Part shown: positions 1-48,624 of the stretch, in pieces
Position numbering within the stretch: position 1 is the first letter of the stretch
Layout of the letters: every line of letters begins with the position of its first letter
Source: Candidatus Angelobacter sp. Gp1-AA117
GTDB taxonomy: Bacteria; Acidobacteriota; Terriglobia; Terriglobales; Acidobacteriaceae
Reading direction: 5' to 3'
NCBI GenBank assembly: GCA_003223515.1
Contig: QHVI01000034.1
Span: 1-48,624, forward strand
DNA length: 48,624 nt
The notes under the pieces: model-generated
Database searches by the model: none
What the model saw: the letters and a program-made list of their open reading frames with translations, nothing else
Told to the model about the DNA's origin: nothing
Translations under genes and position numbers: made by a program

Positions 1-302
1 CATTCAAAATGACTTAAAAAACGAAGACAGCAGGCTTTTTCTCGCATGGATTGCCAAGAAGTCTCCTTGCGGCTCGGAAAAGGAGCCCAGGCAGAATCTC
101 AACTTCCCTCGTTCTCATTCCCCATGCAATTTAAACCCTCCGCATTGGCTAGAAAATGCGAAACTGTATTTTTTATTTCCGACAGACTCCTAGCATTCGC
201 AGAAAACCTTTGCATTCACGCTGCTAATCAGTCAGACTAGCTGAACCTTGTACCTCTCACTTTCGGGCAACGGGCAAATTTCAAAGGGGATGAGCAACGC
301 AA
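1..302. other. Intergenic left edge, no gene supported
   Basis: This stretch is more AT-rich than the genes that follow. I see no convincing coding region: the only open frame (about 46-240) has no ribosome site and no recognisable protein features. A purine-rich AAAGGGGA lies at 283-290, about 12 nt before the ATG at 303, and probably serves the first gene. No repeat family seen elsewhere in the window was recognised here. Confidence 0.4.
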
Positions 303-1382
303 ATGTATAACGGTCTTTTTTCTTCCAAGCGGTATCTGACCATGATGGGATTCGTGCTTCTCGCGGTACTTTGTTTCTCCAGCCAGATGCTGGCCCAGGC
401 TGCGCCTTGTTCAGGAATCGGCGCAAGCGCTGACGACGCGATTCTGCAGCTCACCCTCAAAGATTCGCACAGCACGTTTCACCAGGGGGAAATCATCACC
501 CTGCAGTTGGCCTTCACCAGCAAATCCAAAGGCAAATACCGCATGGATACGCAGACCTCCGGCGCCATTGGCCGGGTGACGCGTGAATCCTTCTGCCTCG
601 ATCCCGCTGGCGCTGGAAGCGATCCCCTAGCTGACTATTACGGCAGCAGCGCCTTCAGCGTTGCGCCAGCCAATGCTGCCGGGCATACAGTGCTCAAGAA
701 GAATGCCTTCAGGCTCGATCTTGATTTGAACGAGTGGAAGTCTCTGCCGCCTGGCAATTACCGTCTGGTAGTTGAGACGCAGCGTGTATCGCAGGTCACC
801 GCCACTGGAGAACTGGTTTCCGTGATTGTGCGTTCTAATCCAGTGCAGTTCCAGGTGGTAGATGCTGACTCTGCCTGGCAGGATGAGCAACTGGCTGCGG
901 CAGTGAAAGCCCTCGATTCAGGCAACACCGAGCAGGGCCGCCATGCCGCCCGCGTGCTGCGTTTCCTGGGGACTGAGGCAGCGACTCACGAACTGGCTAC
1001 GCGCTACTGGTCATTGAATCGCCAGGCAAATGGCTGGGACATAATGTTCGGGCTGGTCGGCTCAACGCACCGCGATATGGCCATTCAGGAGATGCACAAT
1101 GCCATCTCTGACCCACAGCATCCCATTACCCGCGATTTCCTGAGGACTCTCGCATTATTCGAAGCCGTAGCTGCTGATCCACAGTTCAAGTCGGCATCCA
1201 ATGGCGCCCAGACCCAGGAGCAGTTCGCACAGGCCCTGCAGGATGAGGCCACCGCGATTGATAAGCTGGTCAACCAGCATCTGGCTGAACTCTCTTCAAC
1301 GGTGACCCTGAAAACCGGAAGCGCATTGAAGGTGAGCATGGAAACTTTAGGCCAGCGCCAGAGCGCAACCGGAGCACAATAG
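303..1382 (+). CDS. Secreted protein of unknown function, short paralogue of the next gene
   Basis: This is a 359-residue protein with an N-terminal signal sequence: a basic stretch (SSKRY), then a hydrophobic core, then a likely cleavage after SQMLAQA. A second in-frame ATG at 342 is possible. The mature part begins with a beta-rich domain containing two conserved cysteines (PCSG, SFCLDP) and the phrase LNEWKSLPPGNYRL. A helical region with HAARVLRFL and QHPIT.DFLRTLAL follows. The downstream gene carries the same order of motifs over its first 340 residues, so the two are tandem paralogues. This copy stops where the other continues into a repeat-rich C-terminus. I do not recognise the family; the beta part resembles extracellular structural domains, but no function can be assigned. 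Confidence 0.75.
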   Translation: MYNGLFSSKRYLTMMGFVLLAVLCFSSQMLAQAAPCSGIGASADDAILQLTLKDSHSTFHQGEIITLQLAFTSKSKGKYRMDTQTSGAIGRVTRESFCLDPAGAGSDPLADYYGSSAFSVAPANAAGHTVLKKNAFRLDLDLNEWKSLPPGNYRLVVETQRVSQVTATGELVSVIVRSNPVQFQVVDADSAWQDEQLAAAVKALDSGNTEQGRHAARVLRFLGTEAATHELATRYWSLNRQANGWDIMFGLVGSTHRDMAIQEMHNAISDPQHPITRDFLRTLALFEAVAADPQFKSASNGAQTQEQFAQALQDEATAIDKLVNQHLAELSSTVTLKTGSALKVSMETLGQRQSATGAQ

Positions 1383-1442
1383 CAAAAACAAACAAGCAAG
1401 ATTTCGCATCTATTTACGTTCTGAATGCGTGGGGAGGGGTGT

Positions 1443-3695
1443 ATGCGAAATCTGCCAGGTTTGCGACTCACGCTGATGCTGTTTGCTCTCATTTTTTCAG
1501 CAAAAGAGATCTGGGCTGAAGATACTGCCTGTTCCGGCTCTGTATCATCTCCGGCTGATGTTTCGCTGCAACTCTCGTTGCAAGATGGTCAAACCACTTT
1601 CCGTGAAGGCGAAACCATCACTCTCAAACTGTCCTACTCCAGCACTGCAAAGGGCAAATATGAAATGAGTACCCGCAACTATGATCGCAGCGGGCCTATG
1701 GGGGAAGAATCATTTTGCCTCACTCCGTCTGGACGCGACCCGTTAGCTGATTACTTCAGCTTCGGCATGTTTGATGGTGGTGGACTATCAGGCATCCATG
1801 ATTTGGATGAAACACCGTTCACAATGACCCTGGAGTTGAACGAATGGGCGTCACTCTCGCCCGGAACCTACCATCTTTACATTGAAAACGGCCGGGTTAC
1901 TGAGGTCGTCTCTCATAAGACATCCCGCAGCGGCACATCGCGCACAGTGCGGCTGCAGTCGAATTCCGTGGACTTCCAGGTGATTGCCGCTGATTCACAA
2001 TGGCAGAGCGAACAATTGGCTGCCGCGCTTAAAAGACTGGACAGCACTCCAGAAGATGAAGCCAAACATGCTGCGCGGGTGCTGCGTTTTCTTAATTCAG
2101 AGGATGCGGCACGCGAAATGGCTCAGCGATTTTCGGGAGCCAATGAGCAGCCTCGCAGTTGGGAATTCATGTTTGGATTGCTCGGCTCGCGGCATCGTGC
2201 CCTGGTTATCCAGGAGTTAAAGGCCGCGATTTCTGCTCCTCAGCATCCGATCACCGTGAACTTCCTGCGAACCCTCGCCCTGCTGGAGATCTATTCAAAT
2301 CCCGAATACCATCTGCCGTATGACCCAGCGAAGAAGGATGAATGGCAGAAAAAAATGAGTGCCAGAAATAAAACGCTGGAAGCACTGATGAAGCAACACC
2401 AGGACGAACTTGAATCAGTCATAGCAACCAAGACCGGCGAGGCGCGCGCGATAAGCCTCAAGACAATATTGGTGGACAGCGTGACGCCGGGCGCAACCGA
2501 CAAACCACCTCTCCGGCAACAGCTTGTTGCTTCCTGGGACGCTCTGCCAATGGCCATGCGCAATGAACTCCTTGGATTTCGCTGGGAGTTGGTCGGCGGC
2601 CCGGAATTCCTGCCGGTCCTGCGCCATATTGTGAGTTCGCCACCAGCTACGGATTATTCCCGCGACAGAATCGACCGTGGAATCGCACTACGCCGCATCT
2701 ATGAACTCTCGCCCGCCGAAGGCCGCGATTTCATCCTTAAAGAAATTGCCCGCGAAAGAACGGATGTGACGATTGCGGTGCTGGGCCTGCTTCCAGAGAA
2801 GGAATTGCCGGAAATCGAACAGCCGGTTCTCGCGCGCCTGAGAAGCGGCAATCATTCTGACGTGGATTACCAGTTGGTGGACCGTTACGCGACCGTGCAG
2901 GCTTTGGCTGAAGTGAGGTCCATTTATGAAAAGAGCGCCGGAAAGTGGGCCTGCGCTCCTCAATCGGCGTTGCTGCGATATTTTCTCCGCGTAGATCGTG
3001 ATTACGGAGTTGCAGAGGTTGCAGAGGCCCTGAACCTGCGCAAGACGACCGGATGTTATCAAACCGAACTTTCAGAGCTGCGCGAATTCGTGAGCCTGCC
3101 CCAGGTGGAGAAGATTGCCATAGCGGCTCTGAACGATCCCTCTGTTCACGTAGTAACCAGTGCAGCCGCAGCACTTGCCTCCTATGGCTCAGCCAAAGCT
3201 GAAGCTGCTCTGCGAAAACGCCTGGAACAACTCCATAAAGAGTGGAAAAGCCCTGTGGAGAAGCCGGAGGGTACTTCCCCGGCATTCGCAGCCCTGAACG
3301 AACAAATCATGCTGGAGTCCGCGTTGGTTCAGGCTCTTACTAACGGCCAGGCGTGGCTCTATGGGCCAGACAAGCTACAGCAGTTGAAAAAGTTAGTTTC
3401 ATCCAACGAGCAGCAGCAAATCGATCAGATAATCTACTTCTGGCAGAAAGACAATACCATGGTGCTTAGCCTGAGCTGGTTTCCCAATTTGGACCAACTC
3501 CAATACACGGTGGGCTACATGAACGGAAACGGCATGAAACATTTGAAGCAGAAACTCAGCCAGCTTCCTGCCGGAACTCACCTGTCCTGCGTTACAACGG
3601 CCCTGGAGCATCAAAAGCATCGCGAGGAATTTGAAGCTGTGCAGGAGACGGCCAGCATGGCCGGGCTGATACTGGATATTCAGATCTCACGATAA
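1443..3695 (+). CDS. Secreted protein of unknown function with C-terminal HEAT-like repeats
   Basis: The frame is open from 1425, but the ATG at 1443 has GGGGAGGGG just upstream and is the better start, giving 750 residues. A signal peptide (LTLMLFALIFSAKEIWA) precedes a domain paralogous to the protein before it, with the same CSG and SFCL cysteines, LNEW.SLSPGTYHL, and the HAARVLRFLNSEDA and PQHPITVNFLRTLALLE segments. From about residue 360 it continues with roughly 390 residues of helical, HEAT-like units (for example GPEFLPVLRHIV, AVLGLLPEKELPEIEQPVLARL, VEKIAIAALNDPSVHVVTSAAAALASYGSAKAEAALRKRL, given here only as landmarks). Such repeats usually bind other proteins. It is probably exported to the periplasm or cell surface. 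Function is unknown; tandem duplication with the upstream gene is inferred from the shared motifs. Confidence 0.75.
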   Translation: MRNLPGLRLTLMLFALIFSAKEIWAEDTACSGSVSSPADVSLQLSLQDGQTTFREGETITLKLSYSSTAKGKYEMSTRNYDRSGPMGEESFCLTPSGRDPLADYFSFGMFDGGGLSGIHDLDETPFTMTLELNEWASLSPGTYHLYIENGRVTEVVSHKTSRSGTSRTVRLQSNSVDFQVIAADSQWQSEQLAAALKRLDSTPEDEAKHAARVLRFLNSEDAAREMAQRFSGANEQPRSWEFMFGLLGSRHRALVIQELKAAISAPQHPITVNFLRTLALLEIYSNPEYHLPYDPAKKDEWQKKMSARNKTLEALMKQHQDELESVIATKTGEARAISLKTILVDSVTPGATDKPPLRQQLVASWDALPMAMRNELLGFRWELVGGPEFLPVLRHIVSSPPATDYSRDRIDRGIALRRIYELSPAEGRDFILKEIARERTDVTIAVLGLLPEKELPEIEQPVLARLRSGNHSDVDYQLVDRYATVQALAEVRSIYEKSAGKWACAPQSALLRYFLRVDRDYGVAEVAEALNLRKTTGCYQTELSELREFVSLPQVEKIAIAALNDPSVHVVTSAAAALASYGSAKAEAALRKRLEQLHKEWKSPVEKPEGTSPAFAALNEQIMLESALVQALTNGQAWLYGPDKLQQLKKLVSSNEQQQIDQIIYFWQKDNTMVLSLSWFPNLDQLQYTVGYMNGNGMKHLKQKLSQLPAGTHLSCVTTALEHQKHREEFEAVQETASMAGLILDIQISR

Positions 3696-3784
3696 TTCAA
3701 GCATCAGATCATAGTGCACTGGTTCCACAACTCGCCGTAGTAGCGCTGGGTCACGATCTGAGCCCATAACATTTCTGTTCCTGC

Positions 3785-4774
3785 TCAGCGCACCGACAGT
3801 GACCGCAGCCGCTCGGCTGCGACTTCAGAAGAAATTGGCGTGTAGTAGACCTCTTTGAGGAAATAAGGCTTGGCTTTCATGGCCCAGATGGGCAGCACCT
3901 CGATGTGCCAGTGATAGTCCTCATCCACGGTTTTCCAGTATTGCAGGATATTGGATTTCTGGTAGGTGTTGGGCACCGTGTGCACCACCAGATGGAAGGC
4001 CTCGGCCACGCTGTTGATGCGCTGCAGCGTCCGGCGCAGCATGCCTGCCAGTTCGGTCAGATTGCTGTGCTTCGATGTGATGGTGCGCTCAAACGAAGAT
4101 TCATGCCTGCGCGGCATGATCCACATCTCGTAAGGCACACGCGAGGCAAACGGACACAGCGCCACATAGTCGCTGCGAGACTCCACGATGCGGGTGGGAT
4201 TACGCATGTCCTGGTTCAGGGTGTCACAAAAGACGCAGCGCTCTTTATCGGCGTAATAATCGCGCGAGGCGCGCAACTCATACAGCACCCGGCGCGGCAC
4301 AAAGGTAGTGGCGGTAAGCTGGGAAACCGGATGGTCAAATTCCTGTCCGGCCGGCGCGCCGTGGTTTTTGTACATGGTTACATATTTGAAGCGGATGTCC
4401 TGCTTGAGGTCGTGAATACGCTGGGCGGCCAGCAGCAGGAACTGCGCAATCTGCGCATCTGTGGATTGCCACAATTCGATATCGTGACGGATGTTCTGCA
4501 CCAGCACTTCGTGCGCGCCCACGGTGTTCATCACGTCATAGATACCCTCAGCCCGGCGTTGCGGCTCGCCTTCAATGCGGTAGAGCGGCGAAGGATGCAC
4601 CATGGCCGTCACCGGTCCGACTCCCTGCTCGGTGGCGGTCAGGGTGGTAATGGTCTGCGGCGGGTTGGGCGAACCCGGACAGAACGGGCAATAGCCCTCA
4701 GTCTGGTGTCTCGGTTCCTGTTCATTGCCCACGATCACCCATGAGCGGGTAATCGGGTCTTTGCGTAATTCCAT
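3785..4774 (-). CDS. galT: GalT-like nucleotidyltransferase (HIT superfamily) lacking the nucleophilic histidine
   Basis: This is 329 residues, the usual length for galactose-1-phosphate uridylyltransferase, which swaps UMP between UDP-glucose and galactose-1-phosphate in the Leloir pathway. Family marks are the start RKDPITRSWVIV, zinc-type cysteine pairs C29/C32 (CPFC) and C180/C183 (CVFC), N137-H138-G139 followed by APAGQEFDHP, and the C-terminal metal-type HWHIEVLP (H289, H291). In the family the active-site signature is His-Pro-His-x-Gln, and the second His carries the UMP. Here the residues are H148-P149-V150-S151-Q152, so the nucleophile is replaced by valine; I checked this on the nucleotides. 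It could be an acidobacterial subfamily with another chemistry, or an inactive homologue. The gene is divergent from mutS and no other galactose genes are nearby. Confidence 0.8.
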   Translation of the reverse strand: MELRKDPITRSWVIVGNEQEPRHQTEGYCPFCPGSPNPPQTITTLTATEQGVGPVTAMVHPSPLYRIEGEPQRRAEGIYDVMNTVGAHEVLVQNIRHDIELWQSTDAQIAQFLLLAAQRIHDLKQDIRFKYVTMYKNHGAPAGQEFDHPVSQLTATTFVPRRVLYELRASRDYYADKERCVFCDTLNQDMRNPTRIVESRSDYVALCPFASRVPYEMWIMPRRHESSFERTITSKHSNLTELAGMLRRTLQRINSVAEAFHLVVHTVPNTYQKSNILQYWKTVDEDYHWHIEVLPIWAMKAKPYFLKEVYYTPISSEVAAERLRSLSVR

Positions 4775-4832
4775 GCAGTTCTAGGAAAACATCTGCATGG
4801 TGAGAGCGTCAAGGTGAGATGCGAAAGCCTTA

Positions 4833-4982
4833 ACCGCAGAGGACGCAGAGGGCGCAGAGGAATTTGATGGAAAAACCCAAAACCTTACCGCTGATGACAC
4901 TGATTCGACTGAACAACACTGATACATCACAATCAGGAAATTCTTTCGCTCCCTTTGCATCCTTAAGCGCCTCTTTGCGGTG
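4833..4982. repeat. Composite dispersed repeat between galT and mutS
   Basis: A CGCAGAGGACGCAGAGG unit at 4833-4861 faces an inverted relative at 4939-4982 (CTCTTTGCGGTG type). Between them lies a CCTTACCGCTGATGA..CTGAT unit (4883-4925). Both unit types recur in other intergenic spaces (7716, 26990 and 43018; and 8203, 12158, 34147, 36145 and 42787). The whole 245-nt divergent spacer is essentially repeat, with no promoter that I can identify with confidence. Confidence 0.6.
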
Positions 4983-5019
4983 ATACCCACAGGACGATGT
5001 GCTATATATACGGCAGCCG

Positions 5020-7650
5020 ATGACTGAACCCACCACCCCGCTGATGCGGCAATATGCCGCGATTAAGAAGCAGCATCCCACCGCGCTGCTCTTCTTCCGC
5101 CTGGGGGATTTCTATGAGCTTTTCTTTGAGGATGCGGTGGTGGCGGCGCGCGAGTTGCAGATCACATTAACTTCGCGCAACAAGGAGAAAGACACAGCCA
5201 TTCCCATGTGCGGCGTGCCTTACCATTCGGCGGAAGGCTACCTCTCGAAGCTGCTGCGCAAGGGATTCAAAGTCGCTATTTGCGAGCAGATGGAAGACCC
5301 ACGTTTGGCCAAGAAGCTGGTCCGGCGCGAGGTCACCCGGGTGCTCACGCCGGGGACCGCGCTCGACGGCACCATCGGCTCTGAGGAGAATAACTTTCTG
5401 GCGGCGCTGGCGCGGGCCTCAGGAGCAGTGGGGCTGGCGGCGCTCGATCTTTCCACGGGTGAATTCCGGGCAACAGAGTTTCGCGGCGAGAATGCCGAGC
5501 GGCGCATCCTGGAAGAGTTGCAGCAGTTGCGTCCGCGTGAGGTGCTCTATCCCTCTTCCCTGCCGCTGTTTGATCAGGCCCCGCAGATCACATTGCAACA
5601 CGCGGGAGACCGGGCGCGCTTCACCGAGACACCCCTGGATGATTGGGTTTTCGCTCCGGACTACGCTGTGCCGCTGGTGGAAAACCAGTTCGGCGTGCTC
5701 TCGCTGGAGGGCTTCGGGCTGGAAGGACGTCCTGCGGCGGCCACCGCTGCGGGAGCTATTCTTCATTATGTCCGCTCCACCCAGAAAGGCACGCTGGAGC
5801 ACGTAGACCGCATCGGCTTCTATGATCGCCAGGAATGCCTGGTGCTGGATGCCGTGACCGTGCGTAATCTCGAACTGGTTGAACCGCTGTTTGCCAATAC
5901 CGGCAATGAGGTCACGTTGTTTCGCGCGCTCGATTCCACCATTACACCGATGGGCAAGCGCCTGCTGCGCTTCTGGCTGTTGCGGCCCTCAATCCATGTA
6001 GCAGAGATCAACAAGCGCCTGGATGCCGTCGAAATTGGAACAAAAGAATTTGTCGCCCGCGAGGAATTGCGCCGAGCCATGGAGGGCGTACTCGATATCG
6101 AGAGACTGCTCAGCCGGGTAACGCTGGAAACCGCCAATCCGCGCGACGTATTGGCGCTGTGCGCGTCTTTGAATCGAACACCCTTGATCAAGGCTGCTCT
6201 GGCGCGGCTCCAGTCTGTTCGCTTGCAGGAGCTGCATCTTCTTCTCGATGATCTTGCCGATCTGCGTGCACGAATTGAGAAGACGGTTGTGCCTGAGCCT
6301 CCACTGACGCTGGCGGATGGAGGCGTGATTCAGGCAGGTATCGATGGCGAATTGGATGAACTGCGCAACCTGAGCCGCAACAGCAAGCAGTACATCGCGC
6401 AGATTGAAGAGCGCGAGCGCCAGCGAACCGGTATCAACTCGCTCAAAGTAAAGTTCAACAACATCTTCGGCTACTACATCGAGATCAGCAAGGCCAACCT
6501 GCATCATGCGCCTGCCGATTACGAACGCAAACAGACCCTGGTCAACGCCGAACGCTTTACCACGCCTGAACTGAAGGAATACGAAGCCAAGGTGCTGGAC
6601 GCGCAGGAGAAGATCGTAGAGATCGAGCGGCGGCTGTTTGTCGAGCTGCGGTCGGCCATTGCCGCGGAAGCCAGACGAATCCGGCAGACATCGCTGGCGC
6701 TGGCTGAGGTGGATGTTTTAGCCTCGCTGGCCTTCAATGCCCAGAACCGGGGCTACTGCCGGCCGAAGTTTGACGATTCCGCCGGGGAACTGGAGGTCGT
6801 CGATGGACGGCATCCGGTGCTGGAGCAGCAGGAACTCACCGGCAGCAATGACCGGTTTGTTCCCAATGATCTCTATCTCAACTCCAGCAGTCATTCCATC
6901 CTGCTGATTACCGGCCCTAATATGGGCGGCAAGTCAACTTACCTGCGACAGACAGCATTGATTGTGTTGATGGCGCAGATGGGCTCGTTTGTTCCAGCAC
7001 GCTCGGCGCGGCTGCCCATCATCGATCGCATCTTTACCCGCATTGGCGCCAGTGATAACCTGGCGCGCGGACGCTCCACTTTCATGGTGGAGATGACTGA
7101 AACTGCTGCCATTCTCAACACTGCCACACCAAGATCGCTCATCCTGCTGGATGAGATTGGGCGCGGCACAGCTACCTACGACGGCCTGGCCATCGCCTGG
7201 GCAGTGATCGAATATATTCACTCCACCAGCAAGGCCAAGACGCTGTTTGCCACGCATTATCACGAACTCACCGAGTTAGAGAGCCTGGAAGGCGTGAAGA
7301 ACTTCCATGTCTCGGTGAAAGAGAATGCCGGAGGGATCGTCTTTCTGCGCAAAGTGGAGCCTGACTCGGCAGACCGCAGCTATGGCATTGAAGTAGCCAA
7401 GCTGGCGGGACTGCCTCCGGAGGTGGTGGTGCGCGCCCGTGAGGTGCTGCACGAGCATGAAAACGCCGAGCATGAGGCCAGCAGCCATCTGGCTGCAGCC
7501 GCACCGAAAGAGCGTGTCCCCTCTATGCAGCTTACGATGTTTACGCCGCTATCGCAGAAGATCGTGGACCGCCTGCGCGAAGCTGATTTGAACAATCTCA
7601 CGCCCCTGGAAGCGTTGAATCTGCTGCATGAGATGAAGAAGCAGATTTAG
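5020..7650 (+). CDS. mutS: DNA mismatch repair protein MutS
   Basis: MutS recognises base mismatches and small loops and recruits MutL. The protein is 876 residues from the ATG at 5020. An in-frame GTG at 4999, seven codons earlier with AGGA 4 nt upstream, is an alternative, but the family normally begins MTxxTPLMRQY as here. The mismatch-wedging Phe-x-Glu motif is in GDFYELF (F31, E33). The lever and clamp domains follow. The C-terminal ATPase has Walker [10 protein letters not shown] (about residue 632), Walker [12 protein letters not shown] (about 707) and FATHYHEL. The C-terminus [14 protein letters not shown] is the usual tail. Length and domain order are complete. No mutL lies in the window; the gene stands alone, divergent from galT. 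Confidence 0.97.
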
Positions 7651-7771
7651 CAGTCAGCCCCCTGCACATTTTCGTTCACCTTGAGAGCTTCGCGAGCAGA
7701 GGCATTCTCAGATTTTCCGCAGAGGACGCAAAGGAAGAAAGGGAGAGTACCCAAGAATGACTTGAATAGAA

Positions 7772-8174
7772 TCAGGCAAAGAGCTTCTCAATATAGGCAA
7801 CCACATCGTCGCTTGGTGAACTCACCGCTATCAAGTTCCTTAAGTCCCTTTTGCACTTCTTCTCGGAACCATTGATCGTGATCAAGGAATTCTTCTAGTG
7901 CTCTGACCGCATGGAAATAGGAACGAGCATTCCGATGAATGAGGGTGCATTACAGCTATGGCGCTGGCTTCGCCAGCTCTGTTCCTTATCTATTTCTATA
8001 CCCACAGCTTGCGCTGTGGGCTCGAAGAATGCTGCCAGCTTCGCTGGCTATGTCCCAAAAATCACACGGTCAGAGCACTAGCAATTGCTGCACCATCTGC
8101 TCAGCGGTCCGCCCGCTTTGGGATGCAATCTGGCTAAGTCTTTCCTGCAATTCTGGCCGTAAAGTAATTTGCAT
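7772..8174 (-). pseudogene. ParD/CopG-like antitoxin gene, split by a MITE-like insertion and frameshifted
   Basis: On the minus strand the ATG at 8174 opens a ribbon-helix-helix-type antitoxin N-terminus: MQITLRPELQERL, then SQIASQSGRTAEQMVQQL. The frame enters an inserted element (7899-8077) and stops at 8070 after 34 residues. On the far side the same gene resumes as LEEFLDHDQWFREEV, then QKGLKELDSGEFT, the typical second half of such antitoxins. If the insert and one CTAG copy are removed, the reading is continuous (QQL-LEEF). The last codons (DDVVAYIEKLFA, stop at 7772-7774) are in a different frame from the preceding part, so a 1-nt gain or 2-nt loss has also occurred near 7816. No toxin partner remains next to it. 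The identification rests on pattern recognition of the family; the disruption is seen directly. Confidence 0.8.
7899..8077. mobile_element. 179-bp MITE-like element with perfect inverted ends and CTAG target duplication
   Basis: The element begins TGCTCTGACCG and ends CGGTCAGAGCA, perfect 11-bp terminal inverted repeats. CTAG flanks it on both sides (7895-7898 and 8078-8081), matching a 4-bp target duplication. It encodes no transposase. Inside are three strong hairpins (CTGGCTTCGCCAG, CCCACAGCTTGCGCTGTGGG, CCAGCTTCGCTGG). The CTAG (YTAR-type) duplication is what IS5-group transposases produce, so it may be mobilised in trans by such an element; that assignment is inference. Confidence 0.8.
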
Positions 8175-8202
8175 GCGCTCAGTTTAATAAATCTACGTCT
8201 AT

Positions 8203-8240
8203 CTACTCAATCAGCGTTATCAGCGTTGATCAGCGGCCAA
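8203..8240. repeat. Dispersed ATCAGCG-type repeat upstream of nagZ
   Basis: ATCAGCGTTATCAGCGTTGATCAGCGG is a short array of CAGCG(T/G)T-like units. Closely similar sequence occurs at 36145-36178 and, inverted, at 4883, 12158, 34147 and 42787. Confidence 0.55.
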
Positions 8241-8311
8241 AAAGGTTGTCCTGTTGTTTTCTGTGGTTATAGCTTCCCGCTGAGTGCTCGGGATATGTAA
8301 AAATCAGATGA

Positions 8312-9409
8312 ATGCCGAAGACCACCAGTCTTGATCTGCGCCAGCAGGTAGGACAACTGCTTATTATGGGTTTTGATGGCCTTGCTGCAGATGGTCATCT
8401 GCGTACCACGCTCTCTACACTTCAGCCCAGCGGCGTCATCCTGTTTGCCCGCAATATTGAATCGCCCAGGCAGACCTGGGAACTGTTGCACGATTGCCAG
8501 GCTGCATCAGCGCTTCCCATGTTCCTGTGCGTAGACATGGAGGGCGGCACGGTAGATCGCCTGAAGAACATCATCGCTCCTGCGCCTGCGGTACAGGAGG
8601 TCTATGCCGCGCGCAGTCCGCGGATCTATCACATGCATGGTCACACCATCGGCCTCGAAGTACGCGCTTTAGGCTTCAATACGGATTTTGCGCCGGTGGT
8701 TGATCTGGGCTTTGAGGCTTCGCGTCCGGTGTTGACCTCACGGACGGCATCGGCTGATCCTCACGAGGTGGTTGCCTATGCGCGTGAGTTTTTGCGCGGC
8801 CTGAAATCGGCCAAAGTGATGGGATCAGGCAAACATTTCCCCGGCCTGGGTGAAGCTAATCTTGACACTCACAAAGAGCTGCCTTCCATCCCCAAGCCCT
8901 GGAAGAAACTCTGGGCTGAAGACCTGGTTCCCTACCGTCTGCTGCACCGGCAGTTTCCGTTTGTGATGGTTGCCCATGCTTCGTATCCGGACGTAACGAA
9001 AGACAATCAACCTGCCTCGCTGTCGAAAAAGTGGATGCAGGAGATTCTGCGCAAGAAGATCGGTTACCGAGGCCTGATCATCTCTGACGATCTGGAGATG
9101 GGCGGTGTGCTGGCCGCAGGATCCATCGAAGAGGTAGCGGTGGAAACGTTGCGTGCCGGGGCGGACATGTTTCTCGTCTGCCACAACCAGGAGCTGGTCT
9201 GGGGGGCTTTTGAGGCGGTTCTTAGAACAGCAGAGAACGACCGCAGGTTCGCCACGCATATTACGCAGGCGGCGGGCCGGGTTTTGCAATTCAAGAAGCG
9301 CGCACGCGAGCTGCACGAGTTCGCATCGCAACCTCAAGCCAAAGTAGTGCAGATGCTCAAGAAACTTGTCCAGGATTTCTCCAGGGTGGTCGAGGAGTAT
9401 CACAGTTGA
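8312..9409 (+). CDS. nagZ: Beta-N-acetylhexosaminidase NagZ (glycoside hydrolase family 3)
   Basis: NagZ removes GlcNAc from GlcNAc-anhydroMurNAc muropeptides in the cytoplasm during peptidoglycan recycling. The 365-residue protein has the family marks: RQQVGQLLIMGFDG at the start, CVDMEGGTVDRL, KHFPGLGEANLDTHKELP (the KHFPGxG..D-S/T-H loop holding the Asp-His acid-base dyad) and IISDDLEMGGV carrying the nucleophilic aspartate. No signal peptide is visible, as expected for a cytoplasmic enzyme. Its stop overlaps the start of anmK by 4 nt, so the two are translationally coupled and act in successive recycling steps. A CopG-type antitoxin relic and repeats lie upstream, and no clear promoter is seen. 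Confidence 0.9.
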   Translation: MPKTTSLDLRQQVGQLLIMGFDGLAADGHLRTTLSTLQPSGVILFARNIESPRQTWELLHDCQAASALPMFLCVDMEGGTVDRLKNIIAPAPAVQEVYAARSPRIYHMHGHTIGLEVRALGFNTDFAPVVDLGFEASRPVLTSRTASADPHEVVAYAREFLRGLKSAKVMGSGKHFPGLGEANLDTHKELPSIPKPWKKLWAEDLVPYRLLHRQFPFVMVAHASYPDVTKDNQPASLSKKWMQEILRKKIGYRGLIISDDLEMGGVLAAGSIEEVAVETLRAGADMFLVCHNQELVWGAFEAVLRTAENDRRFATHITQAAGRVLQFKKRARELHEFASQPQAKVVQMLKKLVQDFSRVVEEYHS

Positions 9410-10551
9410 TTATTGCCGGGGTAATGAGTGGTACCTCCGCAGATGGCATTGACGTAGCGCTGGTGCGGGTTCTCGGACGCGGCTTCAATCTGCGTTTTGA
9501 GCTGCTCGGTCACGGGCATTTTGATTATCCAGAGAAAGTGCAAAAGGCGGTGCTCAAGGCCATGAATGCCGCGAGCATCAGCGTGGCTGAGCTTGCGCGC
9601 CTGAACTTCCTGCTGGGCGAACTGTATGCGGAAGCCATTCGTAAAGCGCAGCAACGCACTGGAACCAGAGAAATAGAGCTGGTGGGCTGCCATGGACAAA
9701 CCATCTACCATCAGGGTGATTCTGCTCCCTATTTGGGCAAAAAATTTGCATGTACCTGGCAGACCGGCGAGGGTTCGGTGATTGCGGCGCGACTGGGTGT
9801 ACCTGTGGTCTCTGATTTTCGTCCGGCGGATATGGCTGCCGGAGGCCAAGGCGCTCCGCTGGTCCCGTTTCTCGATTACGTGGTGTTTCGCCATCGCCGT
9901 GCCGGACGCATTGTGCAAAACATTGGAGGCATCGCGAACCTCTCGGCGATTCCTGCCAGCGCCAGACCGGAGCAGGTACTGGCCTTTGATACCGGGCCGG
10001 GAAACATGGTCATTGATCAGCTCACGCAACTGCTGTTCGACAAACCATTCGACCGCAATGGAGCCATCGCCGGCAGAGGACGCATTCTCGAACCTGTATT
10101 GAAAAAAATGCTTCGTAATCCTTTCTTTCATCAGAAGCCGCCCAAAACTGCGGGACGCGAGGAGTTCGGACGCGAGTACGCAAAAGCATTCCTGCGGCGC
10201 TGCGGCAAAGCAAAAAAAGAAGACGTGATCGCCACCGCCACTGCGCTGACCGCCCGCTCCATCTCTGCAGCCATTCGGGACTTCGTTGTGAAAAAAGGTG
10301 AGTACCGGGATTACATCGTATCGGGTGGCGGCTCGCGGAATCTCACATTGATGAAGATGCTATCGCAGGAAATCGCAGCGTCAGGATTGAAGTTGCGGCA
10401 TTCCGATGAATTCGGCGTTCCCAGCCAGGCCAAGGAAGCCATCGCCTTTGCGTTGCTGGCTTATCAGACATGGCAGCGGCAACCGGGCAACATCCCTTCG
10501 GCGACGGGAGCAAAGCGGGCTGCTATCCTAGGAAAAATCTCTTATGTCTGA
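9406..10551 (+). CDS. anmK: Anhydro-N-acetylmuramic acid kinase
   Basis: AnmK cleaves the 1,6-anhydro ring of anhMurNAc and phosphorylates it to MurNAc-6-phosphate, the step after NagZ. The start is a TTG at 9406 inside the nagZ stop region; the family's N-terminal IIAGVMSGTSADGID begins right there, so no other start fits. Other motifs are GCHGQTIYHQ, FRPADMAAGGQGAPLVP, QNIGGIANLS, FDTGPGN and VSGGGSRNLTLM, giving the full ASKHA-fold kinase layout. It is 381 residues, compared with about 370 typically. No murQ etherase is nearby, so the further fate of MurNAc-6-P cannot be told from the window. The 3' end overlaps the start of the next gene. Confidence 0.93.
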   Translation: MIIAGVMSGTSADGIDVALVRVLGRGFNLRFELLGHGHFDYPEKVQKAVLKAMNAASISVAELARLNFLLGELYAEAIRKAQQRTGTREIELVGCHGQTIYHQGDSAPYLGKKFACTWQTGEGSVIAARLGVPVVSDFRPADMAAGGQGAPLVPFLDYVVFRHRRAGRIVQNIGGIANLSAIPASARPEQVLAFDTGPGNMVIDQLTQLLFDKPFDRNGAIAGRGRILEPVLKKMLRNPFFHQKPPKTAGREEFGREYAKAFLRRCGKAKKEDVIATATALTARSISAAIRDFVVKKGEYRDYIVSGGGSRNLTLMKMLSQEIAASGLKLRHSDEFGVPSQAKEAIAFALLAYQTWQRQPGNIPSATGAKRAAILGKISYV

Positions 10552-12142
10552 AGTACCAACCTACCACGGAGACACGGAAGCACGGAGAACACCAGGAAAA
10601 TATCTATTCTTCCTCCGTATCGTCGTGTCTCCGTGGTGGATGTTGTTTCTTCTTTGCCTCGCGTGTCTCTCCTGCGCCAAGCGTCCCGATGCCACCACCA
10701 TTGTCATGATCATCGACAACAGCCCGACAAACCTGGATCCCCGCATTGGTACCGACGGTTCCTCTGAACGCATTGATGAGTTGATGTTCGACTCGTTGCT
10801 GCGCAAGGACGACCACTTTAACCTGCATCCCTCGGTGGCGGAGAAATGGGAGATGCCCGATCCGCAGACTTATGTATTCCATCTGCACCATGGAATCCGC
10901 TTTCACGATGGCCGCCCGCTCACCGCCAAAGATGTGAAATGGACCCTCGATACCATTCGCAACGGCTCCGTCATTACCCTGAAGACCAGCGCTTTCAAGT
11001 TCATCGACAGGGTTGAAACACCGGATGATTTCACTTTGTTGATCCACGTAACCGAGCCCAACGCCACACTGCTGTGGAGTCTCTCAGAAGGCGCGTTCGG
11101 CATTGTGCCTTACGGCAGCGGGAAAGATTTCAACCGTAATCCGGTTGGTTCCGGCCCATTTCGCTTTGTGCGCCATATCCCTGACAGCGAGGTAATCATC
11201 GAGCGCAACCATGATTACTGGGGCGAGCCTCCGCATATTGAGCGGGTGCGCTTTGCCGTAATTCCTGACATCACGACGCGCGCCCTCGAGTTGCGCAAAG
11301 GCAGCGCCGACATCCAACTGAACTCGCTGAACTCTGACGTGATCGGCACCCTCAGGCACGAACGCAACCTCGAAATCGTAGACGAACCCGGCACAAACCT
11401 CGCTTATCTTGCTTTCAATCTGCGCGATCCTATTTTGAAAGATGTGAGAGTGCGGCAGGCACTGGCTTATGCCATTGACCGCCAGCCCATGCTGCACTAC
11501 TTCTTTGGCGATATGGGGAGGCTGGCAGACAGCATTCTGCCTCCGCAACACTGGGCGTATAACGGCGCCGTGCCGCATTACGAATATGATCCGCAAAAGG
11601 CCAATGCCATTCTGGATGGAGCGGGATATGCGCGCGGCAAAGACGGCGTGCGCTTTCACCTCAACATGAAGACCTCGATTGATGAAACCACCAGGCTGAT
11701 GGCCGCCGTCCTGCAGCAGCAACTGAGGGCCGCAGGCATTGCGCTGGATATCCGCAGCTTTGAGTTCACCACGTTTTATGCCGATGTAACGAAAGGGGCC
11801 TTCCAGCTCTATTCCCTGCGCTGGGTAGGCGCCACCAATCAGGACCCGGATATCTTTGAATACGTGTTCCACTCCGCCAGCTTCGCGCCGAAAAGAGCCA
11901 ACCGCAGCTATTACTCCAACCCGAAGGTGGATGCGCTGATCGAAGAAGGCCGCAAGACCGTCGACCAAAAGCGGCGCGCCGAAATCTACCGGCAAGTACA
12001 GGAGATTCTGGCGCGCGACCTGCCTTCCATCAATTTGTGGTATCTCGATAACGTGATGGTGCATTCCACCCGCGTGCGCAATCTGCATATCAGTCCGGCG
12101 GGAAATTACGATTTCCTGGCTACCGCGGAAATAGTCCGGTAA
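10544..12142 (+). CDS. ABC transporter substrate-binding protein, family 5 (peptide/nickel type)
   Basis: This 532-residue extracytoplasmic binding protein resembles DppA/OppA. It has ERIDELMFDSLLRKD, the KWEMPDPQTYVFHLHHGIRFHDG core (read here in pieces), LTAKDVKWTLDTI, NPVGSGPFRF, VRQALAYAIDR and a C-terminal QEILARDLPSINLWY. Such proteins capture oligopeptides or similar ligands for an ABC importer, but no permease or ATPase genes adjoin it. The ATG at 10544 has AGGA ten nt upstream and overlaps anmK by 8 nt. The next roughly 30 codons are read from an inverted repeat and look unlike a signal peptide. Hydrophobic LFLLCLACLSC follows from the ATG at 10640, giving an imperfect lipobox. The true start may therefore be 10625 (GTG) or 10640, with a lipid anchor at one of the cysteines. 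Confidence 0.85.
   Translation: MSEVPTYHGDTEARRTPGKYLFFLRIVVSPWWMLFLLCLACLSCAKRPDATTIVMIIDNSPTNLDPRIGTDGSSERIDELMFDSLLRKDDHFNLHPSVAEKWEMPDPQTYVFHLHHGIRFHDGRPLTAKDVKWTLDTIRNGSVITLKTSAFKFIDRVETPDDFTLLIHVTEPNATLLWSLSEGAFGIVPYGSGKDFNRNPVGSGPFRFVRHIPDSEVIIERNHDYWGEPPHIERVRFAVIPDITTRALELRKGSADIQLNSLNSDVIGTLRHERNLEIVDEPGTNLAYLAFNLRDPILKDVRVRQALAYAIDRQPMLHYFFGDMGRLADSILPPQHWAYNGAVPHYEYDPQKANAILDGAGYARGKDGVRFHLNMKTSIDETTRLMAAVLQQQLRAAGIALDIRSFEFTTFYADVTKGAFQLYSLRWVGATNQDPDIFEYVFHSASFAPKRANRSYYSNPKVDALIEEGRKTVDQKRRAEIYRQVQEILARDLPSINLWYLDNVMVHSTRVRNLHISPAGNYDFLATAEIVR
10559..10641. repeat. Inverted repeat (CCACGGAGACACGG type) inside the start of the next gene
   Basis: CTACCACGGAGACACGGAAG on the left faces its inverted counterpart ending GTCGTGTCTCCGTGGTGG on the right, about 80 bp apart end to end. 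The sequence could fold into one long hairpin. Related ACGGAGACAC sequence is at 42758-42776, where it forms the 3' end of ribF. Confidence 0.6.
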
Positions 12143-12157
12143 CCTGCATGATGAGCA

Positions 12158-12202
12158 AAACCTTACCGCTCATGACGCTGATCCAACCGATGATCGCCGA
12201 TA
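12158..12202. repeat. Dispersed CCTTACCGCT..GATGA repeat
   Basis: ACCTTACCGCTCATGACGCTGATCC matches the repeat units at 4883 and 42787 with a few changes. It lies in the 126-nt gap before ymdB. No promoter was recognised with confidence. Confidence 0.5.
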
Positions 12203-12268
12203 AAATCATGAGCGAAGCAGCTTAGCTGAACACCGCGGAAATGTTAGTATCAGTAGTTCGTCTTTTTT

Positions 12269-13066
12269 ATGCAGATTCTGTTTATTGGCGATATTTTTGG
12301 CAATGCCGGACGCAAGATCGTGCGCGACCACATGCCTCACCTTGTCGAAAGCCATAAAGTCGATCTGGTCATTGCCAATGCCGAAAACGCCGCCGGCGGA
12401 TTCGGGCTGACTCCCGCCATTGCAGAGGATTTGTTCGAACTGGGCTGTGACGTTCTGACCACCGGCAATCACGTCTGGGATAAACGCGAGATCATGGACT
12501 ACTTCAGGTCAGCCAATGGCGACTCCAACTCGCGCGCCCGCAGGGTTCTTCGTCCCGCCAACTACTCAGAAGGCGTGCCTGGCACGGGTATCTTTGAAGA
12601 CAGTACCAGAAGCGGCCAGCACTACGCCGTCATCAATCTTCAGGGCCGGGTCTTCATGCATAATGCCGATGACCCATTCCGCAAGGTGGATGATCTGCTC
12701 CGACAGATTACCAGCAAGGTCATCATTGTCGACCTACATGCCGAGGCTACATCAGAGAAGATCGCCATGGGATGGTATCTCGATGGCCGGGTAACTGCCG
12801 TGCTGGGCACTCATACGCATGTTCCCACGGCAGATAACCGGGTGCTGCCCAACGGCACGGCTTATCAAACCGATGTGGGCATGAGCGGGCCATTCGACAG
12901 CGTGATCGGCGTACAGAAAGAGCAGGTGCTCCAGCGCTTCCTCACCGGCCTTCCAGGACGCTTTGAAGCTGCCAAAGGTGATCCGCGCCTCTGCGGAGTG
13001 CTGATTGAATGCAATGCTGAGACCGGCAAGGCCACATCCATCCAGCGGCTCATGCTGGGAGAATAA
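12269..13066 (+). CDS. ymdB: YmdB-family metallophosphoesterase (TIGR00282 type)
   Basis: This 265-residue protein belongs to the family of Bacillus YmdB, a cytoplasmic 2',3'-cyclic nucleotide phosphodiesterase that affects global gene expression and motility/biofilm choice. The di-metal ligands sit in the expected motifs: GDIFGNAGR (residues 7-15), NAENAAGG, TTGNHVWDKREI and GTHTHVPTADNR. The family-specific DLHAEATSEKIAMGWYLDGR and QTDVGMSGPFDSVIG are also present. Length and motif order are complete. The gene ends immediately before a hairpin shared with the convergent TPR gene. The physiological substrate in this organism is not shown by the sequence. Confidence 0.93.
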   Translation: MQILFIGDIFGNAGRKIVRDHMPHLVESHKVDLVIANAENAAGGFGLTPAIAEDLFELGCDVLTTGNHVWDKREIMDYFRSANGDSNSRARRVLRPANYSEGVPGTGIFEDSTRSGQHYAVINLQGRVFMHNADDPFRKVDDLLRQITSKVIIVDLHAEATSEKIAMGWYLDGRVTAVLGTHTHVPTADNRVLPNGTAYQTDVGMSGPFDSVIGVQKEQVLQRFLTGLPGRFEAAKGDPRLCGVLIECNAETGKATSIQRLMLGE

Positions 13067-13068
13067 GA

Positions 13069-13092
13069 AAGGCAGCCCCGAAGAGCTGCCTT
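13069..13092 (-). terminator. Rho-independent terminator between convergent genes
   Basis: AAGGCAGC and GCTGCCTT form a perfect 8-bp stem around a loop containing TTCG (minus strand). On the minus strand it is followed by TTTCTTATTC, so it best serves the TPR gene ending at 13155. On the plus strand it directly follows ymdB but lacks a T tract. Confidence 0.7.
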
Positions 13093-13154
13093 GTGGGATT
13101 CCGGATGTTTTCACTGTAGAGTCGCAGCGTGCTACGTCTCTACGCACCGAATCT

Positions 13155-14603
13155 CTATTTCTTCTTCTTCTTCTTGGTTGTGGTCTTCTTGCCTTTCGGA
13201 GCTGGGCCTTTGGTCGCCGGCAGGTTGGCCTTTTCCATGGTGAACATAAATGGATTGGGCGTATAGTTCGTGATGTTCCCGATCACGTGAATTTCGGAAC
13301 CGGGCGCCGGTGGTTTGGCCATCGGTTTTTCCATGGTGATCGTGATATCAGCCTTGTTCTCCTTTTGGTTGTCTTCGCTGACGGCGCCCTGAATGGTGTC
13401 CGCACTGGCAGAAATCACCTTGATGGGCAGGTCGAGTTTGGCCGTGCCACCCTTTTGCAGATTTTGAATGCTCTGCCACACCTTATCGGCAGCCTCAGTT
13501 CCTGCGGGGGAGCAGCCCTTCTGTGAAAGGATGAATTCCTTGTCACCGAATCCCAGTTCATCCACATTATTGGTTTTGACTGCGTCCACGGCGACGTCAC
13601 AAGGTGTGGGCTTGGGCGTAATGAGTGCAGCAATGTTGGGTGGAGGCGTCGGCTGAGCGCCGAACTGCTGCACAAACTGGTCCCAGCCTTCATCTTTGCC
13701 GTGATAATTGTGATACATGGGCTTGCAGAATTGGGCATTGATTGCCTGGGCTCCGGCGGCGTTGTTCTGCGATTGCGCCAGATTCATGGCCTTGGCGCAG
13801 TAAAAGAAGCCGTTCAGATCCTGTGGGGTGCCGGAGAGGTCGGCCACGGCAAGCTGGAACGTGTCAGTAAAACTGGTCGGGTCCAGCCTGAGCGAACTGG
13901 TGTAATGCTGTTTCGCTTCCGCGAAGTTCTTGGCCTGAAGCGCGCAAAAACCCGCTGCACCTTCGAAGATGGCATTGATCTGGGTGCGCTGCTTCTGGAA
14001 CTCAGCATCGGACATGCTTTCGGGTTTCTGCAGTGATGACATGGACTGCAACCCTCTTTGCGCTTCATCACATGTACTCTTCAGCGCTTCCGGATTATTC
14101 TGGGTGGCCTTGGCGCGATCAATGTAGGTCACAATGGCCAGGGCGCGCACATGGTTGGGATCGATCTGCAGGAGGCGCTTGGCTGTCTCTTCCACCTTGG
14201 CCTGATTCTGCAGTTGCTGGTAAGCACCCATTGCCTCTTCCAGAGCGTCAACCTTCACAATGCTGTTGGGGTACTGGTTGAGGAAGGCTTCCATTGCCTC
14301 GGCTTTTTTCGCCGGATCCTGCTGGCCAAAAGCAGTCATATAGGCGTTGAACTCAGCCTGGTCTTTGATCACCTTGCCGCCCGTGCCTCCAGCCTGTCCC
14401 GAGCCTTGTGTCTGGCCAGTCTGGCCGGGCTGTCCAGGTTGCTGGCCCTGCTGCTGTTGAGGCTGATTCGGCTCGCTGGTCACTTGGACCGTGGCCCCTT
14501 TGGCGGTAACTCCTCCTTGTGACTGTGAGTTCCCTTGTGAGTTCCCCTGTGCCATCGCTGCCGTTGTGAGCGCAAGCACAAATGTGACAAGCACTTTCTT
14601 CAT
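13155..14603 (-). CDS. Secreted tetratricopeptide-type protein with Gln/Gly/Pro-rich N-region and poly-Lys tail
   Basis: This is 482 residues. A signal peptide (MKKVLVTFVLALTTAAMA) is followed by about 65 residues of low-complexity sequence rich in Gln, Gly, Asn and Pro. The middle part is helical with TPR character: EAMEAFLNQYPNSIVKVDALEEAMGAY, VEETAKRLLQIDPNHVRALAIV and NFAEAKQHYTSSLRLDPTSF (given as landmarks, not one run). The C-terminal quarter looks beta-rich and ends KKTTTKKKKKK. TPRs mediate protein contacts, so an exported scaffold role is plausible, but no function is known to me. TPR proteins with this plan are frequent in acidobacteria (inference). The start ATG at 14603 fits the signal peptide exactly. 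Confidence 0.8.
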   Translation of the reverse strand: MKKVLVTFVLALTTAAMAQGNSQGNSQSQGGVTAKGATVQVTSEPNQPQQQQGQQPGQPGQTGQTQGSGQAGGTGGKVIKDQAEFNAYMTAFGQQDPAKKAEAMEAFLNQYPNSIVKVDALEEAMGAYQQLQNQAKVEETAKRLLQIDPNHVRALAIVTYIDRAKATQNNPEALKSTCDEAQRGLQSMSSLQKPESMSDAEFQKQRTQINAIFEGAAGFCALQAKNFAEAKQHYTSSLRLDPTSFTDTFQLAVADLSGTPQDLNGFFYCAKAMNLAQSQNNAAGAQAINAQFCKPMYHNYHGKDEGWDQFVQQFGAQPTPPPNIAALITPKPTPCDVAVDAVKTNNVDELGFGDKEFILSQKGCSPAGTEAADKVWQSIQNLQKGGTAKLDLPIKVISASADTIQGAVSEDNQKENKADITITMEKPMAKPPAPGSEIHVIGNITNYTPNPFMFTMEKANLPATKGPAPKGKKTTTKKKKKK

Positions 14604-14940
14604 GAATTGCTCCTTCGATCCGACACCCGTAAGTTGAATAGCCGTTGCGTGTTCGCATTCCGGCCCGTAAAGCAGGACCCCGCTCTTAACTGTACCAGAA
14701 GCAACGGATTATAAAAGACTAACCCCTGTTCCAGGCAAGCCGCATCAAAAATTAGTCATGGTCTTAACTGATGAGATGCGAAGTCTCTGCTCATTCGTTA
14801 TCTTTATATGCTGATATTTCGCTCGATACCGCTCCCCAGGCGTAAGCCTCGTTAGAGGTATTGACACCAATTTGGGGAAATAAGCGCATAACATATCTAT
14901 AGCTGATGCATTTTTCTTACAGAAAGTTAAAGGAGACTGC
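14604..14940. other. Divergent intergenic region between TPR gene and SDR gene
   Basis: These 337 nt hold the promoters for two divergent genes. A TTGACA hexamer lies at 14861-14866, but no good -10 box sits 16-18 nt after it. AAAGGAG at 14931-14937 is the ribosome site of the SDR gene. No open frame, hairpin or repeat of the families seen elsewhere was recognised. Confidence 0.4.
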
Positions 14941-15636
14941 GTGACGCTTAAAGGACAAGTCGCCATTGTAACCGGTGGGGGCCGAGGCATTGGAGCGGGC
15001 ATCGCCAGAAGCCTCACCGCCCTGGGGACGACCACCATCATCTGCGGCCGTCGCCGCGACCGGCTCGAACAGACAGTCCGGGAACTCAACTGTGAAGCTA
15101 TGGTATGTGATGTGAGCGACTGGAACTCAGTCAACCAGCTTGCAAGCCGGGTGAAGGATACCTTCGGACGCCTGGATATCCTGGTGAACAATGCCGGAAT
15201 CGGCGGCTTCGGCGGGCCGCTCCATACCATGCCGCTGGAGAACTGGGACGCGCTTTTCAATACCAACCTGCGCGGGGTCTTTTATACGGTAAGGGCATTT
15301 GCCCCGCTGATGATCTCGGGCGGGGGCGGACACATCATCAACATCTCTTCCATAGCCGGAAAGAACCCGTTGCCCAATGGCGCCGCCTACGCTGCTTCGA
15401 AATGGGGGTTGAATGGACTTTCGTATTCAATCGCCGAGGAGTTGCGTGGACACAACATGCGGGTTTCTGTGGTCTGCCCGGGATCTACAAACACGGAACT
15501 CTCACCGCATGAAGGCAAGAACCCCAACAAGATGCTTCAGCCGGATGACGTGGGGCACGTAGTGGCGATGCTGGTCACCCAGGCTCCGCAGTCGTTTGCC
15601 AGCGAGGTGATCATCAGGCCCACCCAGAAACCCTGA
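14941..15636 (+). CDS. Short-chain dehydrogenase/reductase (FabG-like)
   Basis: This 231-residue protein has a classical SDR fold. The start is GTG at 14941, well placed after AAAGGAGACTGC. The NAD(P)-binding TGGGRGIG motif is at residues 11-18, NNAG follows at about 89, the catalytic serine lies in INISSIAG, and the YAASK motif supplies Tyr150 and Lys154. An Arg-Arg pair after the second beta strand (CGRRRDR) suggests a preference for NADP(H). SDRs of this kind reduce ketones or oxidise alcohols; it looks like 3-oxoacyl-ACP reductases, but the substrate cannot be read from the sequence. It stands alone, followed by heptanucleotide repeats. Confidence 0.88.
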   Translation: MTLKGQVAIVTGGGRGIGAGIARSLTALGTTTIICGRRRDRLEQTVRELNCEAMVCDVSDWNSVNQLASRVKDTFGRLDILVNNAGIGGFGGPLHTMPLENWDALFNTNLRGVFYTVRAFAPLMISGGGGHIINISSIAGKNPLPNGAAYAASKWGLNGLSYSIAEELRGHNMRVSVVCPGSTNTELSPHEGKNPNKMLQPDDVGHVVAMLVTQAPQSFASEVIIRPTQKP

Positions 15637-15640
15637 GGGG

Positions 15641-15710
15641 AATGGGTAATTTGGTAGTGGGTAAATGAAGATTTCAATTATGGCAATTACAAATTATGCA
15701 ATTTTGGCAA
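15641..15710. repeat. Heptanucleotide repeat pair downstream of the SDR gene
   Basis: GGGTAATTTGGTAGTGGGTAAATG (split here in 7-nt steps) is followed by inverted material ATTACAAATTATGCAATTTTG. It is a member of the heptamer family seen at 16294, 21771, 24123 and 38242. It separates the convergent SDR and nuoI genes. Confidence 0.55.
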
Positions 15711-15713
15711 CGC

Positions 15714-16232
15714 CTACGGATGGTCCTGCGCTGGCTCTTTGAGCTGTGAGGTTGATTCCACGGGTGCTTCTGTTCTCATTGGTTTGATGGGAGCCAGGAG
15801 TTGCTCTTTTCGATATACCAGGTTGCTGGCGTTGAAGGTAGCCAGTTCGAAACCGTGTCCGTGAGTGATCGCATCGGTAGGGCAAGCCTCCACGCAGTAG
15901 CCGCAGAAGATGCAGCGGTTGTAGTCGATGTTGTAGACCTCTGCATACCGTTCAGCGCCGCTGATGCGGTTCTCTTCGGTATTCTCGGCAGCCTCGATGT
16001 AAATGCAGTTGGAAGGACAGGCCGCTGCGCAGAGAAAGCAGGCCACGCATTTTTCCAGACCATTTTCGTCGCGCTGCAGCACATGTAGACCGCGAAAACG
16101 CTCCTGGAAAACCGCGCCCTTCATGGGACCCGGACCATCAGGATAGTTTTCTACCACGGTGGGAGCAAACATCTCGCGGAAGGTAACTGACATTCCCTTG
16201 GCAATGCCGGCAATATCGCGAATGATCGACAT
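15714..16232 (-). CDS. nuoI: NADH-quinone oxidoreductase subunit I
   Basis: NuoI is the 8Fe ferredoxin-like subunit that passes electrons from NuoG to NuoB in the complex I hydrophilic arm. Counting from MSIIRDI at 16232 (172 residues), the two [4Fe-4S] motifs are C62-x2-C65-x2-C68-x3-C72-P and C107-x2-C110-x2-C113-x3-C117-P. The frame is open 13 codons further to an ATG at 16271. GGAGG lies almost against that ATG, so the start is uncertain; the family N-terminus favours 16232. The gene is unusual in position: it is on the opposite strand and 3.4 kb away from the nuoA-N operon, which has no nuoI between nuoH and nuoJ. It is the only nuoI in the window. Confidence 0.93.
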   Translation of the reverse strand: MSIIRDIAGIAKGMSVTFREMFAPTVVENYPDGPGPMKGAVFQERFRGLHVLQRDENGLEKCVACFLCAAACPSNCIYIEAAENTEENRISGAERYAEVYNIDYNRCIFCGYCVEACPTDAITHGHGFELATFNASNLVYRKEQLLAPIKPMRTEAPVESTSQLKEPAQDHP

Positions 16233-16293
16233 GTGTTCAGTATAAATCGTCTGCTTTGAAAAGTGCAGCATCCCTCCGGCACAGATCCGCGCT

Positions 16294-16386
16294 GAATGGG
16301 TAAATGGGTAAGTTAGTAAATGAGTAAATTGCGTTTCCGGCGCAGCTTCATTTACCCATTTACCAAATCACTCATTTGCCCATTTC
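16294..16386. repeat. Facing heptanucleotide arrays between PPTase gene and nuoI
   Basis: The left arm at 16294-16330 (GAATGGGTAAATGGGTAAG..) and right arm at 16348-16386 (..TTTACCCATTTACCAAATC..) are inverted copies built of degenerate 7-nt units, with only 17 nt between them. The RNA would form a long imperfect hairpin. The stop codon of the phosphopantetheinyl transferase (16372-16374) lies inside the right arm, so its last residues are repeat-encoded. Confidence 0.75.
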
Positions 16387-17118
16387 GAGAGCCCAATTGA
16401 AATACTTGAGCTGATGTTCCTGGCCTTCGACCAGCAGGGCGGCGGCATAGTTGGGAGCGGCCTCCAGGTTATAGAGTCTCCAGCGCGCTATTTCCTCCGG
16501 ACGCCCTGCAACCCGCAACAGCGCCGGAGTCTCTCCCGGCGCAAAGGCAATATCGAAGCTGTCCAGCGGAATCGAGAGTCCACCGCCGAGCGCCTTCACA
16601 TAAGCCTCTTTGCGGGTCCAGCATTTGAAGAATGCCTCCACCTTCTGCTCTGCCGGCAAGGCCAGAAGGATCTGCGCCTCGCGCGGAGAAAAGAAACGGT
16701 CAGCAATCTCCTGTGTGCCAAAATCCGGACGGAACAGTTCAATATCCACCCCGACTTCCAGTCCGGGAGTCACAGCCAGCAGCGCGTATTCCCCGGAATG
16801 GGAGAGGTTGAACCTGAAGTTCCGCGGGTTGAGTTCCGGCTTGAGATCGGGCTTCTCCTGCGCGCCATAGGTGAACCCTACCTGCTGCGGCCTGATCTTC
16901 AGGTAGCGGCCCAGCACATTGCGCAGCATGGCACGGGCAATGGTGAAGCGGTTCCGGTCTTTCGCGAAATGGAAGCGGTTGGCGCGGGCCAGCTCGTCCG
17001 GAGCCAGCAAGGCGCGGCAGCCCTGGATAGCGGCTTCCGGCTGGATGAGGTGGACGCGCCAGAGATGTACCTCGTGGGGTTCCAAGGTATCGATTTCGGC
17101 AGCAGTGGCCCAGATCAT
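16372..17118 (-). CDS. 4'-phosphopantetheinyl transferase, Sfp type
   Basis: This enzyme moves the phosphopantetheine arm from CoA to a serine of acyl or peptidyl carrier proteins. The 248-residue length is that of Sfp-type enzymes, longer than AcpS. Motifs are FNLSHSGEYAL, VGVDIELFRPD with the Mg-binding Asp and Glu, and FKCWTRKEAYVKALGGGL (the W-x-x-KE-x3-K signature). The N-terminal half has RFHFAKDRNRFTIARAMLR, also typical. No polyketide or peptide synthetase genes are in the window, so it may serve fatty-acid ACP or a distant cluster. The start ATG at 17118 gives the normal N-terminus; the 3' end runs into the heptamer repeat. Confidence 0.9.
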   Translation of the reverse strand: MIWATAAEIDTLEPHEVHLWRVHLIQPEAAIQGCRALLAPDELARANRFHFAKDRNRFTIARAMLRNVLGRYLKIRPQQVGFTYGAQEKPDLKPELNPRNFRFNLSHSGEYALLAVTPGLEVGVDIELFRPDFGTQEIADRFFSPREAQILLALPAEQKVEAFFKCWTRKEAYVKALGGGLSIPLDSFDIAFAPGETPALLRVAGRPEEIARWRLYNLEAAPNYAAALLVEGQEHQLKYFNWALEMGK

Positions 17119-17290
17119 TCATCACTATCTTTACATAAACCATCTGTTTACCCGCAAAAGGTGCAAAGGTAGCAAGTTCTAAGGGATGACAACTCTGCTC
17201 AGTTCCGCGGAATCTCTCTAAGAGCGATATAACTTTGCTCGCAAGAGGCCTGCCCTGCAAGATACGAATCGGTTTTACAGCAACAGCAAG

Positions 17291-18217
17291 ATGGTGGCGG
17301 CAACGGCACTTTTACTTGTAGCCCTGCTCCCAGCCATCTCCGCTGCCCAATCTCCGGCCAATGACAATTCGGTTGAAGCGCAGATGCACAACGTGACCTA
17401 TCACTTCACCAACGACGTTGCGGTCTCCATTCGCGATCTTCGCGGTGCGCTCGTTCCCGAGGGTAAACACCAGATTCCAGTTTTTGACGACAAGAATTCC
17501 TTTATATTGCGCATCGATTCCGCAGAAATCTTCATCACCACCGCCTCCATGGCCAATCTGCTGAACTCGCACGTGTTCTCACGCCCCGATTCGCCCATCA
17601 AAAACGTCTCTATTCAGATTGACAAAGACCGGTTGAAGATCAAAGGCAAGCTCCACAGCAAAGGCGATGTACCCTTTGAAACGAATGGAACGCTCAGCGC
17701 CACGCCCGAAGGCAAGATCCGCGTACACACTGAAAAAGTGAAGGCCCTGCACCTTCCGGTAAAAGGCCTCATGGATCTGCTGGGCATCAACGTGGACGAT
17801 CTGGTGAAGAACGGAAAGATGCAGGGCATCCAGGTCGAAAAGGACGATTTGATCCTCGATCCGGAGCAGATACTGCCACCCCCACACATCCGCGGTAAGC
17901 TCACGAATATACGTCTCGTGGGCGATAGTATCGTCCAGACCTACGGCACGCCTGAGAAGACTTCATCACGCATGCCAGTGAGCGGTAATTTCATGGCTTA
18001 CCATGGCAATCAGCTTCGCTTTGGCAAACTGACGATGAGCGATACTGACATGGTCCTGATCGATATGGACCCCAAAGACCCGTTCGACTTCTTTCTGGAT
18101 CACTATAAGGAACAGCTCACTGCCGGATACACGAAAATCACGGCGAGCTTCGGTCTGCGGGTATTTATGCGGGACTTCAATAAGCTGCAAAAGAGCGGCA
18201 AAAAGAAGGGCATGTAA
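17291..18217 (+). CDS. Secreted protein of unknown function
   Basis: This 308-residue protein begins with a hydrophobic signal sequence (VAATALLLVALLPAISAAQS) that lacks a basic start and has no clear ribosome site, so translation may begin slightly upstream. The mature part alternates beta strands: VSIRDLRGALVPEG, NSFILRIDSAEIFITTASMANLL, VSIQIDKDRLKIKGKL, VPFETNGTLSATPEGKIRVH and LPVKGLMDLLGI. This layout resembles LmeA/DUF2993-like periplasmic lipid-binding proteins, but the similarity is by eye only. It ends in a lysine-rich tail (KKKGM). It is likely periplasmic, and no operon partner is evident. Confidence 0.65.
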   Translation: MVAATALLLVALLPAISAAQSPANDNSVEAQMHNVTYHFTNDVAVSIRDLRGALVPEGKHQIPVFDDKNSFILRIDSAEIFITTASMANLLNSHVFSRPDSPIKNVSIQIDKDRLKIKGKLHSKGDVPFETNGTLSATPEGKIRVHTEKVKALHLPVKGLMDLLGINVDDLVKNGKMQGIQVEKDDLILDPEQILPPPHIRGKLTNIRLVGDSIVQTYGTPEKTSSRMPVSGNFMAYHGNQLRFGKLTMSDTDMVLIDMDPKDPFDFFLDHYKEQLTAGYTKITASFGLRVFMRDFNKLQKSGKKKGM

Positions 18218-18247
18218 CCAGGCCGGGGGGCAGAAGGCGCGGCCCGA

Positions 18248-18646
18248 TCACCAGATCGATGTAATACCCGCAGCTTGTATCTTTGCATCGCGAGTCACAA
18301 GTGGAAGGTCAAGATGCAGGGCAGTAGCCGTGATAATCCTGTCCGGCATTTCAGGTACTACATCGCGACTCACGTTCTCTACAGCTTGTGATATTTCCAC
18401 AGTCACGTCGGCAACAAGAAAACCTGACGCAGGGTCTTTCACCACATTCATCAGCTTCTCGAGAGATTGGCGCGGGATCCGTCCTCGCTCAACCAGGTAA
18501 ATGAGTTCAATAATGGAAATAGCCGAAATATACAGGGGCTGTCCCTTACCCGCCGTATGCCGAATTCTTTGAAGAGCTGTATTGGATAAATTGCCAGGCT
18601 TCAGCAAATACCAAACGGCAGCATGAGTATCAAGCACTAGCGACAT
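18248..18646 (-). CDS. vapC: VapC-type PIN-domain toxin
   Basis: This 132-residue PIN-domain ribonuclease has acidic residues in the expected places: D6 (LVLDTHA), E47 (SIIELIYL), D102 (EMPDRIITATAL) and D120 (LVTRDAKI). VapC toxins cut specific tRNAs or rRNA when the antitoxin is degraded. The start codon overlaps the stop of the upstream antitoxin gene by one base (TGATG), the usual coupled arrangement. It is of the 'type II toxin-antitoxin PIN domain' group with the DTHAAVWYL start. All catalytic residues are present, so it appears intact. Confidence 0.9.
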   Translation of the reverse strand: MSLVLDTHAAVWYLLKPGNLSNTALQRIRHTAGKGQPLYISAISIIELIYLVERGRIPRQSLEKLMNVVKDPASGFLVADVTVEISQAVENVSRDVVPEMPDRIITATALHLDLPLVTRDAKIQAAGITSIW

Positions 18647-18870
18647 CAGGAAATATCTCGAGGAAAGTTACCCCACATCTCGCGGCGAGCTTCCGCAATA
18701 TCTTGCTCCGTTATGTCGAAGCCGTCATTGGCCCATAAACCTTCCGCACTAATCATCTGTTTGGAAGGCTTACTTTCATCCTGCAGCGATTCGACGTACT
18801 CCAATACTTCTTTTTGCTTGTCTGGAGGCAGCTCTCGCAATTTTTCCAACACCAATTCTGCAATCGTCAT
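18646..18870 (-). CDS. vapB: VapB-type antitoxin (DUF2281-like)
   Basis: This is a 74-residue partner of the PIN toxin. The N-terminal half (LVLEKLRELPPDKQKEVLEYVESL) is the helical DUF2281-like dimerisation part. The C-terminal half (GFDITEQDIAEARREMWGNFPRD) is the acidic/aromatic tail that normally wraps the toxin. It probably binds its own promoter, although this helical type is not the SpoVT/AbrB fold. It comes first in the operon, overlapping vapC by 1 nt. It is apparently intact. Confidence 0.85.
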   Translation of the reverse strand: MTIAELVLEKLRELPPDKQKEVLEYVESLQDESKPSKQMISAEGLWANDGFDITEQDIAEARREMWGNFPRDIS

Positions 18871-18900
18871 GTTACGTAAATTATAAGCCTCGAGCAGCTA

Positions 18901-19473
18901 TCACCCGGCCGTTTTGATCTTGAATCTTTTCCTTGTGTACAGATCGCCGTGGGTAGCTTCGACGGTGATTTCCGATTCATGGCGGACTTCCTCCGTAAGA
19001 GGAATCCGCATCTTCACGTTGCCAAGCGAGTCGGTTTGAGCGCGGGAGAGGATGGCGGAGGTGGTTGAGCGTCCTGCACGGGAAACGACTTCTGCTCCGC
19101 TCACGATTTTTCCGGAGAACGTTATCTGAAATTCAATGGTGAAGTCTGCATCTGGTTTCGCGCCGTTGGCCGGGGGGCCGGTTTCGCTAATTTCGTAAAC
19201 GTGTCCATTTTTGCCCAGCACGGAATCCAGCTTGCCTTCGTTGATCGCCTCCAGAACGGTCTTGTGCTGGGCCTTGAGCAATTCATGGACACACTGGTCG
19301 CCGAAGTCCGGCTGGGAAGCCTTGTGCGCGTAAGAGCCGGTGCGCTTGCCGATGCATTGTCCTTTTACGAATACCAGCGTCTGAATGACCTGCTCGCTGC
19401 GGCGGGCCTCGCTTTGCACGTGGTAAACCGTGTCCCCAAATTTGATATCGGTGTTAAATCCGAAAATAGTCAT
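18901..19473 (-). CDS. Conserved hypothetical protein
   Basis: The frame is open to 19623, but the family-like N-terminus MTIFGFNTDIKFGDTVYHVQSE begins at 19473, giving 190 residues; the upstream 50 codons look non-coding. The first part is compact, with HVQSEARRSEQVIQTLVFVKGQ and a helical HELLKAQHKTVLEAINEGKL. The second half is a beta-rich, Ig-like domain (IEFQITFSGKIVSGAEVVSRA..TDSLGNVKMRIPLT, two landmark strings) resembling carboxypeptidase-regulatory or bacterial Ig modules. There is no signal peptide from the chosen start. I do not recognise a function. It is divergent from nuoA with a 200-nt spacer. Confidence 0.65.
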   Translation of the reverse strand: MTIFGFNTDIKFGDTVYHVQSEARRSEQVIQTLVFVKGQCIGKRTGSYAHKASQPDFGDQCVHELLKAQHKTVLEAINEGKLDSVLGKNGHVYEISETGPPANGAKPDADFTIEFQITFSGKIVSGAEVVSRAGRSTTSAILSRAQTDSLGNVKMRIPLTEEVRHESEITVEATHGDLYTRKRFKIKTAG

Positions 19474-19600
19474 AGCACTACAGCAGGAGAGATCGCTCAC
19501 CTTTCCGGCCAGAAAGTTGACGAATCGCGCGCGTTCCAGGGGGAGGGTAGGGACGTGCTTACCTTTGGATAAAACAGCGAATTCGGAACAAGCCGCAGGC

Positions 19601-19630
19601 TTGACACTCCGGCGAACGGCCAATTACATT
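19601..19630 (+). promoter_or_regulatory. Candidate sigma-70 promoter of the nuo operon
   Basis: TTGACA at 19601-19606 is followed after 18 nt by TACATT at 19625-19630, ending about 45 nt before the nuoA ATG. The -35 is perfect and the -10 matches 4 of 6. It is the only good pair in the divergent spacer. Not proven. Confidence 0.45.
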
Positions 19631-19675
19631 CGAGTGTTTAGCCTTTTCTAGTCGCGCATTATATACAGGCCTTTC

Positions 19676-20068
19676 ATGCTGGACAACAATTACTTCATCA
19701 GGTACTTACCACTTTTGATTCAGGTCGGCGTCGGCATCGCCCTGGCGGCGGTGATGGTCACGCTTTCCCACCTGCTGGGGAAACACAAATGGACTCCGGC
19801 CAAGAACTCCCCTTACGAGTGCGGCATTACACCCACCGGTGACGCCCAGGGACGCTTCAGCGTGAAGTTCTACATGGTGGCCATGCTCTTCATCCTGTTC
19901 GACGTGGAAGCGGTGTTTTTGTACCCATGGGCTGTAATTGCTAGAAAACTCGGCATGTTCGGGTTCTGGGAGATGCTGGTTTACATCGGCTTGGTCCTGG
20001 TTGGTTTCTTTTATATATGGAAAAAAGGGATGATCGACTGGAACAAACCCGAGAGGAATGAGGCATAA
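19676..20068 (+). CDS. nuoA: NADH-quinone oxidoreductase subunit A
   Basis: NuoA is a small membrane subunit at the junction of the complex I arms. It is 130 residues with three hydrophobic segments: LLIQVGVGIALAAVMVTLSHLL, KFYMVAMLFILFDVEAVFLYPWAV and MLVYIGLVLVGFFYIW. The hallmark YECGITPTGDAQGRFSVKFY loop with its conserved cysteine, and FDVEAVFLYPWA, are present. It opens the operon; nuoC begins on the next base. In most operons nuoB follows nuoA, but here it is missing. Confidence 0.95.
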   Translation: MLDNNYFIRYLPLLIQVGVGIALAAVMVTLSHLLGKHKWTPAKNSPYECGITPTGDAQGRFSVKFYMVAMLFILFDVEAVFLYPWAVIARKLGMFGFWEMLVYIGLVLVGFFYIWKKGMIDWNKPERNEA

Positions 20069-20560
20069 ATGGCCCTTATAGCCCCCATTACCGACCTGGA
20101 ACAGCTCAAAGATCATCCTGCATTGGCTACTCTTTTGGCCTGGAACCGCCAAATCATTGAAGGCGCTAGGTTTGACCGGGGTGAGATCTCCGTCTATGTC
20201 ACCCGGGAGTCCATTGCACAAGTTTGTGAGCAATTGAAAACAAAAGGGTTATTCAATTTCCTCTCAGACCTGACGTGTGCTGATTTCTATCCCCGTGAGC
20301 CCCGCTTTGAGATGGCCTACCACCTCCTATCGCTTCCCAGGAAGGAGCGAGTGCGCCTCAAAGTAAGGCTCGATGGCCATGAACCCATGCTGGAGTCGGT
20401 TACTTCGGTTTGGCCAGCAGCCAACTTCTTCGAGCGGGAAATCTTTGATCTGTTCGGAATCCGCTTTCTCGGCCACCCTGACCTGCGCCGCATCATGATG
20501 CCGGAAGACTGGGAGGGCCATCCTCTGCGCAGAGACTATCCGGTGGAGGGCTATCGCTAA
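20069..20560 (+). CDS. nuoC: NADH-quinone oxidoreductase subunit C
   Basis: This is the 30-kDa-type subunit of the complex I peripheral arm, 163 residues and not fused to NuoD. The signature runs FEMAYHLLSLP..RVRLKV, then SVWPAANFFEREIFDLFGI, then HPDLRRIMMPEDWEGHPLRRDYPVEG. It starts directly after nuoA and overlaps nuoD by one base (TAATG), showing tight translational coupling. Confidence 0.95.
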   Translation: MALIAPITDLEQLKDHPALATLLAWNRQIIEGARFDRGEISVYVTRESIAQVCEQLKTKGLFNFLSDLTCADFYPREPRFEMAYHLLSLPRKERVRLKVRLDGHEPMLESVTSVWPAANFFEREIFDLFGIRFLGHPDLRRIMMPEDWEGHPLRRDYPVEGYR

Positions 20561-21765
20561 TGGGAAATCTCACTCCTACCCCGGTGGTCGATTCAGCGCA
20601 AGACAGAACCATGATCCTCAACATGGGCCCGCAGCACCCGTCGACTCACGGAGTGTTGCGCCTGCTGCTGGAGATCGACGGCGAGCAGGTTGTCCGCATG
20701 GTGCCGGACATCGGGTTTCTGCACACTGGAATTGAGAAGACCTGCGAGGCCAAGTTCTACCAGCAGGTAGTTCCGCTGACGGACCGCATCGATTATCTTT
20801 GCCCCATGGTCAACAACTACTGCTATGTGCTGGCAGTGGAAAAGCTACTGGGGCTGGAGATTCCGCCGCGCGCGTTATACCTGCGCGTGCTGCTGGCGGA
20901 GCTGCAGCGCATCAGCTCACACCTGGTATGGCTGGGGACCCATGCCATGGACATCGGCGCAATGTCGGTCTTCCTCTACTGCTTCCGCGAGCGCGAAGAC
21001 CTGCTGCGCATCTACGAGATGGTCAGCGGCCAGCGCATGATGACCTCCTACTTCCGCATTGGCGGACTGGCGCTGGAACCGCCGCTCGGCTTCTTCGAGT
21101 CGGTCAAGAAATTTCTCGACATCTTCCCCGAGCGCGTGGACGAATACGAAAACCTGCTTACCGGCAACCGCATCTTCATTGACCGCCTGAAAGGTGTTGC
21201 CCACATCAGTGCAGAAGACGCAATTGGCTGGGGCGTGACCGGCCCATCCATGCGCGCCAGCGGAGTGGATTGGGACCTGCGCCGCGATATGCCTTACGGC
21301 GGTTATGAGAACTTCAAATTCAAAGTCCCTGTTTCGCAGGATGGAGACGTGTGGGCGCGGTACATCTGCCGTGTACAGGAGTTGCGCGAATCACGCGAGA
21401 TCGCCAAACAGGCACTCGAGGGGATGCCTTCCGGCTCGATTAAAGCCGAAGCGCCAAAAGTCGTGCTGCCCGACCGCGAAAAGATGAAAACTGAGATGGA
21501 GGCGCTCATCTACCACTTCAAGATCGTGACCGAGGGCTTCACCGTCCCGGCAGGCGAGGTCTACCAGGCCATTGAGTCTCCGCGAGGGGAGATGGGCTAT
21601 TACGTGGTAAGTGACGGCACCGCCAAGCCCATGCGCGTCCACATGAGGTCGCCTTCATACGCAAATCTTCAGGCACTGCCCTTGATGTGTGAAGGCGGAC
21701 TGATTGCCGATGTGGTGGCCGGGATCGGGAGCATTGATATTGTGCTCGGTGAGATCGACCGATAG
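20560..21765 (+). CDS. nuoD: NADH-quinone oxidoreductase subunit D
   Basis: NuoD is the 49-kDa subunit that forms the quinone pocket together with NuoB. It is 401 residues. Recognised motifs are MGPQHPSTHGVLRL (with the quinone-contacting His), GFLHTGIEK, DRIDYLCPMVNNYCY, SSHLVWLGTHAMDIGA, MRASGVDWDLRR, ESPRGEMGYYVVSDG and the C-terminal GGLIADVVAGIGSIDIVLGEIDR (in two halves). The family is homologous to NiFe-hydrogenase large subunits but has lost their cysteine ligands, as here. A heptamer-bracketed insert separates it from nuoE. Confidence 0.97.
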   Translation: MGNLTPTPVVDSAQDRTMILNMGPQHPSTHGVLRLLLEIDGEQVVRMVPDIGFLHTGIEKTCEAKFYQQVVPLTDRIDYLCPMVNNYCYVLAVEKLLGLEIPPRALYLRVLLAELQRISSHLVWLGTHAMDIGAMSVFLYCFREREDLLRIYEMVSGQRMMTSYFRIGGLALEPPLGFFESVKKFLDIFPERVDEYENLLTGNRIFIDRLKGVAHISAEDAIGWGVTGPSMRASGVDWDLRRDMPYGGYENFKFKVPVSQDGDVWARYICRVQELRESREIAKQALEGMPSGSIKAEAPKVVLPDREKMKTEMEALIYHFKIVTEGFTVPAGEVYQAIESPRGEMGYYVVSDGTAKPMRVHMRSPSYANLQALPLMCEGGLIADVVAGIGSIDIVLGEIDR

Positions 21766-21770
21766 CAAGA

Positions 21771-21812
21771 TTGATAATCGGGTAATTTGTAATCGGGTAA
21801 TTGTTTGGTGAT
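21771..21812 (+). repeat. Heptanucleotide array, left arm of cassette 1 in nuo
   Basis: GATAATCGGGTAATTTG and TAATCGGGTAATTG are built from GGTAATT-like units. They face the inverted array at 22169-22207 across the four-helix-bundle gene. Confidence 0.7.
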
Positions 21813-21814
21813 CA

Positions 21815-22171
21815 TTGAGCAATCAATCGGAAGAACTGCGGAACAGAACCAAAGCTTTTGCACTTCGTGTTATTCGGTTATTTCGAGCATTACCACGGTC
21901 CTCGGAAGCACAGGTATTAGGAAAGCAGCTCTTACGTTGTGGAACGTCAGTTGCGGCTAATTATCGAGCTGCCTGTCGAGCCCGATCCAAGCCGGAATTT
22001 ATTGCGAAGATTGGAATAGTGGTCGAAGAAGCAGACGAATGCATGTTGTGGATGGAATTGTTAATTGATGCAGGGATTGTAAAGAAGGAAAAACTTGAAA
22101 GTTTACTGAACGAAGCCCGGCAGTTAACTGCGATTTTTACTGCTTCTCAACAAACGGCTAGGGGCAAGTAA
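21815..22171 (+). CDS. Four-helix-bundle protein (23S rRNA intervening-sequence family), copy 1
   Basis: This is 118 residues with a TTG start at 21815. The family pattern is clear: ELRNRTKAFALRVIRLFRALP, SSEAQVLGKQLLRCGTSVAANYRAA, EFIAKIGIVVEEADECMLWMELL and EARQLTAIFTASQQTAR, which gives four amphipathic helices. Proteins of this family (TIGR02436) were first found encoded in 23S rRNA intervening sequences and are related in fold to Avd of diversity-generating retroelements; their molecular role is unclear. Its location is odd: inside the complex I operon between nuoD and nuoE, in operon orientation, with heptamer arrays on both sides. The second copy at 24149 is about 70% identical in protein, but third codon positions differ, so the two are old or independent insertions. 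Confidence 0.9.
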   Translation: MSNQSEELRNRTKAFALRVIRLFRALPRSSEAQVLGKQLLRCGTSVAANYRAACRARSKPEFIAKIGIVVEEADECMLWMELLIDAGIVKKEKLESLLNEARQLTAIFTASQQTARGK

Positions 22172-22207
22172 AATTACCCGATTACAAATTTTGGCAATTT
22201 TCAATTT
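22169..22207 (-). repeat. Heptanucleotide array, right (inverted) arm of cassette 1
   Basis: AAATTACCCGATTACAAATT is the reverse-complement type of the left arm at 21771-21812. It abuts the nuoE ATG at 22208, so no clear ribosome site is visible for nuoE. Confidence 0.7.
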
Positions 22208-22690
22208 ATGGTGATTTCCGAAAAACTCGATCGCTTCTTCGATGAAAAAATGAAGGAGTACCCGACGCAGCGTTCTTTTCTCGTTCCCATGTTGCTTTAC
22301 ACGCAGGATGAACTTGGTTATCTGACTAATGAAGCAATCGCGCACATTGCGAAAAAAGTGGACCTGACCGAACTGGAAGTACGCAATGTGATCAGCTACT
22401 ACTCCATGCTGCGCACCAAGCCGCTGGGCAAGTATCACGTGCAGGTGTGCACCAATATCTCCTGCATGCTGCGTGGTGGAGAAGAGGTTTTCGAACACTG
22501 CAAGCAGCGCCTGGGCATTGGACACAAGCAGGCCACGCCGGATGGATTGTTCTCATTAGAAGAGGTGGAGTGCATAGGCGCATGCAGTTGGGCCCCGGCG
22601 GTACAGGTGAACTACGACTTTCACGAAAACCTAACTCCTGAAAAGATGGACGCGGTCTTGGATCAATACAGCAGGAAGGCGAAGCAGTAG
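22208..22690 (+). CDS. nuoE: NADH-quinone oxidoreductase subunit E
   Basis: NuoE is the 24-kDa thioredoxin-fold subunit carrying the [2Fe-2S] cluster N1a. It is 160 residues. The ligands are C81 and C86 (VCTNISC) and C122 and C126 (CIGACSWAP). The helical N-terminus with MLLYTQDELGYL and the VISYYSMLRTKPLGKYHVQVC run are typical. The ATG directly follows the heptamer array of cassette 1, so translation may depend on read-through coupling or on repeat structure. Confidence 0.95.
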   Translation: MVISEKLDRFFDEKMKEYPTQRSFLVPMLLYTQDELGYLTNEAIAHIAKKVDLTELEVRNVISYYSMLRTKPLGKYHVQVCTNISCMLRGGEEVFEHCKQRLGIGHKQATPDGLFSLEEVECIGACSWAPAVQVNYDFHENLTPEKMDAVLDQYSRKAKQ

Positions 22691-22746
22691 GCCTATTCGC
22701 CAGCAGCAATCAGATGTTCCGCACAGCCCCGAAGGGCGATACAAGA

Positions 22747-22782
22747 ACTAGGAGCTAGTGGCTAGAAGCTAGAAGCTAAATA
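22747..22782 (+). repeat. Heptanucleotide array (TAGAAGC type) before nuoF
   Basis: TAGGAGC, TAGTGGC, TAGAAGC, TAGAAGC and TAAATAA follow in exact 7-nt steps and end at the nuoF ATG. The unit class resembles 36004-36040. No strong ribosome site is visible, though AGAAGC may serve. Confidence 0.7.
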
Positions 22783-24111
22783 ATGGCTGATCTCGTTTCC
22801 CATCCCGACGAAACCCGCGTTGTCTCCCAGCGCTTTGGCAAGGGCGCTGCCGACATCAACCGCCACCTGGAACTTGATGGCTATAAAGCTGTTCAAAAGG
22901 CGCTCCAGATGCAGCCGGACGACATCATCAATGAGGTCAAGACCTCAAACCTTCGCGGCCGTGGCGGCGCAGGCTTCTCCACCGGAATGAAGTGGGCCTT
23001 TGTTCCCAAGCAGTCGGACAAGCCCAAGTACATCCTGGTGAATGGTGACGAGAGCGAACCGGGCACCTGCAAAGACCGCCTGATCCTGGAGCACGATCCG
23101 CACTCGGTCATTGAAGGTGTAGTGATCGCCGGATTGGCCGTGGGCGCCAAGGTTGGTTACGTCTACATTCGCGGCGAGTACCGCTACCTGGTAGACATCA
23201 TGCGCAAGGCCATCGCCGATGCCTATGCCAAAGGCTTTCTCGGGAAAAATATTTTCGGCAGCGGCAAGGATTTCGATGTCCACTGGCATACCGGCGCGGG
23301 CGCTTACGAAGTGGGTGAAGAGTCGGCGCTGATGGAATCGCTGGAGGGCAAGCGTGGCATCCCCCGCATTCGTCCTCCGTTCCCGGCGATAGTTGGTCTG
23401 TGGGGTGGCCCCACGGTCATCAACAATGTCGAGACGCTCGCTTCGGTTCCTCACATCATCCTCATGGGCGGACAGAAGTTCGCTGACTATGGTCCACCCA
23501 AGAATGGCGGCACGCGCCTCTTTTGTCTCAGCGGACACATCAACAAGCCCGGCGTTTATGAACTGCCCCTCGGCTATCCGCTCAAGAAGATGATCTATGA
23601 GGTGGGCGGCGGCATTCCCAATGGACGCAAGCTGAAGGCAGTGGTTCCCGGTGGGTCTTCAACCTTTGTTCTTACCGCTGAAGAAGCCGACCAGATGAAT
23701 ATGGATTTCGATTCCTTCAGCAAACGCGGCGAGTTCCTGGGTTCAGGGGGGGTGGTGGTGCTCGATGATCAGACCTGCATGGTGAAATTCGCGCTGCGCG
23801 TGATGAAGTTCTACCAGCATGAAAGCTGCGGCTGGTGTATTCCCTGCCGCGAAGGTACAGACTGGCTCAAGAAAACCCTGACCCGCTTCCATGCCGGTGG
23901 CGGCCTGAAAAAGGATATCGACAACATCAAGTATCTGGCGCAGAACATGCTGGGACGGACTTTCTGCCCGCTAGGCGATGCAGCGGCGATCCCGACGATG
24001 TCAATCGTGGACAAATGGCGCAGCGAATTCGAAGCACATCTCGAAGGCAGGCCGTGTCCATTTGAACCAGAGGGCAGCAGGACGATCAGCGAACTGCCGG
24101 TCATCGCTTGA
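22783..24111 (+). CDS. nuoF: NADH-quinone oxidoreductase subunit F
   Basis: NuoF binds NADH, FMN and the [4Fe-4S] cluster N3, and so is the entry point of electrons into complex I. It is 442 residues. The nucleotide/flavin region has LRGRGGAGFSTGMKW (from residue 57) and NGDESEPGTCKDR; G-A-G-A-Y-x-x-GEESALM is present. Cluster ligands are in ESCGWCIPCREG (about C349, C352, C355) and TFCPLGDAA (about C395). N- and C-termini are complete. A second bracketed cassette follows before nuoG. Confidence 0.97.
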   Translation: MADLVSHPDETRVVSQRFGKGAADINRHLELDGYKAVQKALQMQPDDIINEVKTSNLRGRGGAGFSTGMKWAFVPKQSDKPKYILVNGDESEPGTCKDRLILEHDPHSVIEGVVIAGLAVGAKVGYVYIRGEYRYLVDIMRKAIADAYAKGFLGKNIFGSGKDFDVHWHTGAGAYEVGEESALMESLEGKRGIPRIRPPFPAIVGLWGGPTVINNVETLASVPHIILMGGQKFADYGPPKNGGTRLFCLSGHINKPGVYELPLGYPLKKMIYEVGGGIPNGRKLKAVVPGGSSTFVLTAEEADQMNMDFDSFSKRGEFLGSGGVVVLDDQTCMVKFALRVMKFYQHESCGWCIPCREGTDWLKKTLTRFHAGGGLKKDIDNIKYLAQNMLGRTFCPLGDAAAIPTMSIVDKWRSEFEAHLEGRPCPFEPEGSRTISELPVIA

Positions 24112-24122
24112 AGAATTTGTTA

Positions 24123-24151
24123 AGTGGGTAATTTGGTAACTTGGTAATTTG
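24123..24151 (+). repeat. Heptanucleotide array, left arm of cassette 2 in nuo
   Basis: GTGGGTAATTTGGTAACTTG plus GTAATTTG is a run of GGTAA(T/C)TT units. The TTG start codon of the four-helix-bundle gene (24149-24151) is the end of this array. Confidence 0.75.
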
Positions 24152-24505
24152 AACCGCACTGAAGAGCTTCGTAACCGAACAAAGCAGTTTGCAATTAGAA
24201 TTGTTCGTTTGTTTCAGGCGCTCCCCAAGTCTTCTGAAGCGCAAGTAATGGGGAAGCAGTTATTGCGTTGCGGTACTTCGGTTGGGGCGAATTACCGGGC
24301 AGCCTGCCGGTCTCGTTCCAAGGCGGAGTTCATAGCAAGAATGGGAATCGTCGCCGAAGAAGCTGATGAGTCGGTTTTCTGGCTTGAACTGATTGAAGAG
24401 ACAAGAATCTTGAACCCGAAGCAGCTTGAAGAAATTTTGAAGGAAGCTCGACAATTGGCAGCAATCTTTTCGGCTTCACACAAAACAGCAAGGGGTCAGC
24501 GGTAA
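24149..24505 (+). CDS. Four-helix-bundle protein (23S rRNA intervening-sequence family), copy 2
   Basis: This is a 118-residue paralogue of the gene at 21815. It has ELRNRTKQFAIRIVRLFQALP, SSEAQVMGKQLLRCGTSVGANYRAA, EFIARMGIVAEEADESVFWLELI and EARQLAAIFSASHKTARG. It lies between nuoF and nuoG in the same orientation. The TTG start at 24149 is supplied by the repeat array itself and has no separate ribosome site, so translation is probably coupled to upstream nuo reading or weak. The inverted array begins at the stop codon. Function is unknown; the fold is as for copy 1. Confidence 0.9.
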   Translation: MNRTEELRNRTKQFAIRIVRLFQALPKSSEAQVMGKQLLRCGTSVGANYRAACRSRSKAEFIARMGIVAEEADESVFWLELIEETRILNPKQLEEILKEARQLAAIFSASHKTARGQR

Positions 24506-24541
24506 ATTACCCAATTACCAACTTACCCAATTACCAGATTT
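24503..24541 (-). repeat. Heptanucleotide array, right (inverted) arm of cassette 2
   Basis: TAAATTACCCAATTACCAAC and TTACCCAATTACCAG are the reverse-complement type of the 24123 array. The stop codon of the four-helix-bundle gene lies at its first bases, and nuoG starts at 24546. Confidence 0.75.
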
Positions 24542-24545
24542 TGAT

Positions 24546-26915
24546 ATGGCTGAACCTAAAAGCATAACGATCACCGTCGATGGCAAGAGTCTCTCGGCGC
24601 CGGCTGGCACGCTGCTCATTGAGGCCTGCAAGGCTGTCGGCATTGAAGTGCCGTCATTCTGCTATTATCCCGGCCTCTCGCTTCAGGCTGCCTGCCGCAT
24701 GTGCCTGGTGCGCATCGAAAAGATGCCGAAATTGCAGACGGCCTGCACCGTCCAGATCACTGACGGGATGGTGGTGACCTCCGATTCCGATGAGGTCCGC
24801 CAGGCCCGCAAGTCGATGATTGAACTGCTCCTGGGAAATCATCCGCTCGATTGTCCGGTGTGCGATGCGGGCGGCGAGTGCGAACTCCAGGACATGACGT
24901 TCAAGTACGGCGCGGCGGAATCGCGCTACATGGAAGGCAAGCTGCACAAGGAAGAGCAGCAGTGGTCGCCCGTGGTTTACTTCGACCGTCCACGCTGCAT
25001 TCTCTGCTACCGCTGCGTGCGCGCCTGCGGCGAAGGCATGGACGTATGGGCATTGGGCGTGCAGAACCGCGGCTCCAGCTCCGTGATCGCTCCCAACCAG
25101 GGCGATCATCTGGAATGCGAAGAGTGCGGCATGTGCATTGATATCTGCCCGGTGGGCGCTCTTACCTCCGGTGCGTACCGCTACAAGACGCGTCCGTGGG
25201 AAATGAAGCACGTGGGAACCATCTGCACGCATTGTGGCGATGGCTGCAAGACTACGCTGGGCATGCGCCGCTCCGATACCGGCATGGACATCGTCCGCGG
25301 CGACAATCGCGACAAGAGCGGAATCAATGGCGACTTCCTCTGCATCAAAGGCCGCTATGCTTTCGATTATTTCGACCATAAAGATCGGCTGCGCCATCCG
25401 CTGATCCGCCGCAATGGCCAACTCACCCAGGCCACGTGGGAAGAAGCGCTGGAGCACGTTGGCAAGCGCCTCAAGGAGATTCGCGATACCCAGGGCGGGC
25501 AGGCGATTGGCGTAATCGGCTCCAACCGCACCACCAACGAAGAGAATTACCTGCTGCAGAAATTTGCGCGCACGGTGCTGGGCACGAACAACATTGACCA
25601 CCACCGCACCACTGACTTTGCCGGATTTGCGCGCGCTATTACCGGAAAGCAGAACGCCACCGCAACCATGCGTGACGTGGCGACGGCGTCATCGATTTTG
25701 CTGATCGGCAACGATCCCACAGAACAGCATCCGCTGCTGGCGTGGAACATCCGCAGCAACGTGCGCTTGAACCGCGCGAAGCTGTTCATTGTGAACTCCC
25801 GGCCCATCAAGCTGCGCCGCCAGGCCGCTGCCTTCCTCCAGGTTCCTGAAGGACGCGAAAGCAAGTTTGTGGCTTTCCTGAACGGTGATGACACCGCTGC
25901 CGGTTCACTGACCAGCCCTGCGGTCTCCAATGATTCGTTGAAGCAGGTACGGGACCAACTGCGTGGCGCCCAGGATCCCATCATTATTTTTGGATCTGAG
26001 CTGCGCGGCGCCGATATTGCCGCGCTGGTGAAGTTCGGCTCCGGCGTTAGGGCCATGTTCATCTGCCTGGGCGACTACGCCAACTCGCGGGGCGCTGCCG
26101 ACATGGGCCTCTACCCTGACCTGTTCCCCGGCTACGTTGCCGCTGACGGCCCACACAACTTCAATGAGGAATGGGGCAAGGTGCCGCAGGTCAAGGGCAT
26201 GGATATCGCCGGGATGATGCAGGCGGCGAAAGATCGCAAGCTGGCTGCGCTTTACGTGGTTGGCTCGAATCCGGTCACCGATTACAGCTTTGATCCGGCA
26301 GCCCTCCAGAATGCTTTCGTGGTGGTGCAGGAGCTGTTCCTGACTGAGACGGCGCTGCTTGCTGAAGTGGTCTTCCCGGCAGCTTCAGCTTATGAGAAGG
26401 CCGGGACATTCACCAATACCTGTGGCGATATCCAACTTCTGAAAAAAGCTGGGGAGATCAGCAGCGTGAGAAGCGATTTCGAGATCATCGTGCGCGTGGC
26501 CGACCGCATGGGCGCGGATACCAAGAAGCTGGTTCCATTCGGCAAGGGTGTACATGCGGATATGGGACAGTCGCGCGGCGCGCAATCTGGCGAGGCCGAC
26601 CGTCATGCTGTATGGCTTACCGCCAATAATCTGGACCCGCGCCTCAGCCCGTTCGACCCTATGGCGATCCTGGACGAGATCCAGCGGCTGGTGCCGGGTT
26701 ATGAATTTTCAAGGTTGAACCTGATTGCCGGTAATGATGAGCACGTGACCGCCGCCGAGCACAGCAATGCGGGGGCAGGCAATGGCCTGGTGCAGATCGT
26801 CCCGGCCAATGATTCTCTTTTTACCTCCGGAACGCTGGGACGTTACTCGCACACATTGAATTCAGTGATCGAGAACCGCCGCAGCACGGAGAGCAAAGAG
26901 GTAATGGCGGATTAA
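24546..26915 (+). CDS. nuoG: NADH-quinone oxidoreductase subunit G
   Basis: NuoG is the large iron-sulfur subunit of the NADH module, 789 residues. The [2Fe-2S] ligands are C39, C50, C53 and C67. The His-ligated [4Fe-4S] is in HPLDCPVCDAGGEC (H99, C103, C106, C112). Further [4Fe-4S] motifs are C151/C154/C157/C161 and C191/C194/C197/C201. A fourth, N7-like set is CTHCGDGC (C227, C230, C234) with a later Cys in DFLCIKGR. A molybdopterin-oxidoreductase-like domain without catalytic cofactor function follows. The C-terminal part contains a DPRLSPFDP stretch. It is complete, and downstream a gene-less bracketed spacer separates it from nuoH. Confidence 0.96.
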   Translation: MAEPKSITITVDGKSLSAPAGTLLIEACKAVGIEVPSFCYYPGLSLQAACRMCLVRIEKMPKLQTACTVQITDGMVVTSDSDEVRQARKSMIELLLGNHPLDCPVCDAGGECELQDMTFKYGAAESRYMEGKLHKEEQQWSPVVYFDRPRCILCYRCVRACGEGMDVWALGVQNRGSSSVIAPNQGDHLECEECGMCIDICPVGALTSGAYRYKTRPWEMKHVGTICTHCGDGCKTTLGMRRSDTGMDIVRGDNRDKSGINGDFLCIKGRYAFDYFDHKDRLRHPLIRRNGQLTQATWEEALEHVGKRLKEIRDTQGGQAIGVIGSNRTTNEENYLLQKFARTVLGTNNIDHHRTTDFAGFARAITGKQNATATMRDVATASSILLIGNDPTEQHPLLAWNIRSNVRLNRAKLFIVNSRPIKLRRQAAAFLQVPEGRESKFVAFLNGDDTAAGSLTSPAVSNDSLKQVRDQLRGAQDPIIIFGSELRGADIAALVKFGSGVRAMFICLGDYANSRGAADMGLYPDLFPGYVAADGPHNFNEEWGKVPQVKGMDIAGMMQAAKDRKLAALYVVGSNPVTDYSFDPAALQNAFVVVQELFLTETALLAEVVFPAASAYEKAGTFTNTCGDIQLLKKAGEISSVRSDFEIIVRVADRMGADTKKLVPFGKGVHADMGQSRGAQSGEADRHAVWLTANNLDPRLSPFDPMAILDEIQRLVPGYEFSRLNLIAGNDEHVTAAEHSNAGAGNGLVQIVPANDSLFTSGTLGRYSHTLNSVIENRRSTESKEVMAD

Positions 26916-26916
26916 A

Positions 26917-26952
26917 CAAGTACTTAGTAATTAGTAGTTAGTACTTAGCAGG
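26917..26952 (+). repeat. Heptanucleotide array (TAGTAAT type), left arm after nuoG
   Basis: TACTTAG, TAATTAG, TAGTTAG and TACTTAG follow in 7-nt steps. They face the inverted arm at 27066-27127. Confidence 0.75.
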
Positions 26953-26989
26953 GCCAATGCATACCGGAGCACTTGAGAATTGAACTGTT

Positions 26990-27033
26990 TGCCTCTTGCT
27001 TTCGTTGCGCTCTTTGCGTCCGTTGCGGTGAAT
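26990..27033. repeat. CTCTTTGCG-type dispersed repeat between nuoG and nuoH
   Basis: The sequence CGTTGCGCTCTTTGCGTCCG and its flanks match the units at 4939-4982 (same orientation) and, inverted, 4833 and 7716. It is the only content of the spacer between the two heptamer arms. Confidence 0.55.
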
Positions 27034-27065
27034 ACTGGGAATATTCAATTTTGACATGATCGGTT

Positions 27066-27127
27066 GGCTAGAACTTAGTAGCTAGAGCTAGCAGCTAAAT
27101 ACTAAGTACTAATTACTAATTACTAAA
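27066..27127 (-). repeat. Heptanucleotide array, right (inverted) arm before nuoH
   Basis: It contains TAGCTAG/CTAGCAG-type units followed by CTAAGTACTAATTACTAATT. The latter is nearly the exact reverse complement of the 26917-26952 arm. nuoH starts with GTG at 27133 just behind it. Confidence 0.75.
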
Positions 27128-27132
27128 GAACT

Positions 27133-28206
27133 GTGGATACACAAACTTTCCTCATCGCCGCTATTATCAAGATCGCGCTGGTCGCGTTTCTTCTGCTCAC
27201 CGGCGTGGCTTACACCACCTGGCTGGAGCGCAAGATTATTGGACGCATCCAGAACCGCTGGGGACCAACCCGCGTGGGCCCCTTCGGCCTGCTTCAGCCT
27301 CTGGCCGACGGCATCAAGTTCATCCTCAAAGAGGACATGGTCCCCGACAACGTGCACAAGGGCCTCTACATTCTGGCTCCCATGCTCGCATTGTCGATGG
27401 CCCTGATCTCCATTGCGGTGATTCCCTTCGGCGAGACCATTACCGTCAACGGCACCCAGACCGCGCTGCAAATCACCGGTGTTCCGCAGCCCGGCCAGCC
27501 TCATCCCGGCGACATCAACATTGGCCTGCTGATTATCCTCGGCGTGACCTCCATCGGTGTTTACGGCATTGCGCTGGCAGGATGGTCCTCCAACAGCAAA
27601 TACGCCCTGCTCGGCTCCCTGCGCGCCAGCGCCCAGATGATCAGCTATGAACTGGCGCTGGGATTATCACTGGTTGGCGTTTTGATCCTGGCAGGCAGCT
27701 TCAGCCTGCGCGCTATTGTGGACTCCCAAGCGGGTGCCTGGTTCTGGCACATACCCAGGTGGTACATCTTCCCGCAGTTGATTGCCTTTTTCGTTTACCT
27801 GATGGCGGCTTATGCGGAAACCAACCGCATCCCCTTTGACCTGCCGGAAGCAGAAACCGAACTGGTGGCCGGATATCACACTGAATACAGCGCCATGAAA
27901 TTCGCCATGTTCTTCATGGCCGAATACCTGAACATGATCACGGTAAGCTGCATTGCCACTCTGCTGTTCTTCGGCGGATGGCATGGTCCCCTGTTTGGTC
28001 CGCCATTGTTGCAGAGCCTGCTGCCGGTATTCTGGTTCGCGGCCAAGATTTTCGTTTTCATGTTCGTTTACATCTGGATTCGCGGAACTCTGCCGCGCTT
28101 CCGTTACGACCAACTGATGGCCTTTGGCTGGAAATTCCTGTTGCCGCTGGCCATTGCCAATATTATCGTCACGAGTTTTATCGTGGCCGTCTGGGGGCAC
28201 AGCTAG
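27133..28206 (+). CDS. nuoH: NADH-quinone oxidoreductase subunit H
   Basis: NuoH is the membrane subunit that docks the peripheral arm and lines the quinone channel. It is 357 residues from a GTG start at 27133, the only start before the conserved YTTWLERKIIGRIQNRWGPTRVGP. Other motifs are GLLQPLADGIKFILKED, GSLRASAQMISYE, ETNRIPFDLPEAETELVAGYHTEYS (split at DLPEAE) and FIWIRGTLPRFRYDQLM-like IWIRGTLPRFRYDQLM. About eight membrane helices are visible. nuoJ follows without gap; nuoI, which normally lies between, is absent. Confidence 0.96.
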   Translation: MDTQTFLIAAIIKIALVAFLLLTGVAYTTWLERKIIGRIQNRWGPTRVGPFGLLQPLADGIKFILKEDMVPDNVHKGLYILAPMLALSMALISIAVIPFGETITVNGTQTALQITGVPQPGQPHPGDINIGLLIILGVTSIGVYGIALAGWSSNSKYALLGSLRASAQMISYELALGLSLVGVLILAGSFSLRAIVDSQAGAWFWHIPRWYIFPQLIAFFVYLMAAYAETNRIPFDLPEAETELVAGYHTEYSAMKFAMFFMAEYLNMITVSCIATLLFFGGWHGPLFGPPLLQSLLPVFWFAAKIFVFMFVYIWIRGTLPRFRYDQLMAFGWKFLLPLAIANIIVTSFIVAVWGHS

Positions 28207-28722
28207 ATGCTTCACCAGGTACTCTTCATCGTCTTTGGCGCTATCTGTGTGGCCGGAGCGATCAACCTTGTCGCCCAGCGCCACCCGATCAACAGCGCGC
28301 TTTCTCTTGTCGTGGTCATGGGATCTCTGGCCTTGATTTATCTGCTTCTGGGCGCCGAGTTCGTGGCGGCAGTGCAGGTAATCGTCTACGCAGGGGCCAT
28401 CATGGTGCTGTTCGTCTTTGTCATCATGCTCCTCAACGCCGGGGCCGAAGAACGAACTCAGGGCAGCCGCATCGCCGTATTGATCGGCGGGCCCGGGGTA
28501 GCGGTGCTTACCGGCGTGATCGTCTGGACAGTGATGCGCAACAGCCAGCAGTTCGGCGGTGTGCTGATTGGAAGCATGGTGGAACAGGGCCAGGACAACA
28601 CCCATGGCATAGCCAATTTACTGTTCAAGGATTTCTTGCTGCCTTTTGAAGTGACCTCCGTTCTTATTCTCATCGCGATTATGGGCGCGGTGGTGTTGGC
28701 CGCCAGAAAGGAGAGCGTTTAA
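28207..28722 (+). CDS. nuoJ: NADH-quinone oxidoreductase subunit J
   Basis: NuoJ is a membrane subunit of 171 residues with five hydrophobic helices. Family marks are NLVAQRHPINSALSLVVVMGSLALIYLLLGAEF (in parts) and the VQVIVYAGAIMVLFVFVIMLLN helix, whose pi-bulge region is conserved in complex I. It starts right after the nuoH stop and ends one base before nuoK. Confidence 0.94.
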   Translation: MLHQVLFIVFGAICVAGAINLVAQRHPINSALSLVVVMGSLALIYLLLGAEFVAAVQVIVYAGAIMVLFVFVIMLLNAGAEERTQGSRIAVLIGGPGVAVLTGVIVWTVMRNSQQFGGVLIGSMVEQGQDNTHGIANLLFKDFLLPFEVTSVLILIAIMGAVVLAARKESV

Positions 28723-29025
28723 ATGGTTCCTCTTTCCTGGTATCTCGTCCTCAGCGCCATCCTGTTTGCCCTGGGCATCTCCGCATTTCTCATCAAGCGC
28801 AACATCATCACCATTTTTATGTCGATTGAGCTGATGCTCAATGCGGTGAACCTGAGCTTTGTCGCCTTCGCCAATCACTGGCATAAATTGAGCGGACAGG
28901 TCTTCGTCTTTTTCGTCATGGTGGTTGCCGCCGCCGAAGCTGCTGTGGGGCTGGCCATCATCATTGCTGTTTTCCGCGCACGCGAAACCCTCAACGTAGA
29001 TCGCGTCAACTTGCTGAAACTATGA
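28723..29025 (+). CDS. nuoK: NADH-quinone oxidoreductase subunit K
   Basis: NuoK is an Mrp-related membrane subunit of exactly 100 residues with three helices. The proton-path glutamates lie in [13 protein letters not shown] and in [15 protein letters not shown]. Start [20 protein letters not shown] is the family pattern. It overlaps nuoL by 4 nt (ATGA). Confidence 0.95.
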
Positions 29026-31091
29026 ACGAACCTAATTTGCATCTGTGGATCATTCCATTGCTGCCGCTGGTGGGTGCAACCATCAATGGGCTCTTGGGCC
29101 GTCATTTTAAGAACGGCATGGTGGCTACGGTGGCCCTTTTCTTCACCGGCGCGTCTTTTGTCCATGCGGTGTGGGCCGCATTACAAGGCGCACACTTAGC
29201 TTTGCCGCATGTTGAAGAGGCGGGAAATTGGATCTGGACCAGCTCTTTCCAGGCCCCTTTCGGTTTCTACCTAGACCAGCTTTCCACGGTGATGATGCTG
29301 GTCGTGACCGGCGTGGGATTCCTGATCCATCTGTACTCGGTGGGCTACATGGCGCACGAAGGCGGCTTCTACCGCTTCTTTGCCTACCTGAATCTCTTCA
29401 TGTTCTTCATGCTCACGCTGGTGCTGGCCAACAATTACCTATTGATGTTCGTTGGCTGGGAGGGCGTAGGTCTTGCCTCGTATCTGCTGATCGGCTTCTT
29501 CTTCCTGAAAGATTCAGCCGCGAATGCCGGGAAGAAAGCATTCATCGTCAACCGCATCGGTGACTTCGCATTTTTGATCGGCATGTTCCTGCTGATCCAG
29601 AATTTTGGGTCACTCAACTTTGGCACAATCTTCAACAAATTGAATGAATCTTCCTTGTGGCCAGTTGAGACCAGCTTTGGAGTACTGAGCGTGATTGCGC
29701 TCATGCTCATGATCGGCGCAACCGGCAAGTCAGCCCAGGTGCCGCTGTATGTCTGGCTGCCGGACGCCATGGAAGGCCCGACTCCGGTATCCGCTCTCAT
29801 CCACGCAGCCACCATGGTGACCGCCGGCATTTACATGATTGCGCGCTCCAGCGCCATCTTCAGCCGCGCACCGCATACCTTGCTGATCGTCGCCATTATC
29901 GGCTGTATCACCGCGGTCTTTGCTGCCACTATGGGCATGGCGCAGACTGATATCAAGCGCGTGCTGGCCTACTCCACGGTTTCGCAGCTTGGCTACATGT
30001 TCATGGCCTGCGGAGTCGCAGCCTACTCGGCTGGAATCTTCCACCTGATGACCCATGCTTTCTTTAAGGCGCTGCTCTTCCTCGGTGCAGGATCCGTCAT
30101 CCACGCAGTCGGCGGCGAGCAGGATATGCGCCGCATGGGCGGACTGCGAAAACTCATCCCTGTAACTTTCTGGGTGATGATGATTGCTACCCTGGCTATT
30201 GCCGGCATCCCGCCGCTGGCCGGCTTCTTCAGCAAGGATGAGATTCTCTGGCAGGCTTCGCGCCTGCCCTATGGCCACATCATCTTCTGGATCATCGGCC
30301 TCATCACCGCCGGCCTGACTTCGTTCTATATGTTCCGGCTGATCTTCATGACCTTTTTCGGCGAGCTGCGCCTGGGACAGGTGGATGAAGGCCAAGAAGC
30401 ACATAAGGCCAATGCACCGGCACACGCGCAGCATGATGCTGCTTCACAGTCGCACGGCCACGCTGATGATCATGCCCATAGTCACGGAGGGGTTCACGAA
30501 TCACCCTGGATCATGCTGGCCCCGTTAGTAGTACTGGCCGTGCTCTCGGTGGTAGGCGGCTGGGTCAATATCCCCAAAGCTCTGGGCGGGAATCAGGGGT
30601 TCGCAAACTATCTTGCGCCTGCTATCCACACGCCTGCAGAAATTGGTGGTGAACAACCAGGTGCGCGGGAAGTGAAGGAAGAAGAAGGCGAGCGCGGAAC
30701 AGAGCTGACTTTCACCGTGCTTTCTGTAGTTGTGGCCTTCGCTGGCCTGGGCCTGGCGTGGGTCCTCTATGTGAAGCGGCCTGAACTGCCTGATCGCATT
30801 ACCACCAGCATTCGCGGCATGTATGTTCTGGTAAAGAACAAGTATTACGTGGATGAAATCTACAACGCGCTCTTGGTCACGCCGCTGCTGGCCATCTCCA
30901 CTTATGTCTTCTGGCGCGGCGTGGATCAGGGTGTGATTGATGGAACGGTGAACGGCCTGGGCTCTGCCTCCAAAGGCATTGGCCAGGGACTGCGGCACAT
31001 GCAGTCCGGAAATATCCGCTCCTATGCGGCATGGGTGGCCGCAGGCGGGGCCGCCGTGATCGCCTACATGATCTACCTGGGGGTGAGGTAA
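29022..31091 (+). CDS. nuoL: NADH-quinone oxidoreductase subunit L
   Basis: NuoL is the distal antiporter-like proton pump of complex I, 689 residues. It has [88 protein letters not shown] (read in two parts) and the discontinuous-helix region [16 protein letters not shown]. The C-terminal lateral helix region is present. A loop at about residues 457-495 is strikingly histidine-rich ([19 protein letters not shown]), which is unusual for NuoL and could bind metal. It overlaps nuoK and nuoM. Confidence 0.96.
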
Positions 31092-32608
31092 TGGATTCAA
31101 TGATCCTCACCTTCGTTACCTTCATTCCCGCCGTCGGCGCAGTGCTGCTCATGCTCATGCCGCGCAATGACAAGATCATCCGCTGGGCGGCGTTGCTTAT
31201 TTCCCTGCTGGCCTTCGCGTTCTCGCTCTATCTGCCCGTCCATTTTCAGAACGGCACATCAGGATTCCAGTTCCAGGTAGATACGCGCTGGATCGGAGAC
31301 ATCCATTACCGCCTGGGTGCAGACGGCATCTCCATGTGGCTGGTGCTGCTGACCACCTTCCTGGTGCCACTCAGCGTTCTGGTTTCATGGAAGTCGGTGC
31401 ATGACCGCGTAAAAGAGTTCTTCGTCCTGCTGCTGCTTCTTGAAACCGCCATGATCGGGGTCTTCCTCGCCCTCGACATGTTCCTCTTTTACGTCTTCTG
31501 GGAAGCCACTCTCATTCCCATGGCGCTGCTCATCGGCATGTACGGACACGAGCGCCGCATCTATGCTGCGGTAAAGTTTTTCCTTTATACCATGGTGGCC
31601 TCAGTCTTCATGCTGGCTGCCATCATCTGGCTTTACATTCATGCGGGCAGCTTTGATTACACGGCCATACAGGAATGGCTGGGACGACCGGGCCATCCTC
31701 CTGCTGATGTGCTCCAATGGCTCTTCCTCGGCTTCTTTATCGCCTTTGCCGTAAAGGTCCCTCTGTTCCCGCTGCACACCTGGCTGCCGGATGCGCACGT
31801 AGAAGCGCCCACGGCCGGATCGGTGCTGCTGGCTGGCGTACTGCTCAAGATGGGGACGTACGGCTTGCTGCGCTTCAACGTAGGCCTCTTCCCTGACCAG
31901 GCTCACCACAACGCTTCATGGATCAATGTGCTGGCGATTATCGGCATCATCTACGGCGCTCTGGTGGCGCTGGTGCAGCCCAACCTGAAGAAGCTGATTG
32001 CCTATTCTTCCGTCAGCCATCTTGGCTTTGTGGTGCTGGGCATCTTCACCTTCACCCAGATCGGGATAGACGGCGCTGTTTACCAGATGCTGAACCATGG
32101 CGTCTCTACCGGCGCGCTGTTCATGCTGGCGGGAATGCTCTACGAGCGCAAGCATACCTACGAATTCGGTGAGTTTGGCGGGCTGGCTACTCCCATGCCC
32201 ATCTATGCAACTTTCTTCCTCATCGCTGTGCTCTCGTCGGTCGGCTTGCCCCTGCTCAATGGCTTCGTGGGCGAGTTCCTGGTGTTAAGCGGTGCGTTCC
32301 AGTACAAGATGCTGTACGGCATCCTGGGCTGCTCCGGCGTGATCTGGAGCGCGGCCTACCTGCTGTGGATGTACCAGAAAGTTTTCTACGGGCCGATTCA
32401 GCATCAAGAAAACCGCGCCCTCCGGGATATTGATCTCCGTGAGCAGCTTTCACTGTGGCCCGTGACTGTGATGGCTTTGGTCATGGGTGTGGTTTCGCCC
32501 TACTGGATGAAAGCCATCGACCCGGCGGTAGCGGCGGTAAACAAGAAAGCAGTCAATGCCAAGATCGAGATTCAGAAGCCGTTGAATGTTTCAGAAAACA
32601 GACAATGA
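31091..32608 (+). CDS. nuoM: NADH-quinone oxidoreductase subunit M
   Basis: NuoM is the second antiporter-like subunit, 505 residues from the ATG at 31091, which overlaps the nuoL stop by 1 nt. The frame is open 20 codons further, but only inside nuoL. Motifs are GADGISMWLVLLTTFLVPL, LFYVFWEATLIPMALLIGMYG, AVKVPLFPLHTWLPDAHVEAPTAGSVLLAGVLLKMG (in parts) and LKKLIAYSSVSHLGFVVLG. The pump's key Glu (FWEA) and Lys (AVKVPLFP) are both present. It overlaps nuoN by 4 nt. Confidence 0.96.
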   Translation: MDSMILTFVTFIPAVGAVLLMLMPRNDKIIRWAALLISLLAFAFSLYLPVHFQNGTSGFQFQVDTRWIGDIHYRLGADGISMWLVLLTTFLVPLSVLVSWKSVHDRVKEFFVLLLLLETAMIGVFLALDMFLFYVFWEATLIPMALLIGMYGHERRIYAAVKFFLYTMVASVFMLAAIIWLYIHAGSFDYTAIQEWLGRPGHPPADVLQWLFLGFFIAFAVKVPLFPLHTWLPDAHVEAPTAGSVLLAGVLLKMGTYGLLRFNVGLFPDQAHHNASWINVLAIIGIIYGALVALVQPNLKKLIAYSSVSHLGFVVLGIFTFTQIGIDGAVYQMLNHGVSTGALFMLAGMLYERKHTYEFGEFGGLATPMPIYATFFLIAVLSSVGLPLLNGFVGEFLVLSGAFQYKMLYGILGCSGVIWSAAYLLWMYQKVFYGPIQHQENRALRDIDLREQLSLWPVTVMALVMGVVSPYWMKAIDPAVAAVNKKAVNAKIEIQKPLNVSENRQ

Positions 32609-34113
32609 ATTCCATCGGATACAACGATTACATCCGCATTCTGCCCGAACTGGTGTTGACCTTTTTCGGCATCCTGGTCATGCTGATCGATCCCCTGCTG
32701 GGACGCGGCAGCCGCAAAGGCCTGGGTATTCTCTCGCTGACCGGCTCATTTCTGGCCATGGCCGCCGGCTTCTACCAGATCAATTTTCACGGCCCGGCAT
32801 GGTTCGGCATGGTGCAGGTGGATAGCTTCAGCATCTTCTTCCACATCCTGATTCCCTGCATCTCTGCAATCTGCATTCTGGCCTCGCTCGAGTACCTGGA
32901 CCAGCAGAACATTCACAGCGGCGAATACTATGGCCTGATTCTTTTTGGCACCGCCGGAATGGTGCTGATGACTTCGGCGGTTGAGCTGGTGCTGATCTTC
33001 ATCGCGCTGGAAATCTCATCCATCTCTACTTACATCCTGGCCGGATACCGCCGCAGCAGTGCTGCCGGCACGGAATCTTCCATCAAGTATTTCCTTCTTG
33101 GCTCTTTCGCGACCGCATTTTTCCTCTACGGCGTGGCCATGATCTTCGGGGCCACAGGTTCCACCAGCATCCCTGAAATTTACAAAGCCCTGAACGGCGC
33201 AACTTCCGGCGCTCTGGTCTATATCGCAGTCGCCCTTATGCTGATCGGGCTGGGCTTCAAAGTGGCCTTCGCTCCCTTCCACGTCTGGACGCCGGACGTT
33301 TACGAAGGCGCGCCTGCTCCGGTTGTGGCGCTGATGTCCACTGGACCCAAGGCAGCCGCCTTTGCCGTGCTGCTGCGCGTCTTGTTTGCCACTGCTGTGC
33401 CCAATGACTGGATCTGGCTGATCTGGATCGCAGCTGCGCTCTCCATGACGCTGGGAAATTTCGGCGCGCTCATCCAGAACAACGTAAAGCGCATGCTGGC
33501 CTATTCTTCCATCGCCCATGCCGGGTACATTCTGGTAGCGTTTGCCGCTGGACGGGAAATCGGCATGGCCGCTGCTATCTTTTATACCGCCTCTTACGCG
33601 GCGATGAACGTGGGCGCCTTTGCCGTAGTCAGCCATTTTGGCGGCACAGGCGAACGATATATCGATATTGAAGATTACGCCGGGCTGGGCAAGCGCTCTC
33701 CCCTGCTGGCCTTTACGCTAACCATCTTCCTGCTGTCGTTGATCGGCATTCCGCTGACCGGCGGTTTCTTCGCCAAGTATTACGTCTTCAATGCCGCCCT
33801 GCATTCCAACCTGGTCTGGCTCACGATCATTGGCGTAGTGAACAGCGCAGTCGCCGCTTACTACTACCTGCGTTTGATCGTGATGATGTACATGCGGGAA
33901 GCAACCGTGGATGCTCCTCCCGAGCGTGTCTCGCCTTCCATGGCACTGGCGCTGGTGCTGGCTGCTATTGGAACGATCTACTTGGGTGTGCTGCCGGGGT
34001 ATGTTCTCGACTCTGCTCATCACGGAGCACAGGCGTTGAAAGCCGGACCCTTCAGTAAGACCGTGCAACCTGCCAATAATGCGAACGCTGCTCCGGTGCA
34101 GACGTTGAAGTAA
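32605..34113 (+). CDS. nuoN: NADH-quinone oxidoreductase subunit N
   Basis: NuoN is the third antiporter-like subunit, 502 residues from the ATG at 32605 (ATGA overlap with nuoM). The longer frame from 32455 lies inside nuoM and is rejected. Motifs are LPELVLTFFGILVMLIDPLLG, ELVLIFIALEISSISTYILAGY, GFKVAFAPFHVWTPDVYEGAPAPVVALMSTGPKAA (in parts) and NVKRMLAYSSIAHAGYILV. This is the last gene of the operon; no terminator hairpin with a T tract was seen, only dispersed repeats. Confidence 0.96.
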   Translation: MNSIGYNDYIRILPELVLTFFGILVMLIDPLLGRGSRKGLGILSLTGSFLAMAAGFYQINFHGPAWFGMVQVDSFSIFFHILIPCISAICILASLEYLDQQNIHSGEYYGLILFGTAGMVLMTSAVELVLIFIALEISSISTYILAGYRRSSAAGTESSIKYFLLGSFATAFFLYGVAMIFGATGSTSIPEIYKALNGATSGALVYIAVALMLIGLGFKVAFAPFHVWTPDVYEGAPAPVVALMSTGPKAAAFAVLLRVLFATAVPNDWIWLIWIAAALSMTLGNFGALIQNNVKRMLAYSSIAHAGYILVAFAAGREIGMAAAIFYTASYAAMNVGAFAVVSHFGGTGERYIDIEDYAGLGKRSPLLAFTLTIFLLSLIGIPLTGGFFAKYYVFNAALHSNLVWLTIIGVVNSAVAAYYYLRLIVMMYMREATVDAPPERVSPSMALALVLAAIGTIYLGVLPGYVLDSAHHGAQALKAGPFSKTVQPANNANAAPVQTLK

Positions 34114-34146
34114 GCAGAGCGTAGCGGAGCCATTGTTTCAAATTTT

Positions 34147-34260
34147 TGCCGCTGATAAACGCTGATGAACACTGATTTTCACCACAGATCACACAGCGCA
34201 GCAGGGTCGCAACCAAAATAAGAAAACTTTATGGACCGTAGCCGCCCTCGGCTGCGCGGA
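34147..34260. repeat. Two dispersed repeats downstream of nuoN
   Basis: GCCGCTGATAAACGCTGATG at 34147 belongs to the CGCTGAT family. From 34191 a second family begins ACACAGCGCAGCAGGGTCGC and ends with the hairpin GCCGCCCTCGGC near 34250. An inverted relative of the latter is at 43081-43152 and a partial one at 48338-48396. The 265-nt gap between nuoN and the ABC permease contains no gene I can support. Confidence 0.6.
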
Positions 34261-34378
34261 AGGATTCTTCGCAAGCGGAAAAGAATCTGAACAACAGTAG
34301 TACCGATAAACATTGGCCGCTGCGGATGACTTCAAAGATATCGCACAATAGAGAAGAAGTTTTGAACGCTCTAATGTG

Positions 34379-35080
34379 CTATTCAGATGTAACCGTAATG
34401 TCCCGGTGCGCAAAGATAACTGCCGCCAACGCCAGGAACACGATCACCTGAACTGCTGCTGCCGCGCCAATGCGCCATAGCCCTGTTCCCGGCGGCTGGA
34501 AGGTGTAATCCGATGCCACGTGCGTAATTGCCGACACCGGAAACAGGAGAGAGGAGGGATAAACTCCTCTGAGTTCAAGCGCGAGTGGAAGAAACAGAAT
34601 GATGATTGCAGCCGGCAGAGCCACAAACGGATGCAGGAAGACTGAGGAAAACAACGATACTGCGGCGCAGGCGGCACAGCCCAGGAATAGCACCAGCATG
34701 TAGGCGCCGAGACCGGCAGTGGGAAGCGAAGCCTGGCGGGCCAGCCACCAGGTTGCCAGCGTCACGGCCAGGCAAAACGCTCCTACGATGAGCAGCGCTC
34801 CCAAAAGCAATCCCGCCAGGTACTGCCAGCGATGAATTCCCTTGGAAAGAACGGCCAAGATGCGGCGTGATTTACGCTCATTCTGAATGACCGGAATGGT
34901 AAGCATCGTAGCCAGGAAGATGGCATAAAAAGACAACTGCCGGATGAAAAACAGCACCTCCGCGCGCTGCTCATGCAGGCCGATAAAGCCAAGCATGGCC
35001 ACAACATAAACCAGCATGATGGTGAGCACGGTCCACTGGCTGCGCACGAAATTTGCGGCAAGAAGAAGGATCGGTCTCAT
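34379..35080 (-). CDS. ABC transporter permease (ABC-2 type)
   Basis: This 233-residue membrane protein has about six hydrophobic segments (TVLTIMLVYVVAMLGFIGLHEQ; FYAIFLATMLTIPVIQ; YLAGLLLGALLIVGAFCLAVTLATWW; MLVLFLGCAACAAVSLFSSVFL; LPAAIIILFLPLALEL; VQVIVFLALAAVIFAH). The RNERKSRRILAVLSKGIHRWQYLAGL-like cytoplasmic loop (QNERKSRRILAVL) is typical of ABC-2 exporter permeases. It overlaps the ATPase gene by 4 nt, so the pair forms one exporter. The substrate cannot be inferred; it might export a lipid, drug or peptide. Confidence 0.85.
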   Translation of the reverse strand: MRPILLLAANFVRSQWTVLTIMLVYVVAMLGFIGLHEQRAEVLFFIRQLSFYAIFLATMLTIPVIQNERKSRRILAVLSKGIHRWQYLAGLLLGALLIVGAFCLAVTLATWWLARQASLPTAGLGAYMLVLFLGCAACAAVSLFSSVFLHPFVALPAAIIILFLPLALELRGVYPSSLLFPVSAITHVASDYTFQPPGTGLWRIGAAAAVQVIVFLALAAVIFAHRDITVTSE

Positions 35081-36003
35081 TGCCGGCGCTTCTCCGTATG
35101 CGGGCCGCCGTTCTTGTGGGCCAGTTCGACAAACAGGTCTTCAAGAGTGCGCCGGATGGGGTTCACGGCAATCACCTCACCCCCAGCCAGCCAGATTTTC
35201 TCAATTGCCTGGCGCTGGCCCAGCGCGGGAACGGTGATCTTGATGAAGCCATTCTGCCGTGTGCCTTCAAACAGGAGTTCATCGATACCCCGGGCGGTAA
35301 TCACAAAGCGGTTCTGGGCCTCCAGCAATTCAGAGACGGTACCTACGCGGGCCACACGTCCTTTGATCACAATGGCCATGCGGTCGCAGATTTGTTCCAC
35401 CTCAGAAAGCAGATGAGAACTCAGAAAGACGGTTTTCCCGGCATTGCGGGCCTTCAACAAGATCTCCCGCACGGTGATACGGCCCAGCGGATCAAGGGCT
35501 GATGTTGGCTCATCCAGGATGAGAAGTTCAGGATCGTTGACCAGCGCCTGCGCCAGTCCTACACGTTGCAGCATGCCCCGCGAAAATTTTGAGGCATTGC
35601 GCCCGGCCACCTCAGAGAGTTCAAGCTCTTTCAAGAGTTCGGCGGTACACGAGCGAAGCTGCGGGCCATGCATGCCATTCAATGCCCCATAAAAGCGCAC
35701 CAGCCTGCCCGCCGGACGGTGATAGAAGGCCACATTCTCCGCCAGAAAACCCACGCGGCGGCGGGTGGCCGCGTGGCCGAAGGGACGCCCCAGCATGAGG
35801 CCGCGCCCGCTGCTGGGAAACATAAAGCCCAGCGCAATGTGGATGGCCGTAGTCTTCCCTGCTCCATTCGGCCCGAGGAAGCCGAAGATCTCGCCTTGCT
35901 CCACGCGCAGCGAAAATCCGTCCAGCGCCTTCACGGACTCGTTATGAAAAAAGCTGCGGTATTGCTTGGTGATGTTGTCGAATTCGAGCGCGGGGGACGT
36001 CAT
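35077..36003 (-). CDS. ABC transporter ATP-binding protein
   Basis: This 308-residue ATPase belongs to the CcmA/NodI-like exporter group. Walker A is GPNGAGKTT (about 44-52), the signature is FSRGMLQRVGLAQAL, Walker B is LLILDEPTSALDP and the switch His is in VFLSSHLLSEVEQ. The roughly 90-residue C-terminal extension ending RRTLEDLFVELAHK is the usual regulatory tail (DLFVELA..). It lies upstream of and overlaps its permease gene. Heptamer repeats (TAGCTGC type) begin at its start codon on the upstream side. Confidence 0.92.
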   Translation of the reverse strand: MTSPALEFDNITKQYRSFFHNESVKALDGFSLRVEQGEIFGFLGPNGAGKTTAIHIALGFMFPSSGRGLMLGRPFGHAATRRRVGFLAENVAFYHRPAGRLVRFYGALNGMHGPQLRSCTAELLKELELSEVAGRNASKFSRGMLQRVGLAQALVNDPELLILDEPTSALDPLGRITVREILLKARNAGKTVFLSSHLLSEVEQICDRMAIVIKGRVARVGTVSELLEAQNRFVITARGIDELLFEGTRQNGFIKITVPALGQRQAIEKIWLAGGEVIAVNPIRRTLEDLFVELAHKNGGPHTEKRRQ

Positions 36004-36040
36004 TAGCTGCTAGCTACTAGCTCCTGGCTGCTAGCTAAAA
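36004..36040. repeat. Heptanucleotide array (TAGCTGC type)
   Basis: TAGCTGC, TAGCTAC, TAGCTCC, TGGCTGC and TAGCTAA are five exact 7-nt steps. They start one base after the ABC ATPase start codon (on the opposite strand). No facing arm is visible here. Confidence 0.75.
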
Positions 36041-36144
36041 CCTTAACATGTTCGCGAATTCGCCTGGCCTTAATGAATCAGAAACAGAAGGTCCCTCCGA
36101 CTCTCCACTTCCTGGAGAGCCATCGAGACGACGAGCTTACAAGA

Positions 36145-36178
36145 TAATCAGCGTCATCAGCGTTGATCAGCGGCAAAA
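36145..36178. repeat. Dispersed ATCAGCG-type repeat
   Basis: ATAATCAGCGTCATCAGCG followed by TTGATCAGCGGC is almost the same as 8203-8240. It lies directly beyond the atpE terminator. Confidence 0.55.
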
Positions 36179-36183
36179 ACAAG

Positions 36184-36210
36184 AAAGCCCAGCCTCGCGA
36201 CTGGGCTTTT
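36184..36210 (-). terminator. Rho-independent terminator of the atp operon
   Basis: AAAGCCCAG and CTGGGCTTT form a perfect 9-bp stem around an 8-nt loop. On the minus strand the stem is followed by CTTGTTTTTG. It sits 18 nt past the atpE stop and is a textbook terminator. Confidence 0.85.
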
Positions 36211-36227
36211 GCACAACTTGAACCGGG

Positions 36228-36533
36228 TTAGCCGACTTTCATGAAGATGATCACCAGGGTGTAGAGTGCCAGTGACTCGATCAGCGCCAGACCGAGAATC
36301 AGCACGAACTGAATTCCCGGACGCGCTCCAGGGTTACGGGCCATGGCTTCGGCAGCCGAAGCAGTAGCTCTTCCCTGTCCAAGACCGCACAGACCCGACG
36401 CGATTCCCATACCGATTCCGGCAGCAATGGGAATGCCCCAGTTGCCGCCAGCGGTGCCGCCCTGTGCGTACACCGGCATGGCCAGCAGCATGAAGGCCAT
36501 GACCATGAAGACGTACATCATTGTTTTACGCAT
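36228..36533 (-). CDS. atpE: ATP synthase Fo subunit c
   Basis: Subunit c forms the rotor ring. The frame is open far upstream, but AGGAGAGAAACA precedes the ATG at 36533, giving 101 residues. This is longer than the usual 75-90 because of an N-terminal hydrophobic, signal-like extension (VFMVMAFMLLAMPVYAQGG) that may be cleaved. Helix 1 contains GLGQGRATASAAEAMARNPGA, with the polar-loop R-N-P. Helix 2 has LALIESLALYTLVIIF, with ion-binding Glu86. Gln53, Glu86-Ser87 and Tyr91 occupy the places of the Na+ ligands known from Ilyobacter, although Thr67 of that protein is Leu here; ion specificity is open. It is the last gene of the atp cluster, before a terminator. Confidence 0.94.
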   Translation of the reverse strand: MRKTMMYVFMVMAFMLLAMPVYAQGGTAGGNWGIPIAAGIGMGIASGLCGLGQGRATASAAEAMARNPGARPGIQFVLILGLALIESLALYTLVIIFMKVG

Positions 36534-36795
36534 TGTTTCTCTCCTATGAATATCGCTTCCAGTGGGTGGTTGACGTCCGCTTTGGGAAGCGGAGCCCTCA
36601 CGCTGGTCGCTTTTTGTGTGAATTCCGAGTGCAGCGAGGAATCCCCTGTAACCGGATTCCTTTTGGGGAGCACGAAATGGCGCAGTGCTCCTGATATTTC
36701 GATTCCCAATTGTGTAACTTGGGTTCAAGCTTTCAACCCTGACATCTTCCGGCTATAGCGATCCCTCGCTACGCTTCGGGATGTAATAAAAGCGA
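36534..36795. other. Leader between atpB and atpE
   Basis: These 262 nt precede atpE on the minus strand. They contain a short inverted repeat around 36641-36662 (GGAATCC..GGATTCC) and the ribosome site AGGAGAG at 36539-36545. No coding potential is evident. The long spacer suggests independent control of subunit c dosage (inference). Confidence 0.4.
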
Positions 36796-37536
36796 TTAGT
36801 GCTCATGCGCCACGGCTCCGGCCAGGTAAATCGTGGTCAGCAGCGTAAAGATATAGGCCTGAAGCAGCGAGACGCCAAAATGCAACAGCAGGAAGATGAC
36901 CGGAATGCCCAGCGGTATCAGCGAAAAGAAGACCAGCGTGACCAGGTCACCAGCGAACATATTGGCAAAAAGACGGACGGTGAGCGACATCACGCGCGCC
37001 AGATGGCTGATGATTTCCAGGGGAATCATCAGCGGTGCGAGCCACCACACCGGTCCCATGAAATGCTTTGCATAACCGACCGGCCCCTGCTCCCGGATGC
37101 CATGGAAGTTGTAATAGACGAAGGCCACCACGGCGCATCCCAGCGGCACGTACACTACAGCCGTGGGCGACTCGAATCCCGGTATCAGTCCCAGCAAATT
37201 GCTGAACAGAATGAACAGAAATACGGCAGAAAGAAACGGGATGAAGCGGCGCCCGTGATGCCCGATGACCTCATCAACCTGGCCGCCGATAAACTCGTTG
37301 AACAACTCGGCGAGGTGCTGCATGCCTCCGGGCTTTGCCACGGAAAGGCGGGCACGCACGATAAGGAAATACAGGATCAGCAGAATGACCACCAGTATTT
37401 CCATGGCCACAGCATTGCTGATAGGCGCCTGAGGGTGGGCCGGATGAAGGGCAGGAGGCAATGACTGCAGCAAAGAGTTTACCGGCCCGCCGATGGTCCG
37501 GTTCAGAAGCGCAGTAAACCACAGTTGTTCTGGCAT
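36796..37536 (-). CDS. atpB: ATP synthase Fo subunit a
   Basis: Subunit a is the stator channel through which ions reach the c-ring. It is 246 residues with five to six membrane helices. The essential arginine is R188 in MSLTVRLFANMFAGDLV. Other family marks are NEFIGGQVDEVIGHHGRRFIPFLSAVFLFILFSNLLGLIPG (landmarks FIGGQVDEVIG and NLLGLIPGF) and the C-terminal LLQAYIFTLLTTIYLAGA. The extended N-terminus (SLLQSLPPALHPAHPQAPISNAV) fits the periplasmic side. It is encoded between atpI and atpE. Confidence 0.95.
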   Translation of the reverse strand: MPEQLWFTALLNRTIGGPVNSLLQSLPPALHPAHPQAPISNAVAMEILVVILLILYFLIVRARLSVAKPGGMQHLAELFNEFIGGQVDEVIGHHGRRFIPFLSAVFLFILFSNLLGLIPGFESPTAVVYVPLGCAVVAFVYYNFHGIREQGPVGYAKHFMGPVWWLAPLMIPLEIISHLARVMSLTVRLFANMFAGDLVTLVFFSLIPLGIPVIFLLLHFGVSLLQAYIFTLLTTIYLAGAVAHEH

Positions 37537-37559
37537 CCGTTTGATTTATTCCTGAAAAA

Positions 37560-37991
37560 TTAGAATCCGCGCCGGAGCGCCCCGTAGGTTTCATAGACAG
37601 CTTCAATCAGGATGGCGCCCACAGGTAAAAACAGGCCCGCAAAGAGGCCGTAGACACTCGCGGCAGAACTTTTGAATATACCATACGCGCCAGCAGCGAT
37701 CAAAAAGTAGCGCAGCAGGAATCCCATGACGACGCCGGTTGCCGATTGCTTGCGTCCGGTGCTGGTCACCCGGTCGGCCAGAAAGGAGACGCTCCGTTTC
37801 AGCCAGTAGAAATTGAAGACCGCGATCAGGCAGCCGGCGATGAAACCAAAAGCTACATGGCGGTTGAATCTCACCCACAGCAAGGGAGTAATCACAAAAG
37901 GCAGGATGATCATAAGGCGGACAATGCGCTGATAGGCATTGGCATAAAACGCCTCTGCTTCCGGGGAAGGGACAATTTCAGGGGTGCTCAA
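37560..37991 (-). CDS. atpI: ATP synthase subunit I (AtpI-like)
   Basis: This 143-residue membrane protein has four hydrophobic segments (LMIILPFVITPLLWV; VAFGFIAGCLIAVFNFYWL; GFLLRYFLIAAGAYGIF; VYGLFAGLFLPVGAILIEAVYE). The GxxxGxxNFYWLKRSV and LRYFLIAAGAY patterns match the ATP_synt_I family, which aids assembly of the c-ring. It overlaps the upstream small gene by 4 nt and precedes atpB. Confidence 0.82.
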   Translation of the reverse strand: MSTPEIVPSPEAEAFYANAYQRIVRLMIILPFVITPLLWVRFNRHVAFGFIAGCLIAVFNFYWLKRSVSFLADRVTSTGRKQSATGVVMGFLLRYFLIAAGAYGIFKSSAASVYGLFAGLFLPVGAILIEAVYETYGALRRGF

Positions 37992-38221
37992 TCCTTGCTC
38001 CCTGAAGACATGCCGATGCGCACCAGTTGGACGAAACCGGCGGCAATGCCCAGGAGAAGACCCACCAGGGAGAGCCAGTGCGTGTGCAACCAGCGATCCA
38101 GGGCAGCACCCAGGATCCAGCCAATGAATACCGCCGCAGGCAGCATGATGCCCAGTTGGATATACTTCTCCGCGCCCACCCAGTCTTTTTTGTGGTTGTG
38201 ATCGTTGTTATCGTCAGACAT
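37988..38221 (-). CDS. AtpZ/AtpI-family small membrane protein
   Basis: This is 77 residues from the ATG at 38221; an ATG three codons earlier (38230) is equally possible. The longer open frame runs through repeats and is rejected. An acidic/His-rich start (SDDNNDHNHKKDW) is followed by two helices: YIQLGIMLPAAVFIGWILGAALDRWL and LSLVGLLLGIAAGFVQLVRIG. That is the plan of the AtpZ family (ATPase gene 1), which is found at the head of atp operons and linked to Mg2+/Ca2+ or assembly roles. The first gene of the cluster here, it is preceded by heptamer repeats rather than a clear promoter. Confidence 0.8.
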   Translation of the reverse strand: MSDDNNDHNHKKDWVGAEKYIQLGIMLPAAVFIGWILGAALDRWLHTHWLSLVGLLLGIAAGFVQLVRIGMSSGSKD

Positions 38222-38241
38222 TAAGATCATTGTAAAACTTA

Positions 38242-38278
38242 ATTGGTAAATGGGTAATTTGGTAAATGAGTAAATGAA
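38242..38278 (+). repeat. Heptanucleotide array, left arm of the RiPP cassette
   Basis: TGGTAAATGGGTAATTTGG and GTAAATGAGTAAATG are of the same type as 16294. It lies between the divergent atpZ-like gene and the RiPP precursor and faces the arrays at 38551-38628. Confidence 0.75.
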
Positions 38279-38347
38279 AAGCGGCAGTGTCTCGGGTTTC
38301 TCGATGTACAATCTCCGCGAATCGAGTCGAAGAAGGGAGCAACACTC

Positions 38348-38491
38348 ATGAAGGATCAACCAGCCAAGCTTGTGCTTCATCAGGAGACTTTGCGAAATCT
38401 AGCGAAGAGTTCATCATTTTCAGATCCAGTGAGTCCTCTTTGCGGTCCGACTTATTGGGACACCTGCGATTGCGACACCACCAGCCAATGA
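38348..38491 (+). CDS. RiPP precursor peptide, class I lanthipeptide-like leader
   Basis: This is a 47-residue gene too short for routine calling. GAAGGGAG at 38331-38338 is an excellent ribosome site 9-10 nt before the ATG, and TACAAT at 38307-38312 could be its -10 box. The peptide starts MKDQPA and continues KLVLHQETLRNLA. The K-L-x-L-x-x-E-T-L-R-x-L pattern is the leader type seen in Bacteroidota and Acidobacteriota class I lanthipeptide precursors, where the modifying dehydratase binds. The C-terminal core SPLCGPTYWDTCDCDTTSQ has three cysteines and many Ser/Thr, the raw material for thioether rings. No lanB, lanC or transporter-protease gene is near, so it would be an orphan substrate served in trans. 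Heptamer arrays bracket it. The family assignment is pattern-based. Confidence 0.78.
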   Translation: MKDQPAKLVLHQETLRNLAKSSSFSDPVSPLCGPTYWDTCDCDTTSQ

Positions 38492-38550
38492 TAACGTCCG
38501 TTGGGGAATGGATTTGGTCCCGACCTGCACGTTCGCATGGACCAAATTGG

Positions 38551-38628
38551 AATCGGTAAATTGGGTGAATGGGTAACCGCTGTTGAATTTCATTTACCCA
38601 CTTACCAATTTACCCACTTACCCATTCG
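38551..38628. repeat. Paired heptanucleotide arrays, right arm of the RiPP cassette
   Basis: A forward array at 38551-38577 (CGGTAAATTGGGTGAATGGG) is followed after 10 nt by an inverted array at 38588-38628 (TTTACCCACTTACCAATTTA and CCCACTTACCCATTC). They form a hairpin with each other, and the second also pairs with the array at 38242. The rest of the gap 38492-38689 holds no gene. Confidence 0.75.
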
Positions 38629-38689
38629 GCAGCGCTTCTTTGAGTGGATTCCAGCAATTCCTGCGAATCAATCGTGATAGCATAAATCT

Positions 38690-38760
38690 GGCGATGGAGT
38701 TCGCCTTTAACCGCCGCTCACGGCTGATAACTCCTACCAAATCCCGCTCAAGGTAGGAGT
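38690..38760 (+). promoter_or_regulatory. Fluoride riboswitch (crcB motif) with ribosome-site sequestration
   Basis: The aptamer consensus is present almost letter for letter: GGCGATGGAGTTCGCC, TTTAACCGCC, then GGCTGATAACTCCTACC (38690-38738). Immediately downstream GGTAGGAGT (38752-38760) holds the crcB ribosome site and is perfectly complementary over 9 nt to ACTCCTACC (38730-38738), part of the aptamer's 3' side. Fluoride binding would keep ACTCCTACC in the aptamer and free the ribosome site, so control is at translation initiation (inference from the pairing). Confidence 0.95.
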
Positions 38761-38763
38761 CCA

Positions 38764-39138
38764 ATGGCATACAACATTCTGCTCGTCTCTATCGGTGCGA
38801 TTCTGGGGGCGCTGGCGCGTTTCTCCGTCACCAACCTGTCTTCAAGACTTTCCCATCACCATGGCTTCCCGTATGGAACGTTGGCGGTTAATGTTGCCGG
38901 TTCCTTTATCGTGGGCTATGTGCTGACCTGGACAGCCAATCACACTCAGGATCACTGGCGGCTGCTGGCGGCTACCGGTTTCTGTGGGGCCTTTACTACC
39001 TTTTCGGCCTTCGCCTTTGAAACCCTGGCGTACTGGCATGAAGGGCGAATAGGCGCGTTCTTCCTCAATCTCGGATTAAACAATGCCCTATGCCTGCTGG
39101 CGGTAGGGTTGGGCATTTGGGCACACAACCAGAGATAG
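38764..39138 (+). CDS. crcB: Fluoride channel CrcB/Fluc
   Basis: This 124-residue membrane protein has four helices. Fluc dimers form a selective F- channel that lets the toxic ion leave the cytoplasm. Family motifs are GAILGALARFSV, the GTLAVNVAGSFIVGYVL helix with the central Asn, GFCGAFTTFSAFAFE (the TTFS(T)F-E phenylalanine-box region) and NLGLNNALCLLAVGLGIW. The start codon follows the riboswitch-controlled GGTAGGAGT by 3 nt. It stands alone as a single-gene unit. Confidence 0.96.
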   Translation: MAYNILLVSIGAILGALARFSVTNLSSRLSHHHGFPYGTLAVNVAGSFIVGYVLTWTANHTQDHWRLLAATGFCGAFTTFSAFAFETLAYWHEGRIGAFFLNLGLNNALCLLAVGLGIWAHNQR

Positions 39139-39275
39139 CAAAGATTTCATGCTGCTTTTGTACCCTGTGCGGGTTCAGCTTGGGCGGCACCCACGAGAAT
39201 CTTTCAGGTTAAAGTCTTCCATGCGATGGCCCTGCTTTCGTGTCCCGGGCGGCCTCTGCTTCCTTTTCCCTTGGC

Positions 39276-39281
39276 TATAAT
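39276..39281 (+). promoter_or_regulatory. Candidate -10 box of the ygfZ-ribF operon
   Basis: A perfect TATAAT at 39276-39281 lies 14 nt before the ygfZ ATG, which would give a very short or nearly absent leader. No good -35 is visible. The 157-nt gap after crcB holds nothing else recognisable. Confidence 0.35.
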
Positions 39282-39295
39282 CAAATACTTAGGTT

Positions 39296-40396
39296 ATGAC
39301 AACGGCTCTTCAGCAGCGGCTAACATCCGGCAATGTGCGCATCGGTTCCTATAGCGGTGCGGATACCGTGCTGGCCTTCGCTGATCCGGCGCACGAGTTG
39401 CAGGCTCTGAACAGCGGCTGTGGCGTTTTTGATCTCAACTGGCGGGCAAAGATCATTGTGACCGGCGAAGACCGGGTGCGCTGGTTGAACGGCATGGTGA
39501 CCAATAATGTCCGCGATCTGCCGCTGAATCACGGTAACTATAATTTTCTGCTCAACCCGCAGGGCCGCATCCTCGCTGATATGTACATCTACAATCGGGG
39601 TGAATACCTGCTGCTCGATACGGACCGCTCGCAGCTTGAAACTGTGATGAAGACGCTGGATCATTTCATCATCATGGATGACGTGGAGCTTGCCGACTCC
39701 AGCGAGACGCTGGGCGCTATCGGAATCTGCGGGCCGAAGGCAGCGGACACGTTGCACGAATTGTCTTCCTTGCACAAAGATGCTTCTGCGCAGCCGGGGG
39801 CGGCTGCGATCCATATGCTTCATTTTGAGGAACACGGGCCGCTGGAAGTGCGCGATCTGGTCATTAATAACATCGGCATCAGTGTTGTGCGCGGGCCCCA
39901 GCAAAAGCCCGGCTGGCATGAAATCTGGGCCGCCAGTGCCAATCTTGAGCCGCTATGGGAGATGATTGAAAAAGCCGGAGCGCAACCGGTCGGCGCGGAA
40001 GCTCTGGAAAGCTGGCGCATCCTGCGGGGAATCCCCAGGTATGGCCAGGACATCCGTGAACGTGACCTGCCGCAGGAGACCGAGCAGCACCAGGCTCTGA
40101 ACTTTTTGAAGGGATGCTATATCGGCCAGGAGATTGTGGAGCGCATCCGTTCGCGCGGACAGGTGCATCGCAAATTCACCGGCTTTGAGTTCAAGGAATC
40201 TCTGCCGCAGCCGGGCAAGATTGAAGAAGGCGGCAAAGTAGTGGCGGAGATTACCAGCACGGCCCGGATACCATCTGCCGCAGGTGAAAAGAAAATTGGG
40301 TTAGGCTATGTGCGCCGCGAAAGCGCGCCTCCGGGTTCGCAGATTCAATTGAATGGAACATCAGCAACCGTATTAGATCCACCGTTTGCATTTTGA
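39296..40396 (+). CDS. ygfZ: YgfZ/GcvT-domain folate-binding protein
   Basis: This is 366 residues. YgfZ proteins bind folate and support iron-sulfur enzymes such as MiaB and complex I/succinate dehydrogenase assembly. The diagnostic K-G-C-Y-x-G-Q-E motif is present as KGCYIGQEIVERI at about residue 271; its cysteine is essential in the family. The GcvT-like N-terminal part has VFDLNWRAKIIVTGEDRVRWLNGMVTNNV (landmark WLNGMVTNNV), and FLLNPQGRILADMYIYN follows. It heads a compact operon with DUF1844, an MBL hydrolase and ribF. In a segment rich in Fe-S respiratory enzymes, a maintenance role is plausible (inference). Confidence 0.92.
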   Translation: MTTALQQRLTSGNVRIGSYSGADTVLAFADPAHELQALNSGCGVFDLNWRAKIIVTGEDRVRWLNGMVTNNVRDLPLNHGNYNFLLNPQGRILADMYIYNRGEYLLLDTDRSQLETVMKTLDHFIIMDDVELADSSETLGAIGICGPKAADTLHELSSLHKDASAQPGAAAIHMLHFEEHGPLEVRDLVINNIGISVVRGPQQKPGWHEIWAASANLEPLWEMIEKAGAQPVGAEALESWRILRGIPRYGQDIRERDLPQETEQHQALNFLKGCYIGQEIVERIRSRGQVHRKFTGFEFKESLPQPGKIEEGGKVVAEITSTARIPSAAGEKKIGLGYVRRESAPPGSQIQLNGTSATVLDPPFAF

Positions 40397-40411
40397 TCAG
40401 AACGAGGGAAT

Positions 40412-41044
40412 ATGGCTGAAAAAAAACAGGACTTTGTTGTCAGCGACCGCCGCAGGTTTGGCTCTGAAGGCGAGTTGCGCAGCGATGCTTCAACCGTAGA
40501 TGCTTCAACCGTAGAAGAAGAAAAACCGGCAACGCCACCGCCGCCTGCCCCACCGCCACCTGCCCAGCAGACGCTGGCTCCGCCGCAGCCGCCCCAGGCT
40601 CCGGAACAGGAATCAGAAGAGCTGCCGGCCCCGCCTACGGCGGCCGAGCAGGCCCAGCAGAACGAAGACTACACAGGCGCAGGCAAGAAGCTGCAGGAGA
40701 TATTCGCGGCTCGCGGCGCACAGGGCGCACCGCCGGATATGACCTTCGAGCGGGTCATCGAATCGTTCTACATGAGCGCCCTGATTCAACTGGGTGCGAT
40801 CCGCGCGGAAGGCGAGCCGCCCAGCGTGGACTTGATCGGCGCGAAGCAGACCATCGATTCCATCAACATCCTTCAGGAGAAGACCAAGGGCAATCTTACC
40901 GACCGCGAGCAGACGCTGCTCCAGAATGTTCTGTTTGAGTTGCGCATGGCCTGGATCGAGATCACCAACGCCATCGCCAGCGGTCCGCCGCCGGGCACCG
41001 GTCCTGGTGGACACCCAGGACCGGTTGGCGGAATCAAAAAATGA
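40412..41044 (+). CDS. DUF1844 domain protein with Pro-rich linker
   Basis: This is 210 residues. A short basic start (AEKKQDFVVSDRRRFGSEGEL) is followed by about 90 residues of Pro/Ala/Gln/Glu-rich, probably disordered sequence. The C-terminal DUF1844 domain has FERVIESFYMSALIQLG, AKQTIDSINILQEKTKGNL and LQNVLFELRMAWIEITN. The tail is Gly/Pro-rich. DUF1844 proteins are common in Acidobacteria, Deltaproteobacteria and Planctomycetes and have no established function. It overlaps the next gene by 4 nt. Confidence 0.88.
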   Translation: MAEKKQDFVVSDRRRFGSEGELRSDASTVDASTVEEEKPATPPPPAPPPPAQQTLAPPQPPQAPEQESEELPAPPTAAEQAQQNEDYTGAGKKLQEIFAARGAQGAPPDMTFERVIESFYMSALIQLGAIRAEGEPPSVDLIGAKQTIDSINILQEKTKGNLTDREQTLLQNVLFELRMAWIEITNAIASGPPPGTGPGGHPGPVGGIKK

Positions 41045-41814
41045 GAGCGGTGCTTACAGTGCTGGGTAGCGGCACATCTATGGGTGTGCCGACCATCGGC
41101 TGCACATGCCAGGTGTGCCACTCAGACGATCCGCATGACCGCCGCACCCGGCCCTCGATCATGCTGAATTATGCCGACCGCTGCGTGCTGATCGACACCA
41201 CGCCCGATTTCCGTGAGCAGGCCATTCGTGAGCGCATCACCCGCCTCGATGCGGTGGTCTACACGCACGCCCATGCCGACCATATTCTTGGCCTTGACGA
41301 CGTGCGCCCGCTGAGCTTTCGCCGGCCTGACAGGATTCCGCTGTACGCGCATCCGGATACGGCGGCTTCTATGCAGAAGATCTTTCGTTATATCTTCGAC
41401 GAAGACTACAAGTACGGCGGCATTGCCCGCGTCGAGCTGAATCACATCAATGGTTCGCTGGAGTTGTTCGGCGCCCAATTTGAACCGATCAAAATTCTGC
41501 ATGGCGATGCCGAGATTCATGGCTACCGCTTTGGTTCAGCCGCATACCTCACGGATTTCAGCGCCATTCCTCCTGCATCCATGGAGAGGCTGCGCGGGCT
41601 CGATATTTTATTTCTCGATGCGTTACGTCATAAGCCGCATCCCACGCACTCTACCGTCACCAATTCGGTGCGGCTGGTCGAGGAGTTGCAGCCGCAACGC
41701 GCGTTCTTCACGCACATCTCCCATGATTTACCTCATGCAGAGACCAACCGCAATCTTCCGCCGCATGTGAAGCTGGCGCATGACGGGCTGAAACTGGAGT
41801 TCGATATCGCATGA
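41041..41814 (+). CDS. MBL-fold metallohydrolase, PhnP-like
   Basis: This 257-residue protein is of the metallo-beta-lactamase fold. The di-metal site is in THAHADHILGLDD (H76, H78, D80, H81). An extra Zn-type C21-x-C23-x2-C26 motif after GSGTSMGVPTIG is characteristic of PhnP-like phosphodiesterases. The later HGDAEIHGYRFG and TNSVRLVEELQPQRAFFTHISHD (landmark FFTHISHD) complete the site. PhnP cleaves phosphoribosyl cyclic phosphate, but with no phn genes nearby a general cyclic-phosphate role is as likely. Overlaps of 4 nt on both sides (with DUF1844 and ribF). Confidence 0.9.
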   Translation: MRAVLTVLGSGTSMGVPTIGCTCQVCHSDDPHDRRTRPSIMLNYADRCVLIDTTPDFREQAIRERITRLDAVVYTHAHADHILGLDDVRPLSFRRPDRIPLYAHPDTAASMQKIFRYIFDEDYKYGGIARVELNHINGSLELFGAQFEPIKILHGDAEIHGYRFGSAAYLTDFSAIPPASMERLRGLDILFLDALRHKPHPTHSTVTNSVRLVEELQPQRAFFTHISHDLPHAETNRNLPPHVKLAHDGLKLEFDIA

Positions 41815-42821
41815 GGATATTCCGCTCGCTGGAGGAAGTCCCTGGCGATTTCGGCCCCACAGTGGTCACCGTGGGTAACTTTGACGGCGTTCACTGCGGC
41901 CACCAGCATGTGCTCAAAGAAGTAGTGAAGCGTGCCCGTGCCACCGGCGGGAAAACGGTAGTGCTCACCTTTGATCCGCACCCGCTGCGCGTTCTGCGGC
42001 CTGATATTGCGCCCAGACTGATTACTCCGCAACCGCTCAAAGAGGCTCTGCTGGCGCAGTTCGGTCTCGATGCCCTGTTGGCGCTGCCCTTCACCAGGGA
42101 TTTTTCCGTGACTCCGCCCGTGGAGTTTGCCCGCACCATTCTGGCGGGAAAACTGCGCGCCACAGAAGTACATGAAGGAGAGAACTTTCATTTTGGGCAC
42201 AGGGCTGAGGGCAATATCCAGCGCCTCAGGGATTTTGGGCGTGAATTCGGCTTTGAAGCAAAAACCTACCCCGTCATGATGATTCGCCGGGAGCCGGTCT
42301 CCAGCAGCCACATCCGCAAGTTGATTGCCGCCGGCAAGGTCAGCCGTGCACGGCGTCTTCTGGGACGCGTATTCAGTATCACCACCAACCCCGGACGTGG
42401 ACGCGGTTATGGCCACAAATACACTGTTCCTACGATTAACTTAAGCCGCTATGACGAACTGGTTCCCGGAGATGGCGTGTATTTCACCCGCACACGCGTC
42501 GGCGATGAGGTGTTTGATTCGGTCACCAATGTAGGCAAGCGTCCCACGTTTGGCGATGATCTGTTTGCCATAGAAACCCATCTGCTGAATTTTCATGAAC
42601 TGGAAGTCACGGCACAAACCGAGGTGGAGATTTCCTTCCTGCGCTGGTGGAGGCCGGAGATCAAATTTCCGTCAGTGGACGCGCTCAAGCAGCAGATTGG
42701 ACAGGATGTAAAGCGGGCCGTGCGGTATTTCGCATTGCTTAAAGAAAAGCAAACTACGGAGACACAGCGTAGCGAAGCTACCACCAAAAACCTTACCGCT
42801 GATGAAACGGATGAACGCTGA
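41811..42821 (+). CDS. ribF: Bifunctional riboflavin kinase / FAD synthetase, with repeat-derived C-terminus
   Basis: RibF phosphorylates riboflavin to FMN and adenylates it to FAD. It is 336 residues. The N-terminal adenylyltransferase has TVGNFDGVHCGHQHVL and TFDPHPLRVL, followed by SSSHIRKLIAAGKV. The C-terminal kinase has GRVFSITTNPGRGRGYG, the YTVPTINL strand (usual G-F-P-T-A/I-N becomes YTVPTIN), GDGVYFTRT and TNVGKRPTFGDD. The enzyme's normal end is near ALLKEKQ. The last about 25 residues (TTETQRSEATTKNLTADETD) are translated from two dispersed repeats, and the stop codon lies within the second. Flavin cofactors made here suit the Nuo flavoproteins. Confidence 0.94.
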   Translation: MRIFRSLEEVPGDFGPTVVTVGNFDGVHCGHQHVLKEVVKRARATGGKTVVLTFDPHPLRVLRPDIAPRLITPQPLKEALLAQFGLDALLALPFTRDFSVTPPVEFARTILAGKLRATEVHEGENFHFGHRAEGNIQRLRDFGREFGFEAKTYPVMMIRREPVSSSHIRKLIAAGKVSRARRLLGRVFSITTNPGRGRGYGHKYTVPTINLSRYDELVPGDGVYFTRTRVGDEVFDSVTNVGKRPTFGDDLFAIETHLLNFHELEVTAQTEVEISFLRWWRPEIKFPSVDALKQQIGQDVKRAVRYFALLKEKQTTETQRSEATTKNLTADETDER

Positions 42822-43249
42822 TTTTTATAGGGCAGCGTTGAGGATTCACAGTAAAGAAAACGCGAGCGTGCGCTAATCATCTATCAATGGCTCTAAATAC
42901 TGAGGAAGATTGAACAACAGAAAAGAACGTCGCAAAAACAAGAGATCCAAAGTTAGTCCTGCGGAAACACGGAGAGATTTGAATGTTCAGTGAATGTGTC
43001 CAGGTGCTTTGCTTATTTGAATTCCTCTGCGTCCTTTGCATTACTATTCGTCAAATTCTTCTCGACTCACGAAAGATTTATCCCCGCAGCCGAGGGCGGC
43101 TGCGCTCCATAAAGATTTTCGTTTTGGTTGCGGCTCGGCTGCGCTGCGGCGAAAATTTCAAAGATGCTGATGTCGCGATATAACATCGTATAGCGATACA
43201 GTGAATCCAGCAGGGCAACCCCCTACCTATCTCCACCTTCCCACCTAAG
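42755..43249. repeat. Repeat-filled region between ribF and the formate dehydrogenase genes
   Basis: It begins inside ribF with ACTACGGAGACACAGCGTAG (42755) and CCTTACCGCTGATGAAACGG (42790). A CTCTGCGTCCTTTGC unit follows at 43021. An inverted copy of the 34191 family lies at 43081-43152, with the hairpin GCAGCCGAGGGCGGCTGC. Between these is unremarkable AT-rich sequence. No gene is supported from 42822 to 43261, and no clear promoter for the formate dehydrogenase operon was found. Confidence 0.55.
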
Positions 43250-43261
43250 TTGGAGGGATGG

Positions 43262-46200
43262 ATGCTGCCGAAGCTGCTCTCGCGCTGGCCCCTTGTCCGG
43301 CAGATTCAAACAGGAGGAGATGGAACCGGCCCGGAGGTGATGACCGAGCGCACCCATACGCTCGGGCCGCGCACCAACGGCGCTCAGGTGGCGCGTTCTG
43401 TCTGTCCTTACTGTGGCGTAGGCTGCGGACAACTTATCTTCCATAAAGACAATAAACTGGTTTCTATCGAGGGTGATCCGGAGTCGCCGATATCGCGTGG
43501 ACGCCTCTGCCCCAAAGGCGCGGACAGCTTTGAGCTGCTCACCCATCCCCACCGTGAGTTGAAGGTGAAATATCGCCGTCCGTTTTCCACCGATTGGGAA
43601 GACCTTGACCTTGAAGTGGCCATGGACATGATCGCCGACCGGGTATGGAAGTCGCGAGAGAAAAGTTTTGTTGAGACCCAGGATGGCCAAAGCCTCATGC
43701 AGACCAAAGCCATCGGCCATCTCGGCGGCGCGACGCTCGATAACGAAGAGAATTACCTGATCAAAAAGCTGTTCACCGGAGGTCTGGGCATGGTCTGCGT
43801 CAGCAATCAGGCCCGTATATGACACAGCTCCACTGTCCCCGGTCTGGGGACATCATTTGGACGCGGCGGCGCAACCACCGCGCAGCAGGATCTGCAGTAC
43901 TCTGACGCGATTCTGATCATGGGTTCGTCCATGGCGGAGAACCATCCGGTGGGATTCCAGTGGGTGATGGAAGCACGGCATAAAGGCGCGAAGGTCATCC
44001 ACGTCGATCCTCGGTATACGCGCACCTCAGCCATGGCCGATTACTGGCTGCCTCTGCGCGCCGGGACAGACATCATCTTCTTAGGAGCGCTGATCAACTA
44101 CACGCTCACGCATGACAGATATTTCCGCGAGTATGTGGTGCATTACACCAATGCTCCAATCATCCTGCGTGAGGATTTTCGCGATACCGAAGACCTGGGC
44201 GGCATCTTCTCCGGCTGGGACAAGGAAAAACAGGCCTACAGCCCGGAAACCTGGCTCTATGAGGGTGCGCCATCAGCCGACTCGCCCAGCGGAGAAAAAG
44301 CGGGCCACTCTCAAGCCGGTGGTGGACACGGCAAAGACCGCGGAGGCGAGGCCGGAAGGCTCTACAAGTACAACGACGATCCCACGTTGCAAAATCCACG
44401 TTGCGTCTTTCAGGTGTTGAAGAGTCATTTTGCGCGTTACACGCCAGAGTTGGTAGAACGCGCCTGCGGCATTCCTAAAGAAAAATTCCTGCAAGTGGCT
44501 GACGTCTTCATCTCAGCCTCAGGACCGGAGAAGACCGGGGCCATCTGTTATGCCGTAGGATGGACGCAGCATTCCAAAGGCCCGCAGATCATCCGTGCGG
44601 CTGCCATCCTGCAATTGTTGTTGGGAAATATAGGGCGGCCCGGCGGCGGCATTCTGGCCCTGCGCGGACATGCCACCATTCAAGGCTCAACCGACATACC
44701 TACGCTCTATGACATTCTTCCCGGCTACCTGCCCATGCCATTCTTTGGCAGTGACTCGCAGAAGCTGGAGAGCTACATCAAAAAGCATGGCTCGGAGACC
44801 GGATGGTGGGCCAACTTCGATAGATACATCATCAGCCTGTTGAAAGCCTGGTACGGCGATGCTGCTACCCAGAGCAATGATTTCTGCTTCAATTACCTGC
44901 CGCGCGTTACCGGAGACCACTCCCACTTCGGCTACTGGCTCGATATGGCCGATGGCAAGATGGAGGGCCTGTTTGTCATGGGACAGAACCCCGGCGTGGG
45001 CGCGCCTAATGCGAAGCTGCAACGCACGGCCCTGAGCAAACTCAAGTGGCTGGTGGTGCGCGATTTCGTTGAGACCGAAACTGCCTCGTTCTGGAAAGAT
45101 TCGCCCGAAGTGCAGCGCGGCGAGTTGAACCCCAAAAACATCGCCACGGAAATATTCTTTCTGCCGGCTTCAGGACATGCCGAAAAAGATGGCAGCTATA
45201 CCAATACGCAACGCCTGGTGCAGTTCCATGAAAAAGCTGTGGATGCTCTCGGCGATAATCGCAGCGAGACGTGGTTCGTCTATCATCTGGGCCGCCGGCT
45301 GAAAGCCAAAGCCGCAAAGGAGCCGACTCCACGCAATGCCGCGCTCAATGCTCTCACCTGGGATTACAACACGCATGGTAAACATGGTGAGCCGGTGGTG
45401 GACGAGATCGATGGCGAGATCAACGGCTATCGCGTGGAGAACCGCACACTGGTAAGCGGATACCGCGACCTGAAGAATAATGGCTCGACTGCATGCGGCT
45501 GCTGGATTTATTCCGGCATGATGCCTGCCCCGGATGAGAACAAGGCGCGGAAGCGTGAGCCGCACGGCCTGTACGGGCACGGCTGGGGCTATGCCTGGCC
45601 GAGTGACCGGCGAATTCTCTACAACCGGGCATCGGCGCGTCCGGATGGCAAGCCGTGGAGCGAGCGCAAGAAGCTGGTCTGGTGGGACGAGGAAAAGAAA
45701 GAATGGACCGGCCACGACATTCCTGATTTCACCAAAAAGAAGCCTCCAGATCACAAGCCCGACAAAGATGCCAGGGGCGATGATGCCTTGGCTGGCGATA
45801 AGCCGTTCATCATGCATCCTGATGGCACTGGATGGATCTGGGTTCCCAGCGGCCTGAAAGATGGGCCACTGCCCACGCATTACGAGCCGCTGGAGAGCAT
45901 CAGCAGCAATCCGCTCTATCCTGAGGTACCGGTGAATCCCGTCGCCAAAAAGATGGAGCGTCCGGATAACCCGTATGCCTTCGAAGGTGGCGACGCCCGC
46001 TTCCCCTATATTCTCAGCACCTATCGCTTGACTGAACACCACACCGGCGGCGGCATGACCCGTTATCTTTCGCATCTGGCGGAACTTCAGCCGGAATTAT
46101 TTGCAGAGATTTCTCCAGAGTTAGCCGCCGAGTTGGACATTCAGCACGGCGAGTACATCACCATCAGCAGTGCGCGCTCGGCCATTGAAGCCCGCGCGCT

Positions 46201-46450
46201 GATCACGGCGCGCATCAAGCCGCTGCTGGTGGAAGGCCGCAACGTGCACCAGGTCTGCGTGCCTTACCAATTCGGCTACAAAGGGCTGGTCACCGGCAGC
46301 GTTCCCAATGACCTGCTAGCCATCTCTGAGGAGCCGAATGTCCGCATCATGGAGACCAAGGCGCTGGTCTGCAACGTGAAACGCGGACGCCTGCCGCAGG
46401 GCAAAGCCGGCCTGGAAGTATGGAAAGAAGAAATGAGGAGACCCGCATGA
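43262..46450 (+). CDS. fdnG: Formate dehydrogenase alpha subunit, selenocysteine-containing
   Basis: This catalytic molybdopterin subunit oxidises formate to CO2. The reading frame contains an in-frame TGA at 43820-43822. It decodes as selenocysteine (residue 187) in ARI-U-HSSTVPGLGTSFGRGGATT, the exact FDH-N/O context (U-H-x-x-x-V..GRGA). A SECIS hairpin follows at once. The total is 1062 residues; automatic callers would report two genes, 43250-43822 and 43919-46450. The N-terminal [4Fe-4S] site is C48-PY-C51-GVG-C55 with C83 in RLCPKG. GGAGGG at 43252 favours the ATG at 43262. The N-terminus shows no twin-arginine signal. A His/Gly-rich insertion (HSQAGGGHGKDRGGEAG) lies near residue 350. 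It overlaps the beta-subunit gene by 4 nt. Confidence 0.93.
43820..43857 (+). promoter_or_regulatory. Bacterial SECIS element
   Basis: After the UGA, 18 nt lead to the apical loop GGTCT (43841-43845), closed by a perfect 7-bp stem TGTCCCC (43834-43840) / GGGGACA (43846-43852). Loop sequence and UGA-to-loop distance are the same as in the known E. coli fdhF element, where SelB recognises the bulged/apical GGUCU. Confidence 0.93.
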
Positions 46451-47229
46451 GCACCACTGCATTCCTCACCGATTCCACTTTGTGCATCGGCTGCAAAGCC
46501 TGCGAGGTCGCCTGCAAGGAGTGGAACCAGATTTCTGAAGACGGATACGAATGGAGTGGTCATTCCTACGACAACACCCAGGCCGTCGGGCATTCCACGT
46601 GGCGGCATGTGAAGTTCGTTGAGAACCCGGTGGAAATTGGTCTGGGCGGCAACTCCGGCGAGCAGCTTCCCGCCTGGGGATTTTCTTCTGACGTCTGCAA
46701 ACATTGCGAAGTGGCCGGATGCCTGGAAGCATGTCCCACCGGCGCGATTGTACGCATGGAATTCGGCGCGGTCTTTGTGCAGCCGGACGTCTGCAACGGC
46801 TGTTCTTATTGCGTAGTGAGCTGTCCCTTTGGCGTGGTGCAGAAAAACGAAGAAGACGGACGCGCCTTCAAATGCACCTTCTGCTCTGACCGCCAGAAAG
46901 CCGGACTCGCGCCAGCTTGCGCCAAAGCGTGCCCAACTGAGTCAATCAAGTTTGGCAATCTGGAAGAGCTGCGCCTCGAAGCGCAACTGCGCGTGAAAGA
47001 ACTGGAAGCGCGCGGCATTCATGATGCAGTGGTCTACGATCCGCTGGACACCAGCGTGAAAGGTATTCACGCGCTGTTTCTGCTGCGCGGCGATCCCCGC
47101 AGCTACAACCTGCCGCCTCATCCTGAAGTCCCAACCACCTACATGAAAAAGGGCTGGACTTCAGCCGCCATTGCCGCCGGGGTCATGCTGGGCGCCACAT
47201 TGCTTGCCTTTTTAGGAGAGAGACGCTGA
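46447..47229 (+). CDS. fdnH: Formate dehydrogenase iron-sulfur (beta) subunit
   Basis: This is 260 residues from the ATG at 46447 inside the alpha-subunit stop (ATGA overlap); the upstream open frame is not used. Four ferredoxin-type cysteine sets are visible: C13/C16/C19/C23 (CIGCKACEVACKEWN), CKHCEVAGCLEACP, CNGCSYCVVSCPFG and CTFCSDR with CAKACP. Electrons thus pass from the Mo site to the membrane. A single C-terminal hydrophobic helix (AAIAAGVMLGATLLAFLG) anchors it, as in FdnH. It overlaps the NrfD-type gene by 1 nt. Confidence 0.93.
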   Translation: MSTTAFLTDSTLCIGCKACEVACKEWNQISEDGYEWSGHSYDNTQAVGHSTWRHVKFVENPVEIGLGGNSGEQLPAWGFSSDVCKHCEVAGCLEACPTGAIVRMEFGAVFVQPDVCNGCSYCVVSCPFGVVQKNEEDGRAFKCTFCSDRQKAGLAPACAKACPTESIKFGNLEELRLEAQLRVKELEARGIHDAVVYDPLDTSVKGIHALFLLRGDPRSYNLPPHPEVPTTYMKKGWTSAAIAAGVMLGATLLAFLGERR

Positions 47230-48323
47230 TGAGCCGAGTTCCCTTGCCTGAAGTTCCTAACCGCCTTCCTGATGTTGAGAGCGAACGGCGTCTGAATGAG
47301 ATTCGCCGCACAGCGGCACAGTCCGGAATGGTGACTGCAAAAGGCGTCACGCCCGTGGGAGCGCCCTTTCCCCAAGCCAGCCCGGAGACCGGCTATTATG
47401 GCGTTCCGCTGCTGAAAGAGCCACAATGGACGAAAGAGGTTCCTCTCTATTTTTTCGTGGGCGGGGCGGCGGGAGCAGCGGCAGTTATAGCCAGCGCAGC
47501 CCACCTGTTCACCCAGGATGATGACCTGGTACACAGTGCCCGCTGGGTAGCGGCCGCAGGTGGAATACTCTCGCCGGCTTTGCTGACGCTTGATCTCGGC
47601 AGGCCATCGCGTTTTCTGAATATGCTGCGCGTCTTCAAGTTGCAGAGCCCCATGAGCGTGGGCGCATGGACATTGACAGCGTTTTCCAGCTTTTCTGCCG
47701 CCGCAGCCTTTGCCAATGCCATACGCCAGAAGCTGGATTCAACGCCAGTCTACGTTCTGGAAAATATCGCTGGAGCACTGGCCACAGCTACGGGATTGGT
47801 CATGGCCAGCTACACGGGCGTGCTCATCGGAGCTACCACCATTCCAGTGTGGAATAACAATATCGAGACGCTGCCTCCACACTTCGCCGCCTCCGGCATG
47901 AATTCTGCAGTCTCCATTCTCGAACTGCTTGGACACGAGAACAGCCGCTCGCTCAACCTTCTCGGCATGGCCGCCGCTGGATATGAAAGCCTGGAAGGAC
48001 TGATGCTCGAAACCAAGCGCACGCGGATCAATGAGCCTCTTCGTAAAGGCAAGAGCGGATGGATCGTCCGTCTTGGCGGCGTGCTCTCCGGCCCGTTGCC
48101 GCTGGCGCTGCGAATTGCCTATGCAATCACCGGCAACAAGAAGCTTCGCCGGGCTGCATCCTGGTCGAGCATCGCCGGCTCCCTGCTCACGCGCTTTGGC
48201 TGGGTACAGGCAGGCCACGCTTCCGCCAAAGACCACCGTATACCGCTGGAACTGCCGGAAAGCGTGCCGAAAGTTGGCATGTCTTCACATGAACTGGCGG
48301 ACATGCACATGAAAATGGCATAG
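47229..48323 (+). CDS. NrfD/PsrC-family membrane subunit of formate dehydrogenase
   Basis: This is 364 residues. After about 75 cytoplasmic-looking residues come eight to nine hydrophobic helices, starting VPLYFFVGGAAGAAAVIASAAHLF. Further landmarks are LLTLDLGRPSRFLNMLRVFKLQSPMSVGAW (the NrfD LDLGRP..SPMS signature, read in parts) and MASYTGVLIGATTIPVW. NrfD proteins exchange electrons with menaquinone and carry no haem. The presence of this subunit instead of cytochrome b556 (FdnI) means formate electrons go to the quinone pool by a haem-free anchor. It is the last gene of the operon. Confidence 0.9.
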   Translation: MSRVPLPEVPNRLPDVESERRLNEIRRTAAQSGMVTAKGVTPVGAPFPQASPETGYYGVPLLKEPQWTKEVPLYFFVGGAAGAAAVIASAAHLFTQDDDLVHSARWVAAAGGILSPALLTLDLGRPSRFLNMLRVFKLQSPMSVGAWTLTAFSSFSAAAAFANAIRQKLDSTPVYVLENIAGALATATGLVMASYTGVLIGATTIPVWNNNIETLPPHFAASGMNSAVSILELLGHENSRSLNLLGMAAAGYESLEGLMLETKRTRINEPLRKGKSGWIVRLGGVLSGPLPLALRIAYAITGNKKLRRAASWSSIAGSLLTRFGWVQAGHASAKDHRIPLELPESVPKVGMSSHELADMHMKMA

Positions 48324-48337
48324 CCAAAAGCTTTTCA

Positions 48338-48396
48338 ACACAGCGCAGCAGGGCCGCAACCAAACGGCTTTAACTTTAGCGTAGCGGAGCCACAAC
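48338..48396. repeat. Partial copy of the CAGCGCAGCAGGG repeat family
   Basis: ACACAGCGCAGCAGGGCCGC and AACCAAACGG match the start of the repeat at 34191; the second half differs (TTTAGCGTAGCGGAGCC). A CACAAAGG..CACAGAGG unit follows at 48410-48450. It lies between the formate dehydrogenase operon and the intron end. Confidence 0.55.
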
Positions 48397-48475
48397 CCAA
48401 AAAACTAACCACAAAGGACACAAGGTCTCACAAAGGGCACAGAGGAAAAGCTTTTAAGAGCAGAGGAAGAAGCCG

Positions 48476-48624
48476 GTAGAGTAGGAGAGAGGGCAACACA
48501 GTAGTGCGACCCACTCTCCCCTCGTCGAACCCGACGTGCAGATTTCCCGCATCGGGCTCTCCTGAAAACTTCTTGTCATTGGCGTGCACAGGCAGTTGCG
48601 CGGTGTTGAATCCTACAACTCCAC
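48476..48624 (-). mobile_element. 3' end of a group II intron (domains V and VI), cut by the window edge
   Basis: Read on the minus strand, 48559-48527 is a domain V hairpin: GAGCCCGATGCGG, a GAAA-containing loop, then TCTGCACGTCGGGTTC, with the AGC catalytic triad at its base. A domain VI stem follows (GGGGAGAG paired to CTCTCTCC). It ends CCTACTCTAC, placing the branch A about seven nt from the 3' splice boundary at 48476. The reverse-transcriptase part would lie beyond the right edge. The 5' exon is not visible, so whether the intron is intact or a fragment cannot be judged here. Confidence 0.75.

Follow-up and report, generated by a model that had tools for sequence, protein, structure and literature searches.

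Introduction

Class I lanthipeptide precursors of Bacteroidetes carry an LxLxKx5L leader motif, according to passages of a survey (PMC7268733) that, as stated there, limited the distance of precursors from the LanC gene and therefore missed the distant prochlorosins; the same passages mention one class I cluster of Tumebacillus with 10 distinct, clustered precursors. For the class II synthetases of marine picocyanobacteria, two papers (PMC10783134, PMC11251773) describe single enzymes that act on scattered precursors: the prochlorosins and synechococsins arise from many precursors, some scattered singly, with one synthetase (ProcM or SyncM), and the enzyme serving the many precursors of the prochlorosin system is a CCG-type LanM. 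No description of scattered class I precursors was found in full-text searches of open-access literature. Some RiPP-mining tools, DeepRiPP among them, work without regard to gene context.

Here we describe a small ORF of a soil acidobacterium that, judging from its sequence, very probably encodes a class I lanthipeptide precursor. It belongs to a family with at least nine scattered members, which would be processed by a LanB/LanC pair encoded on another contig (C144) of the same genome.

Results

A precursor-like ORF between ATP synthase genes and crcB

The window, that is, the whole stretch of DNA analyzed (48,624 nucleotides), is an entire contig (C173). The genome measures 6.48 Mb, is divided into 206 contigs, and has a listed completeness of 100% and contamination of 1%. 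The precursor-like ORF, located on the forward strand at 38348..38491, runs from ATG to TGA and encodes a 47-aa peptide, MKDQPAKLVLHQETLRNLAKSSSFSDPVSPLCGPTYWDTCDCDTTSQ. The strong ribosome site recognized in the sequence-only reading is a Shine-Dalgarno-like GGGAG at 38335..38339 (+), with 8 nt between its end and the ATG. An alignment with the sibling peptides described below places the leader motif KLVLHQETLRNL, of the common form K-L-x-L-x-Q-E-T-[LI]-x-x-L, at 38366..38401 (+), followed by the putative core AKSSSFSDPVSPLCGPTYWDTCDCDTTSQ at 38402..38488 (+); the leader/core boundary is itself putative, and the residues after the motif include 10 Ser/Thr and the three Cys noted earlier. The assignment of the leader to class I, made in the same reading, holds as to type, with the qualification that the leader resembles the Bacteroidetes LxLxK...L form and not the classical FxLD form, as these are given in parts of PMC7268733. 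The NCBIfam lanthipeptide leader models NF038153 and NF038158, profiles that serve detection and do not define the class, gave no match for the window peptide and matched two of its eight siblings, both below cut-off. A Pfam match of the peptide to HRDC (E 0.25) was taken as chance.

A hairpin predicted by folding lies 3' of the gene (38514..38545, +); it has no T-run and is possibly a weak terminator. The neighbors are, as had been read, atp genes and crcB: on one side an AtpZ-like F0F1 ATPase subunit gene (PF09527; 37988..38224, minus strand), which is divergent and has an uncertain start, together with ATP synthase chain I (PF03899), and on the other side crcB (PF02537 by Pfam; 38764..39138, +). 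The intergenic gap, given earlier as 470 nt, amounts to about 540 nt when the uncertain AtpZ-like start is taken near 38224. No RiPP enzyme was seen by eye among the listed ORFs of 30-46 kb, and genome-wide LanB and LanC searches placed none on the window contig, in keeping with the view that no modifying enzymes lie nearby. A plasmid origin was set aside, as a search of the plasmid collection, from which the genome's own record may be absent, gave nothing. Repeats like TTACCCATTTACCAA (one substitution allowed) occur on both sides of the precursor gene (38243-38273, 38562-38624), elsewhere in the window (16305-16366, 24117-24521) and in loci L032, L041 and L012, and could be a dispersed element.

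Eight sibling ORFs elsewhere in the genome

The search for sibling leaders suggested by the sequence-only reading yielded eight, each on a different contig. The window peptide found those on C199 (E 0.0037) and C185 (E 0.058), and the C199 peptide found that on C148 (E 5.1e-5) as well as C31, C168, and C22 at E 0.5-0.7, the last three being taken as siblings after inspection of their sequences; with a profile of these seven sequences (A1), C128 (E 8.3e-8) and C92 (E 1.0e-4) were recognized as well. Including the window ORF, nine ORFs of 45-56 aa are thus distributed over nine contigs. Weak places on C171 and C122 (profile A1) and on C14 and C110 (C199 peptide) proved not to be precursors once read, and two more leader-like places, on C54 (E 0.004) and C2 (E 0.12), look decayed, lacking either a proper start or a Cys-rich core.

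The nine peptides share a conserved N-terminal leader followed by a Ser/Thr/Cys core. Their alignment has as invariant positions the initial M, K-L, L, Q-E-T, a later L, and two Cys columns, and all nine combine K-L-x-L-x-Q-E-T-[LI]-x-x-L with at least two core Cys. A GGAG-type ribosome site precedes the start in all nine genes, and strong hairpins close those on C22 and C168 (by folding) and likewise that on C31 (by reading). Except on C128, the sibling neighbors are unrelated to RiPPs: tRNA-Ser and an Ada-type methyltransferase (C168), a GAF/guanylate cyclase protein (C148), isocitrate lyase (C22), a molybdopterin oxidoreductase (C92), a pterin dehydratase (C199), and an amine oxidase (C185), with no Pfam match among the neighbors on the one side examined for C31.

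When each member was scored against a profile of the other eight, the nine reached 26.7-41.3 bits, with E from 3.9e-5 to 9.9e-10 when computed against one simulated genome of 155,593 frames; the best score was that of the window peptide (41.3 bits, E 9.9e-10), which marks 38348..38491 (+) as a class I lanthipeptide precursor-like gene. The pattern K-L-x-[LIV]-x-Q-E-T-[LI]-x-x-L had no copies in three simulated 6.48 Mb genomes, and these two results together rule out a chance ORF. Over the 12 leader codons of the nine siblings (36 pairs), pS is 0.92 and pN 0.18, a low pN that is partly ascertained because the siblings were collected by leader similarity; the leader pS is saturated, so that the siblings are not recent copies. 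Mean identity is 0.75 in the leader and 0.22 in the core, the latter against 0.19 for shuffled cores. A conserved leader, a variable core, and scattered precursors, nine on nine contigs, are therefore found together in this family.

A LanB/LanC pair on a separate contig

The remote LanB/LanC-type machinery that had been postulated is present in the genome as a full-length LanB-LanC pair on C144, besides a second LanC-like gene; with the eight siblings, this removes the outcome in which neither sibling leaders nor RiPP enzymes would occur anywhere in the genome. A PF04738 search gave one complete LanB (C144, 518.6 bits) and two LanB-like proteins (C180). The C144 LanB (1089 aa) contains Lant_dehydr_N (PF04738, 517 bits) and Lant_dehydr_C (PF14028, 221 bits), and in the PDB it scores best against 9g04 (218 bits) and is also related to 5ehk and the NisB entries 4wd9 and 6m7y. 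The LanC gene (439 aa) shares a 4-nt overlap with that of LanB; the protein matches 8byk and NisC (2g02) and has the WCYG and CHG positions. As described in part of PMC11251773, LanC cyclases bind zinc through a Cys, Cys-His triad, and the stand-alone C144 LanC, aligned to NisC, has these ligands. The usual, though not defining, clustering of precursor with LanB/LanC is absent, LanB lying on C144 and the window precursor on C173, and no precursor-profile match was found on C144. About 2.2 kb past the LanB gene, a 71-aa copy of the LanB C-terminus (L041:5200-5415) is likely a duplication remnant.

The genome has four LANC-like (PF05147) matches, namely the C144 LanC, two LanC-like halves that each lie at a contig end (C128, C48), and a LanKC (C109); no LanM, and hence no class II synthetase, is among them. 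The two halves (L046:2-967 on C128 and L045:2-700 on C48) represent a second LanC-like gene split by a contig break, and the exact 47-nt overlap of the contig ends indicates that the contigs probably adjoin. The C128 precursor is divergent from this gene, 231 nt upstream of it. The encoded protein carries a CCG site and weakly matches the ThcOx N-terminal domain (E 0.001, below cut-off). That a second, CCG-type LanC might signal promiscuity, which has been proposed for ProcM, was considered and dismissed as no evidence by itself, because relatives in the genus that lack these precursors likewise encode LanC-like proteins of the CCG type.

Two further loci encode proteins of related types. A class III lanthionine synthetase, LanKC (NF038151, 748 bits), is encoded at L044:6066-8780 (C109). 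On C180 (L042, 15000-34999), a fatty-acyl-AMP ligase/NRPS gene lies between the genes of the two proteins with a LanB N-domain, and the same 20 kb include a tryptophan halogenase gene; the LanB-like pair was set aside, being located around an NRPS gene and having no PF14028.

A patchy family and a differently placed LanB in the genus

Profile A2 (E 1e-3) matched two of 150 relatives, the own genome (nine matches, by construction) and one family relative, G080 (one match), in which a precursor with the leader KLALNKETIRDL adjoins LanB, with LanC next; this is the only independent co-occurrence of precursor and LanB/LanC among the 150. A sample of the class gave one matching genome of 399, again the own, with at most 17 candidates per genome scored. 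A genome-wide profile search found no matching precursor anywhere in eight same-genus genomes, five of them listed as 92-100% complete with at most 3% contamination and the others as less complete; the precursor family is patchy, and conservation of the ORF at the same locus in relatives, a point raised in the sequence-only reading, appears absent. The weak single-peptide matches L002-L006 and L008 in relatives were translated and were not precursors; L007 and L009 were left out of translation, and no genome holding any of L002-L009 had a profile match.

The absence of a match from the eight same-genus genomes, the two decayed-looking places on C54 and C2, and the 71-aa fragment resembling a LanB C-terminus close to the LanB gene would suit a relic family, in which once-clustered precursors were scattered by rearrangement and the product was lost. 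Such a history is very unlikely, however, in view of the nine ORFs, which are intact and each have a start, a ribosome site, and Cys in the core, the leader residues kept despite saturated synonymous sites (with the ascertainment noted above), and the intact LanB and LanC of the genome.

PF14028 occurs in seven of the 150 relatives (the own genome, G001, G003, G004, G005, G007, and G080), of which G001, G003, G004, G005, and G007 have no A2 match. The nearest LanB relatives (G001, G003, G007) are 47-49% identical to the own LanB, and the LanBs of the genus form one clade with it (support 1.0) in a LanB tree for which 33 of 82 loci passed a crude ORF filter and the LanBs of G463 and G481, two genomes described below, were left out; the next node up has a support of 0.2, and the tree was used for the genus clade only. 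In G001, G003, and G007, the gene next to LanB encodes not a Cys-rich precursor but a protein of 171-196 aa that combines tandem repeats of the type N-Q-x-[ILV]-T-K-G with the leader-like K-L-x-[LV]-[NK]-Q-[QG]-T-L-R-Q-Q (L067:3524-4111, L066:11452-11967, and L065:11569-12159, respectively); this repeat protein is probably secreted, and the same-genus LanB possibly dehydrates its Thr residues. Among ten genomes examined, six have LanC-like matches (the own genome G000, G003-G006, and G080), and G001, G002, G007, and G008 have none.

The LanB of the genus may thus act differently, given the repeat-protein neighbor and the lack of any LanC-like match in G001 and G007. By extension, the precursors described here might be LanB substrates whose product is not a lanthipeptide, with the dehydrated Ser/Thr left open or the Cys otherwise used, and the close LanBs of the genus beside a leader-like repeat protein speak for this. 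We consider it improbable, since the own LanB gene overlaps that of a LanC with the WCYG and CHG positions and all nine cores have at least two Cys; ring formation from these Cys is the preferred reading.

Wider occurrence of the leader type near LanB

Named genomes were scanned with five LanBs, and the best 80 of 134 loci were taken. A small ORF with the broad leader pattern occurs in the flanks (up to 6 kb) of 27 of these best 80 LanB loci, a figure without chance control in which some ORFs have 0-1 Cys; the other 53 have no such ORF, some owing to short flanks. Within the same best 80 of 134, these ORFs near LanB are found in Acidobacteriota, Myxococcota, Paenibacillus, and Bacteroidota among others. 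The leader type is accordingly associated with LanB/LanC elsewhere, in G080 and near LanB at the 27 named loci.

This association also bears on whether another enzyme of the genome, for example, the class III LanKC on C109 or the LanB-like proteins of the C180 NRPS cluster, both of which are present, might modify the precursors instead. We regard that as extremely unlikely: the leader type adjoins LanB/LanC in G080 and lies near LanB at 27 of the best 80 of 134 loci, the class III leader motif LxLQ, as given in part of PMC7268733, is absent by eye from the nine leaders, and the C180 proteins have no PF14028. The C144 pair is retained as the predicted machinery.

A mixed profile (A4, 18 sequences) was run on 20 whole genomes, the own and 19 picked from the 80 loci. 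At E 0.01, 19 of the 20 genomes match, several by construction, their own precursor being inside A4, and 17 of these 19 carry just 0-3 A4 matches. The remaining two are rich in matches. G463 ('Thermoanaerobaculum sp.' MAG, L076) has 47, spread over 28 contigs, whereas G481 ('Acidobacteria bacterium isolate gp7 AA5', L139) has 37, spread over 29, counts to be read with the MAG caveat that binning errors could add or remove contigs. A filter on leader and two Cys was passed by 46 of 47 (G463) and 34 of 37 (G481), at 80 distinct positions; the misses are L222 in G463 and L186, L192, and L200 in G481, L200 running off its contig. On average, leaders are identical at 0.64 (G463) and 0.61 (G481) and cores at 0.29 in each genome (shuffled cores 0.23 and 0.22), and the cores have 5.3 and 4.6 Cys, respectively. 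One G463 precursor match is on the LanB contig. PF14028 has four matches in G463 (two in frames above 1100 aa) and two in G481; the several matches in G463 imply that more than one LanB may serve that genome. The G463 LanB (L076) is a single ORF of 1112 aa, and that of G481 (L139) is seen only as two overlapping ORFs (577 + 537 aa), thus broken or mis-sequenced.

Discussion

The simplest reading of these results is the leader-guided modification in trans of many dispersed precursors by a LanB/LanC set. In the predicted pathway, each precursor would be expressed from a small intergenic gene that has a ribosome site to itself, and the leader common to all would be recognized by one LanB, encoded with LanC on C144. 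LanB would then dehydrate Ser/Thr of the core, using glutamyl-tRNA, and either LanC or the C128/C48 LanC-like protein may add Cys to the dehydro-residues to form thioether rings, following which the leader would be cut off by a protease. Besides leader binding, dehydration, ring formation, and proteolysis, we infer export of the product and a biological role. Because the enzymes would read the leader, the cores would be free to diverge, so that one enzyme set could give many products.

In our view the arrangement does with class I enzymes (LanB/LanC) what the prochlorosin system does with a class II enzyme, a single set of enzymes acting on many substrates encoded at separate places. Extended to the precursor-rich genomes, it is likely that Acidobacteriota possess a natural combinatorial class I system, in which LanB/LanC serves from nine to about fifty scattered single-gene precursors with a fixed leader and diverging cores; such a system would have an origin independent of the class II prochlorosins and would have been missed by enzyme-adjacent mining, because genome mining looks beside enzymes. 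Surveys confined to the vicinity of LanC, as described in parts of PMC7268733, would probably overlook eight of the nine precursor genes here. If true, this reading points to a large hidden precursor set, and the purpose of such peptide arsenals becomes a question that can be asked in soil bacteria; a class I enzyme tolerating such varied cores would also be useful for peptide libraries.

The family is worth comparing with the known systems. With the Bacteroidetes LxLxKx5L precursors it has in common the L-x-L-x-K/Q spacing followed by E-T-[LI], the use of LanB and LanC, and a Cys/Ser/Thr core, whereas here Q replaces K, there is no GG site, and the precursors are on other contigs than LanC. 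The many class I precursors of Tumebacillus are clustered, and those here are scattered. The Corallococcus precursors with KKLSLKRETVRLL (L077, L080) are alike in leader type and in their short two-Cys core, but lie near LanB, and each of the two Corallococcus genomes searched has only two matches. The prochlorosins and synechococsins share with the present family the conserved leader, the variable core, and the spread of precursors over the genome. However, ProcM is a class II LanM acting on Nif11-type precursors, whereas the dehydratase here is predicted to be a LanB acting on precursors with a short leader in an acidobacterium host, and the family is for this reason of the dehydratase not a member of the prochlorosin system. 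If the reading is correct, the LanB/LanC counterpart represents the same strategy carried out with a different, tRNA-dependent dehydratase.
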